The notes beneath the pieces are model-generated. The model had not been told where the DNA came from and did not search any database. It saw only the letters and a program-made list of their open reading frames with translations. The position numbers were made by a program, and so were the translations under genes. Shown here piece by piece: positions 1 to 64,000 of a stretch of 64,000 bases of DNA (position 1 is its first letter; every line of letters starts with the position of its first letter). The stretch spans positions 1 through 64,000 of the forward strand of contig JAFWSI010000071.1 of assembly GCA_017519415.1 (NCBI GenBank), written 5' to 3'. Source of the DNA: Ruminococcus sp. Lineage in GTDB: Bacteria > Bacillota > Clostridia > Oscillospirales > Ruminococcaceae.

Positions 1-1
1 C

Positions 2-607
2 ACCTATGCAAAAGACAAGAACGGCTGTACAATTCACTTCATCAGGACAATAGTGCTGAAAGAGATCATACTCGGTGAACTAAATAAGATGGTTGCCTTT
101 GTCAAGGATAATGAGGACGAGTTTGTGCAGATGGCTATGGATAATTCCGTTCAGAAGCAGTCCTCAGAGCTTGCCAAGTCGAAGAAAAAGCTGAAAGAAG
201 CGGATAAGCGTATCGCTGAACTGGACAGACTGTTCACAAGGCTCTATGAGGACAATGTATCAGGGAAAATTTCCGATGAGCGTTTTGCTATGATGTCAGC
301 GGGATATGAGGACGAGCAGAAAAAACTCAGGGCAACCGCAGCAGAGCTGACCGCCTACATTGATACTGCCGAACAGAAGTCCGCCGATGTGACTGCTTTC
401 ATCAGAGCAGTACAGAAGTATGAGCATATCACGGAGCTGACGCCTGAGGTCATGCACGAACTTATTGAGAAGATCGTAATTCACGCTCCTGACAAGAGCA
501 GCGGGCATCGTACTCAGCAGATCGAGATTCACTATCGCTTCGATGTTGCCGTAGCTACTGCCGTTGCTGACAGTATGAAGTACGACAAAAAGAGAAAGGC
601 TGCGTAA
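2..607 (+). CDS. Large serine recombinase, C-terminal part (partial)
   Basis: The reading frame is already open at the window edge, so only the last ~200 residues are visible. A GTG at 53 can be read as a start, but the in-frame residues before it (KDKNGCTIHFIRT) match the region usually found in the middle of these proteins, so it is probably internal. The visible part has a long charged helical stretch (KKKLKEADKRIAELDRLF) followed by a DUF4368-like end, as in TnpX/Tn4451-type and other conjugative-element recombinases. Such enzymes excise and integrate mobile elements through an N-terminal Ser, which lies outside the window. Family assignment is from sequence style; the element itself lies to the left. 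Confidence 0.8.
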   Translation, partial: TYAKDKNGCTIHFIRTIVLKEIILGELNKMVAFVKDNEDEFVQMAMDNSVQKQSSELAKSKKKLKEADKRIAELDRLFTRLYEDNVSGKISDERFAMMSAGYEDEQKKLRATAAELTAYIDTAEQKSADVTAFIRAVQKYEHITELTPEVMHELIEKIVIHAPDKSSGHRTQQIEIHYRFDVAVATAVADSMKYDKKRKAA

Positions 608-622
608 CCGCTTGGTTACGCA
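601..622 (+). other. Perfect 9-bp hairpin over the recombinase stop codon
   Basis: TGCGTAACC, loop GCTT, GGTTACGCA. The arm contains the TAA stop of the recombinase. No T-tract follows, so it is a weak terminator candidate; it could also belong to the element end. Confidence 0.4.
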
Positions 623-687
623 ACCTTATCTTAAAAGAATTAAAACTTCTTTATTAGTACCTGTCTTTACCTCTTCGGGAGTTTTAC

Positions 688-2004
688 TTATTCTACAGTA
701 CCCTCGCTTCTGCCGATCGTCAGGACAAAGCCCTTGTTCACAGGCATTATTCCCTGCGGTTCAACGGTCTTTACCGTATTGTCGGGGAGCTTTACGCTCC
801 AGGTTTGCTCTGACAGATTGCGGAGAGCGTGCTTTGAGGGATCCTTCTTGTTGCGGACTACCTCTCCGATCACCTTGTGGAAATCTCCGTCGGTATCTCC
901 CGTCATGCCCTCATAGAGCTTTGCGCCGCCGAATGCGGGAAGCTCGAAGCGCTTGAACTTTATCACGTCGGTGCAGGTGAGCTGACCGCCGCAGTACATA
1001 CAGTTCACGGAATAGCCGTGGGCGATGAAGGTCTCCTTGCCGCAGTGAGGGCAGGGGACGGTCTCGCTCCTGAGCTTTACGAAGGCGTCGAGCCACGTCA
1101 TTTCTATAACGCGGTCGTAGGGCGGCTGTACCGACTTCTTGCCGAAGGACTGTATGAACAGGTCGCGTATATAATCCGGGTATATCTTCCAGAAGCGGAG
1201 AGTATTTGTGTTCAGCTGATTGTTTGCGGCATTGCGGTCGTCCTCGGGATCAAGAACAAAAACGGGATCGCTGCCGTAGAATTTCTTTTCAAGCTCGGGA
1301 GTCATGCATGGGGGTGTGGAATACTTGCCCTCAAGCGGGTGCTCGATGAAAAGCATACGGAAGAGTATGACTGCCAGCGAGAAGCGGTCCGAGCGCTTGT
1401 CGGGAGCTCCGCCGAGAACTACCTCGGGCGCCATATAGCGCTGCTTGCCAGCGATACCGAAGTTGACTCCGCGCTCGGAAACATTGTCGTTGTCGCATAT
1501 GAGCACGTCGCCGTTCTGCGGATTTATGAAGAAGTTGCCGTTGTTGAGGTCCTGATAGCTGTAGCCGTCATTGTGGAGGGCGCGGAAGCCCTCGATGATA
1601 TTGATAGCTGCATTGCAGCGTGCCGTTATGTTTGCGAAGCTCGCCTTCATGCGGCGGGTCTTGAGGTCCCACAGCAGGAAGCGGGTCAGCTCCTCGTAGC
1701 CCTTGGGACGGAGCGCCATGATGTAGCCGAAGCTGCCGTCTATCCAGTTGGTGAGCTCCTCGGGCCAGAGAAAATTCTGTGTGGGAGCGCCCTTCTTTAT
1801 ATTTGCCTTCAGGTTCTCATAGAACTCCTGAGGGTTCTTCATCTTGTCAATGGTGGACTTGTGATACCATTTAAGTGCCATTTCCCTGCCGCCGCATTCC
1901 ACTCTGTAGACGTTTCCCTGTCCGCCTCCGCCGAGGAATTCAAGGATAGTGAAGGTGGTATTGTATATTGTCCTGCCCTTGTAGCCGACTTTAAGCTCTG
2001 CCAT
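688..2004 (-). CDS. Serine/threonine protein kinase-like protein with C-terminal zinc ribbon
   Basis: 438 aa. It has a glycine-rich loop GGGGQGNVY (~25-33), the ATP-binding Lys in MALKWY (K45), a catalytic loop YQDLNNGN (D152, N157) where Tyr-Gln replace the usual His-Arg, a DFG-equivalent CDND (D171), and MAPEVV (191-196). Near residues 320-340 two CxxC pairs (CPHC, CMYC) form a probable zinc ribbon, followed by a small beta-rich C-terminal domain. No membrane segment is seen, so it is probably cytosolic. It is last in a minus-strand run after an MBOAT and an SGNH gene (68-bp gap) and may control that system. Start ATG has AAAGGAAG eight bases upstream. Kinase family is clear; substrate unknown. 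Confidence 0.85.
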   Translation of the reverse strand: MAELKVGYKGRTIYNTTFTILEFLGGGGQGNVYRVECGGREMALKWYHKSTIDKMKNPQEFYENLKANIKKGAPTQNFLWPEELTNWIDGSFGYIMALRPKGYEELTRFLLWDLKTRRMKASFANITARCNAAINIIEGFRALHNDGYSYQDLNNGNFFINPQNGDVLICDNDNVSERGVNFGIAGKQRYMAPEVVLGGAPDKRSDRFSLAVILFRMLFIEHPLEGKYSTPPCMTPELEKKFYGSDPVFVLDPEDDRNAANNQLNTNTLRFWKIYPDYIRDLFIQSFGKKSVQPPYDRVIEMTWLDAFVKLRSETVPCPHCGKETFIAHGYSVNCMYCGGQLTCTDVIKFKRFELPAFGGAKLYEGMTGDTDGDFHKVIGEVVRNKKDPSKHALRNLSEQTWSVKLPDNTVKTVEPQGIMPVNKGFVLTIGRSEGTVE

Positions 2005-2072
2005 GGTGTTCTTCCTTTCTTTACTGCTGTACGGGCGGGGCGGCTGAGTAAGCGCCCTTTGCGCCGTATATG

Positions 2073-3032
2073 CTACTGATTTGAGAATTCTTCGTTCTGG
2101 GGTTTCTTGTTCTGCGTTGTGGTCTCTGCTTCTGCTGCGGCTTCCGACGCAAATGTGCTGCTTTCCTTTGCAGGCGTACTGCCGTCGGGGGAGACTGTAT
2201 TTTCACAGAGCCAGTCCGTCCACGTTATGTAATACTTTGCGAGGACATGGGTGCCGTCGCTGGTGAAATCAGCGGTGAGGGCGCCGTTTTCGTCGTCGAA
2301 AAGGCTGTTGACTTCAAGATAGAATATCTTCTTGTAGTCCGCAAGCTCGCGGATACGGCTGTTGAGGAGATCTATCCTTGCGTTGGATATGATAGATGTC
2401 TCGGCATAGGAAGCAACGTGGAGGTTACCCTGTATGTAGACGAGAGCGTCGGGCTGTACCTCGCGGATACCGTCTATGAGCTTCCTGAACTTTGCAAAGG
2501 TGCCGTCTATGTCGTTGCCCACTTCGTTTATGCCCAGCATAACGTAGATCTTGCCGTACTTTTTGGCGTTGAGCCTGCCCCATACGGTCTGGCCGTCTAT
2601 GGTGGTGTTGTCTATCTGATAGGCTGAAAGGCCGATGTTACAGAAATAATCCGCATTTTTAAGTCCGCCGTAGTCGCGTATGCCGACTGTACGGGAATCG
2701 CCTATGAATAGCGCGTCGTTGAAGTATTCGGGGCCGCTGCTGACATAGGTCACGGGAGAAGCCTCGGTGGTAGGCTGGGCTGCGGGCTCCGTGGTAGTAC
2801 CGGGATCGGCGGTGGCAGCGGTATTGCCCTGTCCGTCCGTGGCAGCCGTTGCGTCCTGAGCGTCCGAGGGCTTTTCGGCGGGCTCCGACGCGGATACCGA
2901 GGGTTCTTTTGCGCCGGCCTTGGGCTTCTTTGCCTGGCTGCTGTCCCATATCTGCTTATATATGAACGGTGAAGCCATAAGACAGGTGAGCAGCAGTATC
3001 ACCGTATATATGCATTGTTTTAACTTGCTCAA
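2073..3032 (-). CDS. Membrane-anchored extracytoplasmic SGNH/GDSL hydrolase
   Basis: 319 aa, starting at TTG with AAGGAGAG upstream. One N-terminal membrane anchor (~7-24) is followed by a Pro/Ala/Thr-rich linker (~35-95) and an SGNH domain. Block I is FIGDSRTVG (Ser113), block III is MLGINEVGND, and the Asp/His pair is DGTH (D259, H262). Such partners of MBOAT proteins transfer or remove acyl groups on extracellular polysaccharides. The gene starts 12 bp after the MBOAT stop, so the two are surely co-transcribed. Together they look like an AlgI/PatA-PatB-type O-acetylation pair; the glycan is not identified. Confidence 0.85.
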   Translation of the reverse strand: MSKLKQCIYTVILLLTCLMASPFIYKQIWDSSQAKKPKAGAKEPSVSASEPAEKPSDAQDATAATDGQGNTAATADPGTTTEPAAQPTTEASPVTYVSSGPEYFNDALFIGDSRTVGIRDYGGLKNADYFCNIGLSAYQIDNTTIDGQTVWGRLNAKKYGKIYVMLGINEVGNDIDGTFAKFRKLIDGIREVQPDALVYIQGNLHVASYAETSIISNARIDLLNSRIRELADYKKIFYLEVNSLFDDENGALTADFTSDGTHVLAKYYITWTDWLCENTVSPDGSTPAKESSTFASEAAAEAETTTQNKKPQNEEFSNQ

Positions 3033-3044
3033 TTCTTTCTCTCC

Positions 3045-4586
3045 TTAAAATCTGAAATACATGAACGGGTCGTCAAGTCCCTTGTACATACAGTAGACTG
3101 ACGCCCAGAATACCGCCAGCAGCACCAGGGCTGTCAGCACTGAATGCTTCATCTTTTTGTATATCGCTTCGGGCAGCCTTGTGGAGAAGATGATTGCCGC
3201 CGTAAAGTATTTCCAGTAGGTCTTCCAGTGAGTGATGTAGTCGTCTGCCTTGACGGCTATGCTCTTCTGCGGAATGAAAGGCAGGAGCCTTTTGAAGTAT
3301 ATGCCGAGCTGGTGGAAATCCGTTACGGCGAAAAGCAGCCATGTAAGCGGGATTATCAGCAGCATATAGGCGTGTCCCAGGGGCTTTATCCTGTTCAGAG
3401 TCTTGCCTGTCCAGAATTTTTCCGTCATTATAATAATGAAGAGCACCAGTCCCCACAGTACGAAGTTCCAGCTTGCGCCGTGCCACAGACCAGTGAACAG
3501 CCATACCACGAACATATTGAATACCATTCTGCCCTCGCCCTTGCGGTTTCCGCCGAGGGGAATGTATATATAGTCCCTGAACCATGAGCCGAGGGTCATG
3601 TGCCAGCGCCGCCAGAATTCCGTCATGGTCAGCGACATATAGGGATGATCGAAGTTCTTCGGGAGCTCGAAGCCCATTATCTTTCCGAGGCCGATCGCCA
3701 TGAGGGAATAGCCGCAGAAGTCAAAGTAAAGCTGGAAGGAGTAGGCGAATATGCCCATCCACGCGAGCCTTGAGGAGATGCTCTCGTAGCCTATCATGGA
3801 TATGTCGCTCCACAGTCCGCCTATCTGATTGGCGATGAGCACCTTGTAGCCGAGACCTATGGTGAAGGTCTTGAGGCCGTCCTCCACCTTCTGTACGGTG
3901 TGGGTACGGCTTTTCAGATTCTTTGCAACATGGTCGAAGGTGACTATGGGACCTGCGATGAGCTGAGGAAACATGGTTATGTAGGCTCCGTAGCTTACCA
4001 GGTTCTTTTCCGCCTTTGCCTTGCCCCTGTATACGTCTATGATGTAGGAGACGTTCTGAAAGGTGTAGAAGCTGATTCCAATGGGGAGGATTATGTCCTT
4101 TACCGTAAAGCTCTGGTGGAAGAAGTGATTGATGTTCTCGGTGCCGAAGGTCCAGTACTTGAAGAATATCAGCCACCAGAAGTTGAACAGTATGCCGAAG
4201 GCCAGCCACGGCTTTTTCAGGTACCTGCTGTGCTCTATGAACTGTCCCACTATGAAGTTGAGCAGCACCGTCAGCAGGAAAAGCATTATGTAGACGGGCT
4301 TTTTAACGCCGAAGCTGTAGAAGACGACGCTTCCCGCAAATATGACAAGGTTACGGTAATTCTTCTGTGAAGCTATGTAGGCTGCCAGCGCGACGGCTAT
4401 GGCCGCAAGTATAAACAGGAATACGTGCAGGGGATTGTGTATGCGGAGGGCGCGGAAGGTAACTATTCCCGCGGCGATGCTCCCCGCAAGTATGAAAAAG
4501 TCTCTGATCTCTTTTCGTGATGCCGCATAGGCTATCATAAAAACAGGAAGGAATATGAAGATGAATTCCAAGCTGCTGAATACCAA
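3045..4586 (-). CDS. MBOAT family O-acyltransferase (AlgI-like)
   Basis: 513 aa integral membrane protein with about ten hydrophobic segments. The family hallmarks are the block WRRWHMTLGSWFRDYIYIPL and the active-site His in GLWHGASWNFVLWG. Members move acyl groups across the membrane to modify cell-surface polysaccharides. The longest frame begins with GTG at 4595, but I place the start at TTG 4586: this gives the usual MVFSSLEF N-terminus and puts GGGTGG at proper spacing. It is first in the MBOAT-SGNH-kinase operon. The sugar acceptor cannot be read from the sequence. Confidence 0.9.
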   Translation of the reverse strand: MVFSSLEFIFIFLPVFMIAYAASRKEIRDFFILAGSIAAGIVTFRALRIHNPLHVFLFILAAIAVALAAYIASQKNYRNLVIFAGSVVFYSFGVKKPVYIMLFLLTVLLNFIVGQFIEHSRYLKKPWLAFGILFNFWWLIFFKYWTFGTENINHFFHQSFTVKDIILPIGISFYTFQNVSYIIDVYRGKAKAEKNLVSYGAYITMFPQLIAGPIVTFDHVAKNLKSRTHTVQKVEDGLKTFTIGLGYKVLIANQIGGLWSDISMIGYESISSRLAWMGIFAYSFQLYFDFCGYSLMAIGLGKIMGFELPKNFDHPYMSLTMTEFWRRWHMTLGSWFRDYIYIPLGGNRKGEGRMVFNMFVVWLFTGLWHGASWNFVLWGLVLFIIIMTEKFWTGKTLNRIKPLGHAYMLLIIPLTWLLFAVTDFHQLGIYFKRLLPFIPQKSIAVKADDYITHWKTYWKYFTAAIIFSTRLPEAIYKKMKHSVLTALVLLAVFWASVYCMYKGLDDPFMYFRF

Positions 4587-4756
4587 GCATACCACCCTTT
4601 GTAAAATCTTTTGTTTGTATTTATATCAATATGCTTTTCTTTCCGAACTGCGAAAAATAGCATTATAAAAACTCATACACTACTATTTTACACGTTTGAT
4701 ATATAAATGTCAATACCTTTGGAATAATGTAGCAATTTGCAATAAACAGCCGCTTT

Positions 4757-4791
4757 TTAGCGATTAGATATTAGTTATTAGTGATTAGCAG
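4757..4791 (+). repeat. Five TTAGNNN heptads
   Basis: TTAG recurs exactly every 7 bp (4757, 4764, 4771, 4778, 4785). A similar array in inverse orientation lies at 6469-6500, so the two bracket the SNF transporter gene. Confidence 0.75.
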
Positions 4792-4839
4792 AACTAAGAG
4801 CTAAGAATGCAGGAGCGCCGTTTCGGCGCCCGTGCAAAA

Positions 4840-4865
4840 AAGGAACGCCGAGAACGGCGTTCCTT
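4840..4865 (-). terminator. Terminator of the SNF transporter gene
   Basis: Perfect 11-bp stem AAGGAACGCCG / CGGCGTTCCTT with a 4-nt loop. On the minus strand it is followed by a T-run. It closely resembles the hairpin at 6387-6411. A second GC-rich hairpin lies beside it at about 4814-4831. Confidence 0.85.
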
Positions 4866-4876
4866 ACAGGGAGTTT

Positions 4877-6280
4877 TTAGATATCTGTTACAAATGGCGT
4901 GATAAGTATCATTATCATGCATATCGGGCATACCGCCTTTATCATTACGCTGTAGAGGAGCTTTGAGCGGAAACTCTTTTCGCCGAACATGACCTCCTCC
5001 TCGATATATCCGGTCTTTACCGTATATCCCACAAGTATGCAGGTGAGGAATGCAAGCACAGGCATCATAAGGTTGTTGGTGATAAAGTCGAAGAAATCAA
5101 GTATCTGCATACCAAAGACCTTTACGTCAGCCCATATGCTGTAGCCCATTACTGAGAGCATTCCCATGATAAGGGTGAACACTATTACGATACAGCAGCT
5201 CTTTAAGCGGCTGAGTTTGAATTTCTCCATAACTACGGCAGCTACTGTCTCCATAAGGGATATGGAAGAAGTAAGGGCAGCCAGAACTACCAGTATGAAA
5301 AAGGCTGCGCCGATAAGCTTTCCTGCCGGCATTGACGAGAATACCTTGGGCAGGGTGATGAACATGAGTCCCGGACCTTTATTGAGGGCGGTCTCGTCTC
5401 CGCCTGAGAATACGAATACCGCAGGTACAATGATAAGTCCTGCAAGAAAAGCAACAGCGGTATCGAATATCTCTATCTGGCGGACTGAGCTTTCAAGGGA
5501 GTCCTCTTTTCTCATGTATGAGCCGTAGGTTATCATGATACCCATTGCTATTGACATCGAGTAGAACAGCTGTCCGCAGGCTGCCGCTATGGTTTGCAGG
5601 AGCTTTGGCAGCGTGAAGCCCTCAAAATTTGGGAGCAGGTAGTATCTGAGTCCCTCTCCTGCGCCGTCAAGGGTAAGGGTGTATATTGCAATGCCAACTA
5701 TGAGCAGCAGAAGTACGGGCATAAGGAATTTGCTCACAAGCTCTATGCCCTTTTCAACGCCTATGAATACGGCTATAGAGGTCAGAAGCACAAAGATTAT
5801 GAAGAAAACAGCAGGCTGTCCCAGCTGACCGATGAAATGCTCGAAGAATGTGAGCTTAACGTCAGGTGAAGAGCCTGTGTATTCGGCTTCGGCAGCAGCC
5901 TTGCCGCCGTTTGTGATGAATACTGTCATATATTTCAGTACCCAGCCGCCTATAACGCAGTAATAGGGGAGTATCAGCGCAGGGATAACAGCGGCGAGGA
6001 CTCCGAGGAATGAGAAGCGCTTGTCCACTGCCTTGTATGCGCCGATAACGCTTTTGCCTGTGCGCCTGCCGATAGCAATTTCGGTGAGCATAAGGGTGAA
6101 TCCGAAGGTCAGGGCAAATATGAGATATACCAGCAGGAAGAAGCCACCGCCGTATTTAGCGGCAAGATAGGGGAATCTCCAGATATTGCCAAGACCTATC
6201 GCAGAGCCTGCCGCGGCAAGTATGAAGCCTATTTTTGAACCAAATCCGCCTCGCTCGGAGGCTTTTTTCGTATCATTCAT
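4877..6280 (-). CDS. SNF family sodium-dependent amino-acid symporter
   Basis: 467 aa with about twelve membrane segments. The N-terminus carries the neurotransmitter:sodium symporter (LeuT) signature GSAIGLGNIWRFPY, and GGGFFLLVYL follows. Family members import an amino acid or similar solute with Na+. Start ATG 6280 is chosen over an upstream frame extension because AAAGGA lies nine bases before it and the protein then begins MNDTKK just ahead of the signature. It is a single gene: terminators flank it on both sides and no related gene adjoins. Substrate unknown. Confidence 0.9.
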   Translation of the reverse strand: MNDTKKASERGGFGSKIGFILAAAGSAIGLGNIWRFPYLAAKYGGGFFLLVYLIFALTFGFTLMLTEIAIGRRTGKSVIGAYKAVDKRFSFLGVLAAVIPALILPYYCVIGGWVLKYMTVFITNGGKAAAEAEYTGSSPDVKLTFFEHFIGQLGQPAVFFIIFVLLTSIAVFIGVEKGIELVSKFLMPVLLLLIVGIAIYTLTLDGAGEGLRYYLLPNFEGFTLPKLLQTIAAACGQLFYSMSIAMGIMITYGSYMRKEDSLESSVRQIEIFDTAVAFLAGLIIVPAVFVFSGGDETALNKGPGLMFITLPKVFSSMPAGKLIGAAFFILVVLAALTSSISLMETVAAVVMEKFKLSRLKSCCIVIVFTLIMGMLSVMGYSIWADVKVFGMQILDFFDFITNNLMMPVLAFLTCILVGYTVKTGYIEEEVMFGEKSFRSKLLYSVMIKAVCPICMIMILITPFVTDI

Positions 6281-6386
6281 GTGAATATGTCCTTTCATTT
6301 GGTCGTAATAATGCAATACAAGTATAATTATAGCATTAGTAATAGGAAAAATCAATATCAAGTCCTGAATAACATCAAAAAAGAAA

Positions 6387-6411
6387 AAGGAACGGCGAAA
6401 CGCCGTTCCTT
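6387..6411 (-). terminator. Terminator after folD
   Basis: Perfect 11-bp stem AAGGAACGGCG / CGCCGTTCCTT with a 3-nt loop and a T-rich tail on the minus strand (TTTTTCTT). It is nearly the same sequence as the terminator at 4840-4865. Confidence 0.85.
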
Positions 6412-6468
6412 ACACTGTTTCATTAAGTTTTCCGGGATTTGCGGACTGCCAAAGGCAGCCCATACAAG

Positions 6469-6500
6469 CTAACGGCTAAGGGCTAAAGGCTAACGGCTCA
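6469..6500 (-). repeat. TTAGNNN heptads overlapping the folD stop
   Basis: On the minus strand TTAG recurs every 7 bp (four exact units, CTAA on plus at 6469, 6476, 6483, 6490), and a fifth degenerate unit (TGAG) includes the folD stop codon. The array is inverted relative to the one at 4757. Confidence 0.7.
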
Positions 6501-7355
6501 CTCGATACCTGCCTGCTGTTTTGCAGCTGTGAGGGTGTTCTTCATGAGCATTGCTATAGTCATAGGACCTACGCCGCCGGGTACGGGAGTGATGAATGAA
6601 GCTTTCTTCTCCGCGGACTCGAACTCAACATCGCCGCAGAGCTTGCCGTTATCGAGACGGTTCATGCCCACGTCGATAACTACAGCGCCTTCCTTAATCA
6701 TGTCGCCTGTGATGAAGTTAGCCCGTCCGATAGCAACTACAAGAATATCAGCGCCGAGGCATATCTCCTTGAGGTTCTTCGTCTTGGAGTGGCATATAGT
6801 GACCGTGCCGTTCTTCTGGAGAAGCAGCATTGCCTGGGGCTTGCCGACGATATTGCTCCTGCCGATAACTACGCACTGCTTGCCTGTTATATCCGTGCCC
6901 GTGCTCTCGATAAGGCGCATAACGCCTGCGGGAGTGCAGGGGAGGAAGGAGTATTCGCCAATCATTATCCTTCCTACGTTCTCGGGGTGGAAGGCGTCAA
7001 CGTCCTTTGCGGGAGAGATGGCGTTGATAACTGCCTTTTCGTCTATATGCTTAGGCAGGGGGAGCTGTACAAGTATGCCGTTTACTCTGTCGTCGCGGTT
7101 AAGTACGTTCACAAGGTCGAGGAGCTGCTCCTGTGTGGTGGATTCCTCGAGAGCGTACTCGAATGACTGGAAGCCAACTGCCTCGCAGGCCTTCTTCTTG
7201 TTGTTCACATATACTCTCGAAGCGGGATCGCTGCCCACTATAACTACCGCAAGGCCTACCTTGAGACCCTTTTCGTCCCTGAGTCTTGCAGCTTCTGCTG
7301 CTACCTCGTTCTTTACTGCTGCGGAAACTGCTTTTCCGTCAATGATCTGTGCCAT
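6498..7355 (-). CDS. folD: Bifunctional methylenetetrahydrofolate dehydrogenase/cyclohydrolase
   Basis: 285 aa, the usual FolD length. It interconverts 5,10-methylene-, methenyl- and 10-formyl-tetrahydrofolate in one-carbon metabolism. Visible marks are [14 protein letters not shown] near the N-terminus (catalytic Lys region), [10 protein letters not shown], the Rossmann-type GRSNIVGKP, and the C-terminal signature [16 protein letters not shown]. The ATG follows directly after the lgt TAA, and its AAGGAGG lies inside the end of lgt, so translation is likely coupled. Last gene of yfmF-yfmH-lgt-folD. Confidence 0.97.
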
Positions 7356-8606
7356 TTATTTATCCTCCTTGTTATCATCGGACTTTTCGTCCGCTGTATC
7401 CGCTTTGTCCTCTGCCTCGCTGTCTGCGGCTGTTCCATCGCTTTCAGCGGCTTCGGGAGCGCCCTCGTCATCGTCCTCTGCGGGAGAGTCTTCTTCGTCT
7501 TCATCTTCATCATCGTCGTCGTCGTCACTGTCATCGCCGCCGAGTATCCTGCTGCCGTCCTCAGACTCGTCTTCATCGAAGTCGTCGTCATCGTCGTTGA
7601 GTATATCCAGCTCGTCGTCGTCGATGCCGTCTATCTTTGCGTCCTCATGGGAGAGTCCCATGTGCTTTCTGCGGGTCTCCTCGATAAGGTGGTGCGATTC
7701 CTCCGTGTTCACGTAGAGCTCCATGCTCTCGGGATCGCGCTTCCTCTTTGCAAAGAAGATGATCTGGAGCAGCATCGAGACAATGAAGATAACTGCCGAG
7801 AGAGCCTGCGATACACGCATATTTCCCAGCATGAGGCTGTCCGTGCGGAGTCCCTCAACTACGAAGCGCTCTGCACCGTACCATGCAAGGTACATGAGGA
7901 ATATCTGTCCGTCGTACTTCCTGCGCTTTGACCAGAATGAGAGTATCACAAAGCCCAGAAGACACCATGCCGACTCATAAAGGAAGCAGGGGTGTACAGG
8001 CTTTTCCCAGAGCATATTGAGTCCCTTTTCATACATATCCCCGCCCATCTGCATACTGCCGCTGATGGTGCGCTGGATAGTGCCGCCGGTCATGCCGAGG
8101 AAGGAGTCGGTATTAGTGCCGAAGGCCTCCTGATTCACGAAGTTGCCCCAGCGTCCTATGCCCTGGCCTATGAGAAGTCCGAGGGCGGTTATGTCCAGCA
8201 TGGGCAGGGCTCTTACCTTGCGTATGCGGGCTATGATATAGCCTACTATAAAGGCGCCGATGATACCGCCGTAAATGGCGAGACCGCCGTTGCGGGTGTT
8301 GATTATAGCCTTCCAGTCCCATTTGTACTCGTCCCACTTCATAAGGACGTAGTATACTCTTGCGCCGACGATACCTCCAAGTACGCCGCCGATTATAACG
8401 TCGATGGCTCTGTCGGAATCAAGGCCGAAGCGCTTCATTCTCGGGAGAACATATATGAGGGCAAGGATAAGTCCCAGTGTGATGATTATGCCGTACCACT
8501 GTATCTGGAAGCCGAATACCGTGAATGCGGTGGGATCGATGCTGAATTTCCAGCCAAGCTCCGGAAATTGTATCTCATTTGGTTCTAAAAGTGTTTCTGT
8601 GTTCAT
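7356..8606 (-). CDS. lgt: Prolipoprotein diacylglyceryl transferase with long acidic tail
   Basis: 416 aa. The first ~295 residues are a normal Lgt: about seven membrane segments, RNGGLAIYGGIIGA, and the signature GRWGNFVNQEAFG; HPCFLYES and GAERFVVEGLR lie further on. Lgt attaches diacylglycerol to the lipobox Cys of prelipoproteins. Beyond ~300 there is a ~115-residue extension made mostly of Asp, Glu, Ser and Ala, with runs such as DDDDDFDEDE. Usual Lgt proteins end near 260-300 residues. The tail is in frame and the RBS AAGGAGG precedes the ATG, so it is real rather than a misread frame. Its role is unknown. Confidence 0.95.
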   Translation of the reverse strand: MNTETLLEPNEIQFPELGWKFSIDPTAFTVFGFQIQWYGIIITLGLILALIYVLPRMKRFGLDSDRAIDVIIGGVLGGIVGARVYYVLMKWDEYKWDWKAIINTRNGGLAIYGGIIGAFIVGYIIARIRKVRALPMLDITALGLLIGQGIGRWGNFVNQEAFGTNTDSFLGMTGGTIQRTISGSMQMGGDMYEKGLNMLWEKPVHPCFLYESAWCLLGFVILSFWSKRRKYDGQIFLMYLAWYGAERFVVEGLRTDSLMLGNMRVSQALSAVIFIVSMLLQIIFFAKRKRDPESMELYVNTEESHHLIEETRRKHMGLSHEDAKIDGIDDDELDILNDDDDDFDEDESEDGSRILGGDDSDDDDDDEDEDEEDSPAEDDDEGAPEAAESDGTAADSEAEDKADTADEKSDDNKEDK

Positions 8607-8609
8607 GGA

Positions 8610-9887
8610 TCATTCCTCCTTTTCTATTACGGACAGAACGCATCTGTCACGGCGCAGCTCGCTGCGCATAAGCTCTGCCACATCATCAGCTGTCAGTTCC
8701 GAGAGCATATCTATGGCGTCATAGGGTCCGACGTCCTCCATATAGGAATTGAGCATGAGGTTGGCTACTGCCTCCACGTTGTTCAGCTCCCGTATGAGCA
8801 TACCGTAGGAGGACTTCTTTATGCGCTGGAAGTCCTTTTCGTCTATGCCCTCTGCGACAAGTCTGTCTATCTCGGCGAAGATCGCTTCCCTGACAGCCTC
8901 GGGGCGGTCGGATTCGCCCGAAAAATTCAGGGTGAAGTAGCCGCTGCCGTAGAATACCTCGCCGCCGAAGGTTGAATTGACGATACCCTCCTTCAGCAGC
9001 CTTTCGCACATGGGCTGGGCGGGGTCCGACAGCAGAGATGAGATGACCGAGGCCGCCGCCGCCGCTCTGAGCATTTCCCTGCCGCTTCTCGGAGCGCACT
9101 TGTAGCCGAGGTCGAATATGGAGGCTCCCACAGGGAGCTTCTCCCGTATCTCCCCGCGGACTATCTCCGCAGGCTCGTCGGGGAACACTGTTTCAAGGCC
9201 GTTGTCCCCGCAGGGACGCAGACATTCGTCGCATATCTCAAGCACCTTGTCGGCGCTGATGTTTCCGGCTATGGAAAGCACCATATTGTTCAGGTTGTAG
9301 AAGGTGTTGTAGCACTTGTAGAGCAGTTCTGCGTCTATCCGCGCTATGCTCTCCACAGTGCCCGCTATATCCGTCTTTACGGGGTGCTCACGGAACATAC
9401 CGCTGAGCATATTGAAGAATACCCGCCATTCAGGGTTATCGCCGGTCATCTTTATCTCCTGACCGATGATACCCATTTCCTTATCCACGTTTTCCTTTGT
9501 GAAGTAGGGCTTCTGAACGAAATCCAGCAGTATCCTGAGATTGTCCTCGTAGTTCTTGGAGCAGCTGAAAAGATAGCAGGTCTTGTCGAAGGATGTAAAG
9601 GCGTTGCCGGAAGCTCCCGTGCGTGCGTAGAGCTCAAATACTCCGCAGTCCTCATTCTCGAAGAGCTTATGCTCGAGAAAATGGGCTATGCCCTCGGGCA
9701 CTGTGGTGTACTCCTTGTCCGCAGACGTCCTGAACATGGTGTTCACCGAGCCGTATTTCGTGCCGAACAGTGCTTCTATGCTGCTGAAGCCCTTCATCTC
9801 GCAGATGAATATTTCAAGACCGCTGCTGTGTCTGACGTGTATGCAGCTGTCTCCGGTGCGGGAGCCTGTGATGATCTCCTTTTCCAT
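8610..9887 (-). CDS. yfmH: M16 family zinc peptidase, YfmH-like
   Basis: 425 aa. It has the inverted zinc motif HFLEH (with downstream Glu) near residue 68 of an N-terminal M16 domain, and a C-terminal M16 domain. In Bacillus and relatives the YfmF/YfmH pair is linked to modification of elongation factor P; that link is from the family, not shown here. Its ATG overlaps the yfmF stop by one base (TAATG), and the lgt RBS lies in its last codons. Typical pair: this partner keeps the metal site, the upstream one does not. Confidence 0.88.
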   Translation of the reverse strand: MEKEIITGSRTGDSCIHVRHSSGLEIFICEMKGFSSIEALFGTKYGSVNTMFRTSADKEYTTVPEGIAHFLEHKLFENEDCGVFELYARTGASGNAFTSFDKTCYLFSCSKNYEDNLRILLDFVQKPYFTKENVDKEMGIIGQEIKMTGDNPEWRVFFNMLSGMFREHPVKTDIAGTVESIARIDAELLYKCYNTFYNLNNMVLSIAGNISADKVLEICDECLRPCGDNGLETVFPDEPAEIVRGEIREKLPVGASIFDLGYKCAPRSGREMLRAAAAASVISSLLSDPAQPMCERLLKEGIVNSTFGGEVFYGSGYFTLNFSGESDRPEAVREAIFAEIDRLVAEGIDEKDFQRIKKSSYGMLIRELNNVEAVANLMLNSYMEDVGPYDAIDMLSELTADDVAELMRSELRRDRCVLSVIEKEE

Positions 9888-11152
9888 TATCCCTGCACCT
9901 CCCTGTTGAGCATTATGTATGTGCTGTCGGGTCTGAGGGACGCGGCAGCCGCTACGATACGCTCCTTTGTTACATCGCAGAACCTGCGGAAGTGTACCTC
10001 GGGAGTCATTATCTCTCCGTCGCAGAAGCAGTCAAAGAACCAGCTTATATATGAGGACGGGGTGTCGCCTACCTGGAGCACAGCATTATCCAGCGCCATG
10101 AGAGAGTTTTCTATTTCCTCGTCGGTGACGCCTCCCGCGCGTATCCCGTCAAGCTGCTTCAGTATCTCTTCCCGGGCACGTTCAATGTTGCTGCGGTCGA
10201 CTCCTATGTCAACGAAGAAGCTTCCCTTTACTGACACGGAACGGCTGGTGCAGTGGTAGCAGAGGCTCATCTTTTCGCGGACATTGAGAAACAGCTTTGA
10301 AAAAGGTGTCTCGCCGTAGATTATGCTCAGCATTTTCAGCGCGTACCTGTCATCGGAGTCGGTCTTGAAGGCCATTACCGCCTTGCTCTGATTTACGTCG
10401 AATTCCTCCGTGATGGTCTCGGGGACCGCCTTGAGGGGACTGCGGCTACGTATATTTACCTTCCGCGGCTCTCTTTCGATCCCGCCGAAGCATTGACGGA
10501 ACATTTCCGAAAAGGTATCGTCCTTTTCCGGTGAAACGTAGTATATCTCTATCTGAGCCGTCCTTAGCAGCTCTCTGTATGCCCTGTAGGCGTCGGCGGG
10601 AGTTGCGGCAAGAGCGCCCTCCTTTGTGCCGTAGGATGCGCAGGCGGCGGGCTCCCCGCGGTATGCCAGTCTTGCGGCCTGTATGGAAGCATAGACGTTC
10701 TTCTGATTGAATTCGCTGTCTATGCGGTCAAGAAGATCCTTTTGGATAATGGCGAAGGATGCCTCGTCGAAGGCTCCGTCCTTTGCGTTGGGACTGAAAA
10801 GGCAGTCCCTTATTATGGAGAGCATCTCTCCGTTTATATCCTCGCCGTCAATGGCGTATCTGTTGTCCAGCCACGAGGCCTTGAGACCGAGTATCTGCGC
10901 GTCGCCCTTTTTTCGTGCCGAGGAGCCCAGACCTGCGCCGTAGAGCTCCGAGAGCTTTTCGCACATTGCAGCGTAAGTAGTGAAACGGCTGTTGGATACT
11001 GTGAGTATCTCTGCGGCTATATCGTTTACGGCGGCTGTTTCTGCGTCAAGCTCGGTAAGAAGATAAACGGCAAGGGAACGCGTTTTGAATTTGTCGTCGA
11101 TGACAGAGGTGAAGCCGATACCGTCGCCAAGCTCTGACCTGTTGTATATCAT
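9887..11152 (-). CDS. yfmF: M16-like inactive peptidase partner, YfmF-like
   Basis: 421 aa from the chosen ATG at 11152, which has GGAG nine bases upstream; an ATG at 11167 lacks a ribosome binding site. It has two M16-type domains but no HxxEH motif in the N-terminal half. The C-terminal half keeps the family stretch FSKLFLNVREKMSLCYHC. It likely forms a heterodimer with the adjacent YfmH, as M16B pairs do. First gene of the operon running to folD. Confidence 0.85.
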   Translation of the reverse strand: MIYNRSELGDGIGFTSVIDDKFKTRSLAVYLLTELDAETAAVNDIAAEILTVSNSRFTTYAAMCEKLSELYGAGLGSSARKKGDAQILGLKASWLDNRYAIDGEDINGEMLSIIRDCLFSPNAKDGAFDEASFAIIQKDLLDRIDSEFNQKNVYASIQAARLAYRGEPAACASYGTKEGALAATPADAYRAYRELLRTAQIEIYYVSPEKDDTFSEMFRQCFGGIEREPRKVNIRSRSPLKAVPETITEEFDVNQSKAVMAFKTDSDDRYALKMLSIIYGETPFSKLFLNVREKMSLCYHCTSRSVSVKGSFFVDIGVDRSNIERAREEILKQLDGIRAGGVTDEEIENSLMALDNAVLQVGDTPSSYISWFFDCFCDGEIMTPEVHFRRFCDVTKERIVAAAASLRPDSTYIMLNREVQG

Positions 11153-11173
11153 GCAGTAGCACTCCATTCGTAA

Positions 11174-11193
11174 AATGTATACATTACATTATA
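11174..11193 (-). promoter_or_regulatory. Promoter -10 and palindrome before yfmF
   Basis: Minus-strand TATAAT at 11188-11193. A perfect 12-bp palindrome, AATGTATACATT (11174-11185), lies at the expected transcription start and may be an operator. The -35 is weak. Confidence 0.5.
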
Positions 11194-11335
11194 ACACATC
11201 TGAAAAAAAATTACCATAGTATTTTGTATTTTTTTTGCATTTCATTTATAAGGCGGAAGAATGTTCGGCATAAGTGTATTTTTTCTCCGGCTTTTTCTGA
11301 AATTGCATATTTATTCGGATATTGCGGCAAAACAC

Positions 11336-11365
11336 TTGATTTTTATCATGCAAAAGTGGTATAAT
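11336..11365 (+). promoter_or_regulatory. Promoter of the zinc-ribbon membrane protein gene
   Basis: TTGATT, 18-bp spacer, TATAAT, about 45 bp before the start codon. Confidence 0.65.
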
Positions 11366-11408
11366 ATAAAATAGAAGAGTGTATGCTTTTGGAAAAGGAG
11401 GCATGAGA

Positions 11409-12380
11409 ATGGATTATATCGGAGAGAAATGTCCTGTTTGCGGAGAATTGTTCACCGCGGACGACGACATAGTGGTTTGTCCCGAGTGCGGTACGCCTCA
11501 TCACAGAGAATGCTATAGGATAGAAAACAGATGCGCTAATGAAGAAATGCATTCCTCGGGAAAGAAATGGGAGAAGAAAAAGGAAAAGGAAAAGACCACA
11601 GGTCTCGTGATCTGTCCGGTGTGCCGTTTCCCGAACATAGATACGGATACCAGCTGTCAGCGCTGCGGCGCTGAGCTCGGCGACGGAGGAGCACGTTATG
11701 ATGATGACGGAGCTGACGGGGATAACTGGCGGGATGTGTTTTCCGAAAGGGAAGGCGAGGAGCTGCTTGATCCTTTCAAGTATCTTGGCTATGATCCCGA
11801 TGAGGACATGGGCGGAGTTACCCTCAGGGAGATAAGCGATTTCGTCGGCACCAACAAGCTTTACTATATACCGAGATTCAAGCGCATGAAGGACGCGGGC
11901 GCAAAGCCCTCCTTCAATGTGGCAAGCCTTATATTCCCGTCCCTTTTCTTTGCAAACAGGAAAATGTGGGTATGGGCTATAATTGCGGCTCTGCTTGGAA
12001 TAATCTTCGACCTTCCCGCGAACCTGCTATTCTATATGGAGGAGCTCCCTGCGGAAATGGCCGACTTTATAGCAAATCATAAAAGGACTTTTGAGTCCGT
12101 CAGCAATATCTTCGTTATAGCAGAGTTGGGCATGAGAGCGGTATTCTGCTTTTTTGCCAACTGGCTGTACTACAGGTTTTCCATGAATGCGCTGAAGCGG
12201 CTCAAAGCAAAGGCAGCGGGCAGCGAAGGCATCAGGGCCGTGGGCGGCATCAAGCCGATGAATATGGTGCTGATAACGATACTTAAATACTTTATCGGAC
12301 TTGCTGTAATTATGGCAGTTTACTTCTTCTGCGGTATAGGCAGCGCTGCTCAGAACACGCTGTCGCAGTTCATAGGCTGA
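11409..12380 (+). CDS. RING-like/zinc-ribbon membrane protein
   Basis: 323 aa. The N-terminus has a prokaryotic RING-finger-like cluster (CPVC, CPECGTPHHRECY, then C), followed by a second zinc ribbon CPVC...CQRC near residue 75-90. An acidic stretch follows, then a C-terminal part with about three membrane segments (FFANRKMWVWAIIAALLGII and others), as in DUF2628-type proteins. It is likely a membrane protein with a cytosolic zinc-binding head. Start ATG 11409 has AAAAGGAGG at good spacing, better than the ATGs at 11379 and 11403. Function unknown; the lipoprotein gene follows after 36 bp. Confidence 0.8.
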   Translation: MDYIGEKCPVCGELFTADDDIVVCPECGTPHHRECYRIENRCANEEMHSSGKKWEKKKEKEKTTGLVICPVCRFPNIDTDTSCQRCGAELGDGGARYDDDGADGDNWRDVFSEREGEELLDPFKYLGYDPDEDMGGVTLREISDFVGTNKLYYIPRFKRMKDAGAKPSFNVASLIFPSLFFANRKMWVWAIIAALLGIIFDLPANLLFYMEELPAEMADFIANHKRTFESVSNIFVIAELGMRAVFCFFANWLYYRFSMNALKRLKAKAAGSEGIRAVGGIKPMNMVLITILKYFIGLAVIMAVYFFCGIGSAAQNTLSQFIG

Positions 12381-12416
12381 TACGGCTGCAAAGGAAAAGG
12401 ACGCAGGGGGGCGTTT

Positions 12417-12953
12417 ATGAAAATAAAAAAAGCAGCTGTGCTGCTGTTACCGTTTTTACTGATACTGCTGTGGGGCTGCACTGTTCAGGACTATCCCACC
12501 TATACATACGAGCTGAGCAATAATCTTGGCGAGAAATACCTTGTGAATTACTGCGAGGAGACAGGCTATCCCGACAATATCACCCGCGTCAAGGTCTTTT
12601 CAGGCAAAAAGAAGATCTGCGATTACGACGGCGGAGCGTACAGCGGCTGCGACAGCTATATCCCCGTACAGATCATTTACATATGCAGTGCGGATAATGT
12701 GGATTATTACTATCTTCAGACAAGGAGCGGCGAGTATCTCGCTGCCGACGGCGTCGCGGACCTGAAATTGAACTTCAATCTGCTCCTGCTGGGAAAGCCT
12801 TCCGCGGAGATGACCGACACCGAGAAAAGGACGTATTCCAAGCTGGCAAATATCATACGCGGAGCCGTTTCCGCAGAGAGCGCCGAAAAGAGGTTTTCCT
12901 CGTGCGGGACGAGCTCTGCCGCATTCATGTCGCTTTACGGATATGACGGATAA
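12417..12953 (+). CDS. Hypothetical lipoprotein
   Basis: 178 aa. A charged start (MKIKKA), a hydrophobic core and LLWGC form a lipoprotein signal with lipidation at Cys21. The mature part is mixed alpha/beta with several Tyr and two Cys and resembles no family I recognise. It follows the zinc-ribbon membrane protein gene in the same direction and shares its transcript; a strong terminator follows. Probably displayed on the outer face of the membrane. Confidence 0.7.
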   Translation: MKIKKAAVLLLPFLLILLWGCTVQDYPTYTYELSNNLGEKYLVNYCEETGYPDNITRVKVFSGKKKICDYDGGAYSGCDSYIPVQIIYICSADNVDYYYLQTRSGEYLAADGVADLKLNFNLLLLGKPSAEMTDTEKRTYSKLANIIRGAVSAESAEKRFSSCGTSSAAFMSLYGYDG

Positions 12954-12960
12954 AAATAAA

Positions 12961-12997
12961 ATATCCCCGAAGCAGTCTTGTACAGCTTCGGGGATAT
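12961..12997. terminator. Bidirectional terminator
   Basis: Perfect 13-bp stem ATATCCCCGAAGC / GCTTCGGGGATAT with an 11-nt loop, flanked by A-run and T-run. It serves the lipoprotein gene and the convergent pilin gene. Confidence 0.9.
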
Positions 12998-13038
12998 ATT
13001 TTTGGATTTTGCGTAAACGCATATGCGTCATTGTCCGA

Positions 13039-13587
13039 TCACGAATAATCGGGATCTGTATCGGGCCACAGTCTGTATACGGGAACGCTGGAATTTCCTG
13101 CCCATACTTCAATATTCCATGGATCCGTTGAGCGGTAGCCGATAAACCAGCGGTTAAGCTCTGCGCCCGACTCCGTCTTGGCGTACTTTATACGAGCCTT
13201 TTTGCTGTCCGAGATAGCGTCAAGAGCTTTCAGGAACTTTTCCGCCTCCGCACTTGCGCCGTTCCACTGGAAGAGGTTCTCTCCCGAGCCCTTTTTTGTG
13301 CATACCACAACAAAGGAGTAGTTTTCGGTGGCGTCGCCCTTTTTTGCCGATACATTGTAGCTGACAGAGTTGTTTGCAGTGAATGAATTGACAACGTCCT
13401 CATCATCTGCAAGAACAGCTGTAATACTGTCGAAGATCGATTTTGCCCCCTGAACGTCGGAAGTCCTTCTTGACTTCTTGATGTATCCCATCATCGAAGG
13501 GATAAGTATCGCAGCAAGCACCCCTATAATTGCTATGACTACGATGAGTTCTACGAGAGTAAAACCTTTTTTCCTTACATTTGCCAT
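13039..13587 (-). CDS. Type IV pilin-like prepilin
   Basis: 182 aa. The N-terminus is a class III signal: KKG followed by FTLVELIVVIAIIGVLAAI, with the conserved Glu5 of the mature protein. A prepilin peptidase would cut after Gly. The C-terminal ~130 residues form the soluble head; no Cys pair typical of a D-loop is apparent. No assembly ATPase, platform protein or prepilin peptidase is in the window. The gene stands alone, with its own promoter at 13643-13671 and a shared terminator. It may be a pilus or a pseudopilus subunit. Confidence 0.9.
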   Translation of the reverse strand: MANVRKKGFTLVELIVVIAIIGVLAAILIPSMMGYIKKSRRTSDVQGAKSIFDSITAVLADDEDVVNSFTANNSVSYNVSAKKGDATENYSFVVVCTKKGSGENLFQWNGASAEAEKFLKALDAISDSKKARIKYAKTESGAELNRWFIGYRSTDPWNIEVWAGNSSVPVYRLWPDTDPDYS

Positions 13588-13642
13588 AAAAATCCCCCCC
13601 AGAATTTAAATCAAGCAGTGTGAAAAAAGTTTTATTTTCTTT

Positions 13643-13671
13643 ATTATACGGTATTTTTTACGAGTTGTCAA
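13643..13671 (-). promoter_or_regulatory. Promoter of the pilin gene
   Basis: Consensus TTGACA, 17-bp spacer, TATAAT on the minus strand. Confidence 0.8.
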
Positions 13672-13739
13672 TAGGAAATTCAAAAAAAGTTCACAAATTT
13701 TTGTATAATCTTTTGACGATATTACCGCTGGTAGATTTT

Positions 13740-14957
13740 TTACTTTGCAACTACCTTTTTGAAGGCCTTTTTGCCCTTGCGGACAATTATTTCATCCTCA
13801 AGTTTTATCATTTCCTTGGGGTCTGTCTTCTTTTCATCGTTTACTGTGATACCGCCCTGCTGTACAAGACGTCTCGCCTCGGACACTGACGGAGCAAGCT
13901 CAGCCTTTACGAGGAGGTTGAGAAGTCCGATAGCGCCGTCCGTAAGGTCAGCGGAGTCGATCTCTGCAACGGGCATATTTTCGTTGGAACCGCTTCCACC
14001 GAAGAGTGCCTTTGCGGCAGCTTTTGCCTTTTCAGCCTCCTCTTCGCCGTGTACCAGCTTTGTGAGCTCGTATGCGAGAAGCTCCTTGGCAGCGTTGAAC
14101 TGAGCGCCTTCCATGGTCTTTTCCATTTCCTCTATCTGCTCAACGGGTACAAAGGTCAGCATTTTCAGGCACTTGATAACGTCGGCGTCGTCAACGTTTC
14201 TCCAGTACTGGAAGAACTCATAGGGTGTTGTCTTCTCGGGATCGAGCCATACTGCGCCCTTTTCAGTCTTGCCCATTTTCTTGCCCTCGGAGTTGAGGAG
14301 CAGGGTGATAGTCATGGCGTATGCGTCCTTGCCGAGCTTTCTTCTGATAAGCTCTGTGCCGCCCAGCATATTTGCCCACTGGTCATCGCCGCCGAACTGC
14401 ATATTGCAGCCGTATTTCTGGAAGAGCTCAAGGAAGTCGTAGCTCTGCATTATCATGTAGTTGAATTCGAGGAAGGTGAGACCGCGCTCCATGCGCTGCT
14501 TGTAGCACTCATGGGAGAGCATACGGTTTACGCTGAAATGAGCTCCCACGTCGCGGAGAAGCTCTACGTAGTTCAGTTTCAAGAGCCAGTCTGCATTGTT
14601 CACGATGATAGCCTTGCCTTCCGAGAAGTCAATGAAGCGGCTCATCTGCTTCTTAAAGCAATCAACGTTGTGCTGTATAGTCTCGGGAGTGAGCATTTTT
14701 CTCATGTCGGTCTTGCCCGAGGGGTCTCCCACCATGGCAGTACCGCCCCCGATGAGGACGATGGGCTTGTTACCCGCCATTTGCAGACGCTTCATAAGGC
14801 AGAGTGCCATGAAGTGACCAACATGGAGAGAGTCCGCTGTAGGATCGAAGCCGATGTAGAAGGTAGCCTTGCCTGCGTTGACGAGCTCCTCAATTTCCTT
14901 TTCGTCTGTGAGCTGCGCGAGGAGACCTCTGCGCTTGAGTTCTTCAAAAGTAGTCAT
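13740..14957 (-). CDS. tyrS: Tyrosyl-tRNA synthetase
   Basis: 405 aa, typical bacterial TyrRS size. It charges tRNA-Tyr. It has the class I HIGH motif as HVGHF, the tyrosine-site region [22 protein letters not shown], the KMSKS loop as KMGKT, and a C-terminal S4 domain ([20 protein letters not shown]). AAAGGAG lies before the ATG. It is the last gene of a minus-strand run whose leader at 17616-17853 is a T-box; only 23 bp separate it from the upstream GIY-YIG gene and no promoter is seen there. Confidence 0.97.
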
Positions 14958-14980
14958 AATTTATTTCTCCTTTGCATTTT

Positions 14981-16225
14981 TTACTTATTATTAAGCTGCG
15001 GTCGTTCTTTTCTTGAAACAACAGCTTCGAGGAAAGAGCTTCCGCCGCCGTCACAACGATTGCATAAAAATTCTTGTGAGAAAGAATTATTGATTAATTC
15101 GTATTCTCTTGATTCTAAATATTCAGCTGTGTTCCATATATTACATTCTTTTCCCATAAAAATCCCTTTTTTAGCATTTCCGTTTTCATCAGTTGCTACT
15201 TCAGAAAACTCCGGGTGGGGTTCAAAAAGGATACGGGTAGTATCAAATGCTCTGAATGAATCAATGCTGAGCATTGAGTATTCTTCCCTGCCCCAAATCA
15301 GACGGTCTAATGGCATAATATTTGACCAATGTGCCTGTATACGACCTTTAATACCGTTTTTGCTTCTGCTTATACCAATATAGATTTGTTTGTATTCATC
15401 AAGAATCAAAATATATACTCCAATGGCAGTTTTATACTTTCTTAAATCATCAACTACTTCAAACGAGGGGTGTTTTTTGAGAAAAGTATCTATCTCTGCA
15501 TTGAATTTTTCTTTATCAAGAGATTTGAAGTAAAGCATATTGACATCAAAGTTTTTTAATGCACTTTCTTGTAGTTTTTTGCATTTTTCATCTGTATAAT
15601 ATGGAGCTTTTCGCATAGCAAATTCTTTGAACCATTCATCTGGAATTTCAAATCCCTGATTCTTGGAATCGTCATGTTTCCATTCTTTCCATAGTTTTGG
15701 CGATTTTATCCACATCATATCAGATAGGTCATATTCGTTAATTATTTTTAAATCATGCTGGTATTTATTGTATCTTTCTTTTAATTCATTATCATATGAA
15801 TTGTCTATGGCATTTTTTTCTAATATTTCTGCATATTGTTTTCCGATTTCTTGTTTTAATGGATCTTTCGAATCAAGAAAGAATATAGAATTATTCCGTT
15901 TTTCATTTTCTATTCTTTTGTTAAGTTGATCTTTTATAAACTCTTTTAATTCATTTTCTCTGAATTCTGTGCCTTTATTGATTTCTTCAAAATAAGATAA
16001 AAAGAGTTTCATTTCTTTATAATAATCAGCAAGTTTGTATTTTTCAAACATACTCCAATAACATTCATTCGCTTCTTCTATATCTAATTTGGAAAACAAA
16101 GAATGATTTGGAAAAAAAGAATTTTTACGTGTTCTTTTAGTGATTTCAGCATAATTATCGCGAGTTAATCTTGCGTTTTCAGGGTTAAAAACTCGACAGC
16201 CAAAATGCAATTCATAATTTGCCAT
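14981..16225 (-). CDS. GIY-YIG-domain protein, AT-rich
   Basis: 414 aa. The C-terminal third holds a GIY-YIG-like core: GVYILIL (GIY position) and IYIGIS (YIG position), then an Arg in IKGRIQAHWS and a Glu in ESREYELIN. This is a nuclease fold; cleavage of DNA is possible but not shown. The N-terminal ~280 residues are Lys/Glu/Asn-rich, helical, and unlike anything I recognise. Third-base use is much richer in A/T than in tyrS and its other neighbours, which suggests later acquisition. It lies between two membrane-protein genes and tyrS. Confidence 0.65.
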   Translation of the reverse strand: MANYELHFGCRVFNPENARLTRDNYAEITKRTRKNSFFPNHSLFSKLDIEEANECYWSMFEKYKLADYYKEMKLFLSYFEEINKGTEFRENELKEFIKDQLNKRIENEKRNNSIFFLDSKDPLKQEIGKQYAEILEKNAIDNSYDNELKERYNKYQHDLKIINEYDLSDMMWIKSPKLWKEWKHDDSKNQGFEIPDEWFKEFAMRKAPYYTDEKCKKLQESALKNFDVNMLYFKSLDKEKFNAEIDTFLKKHPSFEVVDDLRKYKTAIGVYILILDEYKQIYIGISRSKNGIKGRIQAHWSNIMPLDRLIWGREEYSMLSIDSFRAFDTTRILFEPHPEFSEVATDENGNAKKGIFMGKECNIWNTAEYLESREYELINNSFSQEFLCNRCDGGGSSFLEAVVSRKERPQLNNK

Positions 16226-16253
16226 CTAATCACCTCTTTTTATCATAAGCAAT

Positions 16254-16353
16254 GAAAACGTCGGGCGTTTTCATGTATATCACGACCTTTCGGTGTTGTT
16301 ATTATGTCAGGATAATTAAATTCTCCTTTGATGCTTCTTCAGAGCCTGAAGAA
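16254..16353 (-). other. Two hairpins upstream of the GIY-YIG gene
   Basis: TGAAAACG/CGTTTTCA (16254-16274) and TTCTTCAG/CTGAAGAA (16335-16353). Neither is followed by a clear T-run on the minus strand, so read-through into the GIY-YIG gene and tyrS is plausible. Confidence 0.4.
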
Positions 16354-16361
16354 ATTTAAGG

Positions 16362-17117
16362 CTAATTCAGCTTATTCGGATCTATGTCACTGAGTTTTCC
16401 GTAATCGTAAAGCTGCGGGCATTGCTCGCCTTCGTTTTTCCGCAGAATCCCTGCGCGGAACAGCTCGTCGTAAGCTATGCGCGATTTCATGCTCCCGAGC
16501 ATTACCATATCATAGTTTGAAGAACCTTCCGTCAGGACAGCGAAATAATAGTGCAGCACATCTCCCGAATATATACCGTTATCGCTTGTTTTCAAGCGGG
16601 TGCATCGTATCTGGGCTGAAACTATTCTGTCGGCAGGTATTGCTTTTATGCTGTGCTGATCGTACATGACAACATATTCGCGGCTTATGTTTACTCCGCA
16701 GAGAAATGCGGTTATCATTCTGCCGTTCATATACGCTCTTTCAATGTCTTCAAGCTGAGAAGCATAAGCTTTTTCAAATTTCTTTACAGGCGAACTGAAG
16801 CTGATAGCAAGGGGATTATGCGTGTATCTGTATCTCAGATCGCTTATCAGATCGTCCTTTACCGGATAATCATAAGTGAAGTCCTGCCTGAATTTGTCAT
16901 ACTCCAGCGACTGATCCTGAAACTGCTTGTCCATTCTTTTGTTCAGTGACCTGTCACTGCTGCGTTCGAGAATATAATTGAGGCCAAAAAGGCCGAAGCA
17001 CATGGCTGCTACAGCAGGATACAGAAAAAACGGCGCTTTAGCCTTTGCAACTAAAACAAAGAAAACAGCGGTCATGACGCAGGTGAAAATAAGGTCCTTT
17101 TTTGTTCTTGAAGACAT
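16362..17117 (-). CDS. Hypothetical membrane protein
   Basis: 251 aa. Two membrane segments near the N-terminus (~9-27 and ~30-50) are followed by a ~190-residue cytosolic or extracytoplasmic part containing DIERAYMNGRMITAFLCG. The C-terminal half looks like a PH-fold-type domain (YVVMYDQHSIKAIPADRIVSA), but I cannot assign it firmly. The ATG has AAAGGAT upstream. It begins 16 bp after the preceding small membrane protein gene and shares its T-box leader. Confidence 0.65.
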   Translation of the reverse strand: MSSRTKKDLIFTCVMTAVFFVLVAKAKAPFFLYPAVAAMCFGLFGLNYILERSSDRSLNKRMDKQFQDQSLEYDKFRQDFTYDYPVKDDLISDLRYRYTHNPLAISFSSPVKKFEKAYASQLEDIERAYMNGRMITAFLCGVNISREYVVMYDQHSIKAIPADRIVSAQIRCTRLKTSDNGIYSGDVLHYYFAVLTEGSSNYDMVMLGSMKSRIAYDELFRAGILRKNEGEQCPQLYDYGKLSDIDPNKLN

Positions 17118-17133
17118 ATATGTATCCTTTCTC

Positions 17134-17595
17134 TCAGTCAGCGTGTTTCATTATTGCTTTCAGCAGACCGAGAAATGCGGAATATATGAAGGTGCGGACT
17201 GCAATCAGTGCCTGTCCGCCCATGAACACGTATTTGACATAGCTGTAGAAGTACTCTCCCGTGCCGCCCTTGTTCTTCTGTACAAGTCCGTCCATGTACG
17301 GCTCTACCGTCGTATTTCCGAAGGTGACGAAATCCACAAAAAGGGCAAGGAGCAGGGCTATGGTGAAGACAAGATTGAGATTTGCACTGTCGAGTCCCGC
17401 AAGTCCCGAAAAGGGGTGGATATATCTTGTGAAAAGAGATACCGAAATGATACACAGTAGGGTGCACAGGGTCATGCGTATGAAAGGAGCGGGAGCTCCC
17501 GATCTTGCAGGGCTTATGAAGCCGATATACAGCATGAGCAGGGCAAAGAGAAGGACTGTGAGCCCGAGGCTCAGGTAACCTATCGTCCTTTTCAT
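17134..17595 (-). CDS. Small hypothetical membrane protein behind a T-box
   Basis: 153 aa with about four hydrophobic segments (GYLSLGLTVLLFALLMLYIG; MTLCTLLCIISVSLF; LVFTIALLLALFVDFV; ALIAVRTFIYSAFLGLL). Start ATG 17595 has GGGAG upstream; the longer frame would run into the T-box terminator. It resembles no transporter family I know. Being first behind a T-box leader, it should rise when the cognate tRNA is uncharged. Confidence 0.65.
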   Translation of the reverse strand: MKRTIGYLSLGLTVLLFALLMLYIGFISPARSGAPAPFIRMTLCTLLCIISVSLFTRYIHPFSGLAGLDSANLNLVFTIALLLALFVDFVTFGNTTVEPYMDGLVQKNKGGTGEYFYSYVKYVFMGGQALIAVRTFIYSAFLGLLKAIMKHAD

Positions 17596-17615
17596 GAAAC
17601 ATCGCTCCCTTCCGA

Positions 17616-17853
17616 TAAATAAAGCCCCCGGACAGCATATGCCGTCCGGGGGCGAAGCATTTCGCGGTACCACCCCGGTTTACTGAGCCTTGCTCAGCCT
17701 CGTTGAGCTGTAACGGGCACACCCGTCCGCACCTACTTGCGTTCAATGCGGCAACTCCCGGATGTAGCTTCCTCTGCACCGTCATTCCCTCGCACCTCAC
17801 GGGAACTCTCTGTATCGGGCTCTGCACAGGCTTTATCCGTTCACAGTTTTTGC
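17616..17853 (-). promoter_or_regulatory. T-box riboswitch leader, probable tyrosine specificity
   Basis: The T-box core (minus strand GGGGTGGTACCGCG, 17664-17678 on plus) is followed by a perfect terminator stem GCCCCCGGAC/GTCCGGGGGC (17624-17653) and a T-rich stretch. The upstream part has a stem I-like AGAGAG...GTGAGGTGCGA...GGGAA arrangement. The specifier region reads GAAGCTACATCC; TAC (Tyr) placed before ATCC fits the usual spacing best, and GCT (Ala) is an alternative. The tyrS gene at the end of the downstream run supports Tyr. Uncharged tRNA binding would favour antitermination. Confidence 0.9.
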
Positions 17854-17859
17854 CTTTAT

Positions 17860-17888
17860 ATCATAGCATAACTTTGACCGCTTGTCAA
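17860..17888 (-). promoter_or_regulatory. Promoter of the T-box transcript
   Basis: TTGACA, 17-bp spacer, TATGAT on the minus strand, placing the start near 17853. Confidence 0.85.
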
Positions 17889-17926
17889 GGGCAAAGAAGA
17901 AAATTCGGGCAGAAGACTCTGAAAAT

Positions 17927-17958
17927 GCTATTGCCCCGCCATAAGGCGGGGCAATAGC
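17927..17958 (-). terminator. Terminator after the diguanylate cyclase gene
   Basis: Perfect 14-bp stem GCTATTGCCCCGCC / GGCGGGGCAATAGC with ATAA loop and a short T-run on the minus strand. Confidence 0.85.
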
Positions 17959-18012
17959 GCATTTACTGTCAAACAGAAGAAAAAATGTAAGACCTTTGAT
18001 AACAGGGAAGGG

Positions 18013-19140
18013 TCATGCAGTCGATCTGCAATGCTTGCGGCGCTTCTCCTCGTACATATCCGAGTCCATATCGTTGAGAAACTCGTCGGCGGTCATGGTG
18101 CCGTTGAGCAGGCTGCCGCCCATGGAGAAGGAGAGCTGATATACCGCAATGCCTTTTGCGTTGAAGCTGCTGACGCAGCTGCGGATACTGTTCATCACAT
18201 CGAGAAGATCCTGATCGGTATCGGCTTTTGTTATAACGATGAATTCGTCTCCCGCAAAGCGTACGGCTGTACTCTTGTCGGGTATGGCCTCGGTGAGAAT
18301 CCTTGCGGCCCGTATAAGAGCGGCATCGCCCATGGCATGGCCGTACATATCGTTGATGCTCTTGAAGTAGTCGATGTCGATCATAATACCGCCCGTATGG
18401 CTGTTCCTGTGGGTTATCTCCTCCAGTACATGATCCAGATAGGTGCGGTTGTAAAGGCCTGTCAGCGGATCTATATATGTGAGCTCGTTCTGAAGGCTCA
18501 TATAGATGGCAACAAGTCCGATTGCGACCGAGCACCACGCCAGCGACAGGCCGTAGAATACGGACTGTAGCGCTGTTCCCACGAATATAGGCACAAGGAA
18601 TATCCATATCGGGAAGAATTTCGCCCTGATAGTACCCTTGTAGTAGTTGTACCGAACATAGACGCTGAAGCCGAGATAGAAGAATACCGTGATATAATAT
18701 ACATAGCTGAGCGGTCTGCGGTGGTATACGTTGTTCTCATCGAAGGAGAACAGGAAACCGAAGAACATATTCAGCAGAAGGCCCGCAAGAAGTATGGCTG
18801 TGGGCACAGCAAGCCATGTATAGTGCTTTTTGAGACGGCTCTCCTTTTTGTAAAGCCTCAGATCCACATAAAGGCACCAGAGGAAGGATGTGATGACGTT
18901 TGCTCCGTATGTAATTGTGTTTGCAAGCACCGCCGTGAGGCGGGCGCCCGGGAAGGTCATGCCGTCTACAACGAATGATACCGTTTCAAAGAAGCATGCC
19001 GCCGCGGTAATGAGTATCATGGCCGTAAAAGTTATGTCGCTGGGTCGGCGCCGCTGTCGCACACGGTAGCTGCTGACCAGCAATACGGCCAGTATCGTCA
19101 GAGCGATACAATTGGTCACGATTATTGCTTGAAGGTTCAT
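18013..19140 (-). CDS. Membrane-bound diguanylate cyclase (GGDEF)
   Basis: 375 aa. About seven membrane segments fill residues ~5-205, followed by a GGDEF domain that makes cyclic di-GMP from two GTP. The signature is RFAGDEFIVI, with Ala in place of the first Gly, a variant often still active. IDIDYFKSINDMYGHAMGD holds the metal-binding Asp. No RxxD inhibitory site is seen before the motif. Start ATG 19140 has GGAGG upstream; the longer frame overlaps its promoter. Signal sensed unknown; no partner phosphodiesterase adjoins. Confidence 0.9.
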   Translation of the reverse strand: MNLQAIIVTNCIALTILAVLLVSSYRVRQRRRPSDITFTAMILITAAACFFETVSFVVDGMTFPGARLTAVLANTITYGANVITSFLWCLYVDLRLYKKESRLKKHYTWLAVPTAILLAGLLLNMFFGFLFSFDENNVYHRRPLSYVYYITVFFYLGFSVYVRYNYYKGTIRAKFFPIWIFLVPIFVGTALQSVFYGLSLAWCSVAIGLVAIYMSLQNELTYIDPLTGLYNRTYLDHVLEEITHRNSHTGGIMIDIDYFKSINDMYGHAMGDAALIRAARILTEAIPDKSTAVRFAGDEFIVITKADTDQDLLDVMNSIRSCVSSFNAKGIAVYQLSFSMGGSLLNGTMTADEFLNDMDSDMYEEKRRKHCRSTA

Positions 19141-19170
19141 AGTATTCCTCCATATCCCCAGTATATACAT

Positions 19171-19199
19171 ATTATAACATATTGAATATAAATGTTCAA
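19171..19199 (-). promoter_or_regulatory. Promoter with inverted repeat before the GGDEF gene
   Basis: TTGAAC, 17-bp spacer, TATAAT. An inverted repeat TTGAA-N8-TTCAA overlaps the -35 and may be an operator. Confidence 0.65.
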
Positions 19200-19283
19200 T
19201 AGACAAGATAAAAATTTACAAATTTTGCTGAATTGTAACCTTTTGCTATCGGAAAAGAAAGATTACTTTTTTTGATTTGGTAC

Positions 19284-19312
19284 TTGAAATTTCCGCGGGA
19301 TTGATATATAAT
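19284..19312 (+). promoter_or_regulatory. Promoter of the DUF1846 gene
   Basis: TTGAAA, 17-bp spacer, TATAAT, about 30 bp before the start codon. Confidence 0.75.
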
Positions 19313-19343
19313 AATTTATTATAGCATGACGGGAGGAATATAT

Positions 19344-20813
19344 ATGATCAGTAAGATCGGATTTGACAACGAGAAGTACCTCAAAATGCAGTCAGAGCAT
19401 ATCAGACAGCGCATATCGCAGTTCGGCGACAAGCTTTACCTTGAATTCGGAGGAAAGCTCTTCGATGATTATCACGCCTCAAGAGTATTGCCGGGGTTCA
19501 AGCCCGACAGTAAGCTCCAGATGCTGCTCCAGCTGAAGGACGACGCGGAAATAGTCATTGTCATCAATTCCGATGATATTGAGAAGAACAAGGTCAGGGG
19601 CGACCTGGGCATCACCTACGACGTTGATGTTATCCGCCTTTTCCATGTTTTCACAAAGATCGGCCTCTACGTCAGCAGTGTAGTGCTCACGCGCTATGAC
19701 GGACAGCCCACAGCCGACGCCTTCCAGAAAAGGCTTGAGTCCCTTGGAATAAGGGTATACCACCATTACAGCATAAAGGGCTATCCCTCCAATCTCCAGT
19801 ACATAATCAGCGACGAGGGATACGGAAAAAATGACTATATCGAGACTTCCCGCAGGCTCGTCGTAATTACGGCGCCCGGCCCGGGAAGCGGAAAAATGGC
19901 TACCTGCCTTTCCCAGCTCTACCATGAGCACAAGAGGGGAATAAACGCGGGCTACGCCAAGTTCGAGACTTTCCCCATATGGAACCTTCCTCTTCGTCAT
20001 CCCGTAAATATCGCCTATGAGGCGGCTACCTCCGACCTCAACGACGTCAATATGATAGATCCCTTCCACCTTGAAGCTTATGGCGAGACTACCGTAAACT
20101 ACAACCGCGACGTGGAAATATTTCCCGTGCTCAACACCATGTTCGAGAATATCCTGGGAGAGTCACCCTATAAATCGCCTACGGACATGGGCGTTAATAT
20201 GGCGGGCAAGTGTATCGTCGATGACGAGGCAGTGTGCGAGGCTGCAAAGCAGGAGATAATCCGCCGTTACTACGTTGGTATGTGCGACAACCGGAAGGGA
20301 CTTATTTCCGATGAGGAGGTAATGAAGCTCCAGCTCCTTATGAAGCAGGCAAGCGTTACTCCCGAGGACAGAAAGGTCATATCCGCCGCTCTCGAAAAGG
20401 AGAAGGCTACCGAGGGACCCGCAGCTGCAATGGAGCTTCCCGACGGAACTATCCTTACGGGACGCACATCAGAGCTCCTCGGAGCGGTATCGGCTCTGCT
20501 CCTGAACGCACTTAAATACTTCGCTGATATAGACGACGATATACTTCTCATGTCTCCCCATGTAATTGAGCCCATAATGGAGCTCAAGGTAAATCATCTC
20601 GGCAACAACAACCCGAGAATGCACACCGACGAGACTCTTCTTGCGCTTTCAATCTGTGCAAATACGGACGGGAATGCAAAGAAGGCCATGGAGCAGATAG
20701 AGAAGCTCCGCGGCTGTGAGGTGCACTCCACCGTTATCCTTTCTTCGGTGGACGAGCGTATCTTCAAGCGCCTCGGCATAAATCTCACCTGCGAACCGAA
20801 ATACGAGGCATAA
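19344..20813 (+). CDS. DUF1846 family protein
   Basis: 489 aa, full family length. The protein begins MISKIGFDNEKYLKMQSEHI and contains ITAPGPGSGKMATCLSQLYH, a phosphate-binding-type loop that is a hallmark of DUF1846. Family members are cytosolic and of unknown or weakly defined function. Start ATG 19344 has GGGAGGA upstream, preferable to the ATG at 19326. It has its own promoter and terminator. Confidence in family is high, in function nil. Confidence 0.9.
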   Translation: MISKIGFDNEKYLKMQSEHIRQRISQFGDKLYLEFGGKLFDDYHASRVLPGFKPDSKLQMLLQLKDDAEIVIVINSDDIEKNKVRGDLGITYDVDVIRLFHVFTKIGLYVSSVVLTRYDGQPTADAFQKRLESLGIRVYHHYSIKGYPSNLQYIISDEGYGKNDYIETSRRLVVITAPGPGSGKMATCLSQLYHEHKRGINAGYAKFETFPIWNLPLRHPVNIAYEAATSDLNDVNMIDPFHLEAYGETTVNYNRDVEIFPVLNTMFENILGESPYKSPTDMGVNMAGKCIVDDEAVCEAAKQEIIRRYYVGMCDNRKGLISDEEVMKLQLLMKQASVTPEDRKVISAALEKEKATEGPAAAMELPDGTILTGRTSELLGAVSALLLNALKYFADIDDDILLMSPHVIEPIMELKVNHLGNNNPRMHTDETLLALSICANTDGNAKKAMEQIEKLRGCEVHSTVILSSVDERIFKRLGINLTCEPKYEA

Positions 20814-20817
20814 AAGC

Positions 20818-20843
20818 AAGGCTTCCGATCATACGGAAGCCTT
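20818..20843. terminator. Terminator between the DUF1846 and rubredoxin genes
   Basis: Perfect stem AAGGCTTCCG / CGGAAGCCTT with 6-nt loop followed by TTTT-type tail on plus; the minus side is also T-rich. Confidence 0.85.
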
Positions 20844-20862
20844 TTCTGATATATGTCAGCTG

Positions 20863-21018
20863 TCACTGTGCTGAGAATGAATCCTTGCCGACTCCGCAGA
20901 GAGGACATGAGAAATCATCGGGAAGATCCTCGAACTTTGTTCCGGGAGCGATGCCGTATTCGGGAGCGCCCTGTTCTTCATCGTATTCCCAGCCGCAAAC
21001 GTCGCATACATATTTCAT
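20863..21018 (-). CDS. Rubredoxin
   Basis: 51 aa. Two Cys pairs, CDVCGWEYD and CPLCGVGKD, hold one iron, and [19 protein letters not shown] is the classic middle. It carries single electrons in the cytosol, commonly to oxygen- or peroxide-detoxifying enzymes. Start ATG 21018 has AAAGGAGGT; the longer frame extension is discarded. It is divergent from uvrA. Confidence 0.96.
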
Positions 21019-21141
21019 GTGGTGCACCTCCTTTGGTTTTTTCATTATTATAAGATAATTTTCCATGACTGTCAATAGAAAAGCGGGGAAAATGTTAAAA
21101 GAAGAAAATATGTTCGGGGTGTTTATTTTTGATGTATTATA

Positions 21142-21167
21142 TGGTATAATGTTCATAAATGAACATT
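21142..21167 (+). promoter_or_regulatory. Extended -10 and palindromic operator before uvrA
   Basis: TGGTATAAT at 21142-21150 overlaps a perfect inverted repeat AATGTTCAT-AA-ATGAACATT (21148-21167). Placement over the start site suggests a repressor site. The GTTC/GAAC halves recall LexA half-sites, but their order is the reverse of the usual Gram-positive box. A long imperfect hairpin follows at 21214-21247. Confidence 0.6.
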
Positions 21168-21289
21168 TTAGATGTCCGTGCAGCTGCGCAGAGCTGCTCC
21201 CTGCAATCGGACAATTATAACATAACGCTTCGCTTATGTGTTATAATATATCATGTTCGCAAAATGCTTTGCAGTGTCAGGAGTTAATT

Positions 21290-24112
21290 ATGACCGATAA
21301 GATAATCATAAAAGGCGCAAGAGCCAATAACCTTAAAAATATAGATCTGGAGCTGCCCCGTGACAGCCTCATCGTAATGACGGGACTGTCGGGCTCGGGA
21401 AAGTCCTCCCTTGCCTTCGACACCATTTACGCCGACGGTCAGCGCCGCTATGTGGAGAGCCTTTCCTCCTACGCGAGGATGTTTCTCGGACAGATGGAAA
21501 AGCCCGATGTGGACAGCATAGAGGGCCTGTCTCCCGCTATATCCATTGACCAGAAGACCACCTCCAAGAACCCCCGCTCCACTGTGGGAACGGTCACGGA
21601 GATATACGACTACCTCCGTCTGCTTTACGCGAGGATAGGCGTGCCCCACTGTCCTGTCTGCGGCAGGGTAATATCCCAGCAGACCATAGATCAGATGGTG
21701 GATACCCTTATGGAGCTCCCCGCAGGTACGAAGCTCCAGCTTCTGGCTCCCATAGTAAGGAACCGCAAGGGACAGTATGCAAAGGAGCTGGAAAGCGCAA
21801 GGAAATCGGGCTTTGTCCGCGCAAGAGTTGACGGGATAATGTACGAGCTCACCGAGGATATAAAGCTTGACAAGAACAAAAAGCACAATATAGAGATAAT
21901 CGTTGACCGTATCGTCATCAAGGAGGGGATAGAGTCCCGTATCACCGACAGCCTTGAAACTGTTTTCAGCCTTTCCGGCGGACTTGCCATAGCCGACGTG
22001 ATAGACGGGGAGGAGATACTCTTTTCCCAGAATTACGCCTGTCCCGAGCATAATATAAGCATCGGCGAGCTGGAGCCCGTTATGTTCTCCTTCAACAATC
22101 CCGTGGGAGCTTGTCCCAAGTGTACGGGCCTCGGAGTTTTCAGGCATATCGACCCCGACCTCGTTATCCCCGATAAGGAGCTGTCCATAGAGGAGGGAGC
22201 TATAAACGCCTCGGGCTGGAACAGCCTTGACGAGACCTCCATAGCTTCCATGTATTACCGCGCTATCTCAAAGAAGTACGGCGTGCCCATCGACGTTCCC
22301 GTAAAGGAGCTCACCAAGGAGCAGCTTGATCTTTTCCTCTACGGAACTGGTGATGAGACCCTCGAGCTCAGCCGTCCGAAAACGCTGGGCGGCGGCAGCT
22401 ACAACTCACCCTTCGAGGGAGTCATCAATAACCTCGAACGGCGCTATAAGGAGACAAACAGCGACTATTCACGGAGCGAGATAGAGGAGCATATGAGCGA
22501 GGTCAGCTGTCCCGTATGCAGGGGCAGAAGGCTCCGCGACGAGTACCTTGCGGTAACGGTGGGGGACAAGAACATAAGCGAGCTGACAGACCTTTCCGTG
22601 AAGGAGGGGCTGCGCTTCTTCAATGACCTGAAGCTCTCGGAGCATGACAGCTACGTGGGTGAGCGGATAATCAAGGAGATAAAGGAGCGCCTCGGCTTCC
22701 TGAAAAGCGTGGGACTTGAATACCTTACCCTTTCAAGAGCTGCGGGAACTCTGTCGGGCGGCGAGAGCCAGCGTATCCGCCTTGCCACGCAGATAGGTTC
22801 GTCACTTGTGGGAGTACTCTATATACTTGACGAGCCCAGCATCGGTCTTCATCAGCGTGATAACGACAAGCTCATAGCTACGCTGAAAAGGCTCCGCGAT
22901 CTCGGCAATACTCTCATAGTCGTGGAGCACGACGACGATACCATGCTTGCTGCCGATTATATAGTAGATATAGGTCCCGGAGCAGGAATTCACGGCGGAG
23001 AGGTCGTTTTTGCAGGGACTGTGGACAAGCTGCTCAAGTGTAAGAGCTCCGTAACGGGACAGTACCTCAGCGGCAGAAAGAAGATTGAGATACCTAAGAA
23101 ACGCAGGAGCGGAAACGGTAAATTCCTGACAGTACGGGGAGCCTCCGAGCACAATCTGAGAAGTATAGATGTTTCTGTGCCTCTTGGCGAGCTTGTTTGC
23201 ATTACAGGCGTTTCGGGCTCCGGAAAGTCCTCACTTGTGAACGAGATAATCTACAAGCACCTTGCCGCTAAGCTCAACCGCGCCAAGACAAGGAGCGGCG
23301 CTTTTGAAGCTATGGAGGGTATAGAAAATCTTGACAAGGTAATCTGTATCGACCAGTCTCCCATAGGCAGGACGCCCCGCTCTAATCCCGCCACATATAC
23401 AGGTGTTTTCAGCGATATAAGGGAGCTCTTTGCAAAGACCCCCGACGCCAAGGCGCACGGCTACGGCAGCGGCAGGTTCTCCTTCAATGTCAAGGGCGGA
23501 CGCTGCGAGGCCTGCGAGGGCGACGGCATAATCAAGATAGAGATGCACTTCCTGCCCGATATATACGTACCCTGCGAGGTCTGCAAGGGCAGGCGCTACA
23601 ACCGCGAGACCCTCGATATACACTATAAGGGCAGGTCGATCTACGACGTGCTGGAAATGACCGTGGACGAGGGCGTGGAATTTTTCGAGCATATCCCCAA
23701 GATAGCCAGAAAGCTGAAGACCTTACAGGAGGTAGGGCTTGGCTATATCAAGATAGGTCAGCCTGCTACGACGCTGTCAGGCGGCGAGGCTCAGCGCGTA
23801 AAGCTTTCAACGGAGCTGTCAAAGCGTTCCACGGGCAATACCATATATATCCTTGACGAGCCCACCACGGGACTTCATACCGCAGACGTACACAAGCTCA
23901 TAGATGTGCTCCAGAAGCTGACGGATCAGGGAAATACGGTGCTGGTCATCGAACATAACCTGAATGTGATAAAGGTCGCCGATCATATCATAGATCTCGG
24001 CCCCGAGGGCGGCGACGGCGGCGGCACAATCGTTGCGCAGGGTACTCCCGAGGAGGTGGCTCAGTGCGAAAGGTCCTATACGGGACAGTATCTGAAAGGC
24101 TACCTTGAGTAA
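21290..24112 (+). CDS. uvrA: UvrABC excinuclease subunit A
   Basis: 940 aa, normal length. UvrA finds DNA damage and loads UvrB in nucleotide excision repair. It has two ABC modules: Walker [15 protein letters not shown] and [14 protein letters not shown], signatures LSGGESQR and LSGGEAQR, and Walker [11 protein letters not shown] and [10 protein letters not shown]. Zinc modules are [12 protein letters not shown]-type and CEACEGDG...[13 protein letters not shown] precedes ATG 21290; the extra N-terminal residues of the longer frame are not part of the family. No uvrB or uvrC adjoins. Confidence 0.98.
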
Positions 24113-24123
24113 CGGATAAAAAC

Positions 24124-24162
24124 AAACACCTGTATTTGTGAACAGTCACGATACAGGTGTTT
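24124..24162. terminator. Bidirectional terminator between uvrA and spoVT
   Basis: AAACACCTGTAT / ATACAGGTGTTT, 12-bp stem with 15-nt loop, A-rich before and T-rich after, so it works both ways. Confidence 0.85.
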
Positions 24163-24167
24163 TTATT

Positions 24168-24710
24168 TCAGCTTTCGATCTGCCGCGCAAGGAACTGAGC
24201 AGAGGCGTTGATAAGGCTCTTTTGCAGGTCGGTGACTTCATGGCAGCTGTCGCTGGTCATAAAGGCGACTGCTCCGGAAATATCCCCTGCGGTTATTATG
24301 GGCAGAGCCGCAATGGCTGTCCGCTGGACTCCCTCGGCAGGGTAGAAGCTGTTGGTGCTTCCGTCGGGACAGTAGAACTGTCCGCGGTTCTCCATGAGCT
24401 CTTCGAGCTGTCCCGTAACACGGCGCTCGCTGAACTCCTTGCGGGGCACTCCGGCAGTCGCCACAACGTGATCCTTATCGAATATGACTACGGGACAACC
24501 TGCGATCTTATGCATGATGTCCGCCACATGACCTGCGTTCTCGCTCATTTCGCTGACAGCGGAATACTTCTTGAATATTACCTCGCCTTCGCTGTTTGTG
24601 TAGATCTCAAGAGGGTCGCCCTCACGTATGCGCATGGTCCGTCTTATTTCCTTGGGGATAACGACTCTTCCGAGGTCGTCAATCCTCCTTACAATACCTG
24701 TTGCTTTCAT
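24168..24710 (-). CDS. spoVT: Stage V sporulation protein T-like regulator
   Basis: 180 aa. The N-terminal AbrB/SpoVT swapped-hairpin DNA-binding domain reads MKATGIVRRIDDLGRVVIPK, and a GAF-like domain follows (~55-178). In Bacillus and Clostridium SpoVT is a sigma-G-controlled regulator of late forespore genes. Length and both domains match. The coding end is convergent with uvrA. The presence of SpoVT hints at sporulation genes, but it is also kept in some non-sporulating Clostridia. Confidence 0.93.
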   Translation of the reverse strand: MKATGIVRRIDDLGRVVIPKEIRRTMRIREGDPLEIYTNSEGEVIFKKYSAVSEMSENAGHVADIMHKIAGCPVVIFDKDHVVATAGVPRKEFSERRVTGQLEELMENRGQFYCPDGSTNSFYPAEGVQRTAIAALPIITAGDISGAVAFMTSDSCHEVTDLQKSLINASAQFLARQIES

Positions 24711-25000
24711 TAGATACCTCCTGTGTGTATCGCTATTGTATGAATAGCTTACAGGTATTATTTGCCGCAGACAATGATTTATTCATGCAAAGACTGACTT
24801 TGAAATGAATTTTGTATATGCCGGCCGAAAAATCCTATTCATGTCAGTGCATTTTCCTGTGCTGTGATCTGAATGTACGGTCAACTTTCCTTTGTATGCT
24901 GTCAAACGACTTTTGCATGAAGCGTGAACGGCAGTTTTCGCTTTCGCTGCGTTGAATTGTATTACTCAAAGCAATTTTGCGGCTAAAGATTACGTTCTGC
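24711..25000. other. Intergenic stretch, no gene seen
   Basis: AT-rich sequence upstream of spoVT; nothing recognised beyond the probable spoVT leader. Confidence 0.4.
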
Positions 25001-25070
25001 AAAAAGTGACAAATGTCACTTTTGAAGTGATAAATGTAACGTTTACTCCTTTGCTTGTATATGTTATAAT
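25001..25070 (+). promoter_or_regulatory. Promoter with two tandem operator-like sites
   Basis: AAAAGTGAC-AAAT-GTCACTTTT (25002-25023) is a perfect inverted repeat; a diverged second copy, AAGTGATAAATGTAACG, follows 22 bp later. Then come TTTACT (25042-25047), a 17-bp spacer and TATAAT (25065-25070). The sites sit just upstream of and next to the -35, as for a Crp/Fnr-size dimeric regulator. The target is the secreted protein gene at 25593, through a long leader. Confidence 0.6.
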
Positions 25071-25112
25071 TCTTTATAGTAAAGGTTAGGAATTAAAAAT
25101 TAATCGCTCAGG

Positions 25113-25590
25113 TTATAAAGGGGATCCTTTTATAATAAAATTTGTAATTATGTGCGCATACATTACAGTGACGATTTATAATGACTTTTTTTCAAACACC
25201 TTAGGCTGACTTATTATGAAAGACATTTATAATGTGACATTTATTGCAAAGGTTATCCTTTTACAGCAGAATTCGTAATTATGTGTACATGTATTACGAT
25301 CGACAATTTATAATGACATTTTTATTCAGCACCTTAGTCAGACATAATTTCGAGAGACAAAAAACATGATAGGTATTATATAAATTGTAATTGTGTACCT
25401 ATAATTACGACAGACAATTTATAATGACAATTCTATTCAAACATCTTAGTCAGACACAATCCCGAGAGACAAAATCTTTTGATATGTATTATAAAGGTTT
25501 ATCCTTTTATAATAAAAATGTAAATATGTGCGCACATATTTACAGGACATTTTTTATCACATTTTTATTTTAACACCTTAGGAGGACTTA
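25113..25590 (+). repeat. Four tandem copies of a palindromic leader unit
   Basis: Units of about 112-133 bp. Each has a palindrome of 22-24 bp at 25144-25166, 25275-25297, 25387-25408 and 25520-25543; the last is perfect (GTAAATATGTGC/GCACATATTTAC). Each unit then has ATTTATAATGACA (changed in the last) and CACCTTAG. Only the last continues as GGAGGACTTAAAATG, the real RBS and start. The first keeps GGCTGACTTATTATG, a decayed version. Units one and four also have TTATAAAGG/CCTTTTATAA before the palindrome. Confidence 0.8.
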
Positions 25591-25592
25591 AA

Positions 25593-27080
25593 ATGGAAAA
25601 TCTACGCAAATCAACAAAAAACAGAGTGCTGTTTGTTCTCTGTACACTCATGCTTGCAGTTATCTGCATAGCTCCATTCGGCTTGAAGCCGCAGAACGCC
25701 TATGCCGCATGCTCGCATAACTGGCGTGATGAAAAGGTCATGAGCCAGCCAACCTGTACGGTAAACGGCTCAAAAATGCAGTATTGTACAAAGTGCAGAT
25801 CGCGCAGAACAGTTTCTATCTCAAAGCTTGGTCACAGAACGAATGGCTCTTATACTATAACTAAGTATGCAACATGTGGTACTACCGGTACAAGAGTGCT
25901 GAAGTGCACACGCTGCTATGCAGTTCTTAATTCTCAGACTATTCCTGCAACAGGAAATCACAATTGGAGAGACAGCAAGGTATTCCAGAAACCTACTTGT
26001 ACTACAAACGGTTCTATCCAGCAGCAGTGCAGCGGATGCGGTCAGACAAGAATGACTTATCCTTCAAAATTCGGACATCAGACAAACGGTTCTTATACAG
26101 TTACAAAGCAGGCTACTTGTACAGAAAAGGGCAGACGAGTTCTCAAATGTACAAGAAGCGGATGCAACGATGTTCTTAATGCACAGGATATTCCTGCTTT
26201 AGGACATACTCAGGGAAGAAAGGTTATTCATGCTGCAACAGCTACAACGGACAAAATGGAAATATATTACTGCGGAAGAGAAAACTGCAATGGTATTTAT
26301 AGCATGAAAACAATAACCGACGAGTATTCAGCTATAAGAAAAACAATCAAGAATAAGAATATGAGTAGTGAACAGGCTGATAAAACATATAAGGCAATTC
26401 AACAAATAAATAGTTATTATAATACTTACAAAGAGGGTTATAGTCTTTCTGACAGTTCAGCTAAAAACTATTTTGATAAGGTATTAAATAATGCTGAAAA
26501 GCAGAAAAATATGAAAGAGATCCTTGATACAATTGATGAATATAGTACCTTTTTCGGACTTTTAAACAGTGATCTGGTAGATGAATGTATTGATACATGC
26601 AGTTACCTTAAAATTGGAGCTGATCTGCAGGCTGTAATTAATTCTCCTGATAATTATGCCAGAATGAATGCTGTTATTGATACTTTGAGTGACGTTTGCG
26701 GTAAGGTTCCCGGAGCAGATAAGATTTATTGTCCTACTCTTGATTCTTTGCAGAAACAGTGGGATAAGAGCAGTGAAAAGATTCAGAATCACTTCAGCGA
26801 TTTAGAGGATTCTCATTGGATGGCCCAAAAAGAGGTAGATAATTCTATAAAAATTGAAGTTAATGGTGAATCAAGATCTGTTTTTTCATTAACACAAACT
26901 GAACTTGCTGTTAACTGTGCTAAGGTTGAGGAAGCATTAATTAATCATTATAATTCATATTATTTATCTGAAAATAAAAAAGATTTTTCAGAGAATAACA
27001 TAATAATGCGCAAAGACCGTGAAAGATTCGTCAAGAAGGCTTTTGGAAAGATTTTGGATGAAGCAGGTTTCTTTGACTAA
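25593..27080 (+). CDS. Secreted protein with Cys-rich tandem repeats
   Basis: 495 aa. Signal peptide with cleavage near NAYAA (~38). Residues ~40-220 contain two and a half copies of a ~65-residue unit: C-H-N-W-R-D, PTCTxNGS, C-x-x-C, LGHxTNGSYT, ATC, LKCTRC. These give repeated Cys/His quartets that could bind metal or pair as disulfides outside the cell. The C-terminal ~270 residues are helical, Lys/Asn/Asp-rich and without Cys motif repeats. Similar Cys-repeat modules occur in secreted clostridial proteins, but the function is unknown. AGGAGG precedes the ATG. Base composition is more AT-rich than neighbouring housekeeping genes. Confidence 0.75.
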   Translation: MENLRKSTKNRVLFVLCTLMLAVICIAPFGLKPQNAYAACSHNWRDEKVMSQPTCTVNGSKMQYCTKCRSRRTVSISKLGHRTNGSYTITKYATCGTTGTRVLKCTRCYAVLNSQTIPATGNHNWRDSKVFQKPTCTTNGSIQQQCSGCGQTRMTYPSKFGHQTNGSYTVTKQATCTEKGRRVLKCTRSGCNDVLNAQDIPALGHTQGRKVIHAATATTDKMEIYYCGRENCNGIYSMKTITDEYSAIRKTIKNKNMSSEQADKTYKAIQQINSYYNTYKEGYSLSDSSAKNYFDKVLNNAEKQKNMKEILDTIDEYSTFFGLLNSDLVDECIDTCSYLKIGADLQAVINSPDNYARMNAVIDTLSDVCGKVPGADKIYCPTLDSLQKQWDKSSEKIQNHFSDLEDSHWMAQKEVDNSIKIEVNGESRSVFSLTQTELAVNCAKVEEALINHYNSYYLSENKKDFSENNIIMRKDRERFVKKAFGKILDEAGFFD

Positions 27081-27099
27081 AATGGTATAAATATAATTA

Positions 27100-27127
27100 C
27101 CCCGAATCGGATTAATCCGATTCGGGG
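27100..27127. terminator. Bidirectional terminator
   Basis: Perfect 28-bp palindrome, arms CCCCGAATCGGAT / ATCCGATTCGGGG with 2-nt centre, between two convergent genes. Confidence 0.85.
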
Positions 27128-27132
27128 ATTTA

Positions 27133-28749
27133 CTATGCAGATATACCGCTGTTTTCACTTTTCTGCTTTGGTATCTTGATAGTGGTCGTGAAGCCCTCGC
27201 CTTCCACCGAGGAGAATTTGACTGTTCCGCCGAGAGCCTTAGTGCGCTCACATATACCGCGGAGTCCGTTGTTCTCCTTGATCGAGGAGCAGCCGCAGCC
27301 GTTGTCGAATATATAAAGCTCCAGCTTATCAGAGAGGAATTTAACGATAATATCTATCCTGTCCGCACCCGAATAGCGTATGGCGTTGGTGATCGTCTCA
27401 CGCGTGTTGTCGTAGACCGCATTGACGCAGAAGCCGAAGCTCTCATCTTCCTCGCCCTGTGTGCATACGTCTATGTCTATGCCGCGGACTGCCGAGGTTA
27501 CCGTATTAATAGCGCTTGTGACCGAGGTCATGAACTCGTCGGAGCGCAGGTTGTTTATAGAGCAGCGCAGCTGAGTGACGCCGCTTCGCGATAAGCCGTC
27601 TATCTCACGGATAAAGTCGACAGCCTCTGCGGGAACGTCCTTCTTGTTCCTGAGGTCGGCGTCTATGATACGGGAAAGAGAGCTTATCATTGTAAAGGTA
27701 TGTCCCGCGGAATCGTGTATCTCCTGAGCTATACGGTTGCGCTCCTTTTCAAGCGAGAGCTTTTTCTCGGTATCGAGAAGCTCATGGTACTCGGATACGT
27801 TATTGATGATGATAATGCGGGCGATACGCTCGCCGTTCTTGTTGGTGCAGAAATTCTGTTTGATATTGTAGAAATTCTCATTGAATATAAGCTCGCAGGA
27901 GTCGGTGTTCTTGTCAAGTTCTGTGCCGGTTTTCTCCCTTACAGCGGCAATGACCTCGTCCAGTGGTGCTCCCGTGCGTACGGATATGAGCTTTTCCGCA
28001 TATGTGTTCTTGTACGTCATCAGGTCGTCGGCGTCAAAGACGACAACGGCGCTGTTGATGCTGTCAATGGTATCCTTTATGGCGATACGGTTTATATTAA
28101 GCAGGCCGTATCTGCCGATTGCAATGAGTATCATAACGACAGAGAACGAAAAAAACATCGGTGTGAGCTCAATCTTCGGCCTAATTATATTCAGGACGGT
28201 AAGCAGATTGATAAACATCGGGACAATGACGCCGAGGGTCAGCAGCAGCGACTGCTTGGTCATACGGCGGTTGCCCGGAGAGTGCTTGATGAACATAAGA
28301 ACGATTCCCGACAGAAGCAGTATATTATAGATCACCTGTGAGATATAATAGATCACCCCGTGAATGACATTTCTGTATTCGTAGACAGTATAATATTTGT
28401 GGTGCCATGGATTTGTAATAACGCATATCAGAAATACGGCTGATATTATGGGAAGCAGATTGCAGAATTTGCGCAGCTTGTTGCAGAAATCGGAGTATTC
28501 CGCCGCAAACATGAACCAGAACGGCGGCAGGATACATATCCCTATATTGCCGATAACGCAGCTTATCCAGAACTGGCGTGTATTTACGGAGAAATGCAGC
28601 ATCAGCTGCGAGATGAGCCATAGAATAATGGAAATCTGACAGAACATGAAAAGTCTTGTAAGGCGGTTGTCGTTTCCGCTCGTCAATACCCATATGACAG
28701 CACATATCATGCCTATCAGAGCAAAAGAAGACACTATCGTCTGTATCAT
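27133..28749 (-). CDS. Membrane sensor histidine kinase, HisKA_3 type
   Basis: 538 aa from ATG 28749 (GGAAGG nine bases upstream; a TTG at 28767 is less likely). Residues ~1-225 form about seven membrane segments of the 7TM sensor type. A PAS-like region follows. The phospho-acceptor helix reads RIAQEIHDSAGHTF, and the ATPase domain has RETITNAIRYSG (N box), DNGCG (G1) and GLRGI (G2). This is the NarL/LiaS-type dimer. No response regulator lies beside it, so it is an orphan. Ligand unknown. Confidence 0.9.
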   Translation of the reverse strand: MIQTIVSSFALIGMICAVIWVLTSGNDNRLTRLFMFCQISIILWLISQLMLHFSVNTRQFWISCVIGNIGICILPPFWFMFAAEYSDFCNKLRKFCNLLPIISAVFLICVITNPWHHKYYTVYEYRNVIHGVIYYISQVIYNILLLSGIVLMFIKHSPGNRRMTKQSLLLTLGVIVPMFINLLTVLNIIRPKIELTPMFFSFSVVMILIAIGRYGLLNINRIAIKDTIDSINSAVVVFDADDLMTYKNTYAEKLISVRTGAPLDEVIAAVREKTGTELDKNTDSCELIFNENFYNIKQNFCTNKNGERIARIIIINNVSEYHELLDTEKKLSLEKERNRIAQEIHDSAGHTFTMISSLSRIIDADLRNKKDVPAEAVDFIREIDGLSRSGVTQLRCSINNLRSDEFMTSVTSAINTVTSAVRGIDIDVCTQGEEDESFGFCVNAVYDNTRETITNAIRYSGADRIDIIVKFLSDKLELYIFDNGCGCSSIKENNGLRGICERTKALGGTVKFSSVEGEGFTTTIKIPKQKSENSGISA

Positions 28750-28971
28750 TGTAAAAAAACCTTCCAATCATCGTGACTTAACATTTAAATCGGAACGTGC
28801 TTTATCAAATTATTGGTGAAAATGAATATTCAGATATTTGCTGCCGTAGCATTTTCCTTTTACAGATAATCCGATTTTAACATTTTTTGGCAAAAAAGTC
28901 AAGAAGCAGACGAGCCTTATTTTGCTATGCTATGCGTAAACTACGCAGATACGTTGTTTAATAAAAGAAAA
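28750..28971. other. Intergenic stretch, no gene seen
   Basis: Upstream of the histidine kinase. AT-rich; no clear ORF, repeat or strong promoter identified. Confidence 0.35.
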
Positions 28972-29015
28972 AGCCCTTTCGCGGACGGCAGTACAGACTG
29001 CGCCGTGAAAGGGCT
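28972..29015 (-). terminator. Terminator of the secreted protein gene at 29118
   Basis: Stem AGCCCTTTCGCGG / CCGTGAAAGGGCT (one mismatch) with an internal hairpin and a minus-strand T-run. It lies ~100 bp beyond the stop; between them is a palindrome GGAACA-G-TGTTCC (29075-29087). Confidence 0.8.
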
Positions 29016-29117
29016 GTTATATTAACGACAGACCAATGAGTGATATTTAGTCAGACAAAAACGGAGTTTGTATCGGAACAGTGTTCCTTACCGATTGTAA
29101 AGTTAAAGATATTTTGA

Positions 29118-30704
29118 TTATACTATATTGAAAAATACAGATTTGCTGCCGGTATAGTTTCCGCGGCCGAAGAGCATAATTATAGCCTTTCCCTTGTCGA
29201 TGTTGCAACCGGGATTATATGTGTAATCTGTTCCTCTTTTAAGGGTTATCGAACCGTATTTGACGGTAAGAGCGGGAGTGATAGCCTTACCGGTATACTT
29301 CTGATCGGGGATTGAAGAATAGCTGAGAGTTGAGATGTCCCTTGGCTGTATCCTGAATTTTATTACCTTTTTGCCTGTATAGTTTCCTATACCCGTTATT
29401 GTCATTGTTGCTGTTCCTGCATTGAGGTTGGAGGTGTAGTAGACGGTATAGTCTGTACCCTGTTTAAGCGTTTTCGATCCGTGCTTTACGGTAACGGAAG
29501 GCCTGATATAGTTGCCGGTGTATGTTGCATCTTTAACGCTGCTGAAGCTGCATGTGCCGATATGGTATTTTACGGCAGGAGGGCAGTTAATATAGTCAAG
29601 TGAGAAGTATGTCCACCAGTTGGTGTAGAAGCCTGTCTTGACGTTTTTGCCGTTGGCGTGAGGCATATGCTTGAACCACCATTTATGGTGCTTTAGAATG
29701 TATTGGTAGTTGTCATCACCACCCCACTCATCTCGGCCTATTGTTTTTGCTGTGCCTGAAAGATCAGGATAGTTATACCAAGTATCGCAGTATGATAAAA
29801 CACGATTAGTACGCTGCCAGTCGTGATCATTTATGCTGCTTGTCAGGCTGTTCGGAGCATGATGTACATTACCTACGCCTGATTTTCCCTTGGCTACACA
29901 TTCATAAGCTGTGAATTTTTCCCAGTCATTGTACTTGGAGTAATCCTTCTTGTAGTTAGGTGCGCCGAAGACATTATCCATTATGGATTCCTGACGGTGG
30001 CCTGCGTCCTCAAGCATTTCTCCTACTCCGCGCTCATAGTTGAAGCCGTAAACAATAAAGTTCTTGCAGTCTTTTTTTAACGGCTCACCGTTTACCCAGA
30101 ATGCATTTTTTCCAACCATTATTGTCTCGTGAAGCTTAACTCCCACCATAGGACCTGCAAATATCCATACCTCGTCGATCTTTCCGCTGTTTACCTTATC
30201 GTAGACCTTGTATTTCTTTAAATAGTAATCATAATCAAAGGAGAATTCGTAATTCTTCCAGCCATTATATTCCCAGAAGGCACTGCCATTATTTTTGATC
30301 GCAGTCATAAGAGTTTTGTAATATTCATCAGTAGTATAAGGAGCCTTTTTGATCTTGGTACTGCGGGGCATTTCATTCAGCTCTATCTTTTCCGCGATCT
30401 TGTAATTGACGTTGCCGTAGCTTACTTCGGACATTTCCTTTGCGAACTGATCGGCAAGAGTATACGGATTGTTCCAATCTGCCACCTTATTGGCCGGGTC
30501 GTTCTTGTAGCTTGCAAGCTCATGCTGCTTTATTAATTCGGTAACATTGTCGTGTTTTATTTTGAATGTGGGATCAAAATTGATTATCATAACATTGTAG
30601 GTCTTGCCTGCGGCTGAGGCTGTATTTGTGCTAAGGCATAGCATTGATGTCGCTGCAATGACTGTCATTAGTATAAATACTGATATTTTTTTGAAAACCT
30701 TCAT
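29118..30704 (-). CDS. Secreted protein with unknown N-terminal domain and two YTG-type beta repeats
   Basis: 528 aa. Signal peptide ending NTASAAG (~33). Residues ~35-390 form a Trp/Tyr-rich domain with GEMLEDAGHRQESIMDN and many His, which I do not recognise; it lacks HExxH. Residues ~395-528 hold two ~75-residue repeats built on YTGxxIxPxxTVKxGSxTLKxGTDYT and GNYTG, common stalk-like modules of clostridial surface proteins. No dockerin or anchor motif is visible. AAAAGGAG precedes the ATG. It is a single-gene unit with its own terminator. Confidence 0.7.
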   Translation of the reverse strand: MKVFKKISVFILMTVIAATSMLCLSTNTASAAGKTYNVMIINFDPTFKIKHDNVTELIKQHELASYKNDPANKVADWNNPYTLADQFAKEMSEVSYGNVNYKIAEKIELNEMPRSTKIKKAPYTTDEYYKTLMTAIKNNGSAFWEYNGWKNYEFSFDYDYYLKKYKVYDKVNSGKIDEVWIFAGPMVGVKLHETIMVGKNAFWVNGEPLKKDCKNFIVYGFNYERGVGEMLEDAGHRQESIMDNVFGAPNYKKDYSKYNDWEKFTAYECVAKGKSGVGNVHHAPNSLTSSINDHDWQRTNRVLSYCDTWYNYPDLSGTAKTIGRDEWGGDDNYQYILKHHKWWFKHMPHANGKNVKTGFYTNWWTYFSLDYINCPPAVKYHIGTCSFSSVKDATYTGNYIRPSVTVKHGSKTLKQGTDYTVYYTSNLNAGTATMTITGIGNYTGKKVIKFRIQPRDISTLSYSSIPDQKYTGKAITPALTVKYGSITLKRGTDYTYNPGCNIDKGKAIIMLFGRGNYTGSKSVFFNIV

Positions 30705-31016
30705 TTTTCATTACTCCTTTTGTTTTTTTTCATAGATAACTGCTCCGTGGTATGAAATTAGTTGTCCGGTCTGTCGTGAATTTGTTTTGCGTGGTTTGAA
30801 TCCCGGGCCGGAGTGCGGGCGGGGTTTAAAGAATCCTCCTTTCTGAATGCGGGCTTACATATATAAGTGATTTCAGAAGTCCAAAAAGACGAAAAAATTT
30901 TTTCTGCGGTTAGCCGAAGGAAACAAATTCTTTGAAGTTGCTATGAGTGGTAATTGATGCAGGCAAACATAAGTGCGGGAAGAAAACTGCTTTTTCAAAA
31001 GCGTATAAAAAGCAAA

Positions 31017-31038
31017 AAGGCTCCGAAAACGGAGCCTT
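31017..31038 (-). terminator. Terminator after the deletion remnant
   Basis: AAGGCTCCG-AAAA-CGGAGCCTT with minus-strand T-run. Same GCTCC/GGAGC family as terminators after the intact dockerin genes. Confidence 0.8.
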
Positions 31039-31071
31039 CATGCTTTTAAAAAAGGGTTTTAAGAGAATGAC

Positions 31072-31208
31072 TTATCTTATATTGGTTCTGAAAATTTCGG
31101 GATAAGCACCGGCGATCTGTCCGATGAAGTTCAGATCGGCACAGGTGTGACAGAACCGTTTCTCGGGAGCAGAGCATATACAATCGGCATTTTGATGCCT
31201 GTTTTCAT
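31072..31208 (-). pseudogene. Internally deleted remnant of an LRR-transglutaminase-dockerin gene
   Basis: The minus strand reads ATGAAAACAGGCATCAAAA, the same as the start of the intact gene at 43603 (MKTGIK). The preceding bases CATCAAAGCAGA match its CATCAAAGGAGA except that the RBS is GCAG instead of GGAG. After about 12 codons the similarity jumps, in another frame, to a dockerin-like end (CADLNFIGQI; compare CADMNFDGKI). The promoter and terminator of the family are both kept. This is best read as a promoter-start fragment joined to a gene end by deletion, now frameshifted. Confidence 0.7.
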
Positions 31209-31266
31209 ACAGTGTCTGCTTTGATGCGGATTTGCGGATATATAATAAAAACATATCACTGTGTTT

Positions 31267-31295
31267 ATTATATATTTTACAAAGGGCGGTATCAA
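31267..31295 (-). promoter_or_regulatory. Conserved family promoter before the remnant
   Basis: TTGATA, 17-bp spacer, TATAAT, with GCAATTATCGACTTGATA overlapping the -35. Matches the promoters at 41279 and 57229. Confidence 0.75.
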
Positions 31296-31946
31296 GTCGA
31301 TAATTGCGATAAAGCTCCGTAAATTGACTTTTTTTGCTTTCAGTCCGTCTTTTTGCGGACCTAGAAATGCGAACGGATCAAGAGCTCTGTATTTTTTATA
31401 TGCAGTTCTGCGGGATATTGATAAAGCGGATTTTTTATATTAACAATATTTTGCGTTGAAAAGCCTTGCCATGCAGATCGGAGTGCGGGCTGCTTCTCGG
31501 AATGATGAAATAATATCCCGAGAGTAGAAAGGAACGCAATAAATGGGGAGTAATCAACGTTTTTTCGTTAAAAACGGGCAACGGACATTTGTGGTAAAAG
31601 TGATGACAAAAGGGAGCATTATAATATCATTTAACGTGTAATATTACAAAAGGTATAAATAGCAAATGTTTTTACAAGCTTTGTTATCACAATATTATTA
31701 AGTTTTGAAATATAACAAATGTCCGGGGAAAGAGGGCGCGGAATGGTGTTGAAATCCGGGGAATAAGGCTGTATTATGGTGTTTATAGCCTGTCGGGCAT
31801 TGACGCTTTATGGCGTTATGAGCCGTCGATGAAAAAGCATTTTTCGGACTTATAAGGTGGTTTTGGCATATAGGTGCATATTGCCAAAAAATACTATTTG
31901 CTATTTGTTGAAGTCTGACAAAAACGAGTTATTTTTTTATTTATTC
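31296..31946. other. 650-bp stretch without a recognisable gene
   Basis: AT-rich. It holds only short frames without RBS and stretches with similar words (AACGGGCAACGGACATTTG; ACAAATGTCCGGGG). I see no gene, IS or RNA element. Confidence 0.4.
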
Positions 31947-32028
31947 TTGACAGTATATTATATCTATATTATAATATAACTATGATATAAGAATTGGTTT
32001 ACACAGTGTATAATGATTGTGATATAAT
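31947..32028 (+). promoter_or_regulatory. Tandem promoters of the exopolysaccharide control operon
   Basis: First: TTGACA (31947), 17-bp spacer, TATAAT (31970-31975). Second, weaker: TTTACA (31998), 19-bp spacer, TATAAT (32023-32028). Confidence 0.8.
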
Positions 32029-32073
32029 ACAAAAAATTATAGATAAACTTATAAGATTGTGAGGACATGACCA

Positions 32074-33672
32074 GTGAAGAATGACGAAAACGACGAGATA
32101 GACCTGAAAGCCATTTTTTCGCTTTTTCTGAGCAAATTATGGCTGATAATACTCATGGCGATACTGGGAGGAACTACGGCGTTCTGCTTTTCAAAGTTCC
32201 TTATGCCGCTGAAATATTCTTCGTATATTTCGATGTATGTTCAGAGCTACACTACCTTCAATGAAAATCCCGAGCACAATTACAATAACATAAATAATTC
32301 AAAGCAGCTCATCAATACCTATATGGAAGTCCTGAAGGACGACGCTGTTCTGAATGCGGTTGCCGAAAAGCTGAGAGGCGAGTTCGACAATTCCACACTT
32401 GAAGAAAACTTTACTGTTGTTGACGGCAGGATCACTCCCGCTTCTATCAGAAGCTGTATCAGCGTTTCCTCTGTTCCGGATACAAGCAAGCTGACTTTCA
32501 GCGCCGTAACAAAGAACGCTGAAGTATCGGCTGCGATATGCAACAACATTGCGGAGGTCGCTCCGGATTATCTTGAGGACGCTGTGGGCGTAGGACAGAT
32601 CAATACCATAGGCACGGCAAAGGTCAATAACAATCCCGTTGCTCCCAATGTAAAGAAGAATACAGTTCTCGGAGCATTGGCGGCTGCGGCACTTATAATG
32701 TTCCTTATATTCATTATCGATTTCTTCGATAATACCATAAAGGAATCAGGCTGGCTCAGCAGCAGGTTCAACAAGGCCATGATAGGCGAGATCCAGCAGT
32801 TTGAAGTAGAAAAGAAAAAGAAGGGCGATGACGGCGACAATCATGTCAAGCTCACTGACAGCGACGTACCTTTTGCCGTTGTTGAGAGCTACAAGTCCAT
32901 AAGGACCAATATCACATTTGCCCTTTCTCCCTTTGAAAAGAAGATATTCACTGTTTCTTCCGCAAATCCCGCGGAGGGTAAGTCCACTACCTCGGCCAAT
33001 ATCGCGATCGCGCTTGCACAGGGCGGAAATAAGGTGCTCCTTATCGACGGAGACCTGAGAAAGAGCGCTCAGCATAAGATATTCGGCCTGAAGAACAAAA
33101 AGGGACTTTCCACCGCTATCGGTAAAATGACTCCCGTTGACGAGTGTATCTCCAAGGAGGTCATGGAGAATCTCGACGTTATGACGGCAGGTCCCGTACC
33201 TCCCAATCCCTCGGAGCTCCTTGCTTCGGAGAATATGACGTCCATTCTCGATCAGCTTGAGGACAGGTATTCAACTATCGTTATAGATACTCCTCCGGTA
33301 AATGTAGTTACCGACTCCATGGAGCTTGCAAAGAACGTATCTGGTATCATAATGGTCGCACGCTACGGCGAGACCACTACCGACGATATGGAAGAAGCCA
33401 TGAAGAAGATAGAGTTTGCCAAGATGAATATGCTTGGATTCATACTCAACGACATCAAGGTTAAACGCAACGGCAAGTACTATTCAAAGTACAAGTATGA
33501 CAAGGGCTACGGTTACGGTTATTACGGCTCAAAGCCCGAGAGCAGCGACGATGAGGCGTCGGAGGCTGCGGAAAAGGCTCATGCCGGAAAGCCGTCGGGC
33601 GGTGAAAAGTCAAAGAATGAAAAGACAGCTTCTGCTAAGGACAACGGGAAAAAGAAAAAAGGCGGTAAATAA
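32074..33672 (+). CDS. Bacterial tyrosine kinase fused to chain-length determinant (Wzz/BY-kinase)
   Basis: 532 aa, GTG start with GAGGA upstream. Residues ~10-220 are a Wzz-type domain between two membrane helices. The kinase domain has Walker A NPAEGKSTTSANIA (~315), Walker A' LLIDGDLRKS and Walker B TIVIDTPPVN, and the C-terminus has the Tyr cluster KYYSKYKYDKGYGYGYYG, the autophosphorylation tail, then a charged Lys/Ser end. One polypeptide does the work of a two-protein CapA/CapB pair. It controls polymer length and export of capsule or exopolysaccharide. The phosphatase gene overlaps its stop by one base. Confidence 0.93.
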   Translation: MKNDENDEIDLKAIFSLFLSKLWLIILMAILGGTTAFCFSKFLMPLKYSSYISMYVQSYTTFNENPEHNYNNINNSKQLINTYMEVLKDDAVLNAVAEKLRGEFDNSTLEENFTVVDGRITPASIRSCISVSSVPDTSKLTFSAVTKNAEVSAAICNNIAEVAPDYLEDAVGVGQINTIGTAKVNNNPVAPNVKKNTVLGALAAAALIMFLIFIIDFFDNTIKESGWLSSRFNKAMIGEIQQFEVEKKKKGDDGDNHVKLTDSDVPFAVVESYKSIRTNITFALSPFEKKIFTVSSANPAEGKSTTSANIAIALAQGGNKVLLIDGDLRKSAQHKIFGLKNKKGLSTAIGKMTPVDECISKEVMENLDVMTAGPVPPNPSELLASENMTSILDQLEDRYSTIVIDTPPVNVVTDSMELAKNVSGIIMVARYGETTTDDMEEAMKKIEFAKMNMLGFILNDIKVKRNGKYYSKYKYDKGYGYGYYGSKPESSDDEASEAAEKAHAGKPSGGEKSKNEKTASAKDNGKKKKGGK

Positions 33673-34349
33673 TGCTTACTGAATATCACTGCCATGTACT
33701 TCCGGGTATCGATGACGGCTCGGACAGCGTTGAAACTTCGCTTGCTATGCTGGAAATGATGAAGGAGCAGGGCGTGGAAAGAGTGGTCTTTACTCCTCAT
33801 TTCTACTGCCACAGGGAGAAGTCGGTGGAGAGCTTCCTCGAAAAGCGTCAGGCAGCTTTTGAAGCTGTCAGGGACAAGTCTCCCATAAAGAATATGCTCC
33901 TCGGAGCAGAGGTTGCGGTCGAGCATGGTATTTCCGAAGTTAAGGACATTGAAAAGCTGGCTATACAGGGTACAAGGCTGATACTTATGGAGCTTCCTTA
34001 CCGCGAATACAAGGAATGGATGTACGAGGAGATATACAATATTTCCGCAGAGTACAAGCTCAAGGAAATAATCGCTCATGTACACCGGTACCTTGAATAC
34101 TGTTCCAAGGAACAGATGACGGATATTCTCAGCAAAAATGCGATTTATCAGATCAATAACGAAGCCTTCGGGAGCTTCTCACAGAGGCGCTTCGTGAAAA
34201 GAATCATCAAGGGGGACCTTCCTGTAATTTTTGGAAGTGATGCACACAATATTTCGTCGCGCAGACCCAACTGGGATCTGCTGAAAAAAAAGTGCGGCGG
34301 CGACGAAATAAAGGAGTCGGACAAGCTGATAGATAAATACTTTGTCTGA
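33672..34349 (+). CDS. PHP-type protein-tyrosine phosphatase (CpsB/CapC/YwqE family)
   Basis: 225 aa. Metal ligands of the PHP fold are visible: YHCHVLPGIDDGSDS at the N-terminus, TPHFY, the Glu of LLGAEV, HVHRY, and the C-terminal GSDAHN. It removes phosphate from the tyrosine tail of the BY-kinase encoded just before it; the two genes overlap as TAATG, so they are translationally coupled. Confidence 0.94.
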   Translation: MLTEYHCHVLPGIDDGSDSVETSLAMLEMMKEQGVERVVFTPHFYCHREKSVESFLEKRQAAFEAVRDKSPIKNMLLGAEVAVEHGISEVKDIEKLAIQGTRLILMELPYREYKEWMYEEIYNISAEYKLKEIIAHVHRYLEYCSKEQMTDILSKNAIYQINNEAFGSFSQRRFVKRIIKGDLPVIFGSDAHNISSRRPNWDLLKKKCGGDEIKESDKLIDKYFV

Positions 34350-34421
34350 ACAAAACGTTTTATTTATATTATTTGTTGTAGTAATCAGAGTGGTTTGTAT
34401 TTATGTCAGGAGGGGATCTTT

Positions 34422-35147
34422 ATGCCAAGATCAGCTATACTTGAAAACGTAATTGATAAGAGAATTGAGATTGTCATGACAGAGAACAAGGCTTTTTCAG
34501 AGCGCGACGCGGAGTCAGCTGCAAGGCTGTATACCAAAGCGTCCCTGAGAGAAAAGCCGGTATATGATGCCATAAAGCGCGTAGGTGACGTGGTATGCTC
34601 TGCTACAGCGCTTATTGTGCTGTCCCCGTTGTTTATATGCATAATGTCCTTTATCTTCTTTACCGATTATAAAAATCCTATATTCAGACAGGAGAGGATC
34701 GGCAAAGACGGCAAGGTGTTCAAGATCTGGAAGTTCCGCAGTATGAGGTTCGGAGCCGAGAAGGAGCTCAGCTCACTGAAATCCCTGAACGAAGACTGCG
34801 GCGTCAATTTCAAGCTCCACCATGATCCGAGAGTGACCAGAATAGGCGAGTTCATACGCAAGACCTCGATCGATGAGCTTCCGCAGCTGGTGAATATACT
34901 CAAGGGGGATATGTCCGTTATCGGTCCGAGACCCTTTGTGGCTGATGAGCAGGCCGCACTTCCCGATGAACGGTTGCTTGTAAAGCCCGGCCTTTCATGC
35001 TACTGGCAGATCGGCGGTAAGAATGATCTTCCCAAAGAGGAGCAGATCGCGCTGGATCATAAGTACATAAAGGAACGTTCGGTAATAACAGATGTGAAGA
35101 TCATCGTGAAAACAGTTCTTCATGTTATTACAGGCGAGAATTATTGA
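34422..35147 (+). CDS. Undecaprenyl-phosphate sugar phosphotransferase
   Basis: 241 aa. One membrane helix (~48-70: VVCSATALIVLSPLFICIM) precedes the catalytic domain of the polyprenyl-phosphate hexose-1-phosphate transferase (EpsL/WbaP short) family: FRQERIGKDGKVFKIWKFRS, KTSIDELPQLVNILKGDMS and IGPRPF. It loads the first sugar onto the lipid carrier. AGGAGGGG precedes ATG 34422. No glycosyltransferase, flippase or polymerase follows; the unit ends at a terminator. Confidence 0.92.
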   Translation: MPRSAILENVIDKRIEIVMTENKAFSERDAESAARLYTKASLREKPVYDAIKRVGDVVCSATALIVLSPLFICIMSFIFFTDYKNPIFRQERIGKDGKVFKIWKFRSMRFGAEKELSSLKSLNEDCGVNFKLHHDPRVTRIGEFIRKTSIDELPQLVNILKGDMSVIGPRPFVADEQAALPDERLLVKPGLSCYWQIGGKNDLPKEEQIALDHKYIKERSVITDVKIIVKTVLHVITGENY

Positions 35148-35174
35148 TCGTTATTTCCTTTTGATAGTTTTTAT

Positions 35175-35203
35175 GGGCCGAATCCTTGAATAAGATTCGG
35201 TCC
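35175..35203 (+). terminator. Terminator of the exopolysaccharide control operon
   Basis: GGGCCGAATC / GATTCGGTCC stem with 9-nt loop, followed by an ATTTATG T-rich stretch. Confidence 0.7.
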
Positions 35204-35274
35204 ATTTATGTTACAGGCATATTGGGTTTCATAACCGAAAATATTGCGAAAGAGTGAATTTATACCGGATTCTA

Positions 35275-35303
35275 TTGCAATATCCCCAAAAATGCCTTAT
35301 AAT
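35275..35303 (+). promoter_or_regulatory. Promoter of the short LRR-dockerin gene
   Basis: TTGCAA, 17-bp spacer, TATAAT. Confidence 0.7.
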
Positions 35304-35377
35304 TTATATACAGGCTTTTATGGCAATTCAATTTTTGAATAAAACCTAATGGATATTATTGTAAGGAGGAATTTGTT

Positions 35378-36550
35378 ATGAAAAAAACATTGAGAGCAGC
35401 TGCGCTGCTGACCGCATTCGCACTTGCAGGAGGACTTCCGCTGACAATGGCTGACGGTGCATTTTCGGCTAAGCCCCTAACGGTTTACGCTGACGAAAGC
35501 TATACCTACGGCTTCACGGATTCTTTCGAATATAAGAAATATTCTGACCATATCGAAATAACCAGCGCTAAGTCGGCAAACGCTGATTCGGTCGAGATAC
35601 CTGCTTCCATCGATAACCTTCCGGTTACAACTATCGGTATATATGCTTTTCAGTTCAATTCGATGAAGACTCTTACTCTTCCAGATACTCTTACTGAAAT
35701 AGGATTTTATACCTTTGGATACTGTAAAAATCTGACTTCTGTAACCATACCGGATAGTGTCAGGAAGATCGGCCTTCATGCCTTTGAAGAGTGCACTTCG
35801 CTGACTACGATCAACTTTCCGGATCATCTGGTGGAAACAATGGACTATACATTCGAAAACACTCCGTGGCTGGAAGAGCAGCGTAAGAAGGATCCGCTTG
35901 TTATAATCAACGGTGCGGTAATAGACGGAAGGACCTGCGAAGGTGACGTAGTCGTACCTTCCAGCGTAAAATATGTCGCGTCGGGCGCATTTGCCAAGAA
36001 CGAAAAACTGACCTCTGTTGTGTTCCCTGCAAGCGTGACCACGATCGCAGACAATACCTTCTGGTACTGCAAAAATCTGAAATCGGCCGAACTGAAGGGC
36101 GCGGAAACCCTCGGCTTCGGAGTTTTCGGCAGTTGCAACAATCTGACGGAGCTGAAGCTGTCGGGCAGTCTGAAATCGATCGACAGCTACACATTCACCG
36201 ATAATACCGCTTCTGCAACAATAACATTCTATGGCAGTGAGTCAACATGGAACAGTGTGGAGAAGCCTTCCGGCGATCAGTTCCTCCAGCGGGCAAAATA
36301 CATTTTTGACGAAAATCATACCGAGCCCGAAGAAGGCATGAAGGGCGACGCGAACTGCGACAATCAGGTGGATATGGGTGATGTAGTCCTTATTATGCAG
36401 TCTATCTCCAATCCCAACAAGTACGGCGAGAACGGTACCGATGACAGCCACCTTACTGCCAAGGGCAGAATCAACGGCGATATGAACGGTGACGGACTTA
36501 CTGTCGGAGACGCTCAGGCGATACAGAAGGTACTTCTTGGCGTGAACTGA
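35378..36550 (+). CDS. Secreted BspA-type LRR protein with dockerin
   Basis: 390 aa. Signal peptide (~1-38), then about eight LRR_5 repeats (for example YTFGYCKNLTSVTIPDSVRK) to ~310, and a C-terminal type I dockerin with two calcium loops, GDANCDNQVDMGDVVLIM and GDMNGDGLTVGDAQAI. It differs from the larger paralogues downstream: opposite strand, no transglutaminase domain, a different signal peptide. A dockerin implies docking on a scaffoldin cohesin; none is in the window. AAGGAGGA precedes the ATG. Confidence 0.92.
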   Translation: MKKTLRAAALLTAFALAGGLPLTMADGAFSAKPLTVYADESYTYGFTDSFEYKKYSDHIEITSAKSANADSVEIPASIDNLPVTTIGIYAFQFNSMKTLTLPDTLTEIGFYTFGYCKNLTSVTIPDSVRKIGLHAFEECTSLTTINFPDHLVETMDYTFENTPWLEEQRKKDPLVIINGAVIDGRTCEGDVVVPSSVKYVASGAFAKNEKLTSVVFPASVTTIADNTFWYCKNLKSAELKGAETLGFGVFGSCNNLTELKLSGSLKSIDSYTFTDNTASATITFYGSESTWNSVEKPSGDQFLQRAKYIFDENHTEPEEGMKGDANCDNQVDMGDVVLIMQSISNPNKYGENGTDDSHLTAKGRINGDMNGDGLTVGDAQAIQKVLLGVN

Positions 36551-36576
36551 TCCTGATCGTTATAACAATACCACAT

Positions 36577-36607
36577 AAAAATCCCCGGGCTCAGGTCGGG
36601 GATTTTT
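36577..36607. terminator. Terminator after the short LRR-dockerin gene
   Basis: AAATCCCCG / CGGGGATTT stem with 9-nt loop, T-run on plus and A-rich on the other side, so it may also end the opposite-strand remnant. Confidence 0.8.
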
Positions 36608-36623
36608 TATAGTAGGTTTATGA

Positions 36624-36830
36624 TCAATAGCTCTTTATCTTGCTCTTGAGGAGATCAAGGTCGGTCGTGTTGATCTTACCGTCGAGGTTCAGATCAGCGC
36701 ATACTGAATTGAACCACTTGTCAGGGTATCTGCCTGTTGAGAGATAAAAATTGAGCCAATGTGTGTCCTGACTGTCAAGCTTGCCGTCTACATTTACATC
36801 GCCAATGGGTGTTGTGCAGGCAATACGCTC
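36624..36830 (-). pseudogene. Dockerin remnant joined directly to a family promoter
   Basis: The minus strand encodes a complete type I dockerin: GDVNVDGKLDSQDTHWL, then CADLNLDGKINTTDLDLLK and a stop. No ATG or RBS opens this frame. Right upstream lies the conserved family promoter, whose start-site sequence (TATAATGAACA) runs straight into the dockerin codons. In intact paralogues this is followed by ~60 bp of leader and ~2 kb of coding sequence. So leader, signal peptide, LRR and transglutaminase parts were lost by one deletion. Confidence 0.85.
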
Positions 36831-36839
36831 GTCATGTTC

Positions 36840-36868
36840 ATTATATCATTTTATCAGAGGCAGCACAA
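36840..36868 (-). promoter_or_regulatory. Conserved family promoter before the dockerin remnant
   Basis: TTGTGC, 17-bp spacer, TATAAT. Nearly identical to 47378-47406 over the spacer (TCTGATAAAATGA). Confidence 0.75.
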
Positions 36869-36945
36869 GTCGGAATTTGCTTTCAGGCCGCTATTTCCAA
36901 ATTATAGCGGTGACACTGTTCGGAGTCTTTTTTAAAATAAAAAAT

Positions 36946-36975
36946 CGGGCACTCCTCCATTCGGAAGAGTGCCCG
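36946..36975 (-). terminator. Terminator of the LRR-transglutaminase gene at 37017
   Basis: CGGGCACTC / GAGTGCCCG with an inner pairing, then ATTTTTTATTTT on the minus strand. Confidence 0.85.
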
Positions 36976-37016
36976 TATATATTAAACGGATAGGAACCTT
37001 TTTGGTCAGACTAAGC

Positions 37017-39050
37017 TTATGAATTTGCCTTTCTCATGATGGCATAATAATCATAAGCGTTGAGAACGCCGTCAGCATTCATATCGGCGCATACCTTGCT
37101 GAAGGTCCCGGGGCGGTAGTTCTCCTGAACATATCTTCTGAGAAGCTCGGCGTCGCTGCTTGTGACCTTTTGGTCAAGGTTTACATCACCGAGAGGATAT
37201 ACACATCTTCTTATGGAGGTATCGTCAGTTACATAGTCAGGGAAATAGGCAGTGCCTTTTTTTACCAATGTACCGGTCTTTGTATGACTTCTGCTGGTTT
37301 TATTCCTTACTTCGAGGTTCAGCAGCTCCTGATCGGTACAGAATGACCATGCTGATGTATTTTGATTGTCATTCCAGTAAATATCGGAATTGAACCAGAT
37401 ACCGTCAATCTTCAGCATATTCCAGTTGTGGGTGCCTGATGTGGCTATTTCCGACTCTATTCCCGCTTTTTCAAGAGCTCTGTAGTATCCCTTTGCGTAG
37501 CCCTCGCATACAGCTATGCCGTTAAGGAATACAGAAGATTCACGGTGGAATTCCTCCCAGCTTTCAAGATCATAGGGACGGGCTTCGCCCGGGTGAGTTG
37601 AATCCCAGACTATCATAGGACTGCGGCACATATTGCGTATTAATAATTCAAGAGCATAGGCTGTCTGAATATCATTGAAGTTGGGAGCGACTGCTTTTAC
37701 ATAATCAGCCATGATAGAACAGCATATATCGACATAATCCTGTATAAAGCCTATTCTGTCTGTCTTTGCAAAGTATTTCTTTACAAAGGGTGAAGCATAG
37801 AAATTAATGCTGCCGCCGTTTCTTGATGCAACTGTGTAGTTATTTATCTTTCTGAGGTTAAGGCAGCCGTCAAATGCATCTCCTGCGATCTCGTAATTCA
37901 TATGACGGGCTCCTATTATGTTTTCAAGAGAAGTACAGTTACTGAAAGCTCTTTCCTTTATGGTTTCGAGACTTGCAGGAAGATAGATCGTCTTGAGGCT
38001 TGAACAGTCCGAGAAAGAACCGATTCCTATAACCTTTACACTGTCAGGCACAGATACTTCATTGAGCCTGATGCAACCGGAAAATGCTTCATCTCCTATC
38101 TCTGATACGGAATCCGGGATATAAACTTTTGTGATACCGGTATTGTTTACAAAAGCGGATTTCGGGATAATGCTTATGCCGTTGGGAATGCTGATAATTC
38201 CCGAGGCGCTTGAAGTATCTACGATATTGTTGTTTATGATCACCATGCCGTAAATTTTCTGCTGTGAGCTGATCCATTTTGTATTCTGGAATGCGTTGAA
38301 TTCAACATTCGTTACCGATGAGGGCAGAGTTATATTTGAAAGATTTGTACACTCACCGAATGCCACTCCTTCGATGGTGGTAACGGTAGAGGGAATAGAT
38401 ACGGACGTCAGTGAAGAGCAGCAGCTGAAAAGGCCATGGCTTATCTTTTTAAGACCTGACGGAAGAGAGATACTTGTAAGTGACGAGCAGGAGGCAAAAG
38501 CTCCTTCGCCGAATTCTTCAAGCTCCCTTGTATTTATAGTTACGGTTTTAAGGGCAGTACAGTCTGAAAAAGCATAGCTGTCTACCTTGTAGACGTTTTT
38601 CGGGATAGTAACGCCGGTTATGCCGGTGCTGCTGAATGCCTTGTAGTCTATCTCTTCAAGAGAAGAGGGCAGAGATACTGTTGACAGGTTGCGGCAGTAA
38701 TAGAAGGCTTCCTTGTCAATATCAGTGTAGCCCTCGGGGATAGTTACCGACCTTAAGCCGGCGTTTTCAGCGAAAGCTCCGGCTCCTATTTCGGTTATTT
38801 CAAGCTTTGAGCCGTTTATTGTAACCGAATCAGGCAGAGTCAGATAAGAGGCACTGCCGTTATATTTTGTTATAGCCGCACAGTTGACAGAAATTCTGTC
38901 ATATTCAAAATCGCCCTGTGTTTCTGCCGCGTCTGCTATGACAGGCACAGGGGAAAGAGCGAGCTTTTCTGCGTTGGGTGCGATTATACCTGCTGAGGCA
39001 GTGCAGAGCGTCAGAGCAAATGCGATAGTTTTTTTGATGTTGCTTTTCAT
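37017..39050 (-). CDS. LRR-transglutaminase-dockerin protein, paralogue A
   Basis: 677 aa from ATG 39050 (AAAGGAGA upstream; longer frame discarded). Signal peptide IKKTIAFALTLCTASAG to ~42; about eleven LRR_5 units to ~400; a transglutaminase-like domain with the triad Cys in GIAVCEGYAKGYY, His in GTHNWN and Asp in FNSDIYWND; then a dockerin (GDVNLDQKVTSSDAELL, ADMNADGVLNAYDYYAI). It probably crosslinks or cleaves proteins at the cell surface or in the cellulosome; the substrate is unknown. It lies 74 bp after paralogue B with no clear terminator, so the two may be co-transcribed. Confidence 0.9.
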   Translation of the reverse strand: MKSNIKKTIAFALTLCTASAGIIAPNAEKLALSPVPVIADAAETQGDFEYDRISVNCAAITKYNGSASYLTLPDSVTINGSKLEITEIGAGAFAENAGLRSVTIPEGYTDIDKEAFYYCRNLSTVSLPSSLEEIDYKAFSSTGITGVTIPKNVYKVDSYAFSDCTALKTVTINTRELEEFGEGAFASCSSLTSISLPSGLKKISHGLFSCCSSLTSVSIPSTVTTIEGVAFGECTNLSNITLPSSVTNVEFNAFQNTKWISSQQKIYGMVIINNNIVDTSSASGIISIPNGISIIPKSAFVNNTGITKVYIPDSVSEIGDEAFSGCIRLNEVSVPDSVKVIGIGSFSDCSSLKTIYLPASLETIKERAFSNCTSLENIIGARHMNYEIAGDAFDGCLNLRKINNYTVASRNGGSINFYASPFVKKYFAKTDRIGFIQDYVDICCSIMADYVKAVAPNFNDIQTAYALELLIRNMCRSPMIVWDSTHPGEARPYDLESWEEFHRESSVFLNGIAVCEGYAKGYYRALEKAGIESEIATSGTHNWNMLKIDGIWFNSDIYWNDNQNTSAWSFCTDQELLNLEVRNKTSRSHTKTGTLVKKGTAYFPDYVTDDTSIRRCVYPLGDVNLDQKVTSSDAELLRRYVQENYRPGTFSKVCADMNADGVLNAYDYYAIMRKANS

Positions 39051-39124
39051 TTTTATTCTCCTTTGTAATAGTTTATTTACTGACATATGCAGGCATGTTG
39101 CCTGCACATGTTAGAAGCTCGGGG

Positions 39125-41221
39125 TCAGCTTTCGTATACGGAAAATCTCCAGATACGTACTGTTGGATAATTTCTGTATTCGCTGTTGATATACTGTCTG
39201 AGCAGATCAACGTCGTTGCTTGTGATCCTGCCGTCAAAGTCAAGGTCTCCTATAGCGATTATTCTGTCAGCTGCTGATTTGTTGACATAATTACTGAGGG
39301 CGTTCACATCTGATGAAGTGAAGTATCCGTCGCCGTTCAGGTCGCCGAGATTGCGGTTGTCCATATATGCCATGCCGGCATGCTTGTTGAAGCCTCCGAA
39401 TCCGCCTGATGCCCATTCATATTTATTATGGCCGTCATTAAGGAACTGGTCGTCAGAACAGAGGAAGTTGTCATATCTTTGATTCGGATCTGCGCCGTTG
39501 TGATAGTCGCTGTCGTCCCATGTTATATCCGCATGATACCATTTATCGTTCAGCTTAAGAAGATTCCATGCGTGGCCCTTTATGTCGTCCTCAAGTCCGT
39601 ATCTTGCATCAAATATGTAAAAGCTTTCAAAGCCTGCCTTTTGGAGCAGAATGTTGAAGCATCTTGCATAGCCGTCGCAGACAGTGTAATTAAGCCCGTT
39701 TTTGCCTTTGTGGAGAAATACAGAGGCGTCAACATGATTCTTTTTATTGTCCATATCATCAAAGTCGTAGTCTGCGGTGTCAATTATCCATCTGCGGAGA
39801 CGAATTATCTTTTCAATATCTGACATGGATGAATTTATATTGCTGCGTACAACATAATCAGCCATCTTGTCAACATAATCCTTCATGAAATAATAATCCG
39901 CATACTCTTCAAAGCTTTCCTCCATGTGAGAACGTATCCTGCTGCTGAACTGAGGAGCACTGTTGTAGTAAGGTGTTGTAACGAGCTCGGTATTGTTGAG
40001 ATTGTGGACCTTGGTGGTGGTCAGGAGAGTTTTGTACTCATTGAGGAAAACTTCCGGAGCCTTGCTGTATTCCGATGAGGGTATTGTAAGATATTCAAGG
40101 TTGTCAAGGCCTTTGAAATTGCCTTTGTTCCTGTTGTTGGGAACAAAGCTCATGAGCCTCAGCTCTCTGAGATTTGGGTTGTTGAATATGGCTGTATCGG
40201 AAATGTCTGTTGCATATGTAGTGAAAGAATAGTCTTTCTTGTCAGAAGGGTAGCAGATAAGAGAGGTGCCCTGGCGGTTGTAGAGGACTCCATCCACCGA
40301 CTTGTAGTAAGCGTTGGAATAATCAACATTGAATGTTTGCAGACCGCTTGTTGAGATAAAAGCTGTTTTATTTATTTTCCAGACATTTTTGCCGATATAT
40401 AACCGTTCGGGCAGTGTTGCGCTTCCGAATGCTTCGGCTCCTATCTCTTTTACGGAGTCGGGAAGATTTAAGCTGGTAAACTGGCATGCCTGGAAGCAGC
40501 CTTCGGGAATACTGGTAACTGTGTTGGGCAGGTTTATGGAAGTAATACCGCATGATGAGAAGGTCCATCTGGAGAGATATACCTTTGTATCCGAGCCTTC
40601 AAATTTTACGGTTTTAAGGTTGTAAAGAAGGAAGAAGAGATATTCTCCGAGTGAAAGCGTCTTTACGCTGCTGCCGAAGCTTACATAGCTCAGCTTCATG
40701 CAGCGGTTGAATACAGAACCCTGAAGGTAAATAGTAGCGCAGTTGCCGTAAAAGTTCTGGATACCCGAATTCTTGAATGCGTCCGGCATTATATTTACAT
40801 TCTTAGCCTGTTCGTTAATTGTGAAAGTGACCAGATTCTCGGTATTGGCAAAGGCCTCCTGTTCGATCATCATGCTGCTGTTGACAGTAACTGAGGTTAC
40901 ATTCGTGTATCGGAAGGCACCTGATTCTATCTTGGTTATCGGATATGAAGTTCTTCCGTCGTAGACAGTTGCACCGATGTTTACATTGGTGATATTCTGA
41001 TCCGCGGACGTAATAACAGCATAACGGCTGCCAGAGTAGTCCTTGTAGACCTTGTAGGTGATCGAGCCTGACTTGAACTGTTTAATATAGGTGTCTGCTG
41101 CTTCTGCGGTTATGGGGGTGGGGGAAAGTGGGAGCTTTCCTGCGTTTGGTGCGAGGGTTGCAGCTGATGCTGCGCAGAGCGTCAGTGCAAGTGCAATGGT
41201 TTTTTTGATACTACTTCTCAT
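39125..41221 (-). CDS. LRR-transglutaminase-dockerin protein, paralogue B (divergent)
   Basis: 698 aa. The signal peptide matches the family (IKKTIALALTLCAASAATLA), but the middle is divergent: LRR units are irregular up to ~390 and include a partly Lys/Tyr/Asn-rich stretch. The transglutaminase triad is Cys in NYTVCDGYARCF, His in KGHAWN and Asp in YHADITWDD. The dockerin has GDLNGDGYFTSSDVNAL and GDLDFDGRITSNDVDLL and a 14-residue tail. A family promoter lies at 41279. No terminator is clear before paralogue A; a small TGCAGGCA/TGCCTGCA hairpin lies between them. Confidence 0.9.
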   Translation of the reverse strand: MRSSIKKTIALALTLCAASAATLAPNAGKLPLSPTPITAEAADTYIKQFKSGSITYKVYKDYSGSRYAVITSADQNITNVNIGATVYDGRTSYPITKIESGAFRYTNVTSVTVNSSMMIEQEAFANTENLVTFTINEQAKNVNIMPDAFKNSGIQNFYGNCATIYLQGSVFNRCMKLSYVSFGSSVKTLSLGEYLFFLLYNLKTVKFEGSDTKVYLSRWTFSSCGITSINLPNTVTSIPEGCFQACQFTSLNLPDSVKEIGAEAFGSATLPERLYIGKNVWKINKTAFISTSGLQTFNVDYSNAYYKSVDGVLYNRQGTSLICYPSDKKDYSFTTYATDISDTAIFNNPNLRELRLMSFVPNNRNKGNFKGLDNLEYLTIPSSEYSKAPEVFLNEYKTLLTTTKVHNLNNTELVTTPYYNSAPQFSSRIRSHMEESFEEYADYYFMKDYVDKMADYVVRSNINSSMSDIEKIIRLRRWIIDTADYDFDDMDNKKNHVDASVFLHKGKNGLNYTVCDGYARCFNILLQKAGFESFYIFDARYGLEDDIKGHAWNLLKLNDKWYHADITWDDSDYHNGADPNQRYDNFLCSDDQFLNDGHNKYEWASGGFGGFNKHAGMAYMDNRNLGDLNGDGYFTSSDVNALSNYVNKSAADRIIAIGDLDFDGRITSNDVDLLRQYINSEYRNYPTVRIWRFSVYES

Positions 41222-41278
41222 TTTTATTCTCCTTTTATATTTGTTGAGGTATAGCTAAAAATATATACCGTCTTGTCT

Positions 41279-41307
41279 ATTATATATTTTTTATATACAG
41301 CTATCAA
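41279..41307 (-). promoter_or_regulatory. Family promoter of paralogue B
   Basis: TTGATA, 17-bp spacer, TATAAT; preceded by the conserved box GCAATTTTTGACTTG. Confidence 0.8.
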
Positions 41308-41397
41308 GTCAAAAATTGCTTTCAGAAACTGCTGTTTTTACTTTTCTTGCGCACCTTTATGGTAAAATAATGACCGGTTTTTAGCCTTGACAATGAG

Positions 41398-41421
41398 AAA
41401 AGCTCCGTATCCGGAGCTTTT
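41398..41421 (-). terminator. Terminator of paralogue C
   Basis: AAAAGCTCCG / CGGAGCTTTT with TATC loop; shared GCTCC/GGAGC design. Confidence 0.85.
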
Positions 41422-41443
41422 CTCTGTATGATAATTATGAGGA

Positions 41444-43603
41444 TTATTTATTGTTGAGTATCTTCTGTTTGAGAAGCGAAAGATCTGTTGCGTTGAGCTT
41501 CCCGTCGAAGTTCATATCAGCGAAGATATGATTGAATGAATTGGCAGGATTCCTGCCGGTGTTGAGGTAAGACTGGAGCCACTGGACATCGGTTTTGTCG
41601 AGTTTACCGTCAACGTTTACATCGCCCATAGGTGTAGTGCAGGGCATATCTTTATATTCATATATGTATCTGTTTGACTTGCGTTCAATTTGGTTTTTAT
41701 CATGCGCATCTGTATCGTCCATTTTATCCATCTCGGAATCTGAAACCATAAACCAGTTGTAAACAGAATTATTGCCGCCATCGTCCCAGTATGAATCGAT
41801 ATTGAACAACTTTCCTTCAGCCTTGATAACGTTCCATGCGTGTGTCTTGCTGAGAACTATCTCTGCGGAAATACCTGCCTTTGTAAGGAGGAGGTTGTAG
41901 CCCTTTGCAAAGCCCTCGCATACGCCGACACCGTTCATGAGAACAGAGGATTCGAGGTGGTATTCGGGACGGCCTGCCAAAGCGTTGGGATAATCCTGAT
42001 TTTTGTTTTTCCTTTCCCAGTCAACATAAGGATTGCAGCCGTTGGCGCACATCCAGTTTTCAAGCTCGCGGGCGATCTGAACATAATTATAATTCGGATA
42101 TTTGCTCTTGATCTGGTTTACTACAGCCTGAGCCTTCTTATCTACATAGTCCTGGATAAAGCCGATGTCATCTGTCTTGCTGAAGTACTTCTTTACAAAG
42201 AGCTCCTTGTTAAGATATACATTGTTGCCTGAAGTGTATACTATTGTTGTACCGTTTATCTTTTTAAGATTAAGGCAGTCAGCAAATGCCATTCCGTCAA
42301 TTGTGTAGTTATTGCTTTCCTTTACGCCTTTGATGTCACTGAGTGACGAACAGTTGCGGAATGCGCCGTTTCCGATCGTCTGGAGACGCTCGGGGAAGGT
42401 CACAGTCTTGAGCGAGGTACAGTTCGCGAATGCTGATGCATCGATAGTCTGTATCCTGCTGGGAAGAACTATGCTGCTGAGCTTCTTGCAGTTTGAGAAT
42501 GTGTACTTAGGTATGACTGCGATATAGTTGGGAAGCTGAACCGATGTAAGGTTTGTACAGTCTGAAAATACGCTTTCGCCGAAGTTAGCGATAGATGTTG
42601 GCAGAACGATCGAGGAAAGTCCTGAACAGCCCAGGAATGCACCGTTGCCGAGGGTATTGAGAGCTGTCGGCATAACGACCTTGGTGATCTTGGTATTATA
42701 CGCGAAGGTATAAGGAAGTATCTTGTTTATGTATGATGGGATAGTTACGGTGCCGCTTGCGCTTGAGGCGTCAAGGATGTAACCGTTTTTAATAACCATT
42801 CCGTTTGTCTTTGGCTGATTCTTGATCCACTTTGTATCTTTGAATACATCTGAGCCGAATTCGGTCACAGAAGAAGGAAGGGATACACTTGAAAGATTTG
42901 TACACTGTGAAAATGCATTGGAAGCGATCGATGTGACACTTGAAGGAATGGTTACCGATGTCAGTGAAGAACAGCCGTAAGCAAAGCTGTCGCCGAGCTT
43001 CTTGACAGATGAGGGGATTTTGATGCTTTTGAGTGATGAACAGCCGCAGAATAAACCTTCTTTATACTCGGTAAGAAGGTTTGTTGTGATGTTAACTGTT
43101 CTGAGCTGTGAGCAGCGGGTGAACACATAGCTGTCCAGTATCTTGACCTTACTGGGAATGTTGATGCTGGTGATAGCTGTGCCCTCGAAAGCGCGGTTCC
43201 TGATACCTGCCATAGTTGAAGGAACGGAAACATATGAAAGGCTCGAGCAGTTCATGAATGCACGGTTGCCTATTGAAGTATAGCCTTCGGGGATAGTGAC
43301 CGATCTGATGTTGCCGTTGCGGAAAAAAGCTTCGTCGTCAACACCTGTGACCTTGCATACTGCTCCGTTTATGGTTACGGAAGTAGGAAGGGTAACAGAT
43401 GTCTTGCTTCCTATATAGGAAGTGAGGGTCGCCGCATTGGTCGAACGGCGTGTGAAAGTGAAGTCACCTGATTTTACGGCTGCTTCTGCAACGATAGGTG
43501 TGGGGGAAAGAGTGAACTTTCCTGCATCGGGTGCAATGGTACCTGCTGTGATAGCGCAGAGTGTCAGAGCAAATGCGATGGTCTTTTTGATGCCTGTTTT
43601 CAT
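41444..43603 (-). CDS. LRR-transglutaminase-dockerin protein, paralogue C
   Basis: 719 aa. Signal peptide MKTGIKKTIAFALTLCAITA to ~42; about twelve LRR_5 repeats (~50-430); transglutaminase-like domain with Cys in GVGVCEGFAKGYN, His in KTHAWN and Asp in FNIDSYWDD; dockerin with GDVNVDGKLDKTDVQWL and ADMNFDGKLNATDLSLLKQ. RBS AAAGGAGA. It is the intact relative of the remnant at 31072 (same first six codons and leader). Closest to paralogues D and E. Likely exported and held on the scaffoldin. Confidence 0.92.
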   Translation of the reverse strand: MKTGIKKTIAFALTLCAITAGTIAPDAGKFTLSPTPIVAEAAVKSGDFTFTRRSTNAATLTSYIGSKTSVTLPTSVTINGAVCKVTGVDDEAFFRNGNIRSVTIPEGYTSIGNRAFMNCSSLSYVSVPSTMAGIRNRAFEGTAITSINIPSKVKILDSYVFTRCSQLRTVNITTNLLTEYKEGLFCGCSSLKSIKIPSSVKKLGDSFAYGCSSLTSVTIPSSVTSIASNAFSQCTNLSSVSLPSSVTEFGSDVFKDTKWIKNQPKTNGMVIKNGYILDASSASGTVTIPSYINKILPYTFAYNTKITKVVMPTALNTLGNGAFLGCSGLSSIVLPTSIANFGESVFSDCTNLTSVQLPNYIAVIPKYTFSNCKKLSSIVLPSRIQTIDASAFANCTSLKTVTFPERLQTIGNGAFRNCSSLSDIKGVKESNNYTIDGMAFADCLNLKKINGTTIVYTSGNNVYLNKELFVKKYFSKTDDIGFIQDYVDKKAQAVVNQIKSKYPNYNYVQIARELENWMCANGCNPYVDWERKNKNQDYPNALAGRPEYHLESSVLMNGVGVCEGFAKGYNLLLTKAGISAEIVLSKTHAWNVIKAEGKLFNIDSYWDDGGNNSVYNWFMVSDSEMDKMDDTDAHDKNQIERKSNRYIYEYKDMPCTTPMGDVNVDGKLDKTDVQWLQSYLNTGRNPANSFNHIFADMNFDGKLNATDLSLLKQKILNNK

Positions 43604-43653
43604 AATGATTCTCCTTTGATGTTAATTTTAACGTCGATTGAAACGTCCTGTTC

Positions 43654-43682
43654 ATTATATCATTTTATCAGAAGCAGAACAA
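43654..43682 (-). promoter_or_regulatory. Family promoter of paralogue C
   Basis: TTGTTC, 17-bp spacer, TATAAT; conserved upstream box GCAATTTCCGACTTG. Confidence 0.8.
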
Positions 43683-43744
43683 GTCGGAAATTGCCTTTTA
43701 TCAGCTTTTCTCCATTTATTGCGGTCGGGCAGGAGCTGAAAAAA

Positions 43745-43769
43745 ACAGGCAGTCATTACGGCTGCCTGT
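43745..43769 (-). terminator. Terminator of the secreted protein gene at 43778
   Basis: ACAGGCAG / CTGCCTGT stem with a 9-nt loop followed by seven T on the minus strand. Confidence 0.85.
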
Positions 43770-43777
43770 GATTTATA

Positions 43778-44920
43778 TTATTCGGTTTGAGATGAAGCTG
43801 AGTATGCAACGCCTTCGATAATCACATCATCGGGTGCTACGGAAACTATGTCATTTTCAGCGTTGTAGTAGTATACGGACTGGGTATCCATGTACCATAC
43901 CATTCCGTAAGCACAGCCGAGCTCAAGGTCCTTATTCAGTGATGCAGCGAGCTCGTTCCATGTCATTCCTTCCACATAGCTGAAACTTGTGCCGTTGACG
44001 GTAACAGTTTTTGTCGCAGCATATTCTGTAATGTACTTATAATACTCGTAAACAGTCTTTGCTGCGTCAACTGCCTTTGCATTCTCGCTGCTGATAGCGC
44101 GTGCACAGTATGACAGAGCGCTAAATGTATAATCGGCACCGCCGTAGGTAATTGTCTGTGCCTTGCCTAACTGAGCGGGATTGATCGACTTTGCTTCAAA
44201 GCAGTATCCCTCGTAGTTGCCCTTTACTGCGCTTACATTTGCATCAGTCTTTGAATCTGCGGTAAGACCGTCGATGTAGATCCTTGCAGCAAGCTTTGAA
44301 TCAAGAACGAGAGAAATCTTTGTATCTGTTGCAAATGAAGGATCGCAGTATGAAAGTCCGTCATAGGATTCCTCCATGAAGGAAATAGCGGTTGAAGTGT
44401 TGTCGAAATAATTATCGGAAGCAATGCCGAGGTTTTTGAGGGATTTTACGGCTTTTTCTGTCTTTTCGTCAAACTCGTCGTCAGCGTCTGCAATAACGTA
44501 ATCGCAGTATGTGTTTACATTGTAGGAATAAGAATTGCCCTTATCCTCGATAGCGACAACTGCATTGCTGCCGTCAAGGAACTGGATGGTTACGTTCTCG
44601 TCGAGCTGTGTAGCGTACAGCGGATAGGTGAAAACATAGTAATCGGTACCGCTGATGGTTGCGCTCTCAAAAGCTTCCTTTGCGACCGACGGGTCTGCAT
44701 TGGGACCGTCAAGGCTTACGCTTGCTACGTTTGCTGCGTCAACAGAAGCCTTTGTTGCATAGAACCTGAGTGAGATCGAGTCGTCGATAGCAACGTTTAC
44801 AGAGCTTAATGTGACTTTTTCTCCTGCTGCATTTGCTGCGAGAGCTGTTGGGAGTGCGCCTGCGACAAGTGCCAGTGCAGATACTGCCGACACTGCCATT
44901 TTCATGCCTTTGTTTTTCAT
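43778..44920 (-). CDS. Secreted protein of unknown function behind an attenuator-like leader
   Basis: 380 aa. Signal peptide MKMAVSAVSALALVAGALPT with cleavage near ANAAG (~33). The mature protein is acidic and Ala/Ser/Tyr-rich, with beta-rich N-terminal (LSSVNVAIDDSISLRFYATK) and helical central parts (KTVYEYYKYITEYAATK). No dockerin, anchor or catalytic motif is recognised. Start ATG 44920 has AGGAGG. There is no promoter directly upstream: a T-run terminator ends ~30 bp before the ATG, and a 34-codon ORF lies before that, so expression depends on read-through. Confidence 0.75.
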   Translation of the reverse strand: MKNKGMKMAVSAVSALALVAGALPTALAANAAGEKVTLSSVNVAIDDSISLRFYATKASVDAANVASVSLDGPNADPSVAKEAFESATISGTDYYVFTYPLYATQLDENVTIQFLDGSNAVVAIEDKGNSYSYNVNTYCDYVIADADDEFDEKTEKAVKSLKNLGIASDNYFDNTSTAISFMEESYDGLSYCDPSFATDTKISLVLDSKLAARIYIDGLTADSKTDANVSAVKGNYEGYCFEAKSINPAQLGKAQTITYGGADYTFSALSYCARAISSENAKAVDAAKTVYEYYKYITEYAATKTVTVNGTSFSYVEGMTWNELAASLNKDLELGCAYGMVWYMDTQSVYYYNAENDIVSVAPDDVIIEGVAYSASSQTE

Positions 44921-44951
44921 CAAAAAATCCTCCTAAATTATAATACAAAAA

Positions 44952-44991
44952 AGCGTATCTCACAGGATAATGTTATTCTGAGAAATACGCT
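44952..44991 (-). terminator. Attenuator-like terminator just before a start codon
   Basis: Minus-strand AGCGTAT...ATACGCT stem extended by TCTCA/TGAGA-type pairing, followed by TTTTTTG. The 5' arm covers the last codons of the small ORF; its stop codon lies in the loop. The RBS of the 43778 gene follows within ~15 bp. Confidence 0.75.
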
Positions 44992-45077
44992 GTTTTACCG
45001 TATGATAACACCGACAGGGCGCAGTTATTCTTTTTGCAGCAGATATTTGTATAGACTAAAACCCTCACCGCTTCCAT
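44973..45077 (-). CDS. 34-residue upstream ORF, candidate leader peptide
   Basis: ATG at 45077 with GGGGG seven bases before it; TAA at 44973. The peptide starts MEAVRVLVYT, has a Cys cluster NICCKKNNC, and ends GKTAYFSE. It is too short for routine ORF calling. The stop lies in the loop of the terminator at 44952-44991, so a ribosome near the end of this ORF would cover the 5' arm and prevent the hairpin. This is the layout of a leader-peptide attenuator for the secreted protein gene downstream. It could alternatively be a small product in its own right. Homologues unknown to me. Confidence 0.55.
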   Translation of the reverse strand: MEAVRVLVYTNICCKKNNCALSVLSYGKTAYFSE

Positions 45078-45110
45078 ATTAATACCCCCTTCGGTTATGA
45101 AACCAAACAT

Positions 45111-45139
45111 ATTTTACCATATGCGAAAGGATTTGTCAA
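45111..45139 (-). promoter_or_regulatory. Promoter of the leader ORF and the 43778 gene
   Basis: TTGACA, 17-bp spacer, TAAAAT, starting a leader of about 185 nt. Confidence 0.75.
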
Positions 45140-45216
45140 CTGTTTTTTCAACAGGCGCCATCAGCTGTTTAATGGCTTCAGACTAATGCGAGGAAGCTGA
45201 AAAAGGCTGTATATAA

Positions 45217-45248
45217 GAGAAAAAGCTCCATGTACGGAGCTTTTCTCT
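45217..45248 (-). terminator. Terminator of paralogue D
   Basis: GAGAAAAAGCTCC / GGAGCTTTTCTC, loop ATGTAC; GCTCC/GGAGC family. Confidence 0.85.
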
Positions 45249-45268
45249 GCTTATAATGATTTATAAGA

Positions 45269-47326
45269 TCAACCTCTGCTGTACTTGCTCCAGATGCTCT
45301 GAGCGTCCTTGGAGTCTATAACGCCGTCACAGTTTATGTCGGCACAGGTCTTGTTGAAGGTTCCGCTGACCTGACCGTTGTTCTTATAATAGTTTGTGAC
45401 TGCTTGAACATCGGCATTGTCCACCTTTTTGTCGAGGTTAACATCACCGAGAGGATATTCACATCTGATTATGCCGTTTCCTAAATCTCCGCTGTCGGTC
45501 GTATTTCTTACGATGCCTGTGGATGAGGTCTTTGTATGATAACCGCTGTTATCCATCTTCAGCATTTCGTTATCGGAAACGAGGAACCAAGTGCGGACAG
45601 CCGAGCTTCCGTTATCGTCCCAGTATGAGTCGACATTGAACCATACGCCGTCAAGCTTTACAACGTTCCAGGCGTGGCCGTCTCCGCTGTATGCATATGA
45701 TTCTATGCCTGCTTTTCTGAGAAGTCTGTTGTATCCGAAGGAATAGCCAACGCATACTCCCTTTCCGTTGAGAAGAACGGAGGATTCTCTTCTGTACTGA
45801 TTGATATTGTTTTCGTCCGCAGGAGATGAACCGTTTGCTGCCATCCAGTTATGAAGTGCAAGAGCCATCTGAGCCTGTGTGTAATTGGGGTGCTGGTTTC
45901 TTATCTGGTCAACAACAGCGCTGGTCTTCATATCTACATAATCCTGTATGATACCGTTGCTGTCACAGTTGTTGAAATACTTCTTTACAAAGCTTTCCAT
46001 ATATACGGAAACGTTATAGCCCGAACGTGTCACAACAGTTCTGCCGTTGAGCTTTCTGAGATTCCAGCAGTTGTAGAATGCCTGATCGCTCAGATCATAA
46101 TTCTTACTGGCATTTATGCCTGTTACATTGTTGAGAGAGGTGCAGCGTGAAAAAGCGCCGTATCCGACAGTCTCGAGGTGCTCGGGGAAGTTGATGGTTG
46201 TGAGATTGGGACAGTCACTGAATGCACCGCTTCCTATCTTGGTTATCCTGTTTGTAAGGGTTATCTTATTGAGATTTGAGCAGTTAGCGAAGCAGCTTTC
46301 GGGGATCTCGGAGATGTAATTTGAAAGCTGGACTTCCTTGAGGTTTGCACAGCTGGAAAATGCATATGGACCCAATACTTCAACCGATGAAGGCATAGAT
46401 ACCAGTGTTATTGCATTGTTGTCCTCAAAAAGGCCTCTGGGGATAACACGGATACCGGAAGGTATGCTTACGGAGCCCTTTGCGCTTGATGCGTCAAGTA
46501 TATTGCCGTTCTTTATAACGAGGCCGTTTGTCTTGGACTGTTTCTTGAGCCAGGGTGTATTCTTGAAAGCGCATCCGCCAATGGTTCTGGTACCGGAAGG
46601 AAGATTCAGGCTTGAAAGCGAGGTGCAGTTTTCAAATGCATATTCACCGATAGTTGTAAGTCCGTTGGGGAGAGTGATGGAAGTCAGGGACTTACAGTCG
46701 GAAGCAAAGTAGTCTCCCAGCTCCTTGATAGTTGAAGGGATATTAACACTTGTAAGCGAGGTGCAGCCGCCGAACAGACCGGTAGGAAGCTTTGTGAGGA
46801 TAGTTGTGTTTATTCTTACGGTCTTGAGGTTTCTGCAGGCATTGAACGCATAATTGCCGAGGATCTTTACGTCAGCGGGAATTGTAAAGCTTGAAATAGC
46901 TGTTCCCGAAAATGCATGATCACGGATAGCGCAGATCGTTGAAGGTATCGAGACGCTTGACAGATTTGAGCAGTCCATGAATGCGTCTGTTCCGATGCTT
47001 GTGTAACCGTAAGGGATAGTTACGGATTTTATATTGGTGTTTCTGAAAAATGCACCGGTATCGATACCGGTAACCTTGCACTTGGCTCCGTTGATAGTTA
47101 CCTCTGTAGGAAGTGTTACACTGGTCTTGGTTCCTACATACTGCGTAAGTGTGGCAGCTGCAACTGAACGGCGTGTAAAGGTAAAGTCACCTATCTTTGT
47201 TGCCGCTTCGGCAGTGATAGGTGTGGGGGAAAGTATGAACTTTCCTGCATTGGGTGCAATGGTACCTGCTGAAATTGCGCAGAGTGTCAGAGCAAATGCG
47301 ATTGTTCTTTTGAGGTTTGATTTCAT
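45269..47326 (-). CDS. LRR-transglutaminase-dockerin protein, paralogue D
   Basis: 685 aa. Signal peptide MKSNLKRTIAFALTLCAISA; about twelve LRR_5 repeats; transglutaminase-like domain with Cys in GKGVCVGYSFGYN, His in GDGHAWN and Asp in FNVDSYWDD; dockerin GDVNLDKKVDNADVQAV and ADINCDGVIDSKDAQSIW. RBS AAAGGAGA and family promoter at 47378. The sequence after the signal peptide (TKIGDFTFTRRSVAAATLTQY) is almost the same as in paralogues C and E, which suggests recent duplication or gene conversion. Confidence 0.92.
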   Translation of the reverse strand: MKSNLKRTIAFALTLCAISAGTIAPNAGKFILSPTPITAEAATKIGDFTFTRRSVAAATLTQYVGTKTSVTLPTEVTINGAKCKVTGIDTGAFFRNTNIKSVTIPYGYTSIGTDAFMDCSNLSSVSIPSTICAIRDHAFSGTAISSFTIPADVKILGNYAFNACRNLKTVRINTTILTKLPTGLFGGCTSLTSVNIPSTIKELGDYFASDCKSLTSITLPNGLTTIGEYAFENCTSLSSLNLPSGTRTIGGCAFKNTPWLKKQSKTNGLVIKNGNILDASSAKGSVSIPSGIRVIPRGLFEDNNAITLVSMPSSVEVLGPYAFSSCANLKEVQLSNYISEIPESCFANCSNLNKITLTNRITKIGSGAFSDCPNLTTINFPEHLETVGYGAFSRCTSLNNVTGINASKNYDLSDQAFYNCWNLRKLNGRTVVTRSGYNVSVYMESFVKKYFNNCDSNGIIQDYVDMKTSAVVDQIRNQHPNYTQAQMALALHNWMAANGSSPADENNINQYRRESSVLLNGKGVCVGYSFGYNRLLRKAGIESYAYSGDGHAWNVVKLDGVWFNVDSYWDDNGSSAVRTWFLVSDNEMLKMDNSGYHTKTSSTGIVRNTTDSGDLGNGIIRCEYPLGDVNLDKKVDNADVQAVTNYYKNNGQVSGTFNKTCADINCDGVIDSKDAQSIWSKYSRG

Positions 47327-47377
47327 AATGATTCTCCTTTGATGATAAATTTAACGTTGATTTAAAACGTCCTGTTC

Positions 47378-47406
47378 ATTATATCATTTTATCAGAAGCA
47401 ACACAA
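47378..47406 (-). promoter_or_regulatory. Family promoter of paralogue D
   Basis: TTGTGT, 17-bp spacer, TATAAT; conserved box GCAATTTCCGACTTG. Confidence 0.8.
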
Positions 47407-47724
47407 GTCGGAAATTGCTTTCAGACCGCTGCTTATCATTTATTGCGATTGCAATGTGCCGGCTATTGATCATTAATTAATGGAAAAGCGGTCACCACCA
47501 ATATGGAAGGTGATCTGATCAGAAAACATTGTTTTAATTGAAATCACGTTGGTTTTTAAGATCTGCCGGCAGAAAGCATATCAAAACCATTTGGTATTAT
47601 TCCTAATGATAGTTTTCATTTCATTACAGAATGTTTATATGCGGCAATGTTATTAAGTATCTGCATTTAATACAAGGTCGTTCGGTTCAGGCAACGGTTT
47701 CTTTTTTCGCTGTACAGACACCTG
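47407..47724. other. Intergenic stretch, no gene seen
   Basis: Besides a perfect 12-bp palindrome TCTGCCGGCAGA (about 47562), nothing is recognised. No clear terminator for the ABC transporter operon was found. Confidence 0.4.
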
Positions 47725-50481
47725 TTACTCCATATTTTTAAGTGCAAGCACCTTTGGTATCCTGCGGATACGGATAAAATCAAGAACAGTAATTAAGAGA
47801 TATGCCGCGAATACAAGCAGGAACTCCTTTACGAAGCCGGAAACAGGCATTATGAATGCGAACCACCCGCTCATCTTCATCAAAATGAGCTTCCATAAAA
47901 ACTGCATGAGCTTGTAGCCTATGTACATTGCAAGGAACTCCGAGAAGAACACAACTATCGCTGTCGGTATGAGGTAAAGCGAGGCTATCTCGCCGTTTTC
48001 ATAGCCCAGTATCTTCGTCATGGAGATAGAGCGCTCGTTCTTTTCAATGATTATCTTTGTCAGCAGATAGAGTATTATCGCTGCCACTATAAAGCATACA
48101 TACTGGAAATACAGCATATATGAGCCCATTGAGTGGTCGAGCTGGTCTGCCACCTTTATCATATCCTGAGTTGTTATCTCTTTGGCGATGTATTCCTCGT
48201 CGATGTCCTTTATCATTTTATTGGACATATAGCCGCTGAAATCGCCTTCGTCCTTGTCGAATACCCTGTTGAACTGTTCGTTTTCCATGAATACGGCAAC
48301 TCCTGCGGAATAATCATATATGTCATGCACAGTCCAGCTGTAGTCCTTATGCTCGTATTTCTCGGAAAGAGTAATGGTATCGCCTGCCTGAACATCGTAT
48401 TTATCCGCGAAAGCCCTGGAAATATATACTGAATCATCATCGGTTCTGCCGATATTTACATATTTGCTGCCTTTTTCGATACCGAAAACGGATACCTCCT
48501 CGTTATAGCTATCGGACTTTCTCTCAAGAGATGTTATTGAGAAGCGCTCTGCACCTTCTGTAGCAGTTGTAATGAGATTTCCGTCTTCGTCCTCGGTGCT
48601 GCTGAGGATAACCTGCTCTTCGGCAAACATCATATCTCCCATTTTTTCCTGATAGTAGGACAGCGTCTCGGGCATTCCCACAGCCATTGAGATAAGCAGC
48701 ATAACAAAAGTTATACCCACGAACAGCATAATGTAATTGGGGATATTTTGCAGGAAAACACGCATTCTGAAGCGCTTCAGGAATCTCCACCTCGGCAGCC
48801 TTATTGCCTTTTTCCTCTTTTTCTGCTTCAGGTCGTGACGGAGGAAACGCAGCGGTGAGAGCTTCAGTGTTTTTGTAATAACGAATGCGTTTATGATGAG
48901 CATGAGCACTATGGGAACCAAAGTCGTTTTTATAAATGCCTCGGGAGTCCACAAAGTCTCAAAGGTCGGCAGGCTGTAGCTGCTGTAGTACATATCCGCA
49001 ACTGTATTCTTGAACACCGTATAGCCGAGGATATTTCCGATAACGGAGGCTATTATTACAATGAGCAGCGGAGCGCTCATATAGTAGCGCAGGAGCTCGC
49101 CCCTTGTATAGCCGGAAGCTCTGAGAGTACCGATAACAGAGGCTTCCTGTTCGAGGGTCGTGCTGATGGTTACCGCAAAAATGAATGCCAGCACAGCGGT
49201 GAGTATGTACAGGAGAACTCCGCCCATGGCCTTATCCTTGCCAATATCGTCTCTTGCGAAGCTCATGGCCTGATTTGCATATGCAGGAACATAGTCCTTT
49301 ATTTCAAGCTCCTCGGTATCGGATACAGCCGTCTGAGTGATAAGAGATTTGAGGAAATGCTCTGACATATCCTTTTCCTCGTACTCGTCGGCAGGCTTCC
49401 TGTTATAGCTGAATCCGTAATTTGCAACGGTATTTGCACGTATACGGGCAAAGCCCTCATTTGTAGTCATAGCCACGTCAAAGGTGAGAGCGTCAAACAT
49501 AGTATCGGTATTGCTCTCGTAAAGTGTGCTGTAGTCCACAAAAGCCGCCAGTCCGACTACCTCAAAGTCCATATCGCCAACTTTGAGCGTATCTCCAACC
49601 TTTATTATTGCGTTGTCGGCGTGCATACGGTCAATTATTATCTCGTTCTCATTTTCGGGAGCCCGACCCTTGAGTATATCGTAAAGATCGATGTCGCCGC
49701 GCTCACCGTAAACACGTATAGTTCCGGAATAATCGCTTTTTGACGGCAGGGTTTCATCTGAGTCCTTATAGAACAGCTCATACACCGTAACAGGTACGGG
49801 CTCGAATTTCTCGTTGAGCTCGTAGCGCTCCTCGATCTCGGCATATTTTTCGTCTATTTCCTTGTCTATTTCCTTTTTTGCCTCGTCCATTGCATCGGAA
49901 AGAGCTTTTTTGTAGTCCTTCGAATCCTTTGCAGTCTTTACAGCTTCATCGTAAGCCTTGTCATAGCTCTCTGAAACAGCGGTATCAAAGGCGGAGCTTA
50001 TCATTTCATCACGCTGAGCCGCAGGAATATCAGCTCCCATAGCCTTTGCGGCGGCGATCTTCTCGTCAACAGCGGCTGTTACCTGAGTTTTTATGGCTTC
50101 CTTTACCTGCTCAGCAACCTTTTCCTCCACGGCTTCATTGACAGCCTTTTCAACCTCGTCGGCGGCTTTATCGTAGGCACGTTCCCGGTATACCGAGGGT
50201 ACGTCCGCCATTTCGCCCGTTCCGATAGCTTTTATCGTCATTTCGTCAGCCTTTTTTGAAAGGGTGAAATGACCGTCCTCACGCTTCATCTCTGCAACGT
50301 TTTTGTCAAGGGTGTTGAGCATACTGTTGTTTGCAACGTACATTCCCGAAACGAATCCGATAGTCACGATGAGCATGAGGCATATCATCAGATAGCGCTT
50401 CCAGTCGCGGAGCATATCCTTCCATACACGCCTGCGAAGGGGATTTTTCGGACGCTTGCCGAATGAAATTTTATTCTCCAT
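47725..50481 (-). CDS. FtsX-type ABC transporter permease with large extracytoplasmic coiled coil
   Basis: 918 aa from ATG 50481 (GGGGG upstream). A membrane helix at ~25-45 is followed by a ~350-residue outer region rich in Lys/Glu/Asp/Ala heptads (~90-210) and a MacB-like part. FtsX domains follow: about three helices near ~440-560, then one helix, a second outer domain, and three helices at the end. Proteins of this build pair with a LolD/MacB-type ATPase to export or sense peptides and lipoproteins. The ATPase gene ends 12 bp upstream. No third component seen. Confidence 0.9.
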   Translation of the reverse strand: MENKISFGKRPKNPLRRRVWKDMLRDWKRYLMICLMLIVTIGFVSGMYVANNSMLNTLDKNVAEMKREDGHFTLSKKADEMTIKAIGTGEMADVPSVYRERAYDKAADEVEKAVNEAVEEKVAEQVKEAIKTQVTAAVDEKIAAAKAMGADIPAAQRDEMISSAFDTAVSESYDKAYDEAVKTAKDSKDYKKALSDAMDEAKKEIDKEIDEKYAEIEERYELNEKFEPVPVTVYELFYKDSDETLPSKSDYSGTIRVYGERGDIDLYDILKGRAPENENEIIIDRMHADNAIIKVGDTLKVGDMDFEVVGLAAFVDYSTLYESNTDTMFDALTFDVAMTTNEGFARIRANTVANYGFSYNRKPADEYEEKDMSEHFLKSLITQTAVSDTEELEIKDYVPAYANQAMSFARDDIGKDKAMGGVLLYILTAVLAFIFAVTISTTLEQEASVIGTLRASGYTRGELLRYYMSAPLLIVIIASVIGNILGYTVFKNTVADMYYSSYSLPTFETLWTPEAFIKTTLVPIVLMLIINAFVITKTLKLSPLRFLRHDLKQKKRKKAIRLPRWRFLKRFRMRVFLQNIPNYIMLFVGITFVMLLISMAVGMPETLSYYQEKMGDMMFAEEQVILSSTEDEDGNLITTATEGAERFSITSLERKSDSYNEEVSVFGIEKGSKYVNIGRTDDDSVYISRAFADKYDVQAGDTITLSEKYEHKDYSWTVHDIYDYSAGVAVFMENEQFNRVFDKDEGDFSGYMSNKMIKDIDEEYIAKEITTQDMIKVADQLDHSMGSYMLYFQYVCFIVAAIILYLLTKIIIEKNERSISMTKILGYENGEIASLYLIPTAIVVFFSEFLAMYIGYKLMQFLWKLILMKMSGWFAFIMPVSGFVKEFLLVFAAYLLITVLDFIRIRRIPKVLALKNME

Positions 50482-50492
50482 AATAAGCCCCC

Positions 50493-51209
50493 TTACCACT
50501 CGATCTCAGCAGCGGTCAGCTTTTCCTTATTGACGGTATCGTGTCTTATCCTTCCGTCACGGAGCTTTATCACATGGTCAGCCATTTGCTTTATTGCTTC
50601 ATTATGAGTTACCATGATTATGGTATTGCCGTATTTCTTGTTTACCTCCTCTATGAGCTGCAATATCTCCTTGGATGTCTTGTAGTCAAGGGCTCCCGTA
50701 GGCTCGTCACAGAGGAGAATATCGGGATTTTTCACGATAGCGCGTCCTATGGATACTCTCTGCTGCTGACCGCCCGAGAGCTGATTTGGCAGCTTGTAGC
50801 GGTGTTCGTAAAGTCCGAGTATCTTCAGCAGTTCGTCAATATCGAGAGGTTTATCCGAGAGATAGGCACCTGTTTCGATATTTTCCTTTACATTGAGGTT
50901 AGGGATAAGATTGTACATCTGAAAAACGTAGCCCAGATGCTTGCGTCGGTAGCGTGTAAGGCTTTTCTCGTCCATTTCCGCCAGCTTATCGCCGTTTATG
51001 GTTATTTCGCCTGCGTCAGCGCTGTCGATCCCTCCGAGGATATTCAGCAGAGTGGATTTTCCAGAGCCCGAGGGTCCGAGAAGTACGCAGAACTCTCCCT
51101 TTCCTACTGTGAAGTCCAGCTCCTTCAGTACCTCCTGCCTTGTTTCGCCGCTGCCGAAGCTCTTTTTAAGTCCGCAGACTTCAAGAAATTTTCTCTCTTT
51201 CTCACTCAT
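50493..51209 (-). CDS. ABC transporter ATP-binding protein, LolD/MacB type
   Basis: 238 aa. Walker A GPSGSGKSTLLN, Q-loop VFQMYNLIPNL, signature LSGGQQQRVSIGRA, Walker B ILLCDEPTGALD and His in MVTHN. It powers the FtsX-type permease encoded next. ATG 51209 is chosen over the one six bases earlier because AAGGAG is then nine bases away. Promoter with a palindrome lies upstream, so a local regulator is likely. Confidence 0.95.
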   Translation of the reverse strand: MSEKERKFLEVCGLKKSFGSGETRQEVLKELDFTVGKGEFCVLLGPSGSGKSTLLNILGGIDSADAGEITINGDKLAEMDEKSLTRYRRKHLGYVFQMYNLIPNLNVKENIETGAYLSDKPLDIDELLKILGLYEHRYKLPNQLSGGQQQRVSIGRAIVKNPDILLCDEPTGALDYKTSKEILQLIEEVNKKYGNTIIMVTHNEAIKQMADHVIKLRDGRIRHDTVNKEKLTAAEIEW

Positions 51210-51251
51210 AACCATTCTCTCCTTATGTCTTTCTTGATATATTTAAGCATA

Positions 51252-51312
51252 GTGCTCACATGAACACTTGAATATCTATTCATATATTAGCATGAAATAA
51301 CTGAAATGTCAA
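51252..51312 (-). promoter_or_regulatory. Promoter and operator-like palindrome of the ABC operon
   Basis: TTGACA (51307-51312), 17-bp spacer, TAATAT (51284-51289) on the minus strand. An imperfect palindrome GTGCTCACATGAACAC (51252-51267) lies in the early transcript. Confidence 0.7.
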
Positions 51313-51483
51313 GTGGATTTTATCTATTTCGGCAGTTTTGATATTATCCGGCAATGCAGGTAATTTATATAGGTTAGTATACACAAATATTTATTTTTTA
51401 ACAATCCGATTTTCAACGCAGGGAAGAGATCCGTGAACTTTTGAACGCGATCATGCTCTGTAAAATAAGTGGATAAAGGAAAA

Positions 51484-51501
51484 GGCTCCGCAAACGGAGC
51501 C
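51484..51501 (-). terminator. Terminator of the DUF4846 gene
   Basis: GGCTCCG-CAAA-CGGAGCC, then CTTTTCCTTT on the minus strand; GCTCC/GGAGC family. Confidence 0.85.
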
Positions 51502-51560
51502 GTAGCTTATATGAGAAGAATACCTGAGCTGATAAGTCTGTTTTATGCACTGTCACGGCA

Positions 51561-52484
51561 TTAAAAGCCGTCTTTCCAGCGGCGTATGTCATTTTTATTG
51601 AACGGGAATGAACCGACTGTGAAAAAGTCCTTACTGAGGTATTCCTGTGTAAACCACGGAGTTACTTCCTTGCCCTCTGTTTTGGTGATTATATGGAAGC
51701 ATACGGCAGGAATAAAGCTCTGTCCTATAAGATAGCATTTTTCACCATTCTCGTTTACAGCTTCACCAACTATCATAACAACATGAACATCATTGCAGAT
51801 AATATCGCCTGTGCGGAGTTCATCCGGTGAGATCACCTTCGATTCCTTTTGCAGTGAAAGGGTACCTGCATAACGCATGACCTCTTTAAGGTAGTTTCTG
51901 TACTGTTGTTCGCTGCTGTCAGGAAAAGCAGCAGGGATCTCGAAGGAATAATCAGCAAAAGCCAGCATCCTCTTTCCTTTTTTCCAGCGGTTATAATCGC
52001 AGACATCACCGTTTGAGAACATGAATGAGATTTTGTCAAACTGTCCTGTTTCGTAAAAATAATCGCTGTAAAGCCTTATTACGCTGTCTGCACACTGCTG
52101 ATAACCGTCATCTCCGAGGCTTATATCAAACACGGCGGCAACATCTGAGGAATTGATCGTTGATCCGTCGAATACAGGGAGCTTTATATCGTCCGGAAGC
52201 AGCGGGTATTTGCGCAGATATTCCCCGAAGCTCCCATTTTCAACTGGTACCCGTGTATATCCTTCGGGAGGAACTATGCGGGTCTCAAGAGTTGTACCGT
52301 CGGGATTGAGTGACTGTATCTCAAAGAATCTGTTCGCAGGTTCTATTGTAAGCTCGGCGGCTTTCCATTTCGGATTGACACGAATATATACGGCAGTAAG
52401 TACGGCAGCGATAAAGACTAACAGGAATACAATACGGAAAGCTCGTTTTTTGCCCTTGGGTTTTTCAGCTGTGCTTTTATTCAT
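51561..52484 (-). CDS. DUF4846 domain protein, membrane-anchored
   Basis: 307 aa. A basic N-terminus (KPKGKKRAF) and one membrane helix (~17-37) suggest an outward-facing protein with N-in anchor. The rest matches DUF4846: PEGYTRVPVENGSFGEYLR near ~75, then a domain with CADSVIRLYSDYFY, GTLSLQKES and TGDIICNDVHVVMIVGEAV. Function unknown. ATG 52484 has GAGGG at proper spacing. Own promoter (52517) and terminator. Confidence 0.8.
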   Translation of the reverse strand: MNKSTAEKPKGKKRAFRIVFLLVFIAAVLTAVYIRVNPKWKAAELTIEPANRFFEIQSLNPDGTTLETRIVPPEGYTRVPVENGSFGEYLRKYPLLPDDIKLPVFDGSTINSSDVAAVFDISLGDDGYQQCADSVIRLYSDYFYETGQFDKISFMFSNGDVCDYNRWKKGKRMLAFADYSFEIPAAFPDSSEQQYRNYLKEVMRYAGTLSLQKESKVISPDELRTGDIICNDVHVVMIVGEAVNENGEKCYLIGQSFIPAVCFHIITKTEGKEVTPWFTQEYLSKDFFTVGSFPFNKNDIRRWKDGF

Positions 52485-52516
52485 GAGCATCCCTCTTTTT
52501 CATCAAGTGTAATAGT

Positions 52517-52545
52517 ATTGTAACACGGAAATGACCGTATGTCAA
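52517..52545 (-). promoter_or_regulatory. Promoter of the DUF4846 gene
   Basis: TTGACA, 17-bp spacer, TACAAT on the minus strand. Confidence 0.75.
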
Positions 52546-52746
52546 GGCAGGCATAAGAGAGTGTGAGGTGAGCATTTAAGCACCCAAAACAGTATAAAGA
52601 AAAGAGCTTTGCAAAAGCAGCTGAAAAAACAATTATTAGTTTTCCGGGCCCATACCTGATCCCGGATATGGGTTTTGCTGTAACAAGGAAAACATATGAC
52701 CGGCATGAAAAGCCCGTCCTGCGATGAAATCAAAGCAATAAATGGC

Positions 52747-52775
52747 TTGACTCAATACAGGCATAGATATATAAT
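52747..52775 (+). promoter_or_regulatory. Promoter of the GH11-like dockerin gene
   Basis: TTGACT, 17-bp spacer, TATAAT. Confidence 0.75.
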
Positions 52776-52811
52776 ATAATCATAAAATTGTCATCTTAGG
52801 AGGTCATAATT

Positions 52812-55013
52812 ATGAGAAAACAACTGACAAAAGTAATCTCAACAATCACCGCGGGTATTTGTCTCTTCGGAGCAGCTACCTGCACAACCATTCCGGACAG
52901 TGTTATCATAGCCAATGCCGCCGATTATATGGATAGGGGCGAAGCGGACGGCTATGTGTACGAAGTATGGAACATGAACGGTGACGGCAAGTTCGAGTTT
53001 GAACAATCCGGACAGAACGGCTTTACTGCGAACTGGAACGGTATCAGTAACTTTGCGGTCACCAAGGGCAAGTCCTTTAAAAATGATACCGTAAGCGCGT
53101 ATCGGTTCAAGGACTTGAAGATCACTTACGATCTTGATTTTGTCACGGACGGCAGCGACTATACAGGTATAAGGGGCTGGCTCACCGGACCGAATACACT
53201 GTTCAACATAGTCGAAGCGTGGGGTTCATGGAGACCGTGTCAGGATCAGTCGCCGATCTCATCCGTGACTGTGAACGGCACAGCTTACGATATTTACAAA
53301 ACCCATTCAGGTCAGTTTGACGCTGATCAGCAGTACAATATTTACTGGAGCGTTGCACGGAGAGATCCGATTGGGCTTAAAACGGACAGCCATATAGAAG
53401 GAACTATAGACGTTGCCGAGCATTTCAGGGCATGGTCGGCCGCAGGACTTGAGCTGGGTAATATCTACGATGTGCAGTTTGATGTAGAAGCATATATGAG
53501 CAGCGGTTCGGCAAAGCTGAACTCGCTGGATATAATCTATGATATTTCCGATGAAAATGTTTTCGGACCGCAGACGCTTGTAATGCCGTATGAGGAGCAT
53601 GACCCGCTGCCTGTTGACGTTGACGGTAAGATAATCAAAGTAGATTTTGAATCCGGAAACGATAAAGCCGGAGCAATGGGTACAGAGAGCGCTGCGGAGA
53701 TAACAGGGGAACGCTTTTACGGCGGTAAGCAGTCTATGCATATTTCGGGATCGGACGAGCCCGGCTGTCCGACATTCTTCTATGAGCTTGATCCGTATGA
53801 TCTGCCCGAATCACATGATATTTCCGGGAACTATTATCAGACCGGTGCAAGGATATTCAATAATTCCGATAAGGATGTATCCTTTGAGATAGAGCTTATC
53901 GAATACAGCGAAGCTCCCTTTACATATAATAAAGTGACAGAGATTGGTTCAAGGATATGCAAAGCGGGACAATGGACGAACGTAAACGATCTCTTGTTTG
54001 ATTTTGAACATAATGTTTATCATAAGTACAGGGTCATTTTTTCTCCCTCCAATCCTCTGGATTACTATGTCGACGATTTCTATATAGCCTCCGGAGATCC
54101 CGAATACTGTGTAGGTATGCAGAAATTTGAGCCCGATGTACGCGGAGACCTCAACGGCGACGGCGTTGTGAACAGTCTTGACCTGATAGCCTGCCGCAAA
54201 GCTATAATGAGTTCTCTCGGCGTCGGAAGGATCGAGACGGCAGGCGATGTCAACGGAGACTTCAGGAGCAATGTCAGCGATCTTGTGCTTCTGACGAAAT
54301 ACGTTCTCAATGTTTCAAAGGATATACCGATTTCCGATGAAGGAGCGGTACTGCTTATCGGAGACTGGGTCGGTGCAGCAAGGGACAGTCATCGCGGTCT
54401 TTGTATCACCGACAATAAGTACAATGACGACAGGCTTCGCACTATACTTAGAAACGACGATACCTTTACAGCCGAATGGAAGGATACGAGCTATTATTTC
54501 TGTGAAAGCTATGATGATTATTCCAACAGCAGTAACAGAAGGCCGAGCAGGGATTTTGACGTAAGCTATTCGGCAGACATAAAGGCAAGCGGTTATGCTG
54601 ATGTGATGCTGCGCGGCACTGTTCAGAAGGGAAACAAGTCTTTCAGATTCATGATCTATGAAGGCTGGACCGAGCACGGTAAATACAGCGATTACGATAA
54701 AATGCTGAGTGAGGGTAAGGGCATTACGACTGTCACTCTCGGAGGCGAAGAATACTATATGACGAAATTTATAACCACAGATTTAATATCTGGAATAAAA
54801 GAGACTGAGGTGGAGTTTTACCGCAAGGACAATCAGCTTAAGTCTGACGAGTCGTGTCATCTTGAAAACAGTTTTGATCTTGAGGAAGTAGTGAAATACT
54901 GGGATAATGATGACGAGATACAGGATCAGGTTATAAGGCTCGGCATAGTGATAGATACTGATACTTCTTCGGGATATGCCGATTTCAGGGAACTGAAGTT
55001 CTATGAACAGTAA
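52812..55013 (+). CDS. Secreted GH11-like / CBM-like / dockerin protein
   Basis: 733 aa. Signal peptide cut near ANAAD (~38). Residues ~45-242 align with GH11 xylanases: GYVYEVW, WNGISNF, VEAWGSWRP, VNGTAYDIYKT, YWSVAR, GTIDVAEHFRAW and DVEAYMSSGSA. The acid/base Glu is kept (E226), but the nucleophile, seven residues before the Trp of WGSW, is Leu130. A CBM4/9-like jelly-roll follows (~275-440), then an internal dockerin (GDLNGDGVVNSLDLIA, GDVNGDFRSNVSDLVLL), then a C-terminal ~220-residue domain faintly GH11-like (YEGWTE, DTSSGYADF). It may be a non-catalytic xylan binder. AGGAGG precedes the ATG. Confidence 0.85.
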   Translation: MRKQLTKVISTITAGICLFGAATCTTIPDSVIIANAADYMDRGEADGYVYEVWNMNGDGKFEFEQSGQNGFTANWNGISNFAVTKGKSFKNDTVSAYRFKDLKITYDLDFVTDGSDYTGIRGWLTGPNTLFNIVEAWGSWRPCQDQSPISSVTVNGTAYDIYKTHSGQFDADQQYNIYWSVARRDPIGLKTDSHIEGTIDVAEHFRAWSAAGLELGNIYDVQFDVEAYMSSGSAKLNSLDIIYDISDENVFGPQTLVMPYEEHDPLPVDVDGKIIKVDFESGNDKAGAMGTESAAEITGERFYGGKQSMHISGSDEPGCPTFFYELDPYDLPESHDISGNYYQTGARIFNNSDKDVSFEIELIEYSEAPFTYNKVTEIGSRICKAGQWTNVNDLLFDFEHNVYHKYRVIFSPSNPLDYYVDDFYIASGDPEYCVGMQKFEPDVRGDLNGDGVVNSLDLIACRKAIMSSLGVGRIETAGDVNGDFRSNVSDLVLLTKYVLNVSKDIPISDEGAVLLIGDWVGAARDSHRGLCITDNKYNDDRLRTILRNDDTFTAEWKDTSYYFCESYDDYSNSSNRRPSRDFDVSYSADIKASGYADVMLRGTVQKGNKSFRFMIYEGWTEHGKYSDYDKMLSEGKGITTVTLGGEEYYMTKFITTDLISGIKETEVEFYRKDNQLKSDESCHLENSFDLEEVVKYWDNDDEIQDQVIRLGIVIDTDTSSGYADFRELKFYEQ

Positions 55014-55034
55014 TCAGGAATGAATATGTATAAG

Positions 55035-55058
55035 AAAAGGCTCCTTAAGGAGCCTTTT
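55035..55058. terminator. Bidirectional terminator
   Basis: Perfect 24-bp palindrome with halves AAAAGGCTCCTT / AAGGAGCCTTTT, between convergent genes. Confidence 0.9.
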
Positions 55059-55085
55059 CTGTGTTTATGGATTCTTTGAAGCGGA

Positions 55086-57170
55086 TTATCTGATGTTTGC
55101 CTTCTGCTTGAGGAGATTAACATCAGTAGCGTTGATCTTTCCGTCGAAGTTCATATCCGCACATACCATGTGGAATGTCTTGGGACGGTAATTGTTATAT
55201 ACATATTTGTAAATAATGTCATAGTCGTTTTTGTCAAGAACGCAGTCAAGGTTTACATCTCCGATGGGGTGATTGCAGTTGGGGTAATAGCTTGAGTATG
55301 TATAATCGTTATCGGGGTCAAGTGTGCCTGATGTGTTGTGGCAGCGTCTTGAATCATCCATTGCTTTTGCCTCTGCATCGGAAACGAGGAACCACTTGTA
55401 GCTTGCGCTGTTACCGTTATCGTCCCAGTATGTGTCAACATTGAACCACATTCCGTCAAGGTTTACAGCGTTATAATTATGATTGTTTCCGGCTGTGATC
55501 TCAGACCAGATACCGGCTTTCTTGAGCAGCCTGTAATAGCCCTTTGCCCAGCCCTCGCAAACGCCTACGCCGTTCATAAGGACAGATGACTCGCGGTGGT
55601 ATTCCTTCCGGTTCTCTATATCGTCGGGATAATTTGTATTGCCGTATGTTGACTTCCATTTTTCAAAAGGATTGCAGCCGTTGGCGCACATCCATTCTTC
55701 CAGAGCACGTGCCATCTGTGTCTGATTGTAGTTGGGGTGCTGGCTCTTGATCTGGTCTACGACAGCGCCGGTCTTCTTGTCGATGAAGTCCTGAATAAAT
55801 CCGATATTATCAGTCTGGCTGAAGTATTTCTTCACGAAGTTTGACTGATATATTGATACATTGTATCCTGAACGGCTTGCAACAGTATTGCCGTTGAGCT
55901 TTTTAAGCTTCATACAGTTCTCAAAAGCCTGTCCGTCTATATTATAGCTGTTGTTGAAGTTGATCCCGGATATGTTTTCAAGAGCAGAACAGTTGTTGAA
56001 GGCAAAGAAGCCGACTGTTTTGAGATGCTCGGGGAAGTTTATGGACTTAAGACTTGTGCAGTAGCTGAAAGCGCCTGTGCCTAAAGTCTGTATCCTGTTT
56101 GTGAGAGTTATACTGCTGAGCTTTGAACAATCACTGAAGCAGTTTGCGGGTATCTCTGAAATGTAGTTTGAGAGCTGCACTGTTGTGAGATTCTTGCAGC
56201 CGGAGAATGCTTCTGTTCCGAGTATTTCAAGAGATGAGGGCATTACGACCTTGGTTATGTTGTTGTTGTTCTGGAAAAGATTGCAGGAGAGCTTTGTAAC
56301 GCCTGAAGGAATATTTACTGTACCTGAAGCTTTTGAAGCGTCGATGGCAACGCGGTTCTTTATAACAAGTCCGCTTGTTCTGGGCTGGTTTTTGAGCCAG
56401 GGTGTATTCTTGAATGCATTTCCGCCGAACTCCGTTACCGATGAAGGAAGGGATATGCTTGAGAGCCTTGTACACTCTGCAAATGCATTCAGATCGATAG
56501 TTGTGACACTTGAGGGAATAGTGATAGAGGTCAGGGAAGTACAGCCGTAAGCAAAGTTATTGCCGAGCTTCTTTATTGATGAGGGGATATTTACGCTTGT
56601 GAGGGATGTGCATCCACAGAAAAGACCGTTCTTTAATTCGGTAAGTATAGTTGTTTTGATATTGACCGTTTTAAGTTTTGTGCAGCCGTTGAAAACAGAT
56701 TCGCCGAGCATTTTGACCTTGCTGGGAATAGTAAAGCTTGTTATGGCAGTTCCCATAAAAGCATTGTTTCCGATAGCAACAATAGTTGAGGGGATCGAAA
56801 TACTTGACAGATTTGAGCAGTACATGAATGAACTGCCGCTGATGTTTGTGTAGCCGCTGGGGATAGTTACAGATCTGATATAAGTGTTGCCGAAAAATGC
56901 GTTTCCGTCAATTCCGGTTATTTTGCACTTGGCTCCGTTGATGGTTACTTCTGTCGGAAGAGTAACAGAGCTTGCTGTTCCCGTATAGCTTGTAAGTGTA
57001 GCTGCGGCAACAGATCGGCGGGTGAAAACGAAGTCACCTATCTGCGCTGCTTCCGCAACGATTGGTGTGGGGGAAAGGGCGAGCTTTCCCGCATTAGGCG
57101 CAATGGTACCTGCTGTGATGGCGCAGAGTGTCAGAGCGAATGCGATAGTTTTTTTGATGATTGTTCTCAT
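55086..57170 (-). CDS. LRR-transglutaminase-dockerin protein, paralogue E
   Basis: 694 aa from ATG 57170 (AAGGAGA upstream; the 20-residue longer frame overlaps the leader). Signal peptide IKKTIAFALTLCAITAGTIA; about twelve LRR_5 repeats; transglutaminase-like domain with Cys in GVGVCEGWAKGYY, His in NNHNYN and Asp in FNVDTYWDD; dockerin GDVNLDCVLDKNDYDII and ADMNFDGKINATDVNLLKQ. Very close to paralogues C and D although 8-12 kb away. Family promoter at 57229. Confidence 0.92.
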   Translation of the reverse strand: MRTIIKKTIAFALTLCAITAGTIAPNAGKLALSPTPIVAEAAQIGDFVFTRRSVAAATLTSYTGTASSVTLPTEVTINGAKCKITGIDGNAFFGNTYIRSVTIPSGYTNISGSSFMYCSNLSSISIPSTIVAIGNNAFMGTAITSFTIPSKVKMLGESVFNGCTKLKTVNIKTTILTELKNGLFCGCTSLTSVNIPSSIKKLGNNFAYGCTSLTSITIPSSVTTIDLNAFAECTRLSSISLPSSVTEFGGNAFKNTPWLKNQPRTSGLVIKNRVAIDASKASGTVNIPSGVTKLSCNLFQNNNNITKVVMPSSLEILGTEAFSGCKNLTTVQLSNYISEIPANCFSDCSKLSSITLTNRIQTLGTGAFSYCTSLKSINFPEHLKTVGFFAFNNCSALENISGINFNNSYNIDGQAFENCMKLKKLNGNTVASRSGYNVSIYQSNFVKKYFSQTDNIGFIQDFIDKKTGAVVDQIKSQHPNYNQTQMARALEEWMCANGCNPFEKWKSTYGNTNYPDDIENRKEYHRESSVLMNGVGVCEGWAKGYYRLLKKAGIWSEITAGNNHNYNAVNLDGMWFNVDTYWDDNGNSASYKWFLVSDAEAKAMDDSRRCHNTSGTLDPDNDYTYSSYYPNCNHPIGDVNLDCVLDKNDYDIIYKYVYNNYRPKTFHMVCADMNFDGKINATDVNLLKQKANIR

Positions 57171-57228
57171 ATTGTTCTCCTTAAAAAAATTTTGCACGAT
57201 ATAGTTTAAATTATATACCGACTTGTTC

Positions 57229-57257
57229 ATTATATATTTTTTATATATCTATATCAA
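57229..57257 (-). promoter_or_regulatory. Family promoter of paralogue E
   Basis: TTGATA, 17-bp spacer, TATAAT; conserved box GCAATTTTTGACTTG. Confidence 0.8.
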
Positions 57258-57345
57258 GTCAAAAATTGCTGTAAGTTACTGGTGATTTGACATTTCTTGC
57301 TCATTGAAAAAGGCTGAAATCACGCGAAATATCGCAGGGAAAAGG

Positions 57346-57369
57346 AAAAGCTCCGTATACGGAGCTTTT
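57346..57369 (-). terminator. Terminator of the dockerin-only gene
   Basis: Perfect 24-bp palindrome, halves AAAAGCTCCGTA / TACGGAGCTTTT; GCTCC/GGAGC family. Confidence 0.85.
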
Positions 57370-57400
57370 CGGATCTGCTATTTTATTCTCAAAAGATATT

Positions 57401-57769
57401 TTATATGGGGAGTACACCATGGTCCGTGAGGTATATAGCAAAAAACCATGACGTTTTTGGTATATAATGTGTTTCTGCATAATCCTCGAACATAAGGATA
57501 AGCTGAGCGTCCTCAATAGTAATAGCCCCGTCTTTATTAACGTCTGCACGGGATTTCGGAAGTGAGATGTGATTGGGTTTGTGAGCTACGTAGACTTCCG
57601 TGTAGTAGCGTAAGATCAAACGTGCGTCGGTTTCGTTGACATAATTGTCGTCATTGACGTCACCGAGAGTCCAGCTGTACATTGCTGAAGCGTTGGGGAT
57701 AACAGCTGCTGTAGCAAGGGTTGCCACTGATAGGATCGTTGCGATTGTTTTCTTGAAGAAATGTTTCAT
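57401..57769 (-). CDS. Small secreted dockerin-only protein
   Basis: 122 aa. Signal peptide IATILSVATLATAAVIP, cut near NASA (~28). The mature protein is almost wholly one type I dockerin: GDVNDDNYVNETDARLI and ADVNKDGAITIEDAQLI, with a 22-residue aromatic tail. With no partner domain it could occupy cohesins, act as an adaptor, or be a shortened form of a larger gene. Its signal peptide differs from the LRR family and its RBS (GGAGG) and promoter (57853) are intact, so it is expressed in principle. Confidence 0.85.
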   Translation of the reverse strand: MKHFFKKTIATILSVATLATAAVIPNASAMYSWTLGDVNDDNYVNETDARLILRYYTEVYVAHKPNHISLPKSRADVNKDGAITIEDAQLILMFEDYAETHYIPKTSWFFAIYLTDHGVLPI

Positions 57770-57852
57770 AGTATTCTGCCTCCATTAATAATGTATTTTT
57801 TGAACTGTTCTTAAAAACGGTTCCTGTGTCATAAGCTATGCTTATATTTGTA

Positions 57853-57881
57853 ATTATACACTCATTATCCTGATAAGTCAA
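57853..57881 (-). promoter_or_regulatory. Promoter of the dockerin-only gene
   Basis: TTGACT, 17-bp spacer, TATAAT. Confidence 0.75.
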
Positions 57882-57893
57882 TAGAAACGCAAG

Positions 57894-57921
57894 AAAAAGG
57901 TGCTGAAAACAGCACCTTTTT
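57894..57921 (-). terminator. Terminator of the CotH gene
   Basis: AAAAAGGTGCTG / CAGCACCTTTTT with a 4-nt loop. Confidence 0.85.
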
Positions 57922-57938
57922 TACAGCTATTTAAGAAC

Positions 57939-60900
57939 TCAGAAGGATTTGATCTCGCCCCTGATGAACCTTTTAAGGAGATCGAGATCGGTCTCGTTTA
58001 TAGTATCGTCATCGTTTATATCAGCTGCTCCGAAATTCTCTGTATCTCCGCTTTCGACAGCTTTCTTCATCTTGCATAGATCGTATACGTCGACCTTTCC
58101 GTCGCCGTTGAGGTCGCCGATAGCGAATTTATCCGTGGCCTGGTCTGTTCGCCACCAGTTTATATTGTAAAGGTATCCCTCTCCGCCGGTGAAAATGAAG
58201 TAAATATCATGTATGCCGTATGATTCGGAAACAGCACATCTCTGTGTCTCCCATGTCTGCCAGCCGCTGGTGCTTTTTATATCCATCTTGCCGATGAGCT
58301 GTCCGTCGGGGGCGTCAAGACGGACCTCAAGAACTGCCCTGGCACCGTTGGAGCCTATACGGAAATCGATATTGCGTACATTGGTAAGGTCTATATCCTT
58401 GAAGCCGATGTACTCGCCGTTTTCGATATATGCTACGTCAAGTCCGCCCTCAGAGCAGTTTTCCGTATCGATACCTGACTTGTAATCGAAGTGCTCGGCC
58501 TGAACTACCTTGCAGAGAGTCTTGAGACCTATCTTACCCTGTAAGGTCGTTGTCGTGGTTTTGGCAGTTGTGGTCTTTGCTGTTGTTTTTGCCGGCTCGG
58601 AAACATTTTCCCATTCGCAGACAAAGCCCATGTTATCGATATTATTAGCCCAGCCTGTAAGCTCGTTATCATCCCATTTTCCATTATTCTTCATAATGAT
58701 CATATAGTGCTCAAGGCCTCTGTAGTTGTCGGGCTTTCCGGAATCCCATCTGGTATAGCTCATGCTTTCGTTCGTTATCCATTTGAAATTACCGTCATTG
58801 CCGCGGCTTGCGCCTAACCAGTAAAAAGGCTTTGTTGAAGACTGAGCGTTTATTGCATCGAATATTTCGGCCTGCTCATTCTCGGATGTTATTACAGCAA
58901 GGTGTCCGCCTATGCTCTCGCAGTAATTCTTTGCATCCTCCCAGGTAAGTCCTTCATTGAATACCTGATACCTTACAGAGTTCTGACGAGTTGTTGTGAC
59001 TGCCTTTGTGGTCGTGGTAGCCGCAGTGGTTTTGACTGTTGTAGTAGTCTTGGCTGTTGAGACAGTCGTAGTCTCAGGTACAGGATCGTTTATGTTTCTG
59101 TAGACAGCTTCTACTGTTGCATCGCCTTCAAGTCTTATCTTGATGGACTGCGTGATAGTATCCCCGTTTGTGATCCTTGCATTATTTATCTTCCAGTGTG
59201 AGAAGGCACGGCCTTCAACTGGGATAGCCTTGATGTAAAGATCATAATCGGGATGATACTTTCCGCTCCAGCTGTTTATTTTCCCGAGATCGAGAGAATT
59301 CAGCAGTATGCTTCCGCTTTCGGCTGAATTTACTATATTGAGCCTGCGCGGTTCGGAGGAAAGCCTCATGGCAGATCTTGTGGTACGTTCCGCAACTGCA
59401 GGCCTCTGTGTGTAGAACTCGGTAACAGTGTTCATATCGCCTTCAAAGCGTCTTTCGGCGTTTGAACCTGACAAGCTTCCCGAATGGAAGCGGGAATACG
59501 TATCAGCTACCTGTTGCTTGTATTTGTACCTGTAGCTATTGATAACATCTTTTACCCTGTTGGGTTCAAAGCTTGTGTTTATAAAATCCATCATAGTTCT
59601 TGAAAACTTATGTCTGAATCTTTCATAGTTGAGAAGTCCGTTGAATACTCTTGCAAGCTGACTGCCGTTTTCGCGGATACGCCTGTAGCAGTCAGCGGAA
59701 TAGGACTTGTCCTCTGAACCGTAGAGACCCTGTCCCGACTCGGTATCAAAGAGTATCATTCTCCACTTGCCGTCGGAATACTGATTGGACTCGTCAATGA
59801 CTTTTGAACGCCATGCGCTGTAGTTGTTCTGAGGCCAGTCTGCGTTCGCCCAGTAGATCTGAGCTGCAAAATAGTCCATAAAACTCTGGATATCGACTTT
59901 TTCGCAGAATTCATCATAGGACATAGTGCCGTTTGCTGCTGCATTGCATAAATTGCGCCAATCGCTAAGATCCTTGTCGCTGCCGTCCTCAAGAGCACCG
60001 TTCTTTATTACTGCAATGTCGCTTTTCTTGACTCCGTAGTGGTCACTGAGATAGCTTGTATTGGTCTTTTCGAGTATCTGATATATACCCCAGAACTCGC
60101 CGTCGAGCAACACGATACATTCCGAGGTCGCCTGACAAGCGAAAGCCTTGTCCGTAACCAGGTTTTGGTTAATGCTGTCACGGAAGAAGGCGCCTGTGTT
60201 GTCGTTTCCGCCGTTACGGAGCACAATGCCGTCAAATTTCTTGATAGACTTGCCGTTCGTGGCTTTTACAGCCTTGCCCGAGAAGAAATCGAAATCGAAT
60301 TCAGCTGCGCCGTATTCCTGACGGGTATATACGTTGAAGCTCTTCTGTGCGAGAGATCTTGAAAAAGCACCCTTGATACGGATACCGACATTCTGTTCGA
60401 TAACCTTCTGACCGTTCTCAAACATGGTGAAGCTTGCGGGGCGTTCCCATTCCTTACCTTTCATGCTATAATTGGCACGGAATTCCCACGCATTTTTGGC
60501 ACCGTTGTTTTTGTTCTCATCATACACACGTCCGAGACAGTAAATGCCCTTATTGTAATCGAAGAGATTGGCAGGATCGGTAACGAGGGATACCACCTTC
60601 ATATTCTTGTAGTAGCCCGAATTTGTCTTGCCTATCAGGAAAGTCTTTGTAACGTATTCGCTGGCGCGTCCATTGCTGTCAACTGCAACGGCACGGATAA
60701 CGGCTGCTTTGTCTACATTTCCGCGGGGCGCTTCAGAACCGTTCGGAACTATATCGGTGCGTGCGCTGAGGCGGTTGCTTGTATTTGTCATATCCTTGAT
60801 TGTTAAGGGTGCGGTATACTTTTTCGAGCCGGCTACAGGATCGCTGCCGTCAGTTGTATAGTATATGTCGCAGCCCTCATCGGCTGTAAGGGTAAGAGAG

Positions 60901-61490
60901 AATTCGCTTCCGTAAAAACCGCTGTCATGGGAGAAAACAGGCTGATGTACAGCGTTGCTTCCCTCGGGAGCAGTATTTGACTGGTTTGGAGTACACCTGA
61001 GGGTATAGTATTGACCGCTGCCTTCGGGGTACTGTCCGTAGGATGTGTTCTCGGAAAGAGCACCGAAGGTGATGGACTGTGCCGTCTGGCCTGCGGAGTC
61101 TGTCAGTACAAGAGTTTCGCCTGAAGCCGACAGGCCGAAGGGTGCTATGCTTGGATTGGTTTTTGCGGCGTCGCTGTCACATACAACAAGGAGTCTTCCG
61201 TTGGCAGGGACCTTTGTCCCATTTGGAAATACATACCTGTACGGCTCAGCTTCCTTATCCGTTAAGCCCCATCCGGATATGTCAGCTTCAGTGCTGCTGC
61301 TGTTGTAAAGCTCGATCCAGTCAGAGAAGTTTCCCGAAGATGTCTGATAGGTCGAGTTTTTGGTACAGACCTCATTAAATGTAACTTGTCCGTTAGTGTC
61401 GGCGTTTGCGGGAAGATGAGCTGCTGTCTGCATTAACAGGCTTAGGCATACTGCTCCCGCAATGGAACGGTTCTTCAGTGTTTTTTTCAT
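57939..61490 (-). CDS. CotH-kinase protein with LTD, C-type lectin, CBM6 and dockerin
   Basis: 1183 aa. Signal peptide to ~30. In order: lamin-tail domain (~33-150; FNEVCTKNS, DWIELYNSS), a CHB_HEX-like module (~190-275; IYYTTDGSDP), a CotH kinase domain (~295-650; VGIRIKGAFSR, GIYQILEKTN, WRMILFDTESG), an InlB-type repeat (~745-790), a Thr linker, a C-type lectin (~820-960; EGLTWEDAKNYC, KWDDNELTGW), a second Thr linker, a CBM6-like module (~985-1110; VQAEHFDYKSG) and a dockerin (GDLNGDGKVDVYDLCKM, ADINDDDTINETDLDLL). CotH proteins phosphorylate secreted proteins in spore coats; here the dockerin points to the cellulosome. Promoter at 61597. Confidence 0.9.
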   Translation of the reverse strand: MKKTLKNRSIAGAVCLSLLMQTAAHLPANADTNGQVTFNEVCTKNSTYQTSSGNFSDWIELYNSSSTEADISGWGLTDKEAEPYRYVFPNGTKVPANGRLLVVCDSDAAKTNPSIAPFGLSASGETLVLTDSAGQTAQSITFGALSENTSYGQYPEGSGQYYTLRCTPNQSNTAPEGSNAVHQPVFSHDSGFYGSEFSLTLTADEGCDIYYTTDGSDPVAGSKKYTAPLTIKDMTNTSNRLSARTDIVPNGSEAPRGNVDKAAVIRAVAVDSNGRASEYVTKTFLIGKTNSGYYKNMKVVSLVTDPANLFDYNKGIYCLGRVYDENKNNGAKNAWEFRANYSMKGKEWERPASFTMFENGQKVIEQNVGIRIKGAFSRSLAQKSFNVYTRQEYGAAEFDFDFFSGKAVKATNGKSIKKFDGIVLRNGGNDNTGAFFRDSINQNLVTDKAFACQATSECIVLLDGEFWGIYQILEKTNTSYLSDHYGVKKSDIAVIKNGALEDGSDKDLSDWRNLCNAAANGTMSYDEFCEKVDIQSFMDYFAAQIYWANADWPQNNYSAWRSKVIDESNQYSDGKWRMILFDTESGQGLYGSEDKSYSADCYRRIRENGSQLARVFNGLLNYERFRHKFSRTMMDFINTSFEPNRVKDVINSYRYKYKQQVADTYSRFHSGSLSGSNAERRFEGDMNTVTEFYTQRPAVAERTTRSAMRLSSEPRRLNIVNSAESGSILLNSLDLGKINSWSGKYHPDYDLYIKAIPVEGRAFSHWKINNARITNGDTITQSIKIRLEGDATVEAVYRNINDPVPETTTVSTAKTTTTVKTTAATTTTKAVTTTRQNSVRYQVFNEGLTWEDAKNYCESIGGHLAVITSENEQAEIFDAINAQSSTKPFYWLGASRGNDGNFKWITNESMSYTRWDSGKPDNYRGLEHYMIIMKNNGKWDDNELTGWANNIDNMGFVCEWENVSEPAKTTAKTTTAKTTTTTLQGKIGLKTLCKVVQAEHFDYKSGIDTENCSEGGLDVAYIENGEYIGFKDIDLTNVRNIDFRIGSNGARAVLEVRLDAPDGQLIGKMDIKSTSGWQTWETQRCAVSESYGIHDIYFIFTGGEGYLYNINWWRTDQATDKFAIGDLNGDGKVDVYDLCKMKKAVESGDTENFGAADINDDDTINETDLDLLKRFIRGEIKSF

Positions 61491-61568
61491 TTCTTCCTCC
61501 TGATTTTCATTGATATTATCCCCAAATACCTATGCTCATCAGATCATGTCAGAACTTGATTGTCAGGA

Positions 61569-61625
61569 GATCGGGCCGCACTACCCGATCCTCAATATTA
61601 TAGCATATCGCAAAGTATTATTCAA
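61569..61625 (-). promoter_or_regulatory. Promoter and start-site hairpin of the CotH gene
   Basis: TTGAAT (61620-61625), 17-bp spacer, TATAAT (61597-61602). A hairpin GATCGGG/CCCGATC (61569-61590) starts the leader. Confidence 0.7.
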
Positions 61626-62017
61626 GTGTTTTAATACAATTTGTTATTTTTTAATAGGAAAATTTTGAGGGCATAATTGGGGTTTTTATGTGAAAAATGA
61701 TAAAATACTTACAATTTGTCTGCTCATGTTTTTTGAACAATACAATTTTGTAATTAACGCTGCCAGTACTATTTAACGCTATACGGTACAATAGTATGTA
61801 TTATCCGATTTCGTGGCACTGTGTTTTACATCAAGTGCTCATTGCATATCCGGTTCACAGGCTCAATAAATAGTATCATACAGACAGAGAATGTGGAAGT
61901 GCAATTTCAGATTCATTTCCTGCTGTTCTCGACGAAAAAACAGGGCTTTTCCCGTTGGCTGTCGGGACGATTTTTTACACACCACTTGAAATGCCTATAT
62001 TACGTGCATCTGAGCAA
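61626..62017. other. Intergenic stretch, no gene seen
   Basis: AT-rich region between two divergent surface-protein genes. A 69-codon frame at 61821-62030 has no RBS and is not accepted. Confidence 0.4.
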
Positions 62018-62088
62018 GTTGCATTTTTGAGGGGGTAAGTTGCGTTTTTTGAGGGGTAAGTTGCATTTTTGAGGGGGTAAGTTGCATT
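62018..62088 (+). repeat. 21-bp direct repeats, three and a third copies
   Basis: Units start GTTGCATTTTTGAGGGG and end GTAA, at 62018, 62039, 62060 and a partial one at 62081. Period is exactly 21 bp, two helical turns. The partial copy leads into the -35 of the next promoter. The core AAGTT recalls LytTR-type half-sites. Confidence 0.8.
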
Positions 62089-62116
62089 GACAGTTTTTTT
62101 AGCCTCATGATATAAT
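62087..62116 (+). promoter_or_regulatory. Promoter of the beta-helix/dockerin gene
   Basis: TTGACA (62087-62092), 18-bp spacer, TATAAT (62111-62116); directly abuts the 21-bp repeats. Confidence 0.8.
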
Positions 62117-62236
62117 TTATTTGTAAGTTAATGCAGGCTTTCGGCTCCCGCGGTGCAATGTGTGCTTATAAATATTAGGGGACAGCGGCGGGAGGACCTG
62201 TATCTGATCTTAAATAATTTGAAATGAGGTTTTATT

Positions 62237-64000
62237 ATGAAGGAAACAAACAACAACTGTGCCGTGGCTTTCATCAGACGGTGCAAATGCGTATTCATGG
62301 CGGTGCTCATACTTCTCATGACACTCACATTTATGTCGGTCAGACCGCTTAAAGCCCATGCTGTGGAGGAGTACTGGCTGTATTTTTGCGGAAAAAAGGT
62401 CACAAGCGAAAATGCCGGCGATATTATGGGAGACGGCAATTTCAGCTATTCCAATGCTACAAAGACTCTGACCATAAAGGGAGACCTTGTGTGCAGCGGC
62501 AAGATGCCTGTTCCTCTGCTGGAAAACGCAGGAATTGAAGGACTGAAGATATGCGTTGAAAAGGACTCCACCCTGACGCAGCCGTTCGTTAACCCCGCTC
62601 TGTATATCAAGGCAGATACTATGATAACGGGTCCCGGAGTACTTAATGTTGAAGGCGGTATAAGAACTGTATCTGTCAGTGATTGTAAGCTGACTATACA
62701 AAATGCAAAGATAAACGTACTGAACACCAATACAGATCACGCTGCGGCAGCTATAGGCGGAACAGACGGTGATTCACCCTCTTCTGTGCACAGATGTTCT
62801 CTTGAGATCAAAGATTCACACGTTACAGCAAAGAATGAGAATAACAAGCAGCTGCCTGCTATAACGGACTTCCGAAAGGAGCTGACCCTTGAGGGCTGTG
62901 AGCCTGTTGATCCTTCCGCAAGTAAAAGGACAGTGCTTAATATTGAAGACGGCGCAATTCTGGACAACAGCAATGAATATGTTCATGATGTACTCATTGA
63001 AAGAGTCTACGCTCTTCAGATACTGGAAAAACAGGTATATGATTCCAACAAGGCCGATATACTGGGCGACGGAATCTTCACCTATGACGAAAATACCAAT
63101 ACTCTTACAATAAACGGAAATTTCCAGACCGATTCAAATCTTTCTCTTATCAACAATCATATACAAGGTCTGACGATCACAACTGCTTCTGACACTATAA
63201 TTTCATGTGTGAATGCCTGGTTTATCGACAACCATCAATTACTGAACCTGACAACTAAAGGAAAGCTCACTGTTTTAGCGGGAGAAATAGGTATAGGCGC
63301 ATGGGTGAGCGTGCATATAAAGGACGCAGACCTGAACATCGAATCTCAATTCGGAGCTATCACATCATTGGAAAAGCGTACGTATGAGAGGATGTATCTG
63401 AGTATAAATAATTCTGATGTCACTCTCACAAGCAAAACCCAGGAGGCTGTCGGCGGTTTCGGGAAAATAGAGCTCAACAACTGTGAGATAGTAACACCCG
63501 AGAACGGAGTTGTCTGCCTGCATGAAGGTACAAGGACAATCAGCGATCCTCAGGGAAATTATGCCTCTAAAGTCGTAATAAGCAAGTCACAGTCCGCAGC
63601 AGGTACTACTACGACCACTACTTCCACGACTACAACAACTACAACTGCTACGACCACTACAACAACAGCTCCCGTATTCTCTCTCTCCTGCGAAAAGACT
63701 GAATTGGAGGTCGGAGAAAGCGTTGACGTTGCTATTTTAAACTGGAATAATGATGCTTCATTGCTCAACCCCACAATAATGACTGGAAACAGCATAGCCA
63801 TAACTCCCTACCATACGCCGCGCTTCACGGTAACCGGTGTCAAGGCAGGCGTATCCAAGGTCATCGTGAAATCATCTCAGGGCGTGGAGAAGACCATTAC
63901 CTTCACTGTCAGGGACAGACAGGCGGCGAAGAAGCCCGGCGACGCCAACTGTGACGGTTTAGTGGATATGTCCGACGCTGTCCTGATAATGCAGGCTATC
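62237..64000 (+). CDS. Secreted beta-helix-like protein with Thr linker, Ig-like domain and dockerin (partial)
   Basis: At least 588 aa; the frame runs off the right edge. Signal segment VFMAVLILLMTLTFM, cut near AHA (~43). Residues ~45-445 have two similar halves, each with GDGxFxYxxxTxTLTIxG (DIMGDGNFSYSNATKTLTI and DILGDGIFTYDENTNTLTI), in the style of parallel beta-helix carbohydrate-binding proteins. A run of Thr (~455-478) leads to an Ig/Big2-like domain (~480-565) and a dockerin whose first loop is GDANCDGLVDMSDAVLIM; the second loop is outside. GAGG precedes the ATG. Controlled by the repeat-linked promoter. Confidence 0.85.
   Translation, partial: MKETNNNCAVAFIRRCKCVFMAVLILLMTLTFMSVRPLKAHAVEEYWLYFCGKKVTSENAGDIMGDGNFSYSNATKTLTIKGDLVCSGKMPVPLLENAGIEGLKICVEKDSTLTQPFVNPALYIKADTMITGPGVLNVEGGIRTVSVSDCKLTIQNAKINVLNTNTDHAAAAIGGTDGDSPSSVHRCSLEIKDSHVTAKNENNKQLPAITDFRKELTLEGCEPVDPSASKRTVLNIEDGAILDNSNEYVHDVLIERVYALQILEKQVYDSNKADILGDGIFTYDENTNTLTINGNFQTDSNLSLINNHIQGLTITTASDTIISCVNAWFIDNHQLLNLTTKGKLTVLAGEIGIGAWVSVHIKDADLNIESQFGAITSLEKRTYERMYLSINNSDVTLTSKTQEAVGGFGKIELNNCEIVTPENGVVCLHEGTRTISDPQGNYASKVVISKSQSAAGTTTTTTSTTTTTTTATTTTTTAPVFSLSCEKTELEVGESVDVAILNWNNDASLLNPTIMTGNSIAITPYHTPRFTVTGVKAGVSKVIVKSSQGVEKTITFTVRDRQAAKKPGDANCDGLVDMSDAVLIMQAI

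Follow-up and report, generated by a model that had tools for sequence, protein, structure and literature searches.

The window, the whole stretch of 64,000 nucleotides analysed here, carries on its minus strand a gene for a 380-residue predicted secreted protein, preceded by a promoter, a 34-codon leader ORF with its own SD, a terminator, and the SD and start codon of the gene itself. This layout had been correctly described in a first-pass annotation of the DNA, as had the fact that the 5' arm of the hairpin is made of the last codons of the leader ORF. The stop codon of that ORF lies in the loop. The parts are located as follows:

45220..45245, minus strand: terminator of the preceding LRR-protein gene (promoter/terminator scan)
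45111..45139, minus strand: promoter, TTGACA-17-TAAAAT (promoter scan)
45085..45090, minus strand: SD of the leader ORF, AGGGGG (sequence; relatives have a G-rich SD before the ATG)
44973..45077, minus strand: leader ORF, 34 codons plus TAA, ATG at 45077 (sequence; frame conserved in relatives)
45017..45027, minus strand: core A, TAACTGCGCCC, whose TAA is a stop in a frame that the window copy does not use
44952..44991, minus strand: terminator hairpin (folding)
44973..44975, minus strand: leader stop codon TAA, on the 5' side of the terminator loop (sequence, folding)
44947..44952, minus strand: terminator T-run, TTTTTT (sequence)
44929..44934, minus strand: SD of the secreted-protein gene, AGGAGG (sequence)
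43778..44920, minus strand: secreted-protein gene, 380 aa, ATG at 44920 (N terminus signal-peptide-like by eye)

The promoter has its -35 hexamer TTGACA at 45139-45134 and its -10 hexamer TAAAAT at 45116-45111 (minus strand), 17 nt apart; it matches the consensus at 11 of 12 positions in the promoter scan, with a TG ahead of the -10, and by eye similar sites lie upstream of many relatives. The terminator of the LRR-protein gene sets the leader apart as a transcript of its own. The earlier statement that no other promoter lies between hairpin and gene agrees with the scan, which lists none, and needs qualifying for a bare TATAAT at 44942-44937 (minus strand), which by eye has no -35 hexamer and sits almost on the gene SD. 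Two foldings give the hairpin (44991-44952) -17.7 and -17.3 kcal/mol; the terminator emerges from folding and is absent from the list of the scan of the 2-kb region. The same scan returns five promoter-like and three terminator-like sites, compared with 3.0 ± 1.9 and 1.9 ± 1.5 in shuffled sequence, both near chance, and the 180-nt window leader folds at -45.9 kcal/mol (z = -2.27), with 5 of 200 shuffles equally stable. What raises the window element above chance is, as judged from the sequences, its conservation in relatives.

A six-frame search of 60 relatives with the leader peptide, MEAVRVLVYTNICCKKNNCALSVLSYGKTAYFSE, as the first-pass annotation had proposed, yields mostly chance-level matches, with the exception of two places that match in both DNA and layout: a paralogue in the same genome (about C2:190616-190621) and one in genome G024. 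A DNA search finds a homologous element in the same genome with an E value of 2.1e-10. Covariance models built on 12 sequences (R1) and on 54 (R2) match in 41 of 125 genus genomes (E ≤ 0.1) and in 38 of 125 (E ≤ 0.01, with up to 10 rows per genome), respectively, tallies that include some antisense or terminator-only rows, which were removed before members were counted. The genome of the window, about 75% complete, contains two convincing copies, and its remaining matches are on the antisense strand or unrelated. We collected 74 distinct elements, mostly from one genus, probably Ruminococcus. From 85 matches, 70 were carried on and 15 set aside (13 antisense to another match, two duplicate loci); six others, which were partial, decayed or limited to the terminator (L057, L126, L119, L116, L111 and L125), were then removed. 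Core A was found in 57 of the remaining 64, with L102 placed by hand, and is absent from L099, L100, L107, L113, L114, L122 and L123. Of the 27 matches (26 stretches) from a pattern search for the core, 17 joined the collection and the other 10 were truncated or duplicates; addition of L134 and removal of one duplicate brings the collection to 74. Members identical in sequence across both sets, L074 and L180, point to Ruminococcus as the genus of the window.

Across the order, R2 matches in 2 of 295 genomes at E ≤ 0.001, one of them the genome of the window, and an AAGC-tract pattern occurs in none of 391 genomes of the class. The 26 named stretches with the core pattern include 21 titled Ruminococcus, among them R. 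flavefaciens YRD2003, and five titled only Oscillospiraceae or Clostridia bacterium; many of the named records come from rumen or gut samples. Matches in a genus from another family of the same order (18 genomes) are otherwise weak. Here L224:1-145 (E = 0.46), at a contig end, shows a tract of about eleven AAGC units followed by a core-like TAAC and then a terminator, and in L134, from the same genus, the leader ORF reads through the terminator.

Members share a fixed order of promoter, SD (often AAAAGGGG), ATG, variable stretch, core A, spacer, terminator, SD and gene. Core A starts 30-40 nt before the hairpin; its T, A and A are each present in 92% and the C residues at positions 8 and 9 in 96% and 92%. 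Start and hairpin were both located by script in 63 of the 74 members, and in 59 of 63 a stop codon lies on the 5' side of the terminator loop (TAA 46, TAG 9, TGA 4); we dropped this loop stop as independent proof of coding, as 91% would be expected from the column frequencies by themselves. Where the stop lies in the hairpin, leaders are 30-37 codons long. Some leaders read core A as N-x-A-L and others as T-A-P, so that it is conserved as nucleotides; the conservation extends beyond its TAA, for which a reading-frame model gives no account.

Conservation of nucleotides across two reading frames is what would be expected of a structured regulatory RNA, in which a ligand or protein recognises the core together with the terminator, or the core base-pairs with the SD and ATG of the leader and controls its translation, the ORF being secondary. 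In the minimum-free-energy fold of the window copy, core A is indeed paired to the SD region of the leader, and comparable duplexes are available to many relatives; native SD-core duplexes are only slightly stabler than swapped ones (mean -15.9 vs -14.7 kcal/mol; median rank fraction 0.39), a difference that speaks for neither side. We nonetheless judge this reading unlikely: Rfam 15 at the gathering score matches the element neither in the window nor in any of 12 member loci, and the reading accounts for neither the conserved frame nor the repeats described below. The sole Rfam match in the window lies elsewhere, a T-box leader (RF00230, 111 bits) at 17645-17853 (minus strand), just upstream of a predicted 153-aa ORF at 17136-17595.

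The consensus of RNA polymerase pause sites extends beyond a pyrimidine at -1 and a G at +1. In the core, position -1 is always a pyrimidine and position +1 is G in 92% of the 74 members; a pause-related Y-1 G+1 motif is described in passages of PMC5902446, and those of PMC6336406 give no pause-site sequence. From these column frequencies we would guess that the core and the terminator loop may be pause sites that let the ribosome catch up with RNA polymerase.

We find that the reading frame of the leader is conserved well beyond chance. In the frame test (n = 62) the ATG was chosen by its SD alone, and the same positions shifted by one or two nucleotides served as the control. Among members without repeats, 25 of 26 have a frame open as far as the hairpin (5 and 5 of 26 when shifted); the corresponding figures are 11 of 14 (0 and 1) for those with a short (AT)n tract and 17 of 22 (4 and 3) for those with longer repeats. 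Since members are related, these counts are not independent; when the non-repeat members are grouped into greedy clusters, 25.2 of 28 clusters at 80% identity reach the hairpin vs 4.5 and 4.5 when shifted, and 13.8 of 16 at 65% identity vs 2.9 and 3.4. The early stops in the (AT)n group are in L060, L061 and L102, and the ATG of L102 was probably wrongly picked by the script. In about half of the 12 members outside the test (L065, L081, L084, L095, L118 and L124), no start preceded by a G-rich SD gives a frame as long as this; an ATG frame extends at least to the hairpin in L062, L072, L075 and L085 and, from an ATG with a weak SD, in L090, and in L071 a TTG start leads to a stop at core A.

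The three frames were also counted from core A itself. Frame c stops at the core TAA in 52 of 63 members, while stops more than 12 nt before the hairpin occur in 0 of 63 in frame a and 8 of 63 in frame b. These 8 early stops compare with 34 ± 4.3 when the spacers are shuffled (minimum 20 in 1000 runs), a deficit that is indicative, as related sequences are not independent. An ordinary terminator with a chance ORF ahead of it is hardly credible to us: intrinsic terminators are common, and the covariance models also match antisense strands and bare hairpins, but such a reading is contradicted by the conserved frame, the recurring order from promoter, SD and ORF through core and hairpin to the SD and gene, and the confinement of repeats to the leader.

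The peptide itself is not kept. A synonymous-site check, also proposed in the first-pass annotation, finds 18 silent and 78 other changes between close leaders (10 of 12 pairs countable, pairs overlapping, and codons with several changes counted as other), mostly not silent, and leader-peptide conservation finds no support as a feature of the family. Two further explanations depend on what the ribosome meets in the leader. The earlier annotation had taken cysteine supply as a possible signal, with stalling at CC and C codons under cysteine limitation altering the hairpin, and the window peptide does have three Cys codons, two of them adjacent. A cysteine sensor would need conserved Cys codons; among the 53 hairpin-reaching leaders Cys is absent in 11, single in 26, and present as CC in two, so that the cysteine reading fails for the family. 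Furthermore, the Cys of NCAL comes from the nucleotide-conserved core, which other members read as TAP, and the downstream products found are not those of sulfur-metabolism genes. We therefore reject cysteine sensing on the family data, in which neither Cys codons nor the peptide are retained, and consider it very improbable. A redox or drug stall at the CC of the window may concern this copy alone, and nothing in the relatives points there; what they do suggest is control by reading frame, by way of repeat tracts.

The second such explanation is a sensor of translation stress or drugs, in which translation of the leader matters and the input is ribosome speed or stalling in place of a heritable frame. 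Published leader-peptide attenuators are reported to respond to drugs, and in the window copy, which has no repeats, variation in output would have to come from translation; however, no stalling sequence is conserved, and the changes between close leaders show the excess of non-silent substitutions given above. We regard this reading as quite improbable.

The stretch between the leader ATG and core A is where many members carry tandem repeats. Of the 74 members, 24 have three or more tandem copies of a 4-6-nt unit within the 62-nt stretch that ends at core A; among control windows from elsewhere in these loci the tally is 2 of 4243. The units include AAGC, GACA, ACAGC, CATA, GAACA, ATCA, an 8-mer and short AT tracts. 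Seven units checked are stop-free in all forward frames, a property also common among random 4-mers (about 80%) and 5-mers (76%). Repeat length was compared with one genome per species, and the near-identical pair comes from two genomes: the aligned pieces of L077 and L094 are 99.4% and 98.7% identical, and their leaders differ by 35 nt, equal to 7 x ACAGC, and by two G in the SD run. One of the two is predicted to stop in the loop, its partner adjacent to the hairpin. Of the 22 repeat members, 5 are called with a core-A stop, vs 1 of 40 others (Fisher p = 0.018); in the single exception, L112, another ATG with a GGGG SD reaches the loop stop, and with this corrected p is 0.004. The window leader has no 4-6-nt tandem tract, and the window as a whole has no tract of at least four such units. 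Two related genes, L171 and L185 (72% identity over 775 nt), have different leader repeats (GACA vs AAGC), as though tracts were replaced over time.

By eye, many repeat-bearing members (L164, L167, L169, L177, L185 and others) also have GGGGTTGACA..ATG..TAnnnT over the leader start, that is, a second TTGACA-17-TAnnnT site, a candidate promoter, which overlaps the SD and ATG. With transcription starting mainly from this second site, the leader ATG would not be transcribed, which would count against the leader reading in those members. The window leader has no such second site.

Our favoured interpretation, held with reasonable confidence, is that the element is a translation-dependent transcription attenuator of a reading-frame type. 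It draws on what is present in the sequence, namely the parts, the conservation of frame, the three-frame stop pattern, the repeat tracts and one difference in repeat number. Transcription would start near 45104, as we infer from the promoter, and a ribosome would translate the leader ORF, probably into the terminator. Where an open frame leads into the hairpin, with a stop in, just before or beyond it, the ribosome would occupy the 5' arm, no terminator would form, and the secreted-protein gene would be transcribed (ON). Should translation end at the core-A TAA, which lies 30-40 nt ahead of the hairpin, or before that point, the terminator would form and the gene would be OFF. Because the frame into the hairpin is conserved beyond chance, the first-pass proposal that ribosome position decides read-through is the likely mechanism. 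In relatives, slippage of the repeats between the leader ATG and core A in living populations would move the frame and give phase variation, and tracts that can change in length probably switch surface-protein genes on and off in this way. The window copy, with no repeat tract and a frame that ends in the loop, is predicted to be fixed in the ON frame and to be ON whenever its leader is translated; its own-genome paralogue (about C2:190616-190621), which stops early and carries a short (AT)n tract, is predicted to be OFF.

This arrangement resembles one demonstrated experimentally by Danne et al. (2014; PMC3894217) for the pil1 locus of Streptococcus gallolyticus, in which GCAGA repeats in a leader ORF set the position at which the ribosome stops. 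There, a stop well before the terminator gives low expression, and one next to, in or beyond it high expression; low isolates of pil1 stop at least 28 nt before the hairpin, and pil3 is reported to behave in the same way. As in pil1 and pil3, a promoter, leader ORF and terminator here precede a gene for what would be a surface protein, a location that for this family rests on signal-peptide-like N termini judged by eye, and relatives of the window copy carry stop-free short tandem repeats. As in pil1 also, the predicted OFF stop lies well before the hairpin (here 30-40 nt) and the predicted ON stop next to, in or beyond it. The likeness is one of parts and geometry. Unlike pil1, the present family occurs in about a third of the genus genomes with a shared core A that would supply the OFF stop, uses several repeat units and includes many copies without repeats, that of the window among them.

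Other known systems share some of these traits. Amino-acid attenuators of the trp type likewise combine a leader ORF with a terminator and let ribosome position decide read-through (PMC3894217), whereas the present leaders have no conserved codon for one amino acid and no conserved peptide, and the genes downstream are not biosynthetic. Drug-inducible leader-peptide attenuators such as that of mef/mel (PMC4335068) also place a leader ORF before a terminator; here, in contrast, no stalling peptide is conserved and secreted-protein genes rather than resistance genes follow. In contingency loci with intragenic repeats, short tandem repeats shift the frame and affect surface proteins (PMC3894217), whereas here the repeats lie in a separate leader ORF and would act through termination, leaving the protein unchanged. 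Our literature search, which had few subscription papers in scope, found pil1/pil3 as the sole described system of this logic and no example from Ruminococcus.

The 380-aa window protein has no match in Pfam or NCBIfam; its homologues occur in 21 of 125 genus genomes at E ≤ 1e-15, and R2 marks the element at at least 6 of 30 fetched homologue loci, the window among them, a lower bound because the flanks of the fetched loci are limited. The leader ORF of the close homologue L112/L190 likewise reaches the hairpin. L188 (51% identity, internal stops) has no R2 match, and by eye a degraded leader is left there; L189, a third close homologue, has no leader match. Across the family, most downstream products begin by eye with a signal-peptide-like stretch, frequently of the types MKxTWKKxAA... 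and MKGxFWRKALAAALAL.... A Pfam search of 10 downstream proteins gives matches for five and none for the other five; the matches are Listeria-Bacteroides and InlB repeats with DUF6273, BspA LRR, Ig-like, histidine kinase and DUF6935.

Several further observations concern the neighbourhood of these genes. In the window, three related secreted proteins (39125-41221, 41444-43603 and 45269-47326, minus strand) flank the leader-controlled gene; they have BspA-type LRRs and dockerin domains, and two have a transglutaminase-like domain. At L118:546-1829 and L124:544-1827, from two genomes, the element precedes a gene for a membrane histidine kinase (Pfam His_kinase in L118) and not one for a secreted protein, and a good leader start was found in neither. 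Small ORFs of the type MKEKYxAPEMEIVEFDxEDVITTSN lie near leader-controlled genes in L027, L082, L094, L112, L183, L191, L208 and L209; in L089 the motif is inside a short secreted protein itself, and there is none in the window.

A more far-reaching form of the frame-dependent attenuator, to which we give even weight for and against, is a three-frame "counting" family spread through a commensal genus. The core would provide the OFF stop and the other two frames would be open into the hairpin, with slippage of mutually unrelated repeats placed before the core (units of 4, 5 or 8 nt, and perhaps short AT tracts) producing stochastic ON/OFF expression of many secreted proteins; copies without repeats would be frozen switches, and the core and loop possibly pause sites. 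The pil1 logic would then exist here as a conserved, often multi-copy family ahead of secreted proteins, some with adhesin-like domains. If this is true, the ON/OFF state of the secreted-protein genes of a strain would be predictable from its sequence, and cell-to-cell variation of the Ruminococcus surface would become directly testable.
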